Positions 1 to 8,521 of a stretch of DNA of 8,521 nucleotides are shown here, one piece after another. This stretch comes from Saccharofermentans sp. (GTDB taxonomy: Bacteria > Bacillota_A > Clostridia > Saccharofermentanales > Saccharofermentanaceae): the NCBI GenBank assembly GCA_024692105.1, contig JAILMZ010000080.1, positions 1 to 8,521 on the forward strand. Reading direction: 5' to 3'. The notes beneath the pieces are model-generated. The model was not told the DNA's origin and ran no database searches. It saw only the letters and a program-made list of their open reading frames with translations. A program made the position numbers and the translations under genes. The stretch's first letter is position 1, and each line of letters begins with the position of its first letter.

Positions 1-1
1 G

Positions 2-229
2 GACGATTTATTAGTTTATATTGCAAAGGAATTGGTTTCCAATCCCGACGAAGTAAACGTCAAGAAAACAGAGCGTGGCAACACGGTCATTTTCGAGCTT
101 TCCGTTGCTCCTGAAGACACAGGAAAGATTATCGGAAAGAATGGCAAGAGAGCTCAAGCCATCCGTTCCATCATGAAGGCCAAGTATCTCAAGAGCGGCA
201 AACGCGTTATTGTTGATATCGTAGGCTGA
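2..229 (+). CDS. khpA: KhpA-type KH-domain RNA-binding protein (5' end missing)
   Basis: This is a small single-KH-domain RNA-binding protein (KhpA/YlqC family). In Firmicutes the family pairs with KhpB/Jag and binds cellular RNAs. The frame is open from base 2 and reads DDLLVYIAKELVSNPDEV, so the gene starts upstream of the window; the TTG at 32 is an internal Leu codon rather than a start. The KH signature is clear: APEDTGKIIGKNGKRAQAIR contains the GxxG loop (GKNG) between two helices, followed by a final strand ending VIVDIVG. It ends in TGA at 227-229, overlapping the rimM ATG by one base (TGATG), so the two genes are translationally coupled. This order, khpA before rimM and trmD, is standard for Firmicutes, where rpsP usually lies just upstream. 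Confidence 0.9.
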   Translation, partial: DDLLVYIAKELVSNPDEVNVKKTERGNTVIFELSVAPEDTGKIIGKNGKRAQAIRSIMKAKYLKSGKRVIVDIVG

Positions 230-753
230 TGGAAGATTACATAATCAACGGCAGGATAATCGGCGCGCACGGTATCCGGGGGGAACTGAAAGTGGTTCCT
301 CTTACGGATGACGCGCGTCGTTTTCTTAAGATGAAGGACTGCTATCTGTGCGGTCCGAAGCTTGAGAATTTGACACCTGCCAAGACCGTGAAGGCCAGGA
401 TAGACAAGGCCAACGTCCTTCTTACACTGGAAGGCGTGGACGACAGGGACAAGGCGGAAGCGCTCAAGGGCACGTATATCGCGGTTGCCAGGGCAGATGC
501 CGCACCCCTGAAAAAAGACAGTTACTATATTGCTGATCTTATAGGTCTCGAAGTGACGGACGATGAGAGAGGTCCGCTTGGCAAAGTTTGCGACTGCTAC
601 GAGACGGGTGCGAACTACATCCTCGAGATAAAGCGCAGCAAGCCCCAAAATCTGCTCCTGCCGTTTTTGAAGATCTACTGCTACGAGGTCAACGTGGAAG
701 AAGGCTTTATCAAGTGCCGCCTTCCGGAAGGGCTGTACGAACTCTATGAGTAA
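229..753 (+). CDS. rimM: Ribosome maturation factor RimM
   Basis: RimM is a cytoplasmic assembly factor that helps mature the 30S head and binds ribosomal protein S19 (family knowledge). The 174-residue product has the usual two-part layout. The N-terminal RimM domain begins GRIIGAHGIRGELKVVPLTD at about residue 8. A PRC-barrel begins near residue 97 with SYYIADLIGLEV, followed by GPLGKVCDCYETGANYILEI. It closes with the typical LPEGLYEL tail. Length matches the family (about 165-180 residues). The start ATG overlaps the khpA stop with no clear Shine-Dalgarno site, which suggests translation by coupling. The 3' end overlaps the first possible trmD start by eight bases. No broken motif is visible. 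Confidence 0.93.
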   Translation: MEDYIINGRIIGAHGIRGELKVVPLTDDARRFLKMKDCYLCGPKLENLTPAKTVKARIDKANVLLTLEGVDDRDKAEALKGTYIAVARADAAPLKKDSYYIADLIGLEVTDDERGPLGKVCDCYETGANYILEIKRSKPQNLLLPFLKIYCYEVNVEEGFIKCRLPEGLYELYE

Positions 754-1492
754 TATGGATTTCCATGTTATTGCGCTCTTCCCGGACCAGGTATCAGGCT
801 ACCTGAAGACGAGCATGACGGGCCGCGCGATAGAAAGCGGTACGATCGGCCTCGATTGCATCAACATCAGGGACTTTGCCCACAACCATTACGGCAAGAT
901 CGACGATACGATGTACGGCGGAGGCACGGGCCTGCTCATATACTGCGACCCAGTCTACGATGCGTACAAGAGCGTGGCGGACAAGCTTTCGGAGAAGCCC
1001 TACGTCGTGTACATGTCTCCCAAGGGACACGTTTTCGACGAGGCGAAAGCGGTGGAACTCTCGAAACACAAGGACCTGGTGGTCATCTGCGGACACTACG
1101 AAGGCATCGACGCCCGCGTGATCGACGAGATCTGCGATGAGGAGATATCCATAGGCGATTACATCCTCACAGGCGGCGAGACCGCTGCGATCGTGGTGAT
1201 AGATGCCGTCGCAAGACTGGTGCCGGGCGTGCTTCCCAACGAAGAGGCCTACATGAACGAGTCCCACATATCGGGAACGCTCGAGGCGCCGCAGTATACA
1301 AAGCCTCCCGTATGGCACGGCAAGGAAGTGCCGGAGGTATTGAAGAACGGTAATGATGCGGCAATTGCCGAGTACAACCGCATAGCATCCCTGGTCGAGA
1401 CCTGGGAAAAACGCCCGGACATGCTCGACAAGCTGGATATTACGGAAGAAGAGTGGAAGAAAATGCTTGCCTTCAAAAAAGGCTTGTGCTAA
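746..1492 (+). CDS. trmD: tRNA (guanine37-N1)-methyltransferase TrmD
   Basis: TrmD makes m1G37 in tRNA from S-adenosylmethionine, which prevents +1 frameshifting; it is a homodimeric SPOUT enzyme with a trefoil knot. Visible motifs, numbered from the ATG at 746, are LFP (11-13), YGGGTG (57-62), CGHYEGID (115-122), [12 protein letters not shown] (134-145, the knot), and VARLVPGVL (155-163), with Arg157 matching E. coli Arg154. The second ATG at 755 gives the more family-like beginning [10 protein letters not shown] and may be the true start. Neither start has a good ribosome-binding site at normal distance; GGAAGGG at 726-732 sits about 13 bases before the first ATG. Several usually conserved positions differ: Glu172 stands where E. 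coli has catalytic Asp169, YTKP replaces YTRP, GGGTG replaces GGGPG, and GNDAAI replaces GNHAxI. Length, 245-248 residues, is normal. Confidence 0.93.
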
Positions 1493-1571
1493 ACTCTTCA
1501 AGTTGTTATCAGGGTGGTCCTCTGCCAGATCCAGGCAAGAACATCTGCAGGAAAGAGAGGAAACGAACAAT
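1493..1571 (+). promoter_or_regulatory. Candidate L19 autoregulatory leader upstream of rplS
   Basis: The 79-base gap between trmD and rplS can fold. CCTCT (1519-1523) can pair with AGAGG (1556-1560), and inside it CAGAT (1526-1530) can pair with ATCTG (1543-1547) around a 12-base loop. The outer 3' arm overlaps the rplS Shine-Dalgarno stretch (GAGAGG, 1555-1560), so folding would hide the ribosome-binding site. Firmicutes are known to carry an L19 leader at this position in which the product represses its own synthesis. Assigning this stretch to that family is inferred from position and fold. Confidence 0.55.
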
Positions 1572-1913
1572 ATGGATTTAGTAAAAGTTGTTGAGAGCGA
1601 GAATGTCAAGAACAACTATCCTGAAGTTGAGATCGGTGATTTCGTAAAGGCTCACCTGCTCATCAAAGAGGGAAATAAAGAGCGTATCCAGGTTTTCGAA
1701 GGATATGTTATTGCACGTAAGGGTTCAGGCCTTTCCGAGTCTATCACGATCCGCCGTGTTTCTTATGGCGTAGGCGTTGAGAGAATTCTGCCTGTTAACT
1801 CACCCAAGATCGACCACATCGACGTAGTACGTAAGGGTAAGGTCAGAAGAGCTAAGCTCTATTACCTCCGTGGAAGACAGGGTAAGGCAGCTAAGATCAC
1901 TCAGAAGATCTGA
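1572..1913 (+). CDS. rplS: 50S ribosomal protein L19
   Basis: L19 lies at the 30S-50S interface of the large subunit. The chosen start, ATG at 1572, gives a 113-residue protein beginning [20 protein letters not shown], matching the family length of about 115. A longer frame upstream, from 1467, only reads through the end of trmD and the leader. A Shine-Dalgarno stretch, GAGAGG at 1555-1560, lies 11 bases before the start. Family signatures include the acidic [13 protein letters not shown] segment, [34 protein letters not shown], and the basic tail [20 protein letters not shown]. It is the last gene of the khpA-rimM-trmD-rplS unit and is followed directly by a terminator. Regulation by an L19-binding leader is likely. 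Confidence 0.96.
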
Positions 1914-1935
1914 TCTTGAATTATTCTTGATAAAA

Positions 1936-1969
1936 CAGAGCCCGTCGGAATTCCGGCGGGTTCTTTTTT
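1936..1969 (+). terminator. Intrinsic terminator after rplS
   Basis: An 11-base arm GAGCCCGTCGG (1938-1948), a four-base loop AATT (1949-1952) and the arm CCGGCGGGTTC (1953-1963) form a GC-rich hairpin with G-U wobbles, followed by six T (1964-1969). It closes the ribosomal operon 22 bases after the rplS stop. Confidence 0.93.
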
Positions 1970-2005
1970 GTGCCTTGTGAACGCTGTTACGCTTATGTAA
2001 ATGAA

Positions 2006-2040
2006 TTTGTCGGTTTTTGTCGGTTTTTGTCGGGTTTTTC
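2006..2040 (+). repeat. Phased 10-bp TTTTTGTCGG repeats (possible curved DNA)
   Basis: A TTTGTCGG core recurs with about 10-base spacing, giving T-runs at 2006-2008, 2014-2018, 2024-2028 and 2035-2039, all roughly one helical turn apart. This lies just upstream of a putative -10 element at 2053-2061. T-tracts in helical phase are known to bend DNA and can stimulate promoters; that role here is inferred. Confidence 0.6.
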
Positions 2041-2052
2041 GCGCGTGTGGGG

Positions 2053-2067
2053 TGATAGCATTTATGT
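2053..2067 (+). promoter_or_regulatory. Putative extended -10 promoter giving a leaderless mRNA
   Basis: TGA-TAGCAT (2053-2061) fits an extended -10 (TGn plus a 4/6 match to TATAAT). The ATG at 2068 begins exactly six bases after the hexamer, where transcription would start. No -35 match is seen at normal spacing. GGGGTGAT (2049-2056) partly resembles a Shine-Dalgarno site but its G-run ends 15 bases before the ATG. Confidence 0.45.
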
Positions 2068-2874
2068 ATGGACCTGATAATCAAACACATCCCGCCGGAG
2101 TATTTATCTCTGAAGATCAATTACTGCAGACAGCAGCTGGCAGAACTGCCGGAAGTGAACCTGCAAGTTTACACTTTGCACGGAGTTCAAACGAAAGTAG
2201 TCATCGTCGGCAATCACAGGTACAGGGTAGATTCAAATAACGGAAGAGAATACTTGGGTTATTATAAAAAGCGCAAATACTATGAGCGTCAGCTTCAGGT
2301 CTTTGAATCTGTCTGGGACGGCAGTTACAAAGGTGAACCTGATCCCGAGTGCATGCCGATGAAAGTTCGCAGGAAGTTGTATATCGATACCGAAAGCCCG
2401 GTTGTGCTCGATAAGAAGTATTTCGACAGCCTGAAGAATGATGCGGATACCAAATATGGCAAGCCGAGGGATTACTTTTTCAACGGGATATTCTACCGTT
2501 CATACGCAGAGCAAGAGATAGCGAAGTATTACACCGCGATGGGCATACCGTTTAAGTATGAGCCTGAAGTGTATCTCAAAGGACTGACATATCCCATATA
2601 TCCTGATTTTGTTCCGTATATAGAGGAATTGGATTGCTGCAAATTCCATGAGCACTTCGGAATCAAACAGTCTGCTTCATATCTCAGGACTACAGGCATC
2701 AAATATGCGAACTACACCAATGCCGGACTGGTTCCCGGGATCGATATCCTGTTCACTCATGATACGGCTGACATTCCGTTTGATATACGGTCGTTTGAAT
2801 CCCAATTGAACACCGCGATCTATTCGACTGTACTGGTTCCGCCGCCGGACGATGAAGACGATGAAGACGAATGA
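2068..2874 (+). CDS. Predicted PD-(D/E)XK-like (restriction-endonuclease fold) protein
   Basis: The 268-residue product is not a named gene. Residues 140-230 look like a family of clostridial proteins with a restriction-endonuclease-like fold. The pattern is RSYAEQEIAKYYTAMGIPFKYE (candidate acid Glu148 or Glu150), IYPDF with candidate metal-binding Asp180, then FHEHFG with Glu195, followed by a GIDILFTHD strand near 224-232. The usual Lys of the ExK motif is missing (Glu-His-Phe), as in relatives with WEHFG or WEHLG (from memory). The N-terminal half, residues 1-130, shows no domain I recognise and is rich in Lys, Arg and Tyr. The C-terminus is an acidic tail, DDEDDEDE, coded by 9-base repeats. 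There is no signal peptide or membrane segment. The start at 2068 lacks a well-placed ribosome-binding site and may be leaderless. More A/T third positions than in neighbouring genes suggest foreign origin. Whether it is an active nuclease is uncertain. Confidence 0.55.
   Translation: MDLIIKHIPPEYLSLKINYCRQQLAELPEVNLQVYTLHGVQTKVVIVGNHRYRVDSNNGREYLGYYKKRKYYERQLQVFESVWDGSYKGEPDPECMPMKVRRKLYIDTESPVVLDKKYFDSLKNDADTKYGKPRDYFFNGIFYRSYAEQEIAKYYTAMGIPFKYEPEVYLKGLTYPIYPDFVPYIEELDCCKFHEHFGIKQSASYLRTTGIKYANYTNAGLVPGIDILFTHDTADIPFDIRSFESQLNTAIYSTVLVPPPDDEDDEDE
2848..2874 (+). repeat. 9-bp tandem repeat coding the acidic C-terminal tail
   Basis: GACGATGAA occurs at 2848-2856 and 2857-2865, followed by the diverged GACGAATGA at 2866-2874 that ends in the stop codon. 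It codes Asp-Asp-Glu repeats, and its last bases overlap the first palindromic repeat. Confidence 0.75.
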
Positions 2875-2980
2875 GTATTTTGTGAGTAATTCGGGCCGTT
2901 TACTACACTTTTTACTCATTATTGGTTGAAAATGAGTTTTTAGTGAGTAATTGGGGCGTTTTACTACACTTTTTACTCAT
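2871..2980. repeat. Two direct copies of a 49-bp imperfect palindrome
   Basis: Copies lie at 2871-2919 and 2932-2980, 61 bases apart start to start, and agree at 44 of 49 positions by eye. Each is an imperfect palindrome. In copy 1 the outer arms ATGAGTA/TACTCAT enclose TTTT/TTTT, then GTG/CAC, a bulged A, AGTAA/TTACT, and a GC-rich loop (CGGGCCG in copy 1, GGGGCG in copy 2). They fill the space between the nuclease-like gene and the convergent dehydrogenase gene; copy 1 contains the former's TGA stop. A bidirectional terminator, a protein-binding site, or a dispersed REP-like element are all possible. No typical U-tract follows the stem. Confidence 0.85.
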
Positions 2981-2994
2981 CGGTTTGCCGGAGG

Positions 2995-3723
2995 TCACCC
3001 TTCTGCCTTCAAAACGGCCTCTTCGATCGTCATTCCGGCATAATCCTGCGCCCGGAACAGCCTGCCTGACTTGCCGTCGTCCACAAATGCGCCGACGACG
3101 AGGCCGGGAAGAGCACTCTCGGGTGAATTCGGCGCATTGGGGCCGCCCAAGTCGGTCCTGCACCAGCCCGGATCAGTGAGGCTGATGATTACATCCGTTC
3201 CTTCGACCGTGGAACCGAGATCTACAGTTATCTTATCGAGCGCCGCCTTGCTCGCGGAGTACGCAGCCTGCTGAGGCTCCAAAGCAATTCCGGAAGTGGT
3301 ATTCACGATCCTGCCAAAACCGGCTTCGATCATCTTCGGCAGGAAATGGTAGCAGATCAGCGCGGGCGCGATCGTATTCACGCGCAGGCTCGTAATGAAA
3401 TCCTCCGCGGGTGTCTCATAATAATCATTACGGTAAGTGACTTGTATTCCTGCATTGTTAAGCACGATGTCCACACGAACGCCGAGCGCATCTATATCAG
3501 CAAGCATAGCCTTAACCTGCGCTTCATCACCAAGGTCGCACGCGAAACAGTGTACCTGCACGCCGGCGGCCCTTGCCATGTTAGCAGTCGTTTCGAGAGC
3601 GGAAAGGCTACGTGCCTGCAGTATGAGGTTAGCCCCCTTGTCGGCCATGTAAAGTGCGCAAAGGCTGCCGAGGCCGCGGGACGCACCCGTGACGAATACC
3701 CACTTGTTTTGAACATCTACCAT
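2995..3723 (-). CDS. Short-chain dehydrogenase/reductase (SDR)
   Basis: This is a classical SDR, a cytoplasmic NAD(P)-dependent oxidoreductase of about 250 residues; its substrate cannot be told from sequence. The chosen start is ATG at 3723 (reading leftward), because AGGAGG lies eight bases upstream; an in-frame GTG nine bases earlier overlaps that ribosome-binding site. In the 242-residue product: the Rossmann motif TGASRGLG (12-19), Arg38 after the second strand (suggesting NADPH), CDLGD (62-66), NNAG (89-92), catalytic Asn116, Ser144, and YSASK with Tyr155 and Lys159, then PGWCRT (185-190). All catalytic residues are present, so it should be active. It is convergent with the nuclease-like gene and divergent from rbgA, so it is its own transcription unit inside a ribosomal gene cluster. 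Confidence 0.92.
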   Translation of the reverse strand: MVDVQNKWVFVTGASRGLGSLCALYMADKGANLILQARSLSALETTANMARAAGVQVHCFACDLGDEAQVKAMLADIDALGVRVDIVLNNAGIQVTYRNDYYETPAEDFITSLRVNTIAPALICYHFLPKMIEAGFGRIVNTTSGIALEPQQAAYSASKAALDKITVDLGSTVEGTDVIISLTDPGWCRTDLGGPNAPNSPESALPGLVVGAFVDDGKSGRLFRAQDYAGMTIEEAVLKAEG

Positions 3724-3794
3724 AACAGTCACCTCCTGAATAGCAACATACTAACATTATGGTAAAATCATCAATTATAGATTTGAGGTGGTTT
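3724..3794. promoter_or_regulatory. Divergent promoter region between SDR gene and rbgA
   Basis: Seventy-one bases separate the two start codons. Each gene has its own ribosome-binding site (AGGAGG reading left at 3732-3737; GAGGTGG reading right at 3785-3791). The middle is A/T-rich. TGG-TAAAAT at 3760-3768 could be a + strand extended -10 for rbgA, and CATAAT reading left (3757-3762) could serve the SDR gene. No convincing -35 boxes are visible, so the exact promoters are unsure. Confidence 0.45.
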
Positions 3795-4694
3795 ATGTCA
3801 AATAACATCAACTGGTTTCCGGGGCACATGCGAAAGGCCTTGAACGAGACGAAGGACAGGCTCAAGCTCGTCGACCTCGTCTACGAGACTTGCGACTGCA
3901 GGATACCTTTCTCCAGCAGGAACCCGGAGCTGGACAAGATAATCGGGGACAAGCCGAGGATAGTCATTCTCAATAAGCGCGACCTCGCGGATCCCAACCT
4001 CACTTCCAAGTGGATCGCGGAGTTCGAGAAGACGACGCACGCGGTCGCGATCGAAGCCTCGCATAAGAAGGGTTTCGACAAACTGAACCAGATCACGCAG
4101 GAGATAATGAAGGACAAGCTCGATGCCGCTGCCGCCAAGGGCCGCATAGGAAGGCCGATAAGGGCAATGGTCGTAGGCGCGCCGAACACGGGCAAGTCCA
4201 CGCTCATCAACGCGCTCGCGGGCAAGAAGGCAGCCGTCACGGGCGACAGGCCGGGTGTTACCAGGGACTTCAAGTGGATCACGACTCCGGGCAGGCTCGA
4301 AATGATGGACATGCCGGGCGTGCTCTGGCCGAAGATAGCAACGCACAGGAGCGCTGTATGCCTGCAGATGTGCGGCTCGGTCAAAGACGACGTCACGGAT
4401 GTGGTCGAGACTGCATACGATGCGATGAAGCTGCTGATAAAGCTTTACCCCAAGCTCATGGAGGAAAGATACGGCGTGCCGCTCGACATGCTGGATAACT
4501 ACGACGAGAACGAAGGTTACAGCGATCCTTACTATGACCTGTTCCTGGCGATGGGCAAGAAGAGGGGCTGCGTCATGAGCGGCGGAAGGGTGGATGAGAA
4601 CCGTTTCGCAGGGCTCTTGCTGAACGACTTCCGCGAGGGCAGGATCGGCAGGATCACGCTCGAGTCGCCGGACAAACCGGAGGGGGATATCTGA
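3795..4694 (+). CDS. rbgA: Ribosome biogenesis GTPase RbgA (YlqF)
   Basis: RbgA is a circularly permuted GTPase needed for late assembly of the 50S subunit (binding of L16 and neighbours; family knowledge). The start at 3795 is preceded by GAGGTGG and gives the hallmark INWFPGHM; an in-frame ATG at 3759 would add 12 unconserved residues. In the 299-residue product the G motifs appear in permuted order: G4 NKRD (60-63), G5 EAS (87-89), G1 GAPNTGKS (128-135), the switch region RPGVT (152-156), and G3 DMPG (172-175, normally DTPG). The C-terminal RNA-binding part has ERYG (224-227) and KKRGCVMSGG (255-264), and length matches the B. subtilis protein. rnhB follows after one base, the usual Firmicutes pairing. 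Divergence from the SDR gene is not usual and reflects the accessory insertion upstream. Confidence 0.95.
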   Translation: MSNNINWFPGHMRKALNETKDRLKLVDLVYETCDCRIPFSSRNPELDKIIGDKPRIVILNKRDLADPNLTSKWIAEFEKTTHAVAIEASHKKGFDKLNQITQEIMKDKLDAAAAKGRIGRPIRAMVVGAPNTGKSTLINALAGKKAAVTGDRPGVTRDFKWITTPGRLEMMDMPGVLWPKIATHRSAVCLQMCGSVKDDVTDVVETAYDAMKLLIKLYPKLMEERYGVPLDMLDNYDENEGYSDPYYDLFLAMGKKRGCVMSGGRVDENRFAGLLLNDFREGRIGRITLESPDKPEGDI

Positions 4695-4695
4695 C

Positions 4696-5331
4696 ATGGC
4701 AAGACTTACACAAGAGCAGCTCGAGGCGAAATACTTAGAGATGTACGCATACGAAGAAAAGGCGCGCGAGGACGGCTACAGCTTCCCTGGCGGCATCGAC
4801 GAGGCAGGAAGGGGACCTCTCGCAGGACCTGTTGTCGCGGCATGCTGCATACTTGACCCCGAGGTGAAGATCCTGGGACTTGACGATTCCAAGAAACTGT
4901 CGGAGAAGAAGCGCGAGGAACTTTTCGTGCAGATAAAGGAGAAGGCCCTGGCGTATGCAGTGTGCGCGGAGAGTCCCGCGGTGATAGACGAGATCAACAT
5001 ACTTGAGGCCACCAAGAAGGCGATGAGAAGGTGCGTGGAGGAGATCGGAGTCAGGCCCGACATCCTGCTGATCGACGCAGTCAAGCTCGAGGGCACGGGA
5101 CTGCCGGTGGTGCCCATCATCAAGGGCGACGCCAAGAGCGATTCGATCGCTGCCGCTTCGATCCTCGCGAAAGTCACCAGGGACCACATCATGATGGATT
5201 ACGACAAGGAATATCCGGGCTACGGGTTCGCGAAACACAAGGGCTACGGCACCAAGGACCACTACGCAGCCATAAGGGAGCACGGGGTCACGCCGATACA
5301 CCGCAGATCCTTCCTGAAAGTAATTCATTAA
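4696..5331 (+). CDS. rnhB: Ribonuclease HII
   Basis: RNase HII cuts the RNA strand of RNA-DNA hybrids and starts the removal of single ribonucleotides from DNA, using divalent metals. The 211-residue product has the full DEDD site: Asp35-Glu36 in DEAGRG (35-40), Asp127 in LIDAV, and Asp145 in KGDAKS. Other signatures are LDDSKKLSEKKREEL (62-76), SIAAASILAKVTRD (150-163) and GYGFAKHKGYGTKDHY (175-190). The N-terminal extension of about 33 residues is typical of bacterial HII. The start ATG has GGAGGGGG about nine bases before it, inside the end of rbgA, whose stop lies one base upstream; the two genes are coupled. No terminator is seen after it; the infC promoter begins eight bases after its stop. 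Confidence 0.95.
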   Translation: MARLTQEQLEAKYLEMYAYEEKAREDGYSFPGGIDEAGRGPLAGPVVAACCILDPEVKILGLDDSKKLSEKKREELFVQIKEKALAYAVCAESPAVIDEINILEATKKAMRRCVEEIGVRPDILLIDAVKLEGTGLPVVPIIKGDAKSDSIAAASILAKVTRDHIMMDYDKEYPGYGFAKHKGYGTKDHYAAIREHGVTPIHRRSFLKVIH

Positions 5332-5338
5332 AAATTGC

Positions 5339-5367
5339 TTGACTTTGGCCGCACTTTTGCGTAATAT
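5339..5367 (+). promoter_or_regulatory. Sigma-A promoter of infC-rpmI-rplT
   Basis: TTGACT (5339-5344) and TAATAT (5362-5367) are separated by exactly 17 bases, a near-consensus housekeeping promoter. Transcription should begin around 5373-5375, leaving a leader of about 165 bases before infC. Confidence 0.85.
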
Positions 5368-5373
5368 AACCGA

Positions 5374-5539
5374 GTTGACAAAAAAGAAGAAACATTACGT
5401 TCTCACCTCCAGCGGCTAAGGCTTGTGAAGAGGTTAATAGTTAAACCTAATATAGAGGGTGCCTTAATCTTAAGGCAGGGCTGTTATGAGAGAACGGATG
5501 TTATCCGTTCTTTTTTATTGCTTGAAGGAGGTGTTCACC
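5374..5539 (+). promoter_or_regulatory. L20-type leader (attenuation control of infC-rpmI-rplT)
   Basis: The leader holds two mutually exclusive folds. CGTTCTC (5398-5404) pairs with GAGAACG (5490-5496) over a long distance; this uses up the 5' arm of the terminator hairpin at 5491-5511 and so acts as an antiterminator. Between them are local stems: ACCTC/GAGGT (5405-5409 with 5430-5434), AGGTT/AACCT (5431-5435 with 5444-5448, competing with the former), and TGCCTTAA/TTAAGGCA (5460-5467 with 5470-5477). In B. subtilis L20 binds the infC leader and promotes termination. The same operon, position and layout support this family here; L20 binding itself is inferred. Confidence 0.85.
5491..5516 (+). 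terminator. Attenuator terminator in infC leader
   Basis: A perfect nine-base stem, AGAACGGAT (5491-5499) with ATCCGTTCT (5503-5511), a three-base loop GTT, and a T-run through 5516. It lies ten bases before the infC ribosome-binding site, so it acts as a regulated stop within the leader and not as the end of an upstream gene. Confidence 0.9.
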
Positions 5540-6064
5540 ATCGCTAAGACAACTGAAAACCAGATGATCAACGACGCTATTAAGTTCGACAACGTTCGTC
5601 TTATCGACGCCGAAGGAGAGATGGTAGGTATCGTACCTATCGCCGAGGCAAGACAGAAAGCTGAAGAAGCAGGTCTCGATCTCGTTTGCATCTCACCGAA
5701 TCCCGACAACCCGGTTTGCAGGGTAATGGACTACAACAAGTTCATTTTCGAGAAGAAGAAGAGGGAGAAGGACGCAAAGAAGAATCAGAAGGAAACGGAA
5801 CTCAAAGAGATCGGATTGAAGCTCAACACTGATGTCCACGATATCGAAGTTAAGCGCAAGGCCGTAGTAAAGTTCCTTTCGAACGGCAACAGAGTCAAGG
5901 TCAACATCAGGTTCAGAGGTCGTGAGATGGCGTTCCAGAACAAAGGCTTCGAAGTGATGGAAAAGTTCGCTGAGGGCGTAAGCGAATACGGATCAGTCGA
6001 CAGACCGCCCAAGATCGAGGGCAGGAACATGGTCATGTACCTGTCACCGGCTAAGAAGAAATAA
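5540..6064 (+). CDS. infC: Translation initiation factor IF-3 (ATC start)
   Basis: IF3 binds the 30S subunit, keeps it apart from 50S, and checks start-codon choice. The start is taken as ATC at 5540, with a perfect AGGAGG (5526-5531) eight bases before it, giving IAKTTENQMINDAIKFDNVR, which lines up with family N-termini. The in-frame GTG at 5531 overlaps the ribosome-binding site, and an ATG at 5486 would start inside the attenuator, so both are unlikely. Rare AUU-type starts are a known infC trait linked to self-regulation by IF3. The 174-residue product shows the N-domain (VRLIDAEGEMVGI), the MDYNKF motif, a Lys-rich linker, then the C-domain with IRFRGREMAFQNKG and the tail VMYLSPAKKK. 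Length is normal. It leads the infC-rpmI-rplT operon. Confidence 0.93.
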   Translation: MAKTTENQMINDAIKFDNVRLIDAEGEMVGIVPIAEARQKAEEAGLDLVCISPNPDNPVCRVMDYNKFIFEKKKREKDAKKNQKETELKEIGLKLNTDVHDIEVKRKAVVKFLSNGNRVKVNIRFRGREMAFQNKGFEVMEKFAEGVSEYGSVDRPPKIEGRNMVMYLSPAKKK

Positions 6065-6085
6065 ATTATTTAGGAGGATATGAAA

Positions 6086-6283
6086 ATGCCTAAGCAGAAG
6101 ACACACAGCTCATCCAAGAAGAGATTCAAAGTAACAGGTACCGGTAAGGTCCTTCATAAGCAGTCCTTCAGAAGCCACATCCTGAGCAAGAGACCTACAA
6201 AGAGAATGAGACACCTCAGACACAGCCAGGTATGCTCAGATCAGAACGCGAAGATCGTCAAGAAGATGATCCCTTACGCATAA
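6086..6283 (+). CDS. rpmI: 50S ribosomal protein L35
   Basis: L35 is a small, very basic protein of the large subunit. The start is ATG at 6086, eight bases after AGGAGG (6072-6077), giving MPKQKTHSSSKKRFKVTGTG, the classic family opening. The ATG at 6080 is only two bases after that site and would add Met-Lys, so it is rejected. At 65 residues it fits the family. Signatures include HILSKRPTKRMRHLR in the middle and the tail IVKKMIPYA. It follows infC by 21 bases and precedes rplT by 26 bases, as in most bacteria. Its expression should follow the L20 leader. Confidence 0.96.
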   Translation: MPKQKTHSSSKKRFKVTGTGKVLHKQSFRSHILSKRPTKRMRHLRHSQVCSDQNAKIVKKMIPYA

Positions 6284-6309
6284 GTTTAGAGAATTAGGAG
6301 GACAAAGAT

Positions 6310-6663
6310 ATGTCAAGAGTAAAAAGAGGAATCCGCGTAAGAGCGCGTCATCATAAGATCATCAAGCAGGCAAAGGGTTACTGGGGCCACAAGAGCAAGC
6401 TCTTCAAGGTTGCTAACCAGCAGGTATTAAAGTCCGGTAACTACGCTTACAGAGACAGAAGAAACAAGAAGAGAGACTTCAGAAGACTCTGGATCATCAG
6501 AATCAACGCAGCTTGCCGTCTTAACGACATGAGCTACTCCAGATTCATGAACGGCCTCAAGAAGGCCGGCATCGAGCTCGACCGCAAGGTTCTCGCTGAC
6601 ATCGCTGTTACGGATGCAGCTGGCTTCACATCACTCGTTGAGAAGGCTAAGGCAGCTCTGTAA
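6310..6663 (+). CDS. rplT: 50S ribosomal protein L20
   Basis: L20 binds 23S rRNA early in 50S assembly and, in Firmicutes, is the repressor of its own operon through the infC leader. The 117-residue product has typical segments: [56 protein letters not shown] and the globular end [26 protein letters not shown] (6297-6302) lies seven bases before the ATG. It is the last gene of the operon and is followed by a strong terminator. A conserved L20 next to a leader with the expected switch layout supports feedback control. Confidence 0.97.
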
Positions 6664-6687
6664 TTCATTTAAGCAATTTGCTTACAC

Positions 6688-6716
6688 ACCCCCGAAGTTA
6701 AGCTTCGGGGGTTTTT
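6688..6716 (+). terminator. Intrinsic terminator after rplT
   Basis: A perfect ten-base stem, ACCCCCGAAG (6688-6697) with CTTCGGGGGT (6703-6712), has a five-base loop TTAAG and ends in a five-T run (6712-6716). It closes the infC-rpmI-rplT operon 24 bases after the rplT stop. Confidence 0.95.
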
Positions 6717-6735
6717 GTTTGGTTGAGTACGCGAT

Positions 6736-7101
6736 GTTCGCCAGTAAACTTCGCTCTTTAGCGAACATGTGAGCGAACAATACACGTTTAAGTAATCACA
6801 ACTCCAGGAGTTCGCCAGAAAAGTTCGCTGTTTGGCGAACATGCGAGCGAACAATACACGCTTATGTAATTACAACCCCAGGAGTTCGCCAGTAAAGTTC
6901 GCAGTTTGGCGAACATGTGAGCGAACAATACACGCTTATGTAATTACAACCCCAGGAGTTCGCCAGTGAAGTTCGCTGTTTAGCGAACTCACGAGCGAAC
7001 TATCTACGCTTTAGTAACCCCAAACAAGGAAGTTCGCCTATAAACTTCGCCAATTAGCGAACCCCCAAGCGAACTTTTGTGGCATGTGTTATCATCTACC
7101 C
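6736..7101. repeat. Array of five 74-bp units with double-dyad TTCGC/GCGAA cores
   Basis: Units begin with GTTCGCC at 6736, 6810, 6884, 6958 and 7032: a strict 74-base period. Copies 2 and 3 differ at only three positions; copies 1, 4 and 5 are more diverged, mainly after unit position 43. In every copy TTCGC is at unit positions 2-6 and 15-19 and GCGAA at 26-30 and 38-42, so all 20 cores are intact. They form a nested dyad (outer 2-6 with 38-42, inner 15-19 with 26-30), capable of a hairpin or of binding dimeric proteins. No reading frame is credible here. Copy 5 is recognisable through about 7080 and then aligns loosely across the promoter and start codon of the next gene. It fills nearly all of the gap between the rplT terminator and that gene. 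Confidence 0.92.
7087..7101 (+). promoter_or_regulatory. Putative extended -10 promoter giving a leaderless mRNA
   Basis: TGT-TATCAT (7087-7095) is an extended -10 with five of six hexamer matches, preceded by TG to give the TRTGn form seen in Gram-positive promoters. The ATG at 7102 comes exactly six bases after the hexamer, the expected transcription start. No -35 box and no Shine-Dalgarno site are visible; the upstream space is occupied by the last TTCGC/GCGAA dyad. Confidence 0.5.
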
Positions 7102-7869
7102 ATGGTCATCACCAGCAAGGACAATCCTAAGATCAAAGCACTCACTGCTCTGCACAAGCGCGAGAACGCGCGCCGCGAGGGCGTTGTGTTCATTGAGGGC
7201 GAGAGGCTCTGCCGCGACGCGATCGAGTCGGGAGCGGCGATACGCGAGGTCGTGGTTACTGAGGAGAACGAGGACTGGGCAAAGGACTACGCAAGGGGTG
7301 CGGATGTAACTGTTGTCAGCGAGAGGTGTTTCGAGAAGATAGCGTCGACGGTGCATCCGCAGGGAATTGCCTGCGTCGTGGGCCAGCCGGACATGTCGGG
7401 CACGATACCTTTCAGGGGCGACGGCAAGGACATCTACTGCTACCTTGAGGATGTGCAGGACCCGGGCAACCTGGGGACGATCATAAGGACTGCCGACGCG
7501 TTCGATTTCACCGCGGTCATCATGAGCCCCGGCACATGCGACCCCTTCAACGAGAAGACGATCCGCGCCTCGATGGGGTCGGTCTGGCATCTGCCGCTGG
7601 TGACCAAGACCCCGGAGGATGCTTTCGCGTTCTGCTCGAAACGCTCCGTCTCAACACTTGCGATGCACCTCAAAGGCGACGAACTCTCCAAGGCCGACAT
7701 CACTCTGCCGGTCATGTATCTCATAGGCAACGAGGGCAGGGGCCTCACGGACGAGACCTCCGCAAGGTGCACCAAACTCGTCAGGATCCCGATGCCCGGC
7801 AAGGCCGAATCCCTCAACGCTGCGGCGGCTTCGTCCATCATGGGATACGTGCTGCAGACCCTGCGTTGA
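7102..7869 (+). CDS. SpoU/TrmH-family RNA 2'-O-methyltransferase
   Basis: The enzyme methylates a ribose 2'-OH in RNA using S-adenosylmethionine through a SPOUT trefoil knot; the target (a 23S rRNA or tRNA site) cannot be fixed from sequence. The 255-residue product opens MVITSKDNPKIKALTAL, the usual start of YsgA/RlmB-like proteins, followed by an L7Ae-like substrate-binding domain (VVFIEGERLCRDAI, 28-41). The SpoU motifs are all present: motif 1 DPGNLGTIIRTADAF (120-134; Asn123, Arg129), motif 2 IGNEGRGL (208-215; Glu211), motif 3 IPMPGKAESLNAAAASSI (229-246; Ser237, Asn239). An in-frame ATG at 7084 would add six unconserved residues and also lacks a ribosome-binding site. The position downstream of rplT is common in Firmicutes. 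Any control by the upstream repeat array is inference. Confidence 0.9.
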   Translation: MVITSKDNPKIKALTALHKRENARREGVVFIEGERLCRDAIESGAAIREVVVTEENEDWAKDYARGADVTVVSERCFEKIASTVHPQGIACVVGQPDMSGTIPFRGDGKDIYCYLEDVQDPGNLGTIIRTADAFDFTAVIMSPGTCDPFNEKTIRASMGSVWHLPLVTKTPEDAFAFCSKRSVSTLAMHLKGDELSKADITLPVMYLIGNEGRGLTDETSARCTKLVRIPMPGKAESLNAAAASSIMGYVLQTLR

Positions 7870-7932
7870 CTGTTTACATAATCATTTGGCCTTCTGCGCT
7901 CATTTTTTTAAATAATATTATCGCGTAAAAGA

Positions 7933-7941
7933 TGTTATAAT
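7933..7941 (+). promoter_or_regulatory. Extended -10 promoter of citrate synthase gene
   Basis: TGT-TATAAT (7933-7941) is a perfect extended -10, predicting a start near 7948 and a leader of about 43 bases. The -35 region has no TTGACA match but is very A/T-rich (7901-7920), which may act as an UP-like element. No clear terminator for the methyltransferase gene is seen between 7870 and 7932. Confidence 0.7.
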
Positions 7942-7990
7942 TTCATGGCTGAAATCATAAGCACAACTATGTGCAAAGAAGGAAGATGCA

Positions 7991-8521
7991 ATGGAACCCG
8001 ATAAGAAAGAAGAGATAATAGGCATGCTGACTGATGTGGCAAGCGTTAAGAGCCACATCGAACCTACTCTGTATACAAAGTACAACGTTAAGCGCGGCCT
8101 CAGGAACAATGACGGCACGGGCGTGCTCGTAGGACTTACCGAAGTCGGCGAGGTAATGAGTTATATCGTTGATGATGCAGACAGGATCCCGGTAGAAGGC
8201 AAGCTCTTCTATCAGGGATATGAGATCTCCGATCTTGTAAACGGTTTCTTCCCTCAGGGACGCTTCGGTTTTGAAGAGACTGCTTTCCTGCTCCTTACGG
8301 GAGACCTTCCCACCGAGAGCGATCTCGCAAGATTCAATGAGCTTCTGTCGAGCTCGAGACCTCTACCTCCGAACTTTACCGAGGACATGATCATGAAGGC
8401 ACCTTCGCCTGATATCATGAACAAGCTTGCACGTTCGGTCTTAGCTCTCTATTCATATGACGATAATCCGGATTCGACTGATATCCACAATGTCGTAAGA
8501 CAGTGCACAGAACTCATCGCG
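7991..8521 (+). CDS. Citrate synthase, N-terminal part (3' end outside window)
   Basis: Citrate synthase joins acetyl-CoA and oxaloacetate to form citrate. The frame runs open from ATG at 7991 to the window edge, 177 codons, with AAGGAAG (7979-7985) before the start. The protein begins MEPDKKEEIIGMLTDVAS; family features are YNVKRGLRNNDGTGVLVGLT (about residues 33-52), which resembles clostridial citrate synthases, and the strand-turn LFYQGYEISDLV (about 72-83) with EETAFLLLTGDLPT after it. The catalytic His and Asp residues lie in the missing part, so activity and the exact subtype (citrate or 2-methylcitrate synthase) cannot be judged. It has its own promoter and is not linked to the translation genes. 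Confidence 0.88.
   Translation, partial: MEPDKKEEIIGMLTDVASVKSHIEPTLYTKYNVKRGLRNNDGTGVLVGLTEVGEVMSYIVDDADRIPVEGKLFYQGYEISDLVNGFFPQGRFGFEETAFLLLTGDLPTESDLARFNELLSSSRPLPPNFTEDMIMKAPSPDIMNKLARSVLALYSYDDNPDSTDIHNVVRQCTELIA

Follow-up and report, generated by a model that had tools for sequence, protein, structure and literature searches.

REP, BIME, and REPIN sequences, together with the RAYT enzymes, are described in the cited parts of two papers as short, dispersed intergenic palindromes that occur in alternating orientations and form families differing between genomes (PMC2817692, PMC3116915). The same parts describe a RAYT gene flanked by its own repeats (PMC2817692, PMC3116915), and the REP copy number is given as more than 100 per genome (PMC2817692). 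CoiA is a competence protein that the cited part of a further paper places in the predicted PD-(D/E)XK superfamily (PMC1189080). This study investigated a palindromic array in a stretch of 8,521 nucleotides from a Saccharofermentans sp. contig (hereafter, the window). We consider it probable that this array represents a dispersed palindromic repeat in a non-autonomous form, that the repeat belongs to a nuclease-linked class with a fixed geometry, a varying word, and a competence-type promoter, and that it is spread by a cognate protein.

The array occupies positions 6736 to 7074, with no strand assigned to it or its linkers, and consists of five units, each arranged as GTTCGCY, GTTCGCY, RGCGAAC, RGCGAAC. 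The units begin at 6736, 6810, 6884, 6958, and 7032, exactly 74 bp apart, which confirms the five units and the 74-base period claimed in an earlier note on this DNA. The fifth unit ends early, directly past its dyad, and its final core hexamer stops at 7074. The four linkers, approximately 31 bp each (6779-6809, 6853-6883, 6927-6957, and 7001-7031), drift in sequence, whereas the TTCGC cores (unit positions 2 and 15) and the GCGAA cores (unit positions 26 and 38) are intact in all five units and hence in all 20 cores, as the note had also stated. Core substitutions numbered 0 of 100, compared with 43 of 244 outside the cores of the window array (Fisher p 1.4e-7); within the 43-bp dyad, the spacers had 22 substitutions at 115 positions (p 3.9e-7). 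The full hexamer is present in 18 of the 20 words of the window, CTTCGC occurring once each in units 1 and 5. The array is non-random, and the original observation is correct. Its further claim that the cores are under constraint, and not only products of duplication, agrees with these counts and with the finding that the words and the geometry are also kept in a second species. The hexamers start at 0, 13, 25, and 37 in the unit, giving spacings of 13, 12, and 12 bp (13, 11, and 12 if measured by pentamers). Because steps of 12-13 bp exceed the 10.5-bp helical turn, the proposal that the cores lie one turn apart on one DNA face is not strictly tenable.

To distinguish DNA half-sites from an RNA stem, we compared 16 aligned units from the two species, the degenerate units being placed by hand. 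Perfect words were present in 51 of 64 cases. The seventh base was a pyrimidine in 31 of the 32 left words and a purine in all 32 right words, and the seventh pair was formed in 21 of 32 cases, 22.25 being expected if the two sides are independent. The 14 changed core pairs comprised 11 broken, 2 wobble, and 1 compensated pair. Moreover, the left words are copies of one another in every family of the class described below; a hairpin needs each word only to fit its partner, and this mutual copying therefore suggests repeated protein half-sites. Judged by these base changes, DNA half-sites fit better than an RNA stem. We thus regard it as unlikely that the array acts as a hairpin in transcribed RNA, for instance to terminate transcription or to protect the RNA. 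Inverted words are expected to form hairpins, good folds were obtained for units 4 and 5 (z -5.1 and -5.0), and the enrichment between convergent genes reported below is in keeping with this alternative; nevertheless, the folds of units 2 and 3 use different pairings, and both the broken core pairs and the independent seventh pair argue against a stem. An intrinsic-terminator-like hairpin already lies after rplT, upstream of the array (6688 to 6712, plus strand; terminator scan), a single weak terminator-like site was found within the array, and Rfam returned no match at gathering thresholds in the whole window.

The nearest relatives, as determined by the neighbouring protein, are metagenome-assembled genomes labelled Ruminococcaceae, Clostridiales, and Saccharofermentans, several of them from the rumen. 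NCBI taxonomy places the genus Saccharofermentans under Oscillospiraceae; the GTDB family of the host group is Saccharofermentanaceae. When relatives were searched, as the earlier note had suggested, GTTCGC units at up to three mismatches were found in G084 only, one of the 115 genomes of the family of G001 (backward control, 0). A looser scan requiring three cores revealed 18 matches at four places in G084 (control, 4) and none in G001 (control, 3); the 3 matches in G002 are not above chance, the control there yielding 7. One degenerate GTTCGC-type hairpin was noted in G002 upstream of a nifH-like gene (L086:1499-1530), in a genome where the scan does not exceed its control. The four places in G084 are all intergenic and adjoin genes other than the neighbours of the window array: one lies between rsmG and gyrA, one follows a tRNA, one precedes a response regulator, and one follows mgtE (gene names assigned by eye). 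The rsmG-gyrA gap holds an array in G084 but measures 7 bp in G001 and 22 bp in G002, and the rplT-trmH gap carries no array in G002 or G084. The GTTCGC family is dispersed and is present or absent site by site between relatives. In G001, the rplT-trmH gap coincides with the ends of two contigs (L001:1-110 and the terminus of C1), and these ends carry other inverted repeats, with GAGTAATT words and CTGCYAAC words; they may represent another insertion at this gap.

We also sought sequences related to the linkers and to intergenic DNA in general. A search of G001, G002, and G084 for a linker pattern gave no match. A putative copy of part of the linker, ACGCTTATGTAA at 1989-2000 of the window, scored 12 compared with a shuffle mean of 11.5 and was dropped. 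Among random intergenic gaps, 32 of 250 had matches at at least two other places, some being array families or promoter copies and others being other repeats.

The layout of a word, the same word, and its reverse complement twice, at a pitch of approximately 12 bp, recurs with other words in G084, G011, and other relatives. A scan for an exact six-base word occurring twice, followed by its reverse complement twice at free spacing, revealed a step of 12 in 58 of the 66 step values in G084, compared with 3 sets in one genome shuffle, and in 45 of 50 values when the GTTCGC loci were removed. These sets are not independent, most being derived from one word, TCCATAA, and the rest from GTACAT and ACTCTC. 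In 80 loci fetched for another reason, the step of 12 was the commonest (14 of 48 values), followed by 28 and 22; in another locus set, 29 of 52 values were at 12, a biased proportion because the set includes G011 stretches picked for GTCGGA pairs. Further words at the 12-bp pitch are AGTCGGA and TTCAGG in G011, GTAAAC in L006, and TTGCCA in L016, and arrays partly at this pitch occur at L029:6127-6225 (ACATGT), L016:2800-2935 and 7435-7540 (TTGCCA), and L006:3200-3305 (GTAAAC). With one mismatch allowed, GTCGGA-N6-GTCGGA showed no excess in G011 (56, compared with 60 in the backward control); only exact copies stand out, numbering 14 in G011, 1 each in G005 and G001, and 0 in G002 among the matches listed.

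In G084, each word has about 1 to 8 arrays. We compiled 35 G084 arrays by hand from the stronger matches, and three of these arrays overlap open reading frames from a crude finder by half or more; the weaker matches left out were TTATTCAAC at C21, C17, C6, and C2:31.7k, the ACTCTC relatives at C4 and C9, one array at C8, and one at C9:56.6k. Of 34 related arrays, 18 lay between convergent genes and 2 between divergent ones; among 414 gaps, the corresponding counts were 71 and 109. The convergent excess persisted when arrays beside homologs of the nuclease-type protein described below were removed (p 2e-4). Such an excess suits repeats that are tolerated away from promoters; it would suit terminators too, but the window already has one.

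These distributions bear on the possibility that the array is a multi-site operator, at which a host regulator bound to GTTCGCY half-sites governs expression of either the methyltransferase gene that follows or the rplT operon. The half-sites are conserved, and the last GCGAAC lies approximately 30 bp ahead of the start codon, at 7102, of a SpoU-type rRNA methyltransferase gene (7102 to 7869, plus strand; open reading frame and Pfam search). However, G002 and G084 lack the array beside this gene, the GTTCGC arrays of G084 adjoin unrelated genes, related arrays favour convergent gaps, and no promoter-like site was found at 6600-7150 of the window. An operator is therefore an improbable explanation. 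Of the earlier view that the element is bound by protein, the part preferring DNA half-sites to an RNA hairpin holds; the view is incomplete in that the array is one member of a dispersed family and not a lone cis element of the neighbouring gene.

Returning to the reading of a dispersed repeat linked to a nuclease, we examined a second array and its gene, which lie in the same window at 2006-2980 and were absent from the finding of the earlier note. The gene (2068 to 2874, plus strand) encodes a PD-(D/E)XK-type protein of 268 amino acids, and a palindromic array with the words TGAGTA and TACTCA begins over its stop codon (2871 to 2980, no strand assigned; limits read from the sequence). The window protein and those of L163 and L145 matched no Pfam family at E up to 1, and the nuclease-type protein had no match in NCBIfam, in a PDB sequence search at E up to 1, or in Foldseek at E 0.001. 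In a structure model, the predicted fold was nearest to a homing endonuclease, Bax1, and TnsA, and the model contains the core fold and the active-site acidic residues of the PD-(D/E)XK superfamily. The promoter, gene, and array together span 1042 bp between rplS and an SDR gene, compared with 19 bp in G001, and a different homolog sits between rplS and ylqF in G084. As with homing endonuclease genes, one relative can carry the gene at a given site where another lacks it.

G084 contains seven homologs, six of which have a 3' array starting at the stop codon, and two genes carry arrays on both sides. The array words of five of these six genes recur elsewhere in G084: TCCATAA at 5 further places, CCAACTTT at 3, TGTTAGAG at 6 and once 5' of its gene, GCCGCAAAT at 4, and TTATTCAAC at 3 clear places and once 5' of its gene; TCACGAATC recurs nowhere. 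Quadruple words were found within 150 nt past the stop codon in 20 of 52 homologs, compared with 38 of 1303 G084 open reading frames (p 6e-16), the 38 including five homologs themselves; loci with a flank shorter than 150 nt, without an open frame of 200 codons, or with a duplicate flank had been dropped from this test. A strict scan of 30 nuclease loci detected whole arrays in 3, compared with the 20 of 52 in the looser test. No nuclease gene was found beside the GTTCGC arrays of the window or of the G084 places, and the cognate protein of this family may be encoded elsewhere in the window's genome or may have been lost. A nuclease-type gene in G011 (region C1:124959-125732; L163 and L213) has a TAACCA array 3' and an array of the widely dispersed word AGTCGGA 5', so the two sides of a gene can carry different words.

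The nuclease-type genes also share a promoter element with competence-type genes. The element precedes the window gene at 2006 to 2039 (plus strand), contains TTTTGTCGG-like repeats, and differs by 5 substitutions from the G084 element. In G084, the 34-bp element has 13 copies at up to 6 substitutions, six of which precede the six array-bearing genes; others lie ahead of a comM-dprA pair in that order (PF01078, PF02481), of a set of genes that includes one for a T2SSF protein, of a pilin-like gene, and of two antitoxin genes of the HicB type, and two copies have no clear gene in reach. At up to 8 substitutions, G084 had 14 copies, one shuffle had 0, and the window had one, at the position given. 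At least two TTTGTCG-like words occurred within 150 nt before the start codon in 32 of 52 homologs, compared with 7 of 1303 G084 open reading frames, five of the 7 being homologs. A shorter form of the element yielded 43 matches in four other genomes (backward control, 0), many of them overlapping counts of one element. Of 30 loci with this form, the 18 inspected comprised 5 homologs, 2 comM, 2 recA, 1 comEA-like, 1 comEC-like, and 4 pilin-like genes, 2 resembling the Tad-like set of G084, and 1 unclear case; of the seven compared with Pfam, two, namely the pilin-like and the Tad-like protein, matched no family. Since the element is common to the nuclease-type genes, comM-dprA, recA, and comEA- and comEC-like genes, we read this gene set, as judged from sequence, as a competence regulon. 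Element copies also precede HicA/HicB-type genes in G084 (C17:3808 and C19:17099), and toxin-antitoxin pairs may belong to the competence-type regulon. In addition, the gene downstream of one element copy (L252:11864-12880, minus strand) encodes a protein with a CDI_toxin_EC869-like restriction-endonuclease-like domain.

On the preferred reading, the unit would be a set of four half-sites at a pitch of approximately 12 bp that has been multiplied in tandem, and the array would be a passive recognition and spreading site. Each protein would bind its own word, probably as a multimer on a two-fold site, and the PD-(D/E)XK-type protein may cut or nick DNA at or near that site. Such cutting could promote the spread of arrays, and sometimes of the gene, into further intergenic positions, with RecA copying arrays from another locus or from taken-up DNA, probably during competence. 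From geometry alone, we infer that the GTTCGC words pair with a protein of the PD-(D/E)XK type. We suggest more tentatively, and with somewhat less than even confidence, that selfish repeat-plus-nuclease elements ride natural competence in this bacterial family, a nuclease made at DNA uptake cutting its own four-half-site word while RecA and taken-up DNA serve to copy arrays and genes. If the pitch is set by the protein assembly and the word changes as paralogs diverge, word and protein should be readable as pairs.

Mobilization of the arrays by a Y1 transposase, as in REP/RAYT, is very unlikely. The dispersed intergenic palindromes, an enzyme gene flanked by its own repeats, and the single Y1 gene of G084 are features that this explanation would predict; however, no Y1 match was found in G001, G002, or G011, although G011 is rich in AGTCGGA arrays, and the 7 kb surrounding the Y1 gene of G084 contain no GTTCGC word. 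The Y1 (RAYT-like) gene itself (C5:70566-71345, minus strand; L389) has its own flanking GGGGACATGC-type inverted words and lies next to a long membrane-protein gene. A phage origin was unsupported, with the four-core pattern found in 0 stretches of viral contigs and the nuclease-type protein giving only five short partial matches (29 residues) to them. Finally, a functionless recent tandem duplication would account for the exact 74-bp period and for sites without an array in other relatives, but the absence of core changes amid changed surroundings and the retention of words and geometry in a second species render it extremely improbable.

If the nuclease-linked reading is true, bacteria have a second, unrelated route by which short palindromes and the enzyme that matches them become established between genes, and such repeats are tied to natural transformation. 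The fixed pitch, the changing word, and the linked protein would offer many natural protein/site pairs for decoding recognition, and from the common promoter a competence regulon would be expected in rumen Clostridia, which are largely uncultured.

A search of open-licence PMC papers found no description of this repeat-plus-nuclease system, and the repeat class is apparently undescribed. Compared with CoiA, the system has a predicted PD-(D/E)XK protein and a link to competence in common but is multicopy and repeat-linked, and the absence of a Pfam match at E up to 1 for the three proteins indicates that they are neither PF06054, the family of CoiA, nor Y1_Tnp. With the PD-(D/E)XK/EDxHD homing endonucleases (I-Bth0305I and I-Ssp6803I) and TnsA, it shares the predicted fold but not the repeats, which here are dispersed palindromic arrays with their own word; no intron, intein, or Tn7 partner was found among the open reading frames near the window gene. 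The likeness to REP/RAYT lies in dispersed intergenic palindromes, genome-specific families, and an enzyme gene with its own repeats (five of the six G084 genes, although not GTTCGC). Unlike REP/RAYT, in which the enzyme is a Y1/HUH tyrosine transposase, the protein here is predicted to be PD-(D/E)XK-like, and the Y1 gene is present in one of four genomes (G084). Other differences are the four half-sites at a 12-bp pitch, the few arrays per word in G084 rather than more than 100, the words of the 16 aligned units, which by eye carry no GTAG (or CGTC) tag, and the competence-type promoter of the nuclease-type genes. The broad idea of a repeat with a cognate enzyme is thus known from REP/RAYT, and the novelty would lie in the enzyme, in its site, and in how the genes are regulated; if working alike is weighed above descent, the system would count as a variant of REP/RAYT.
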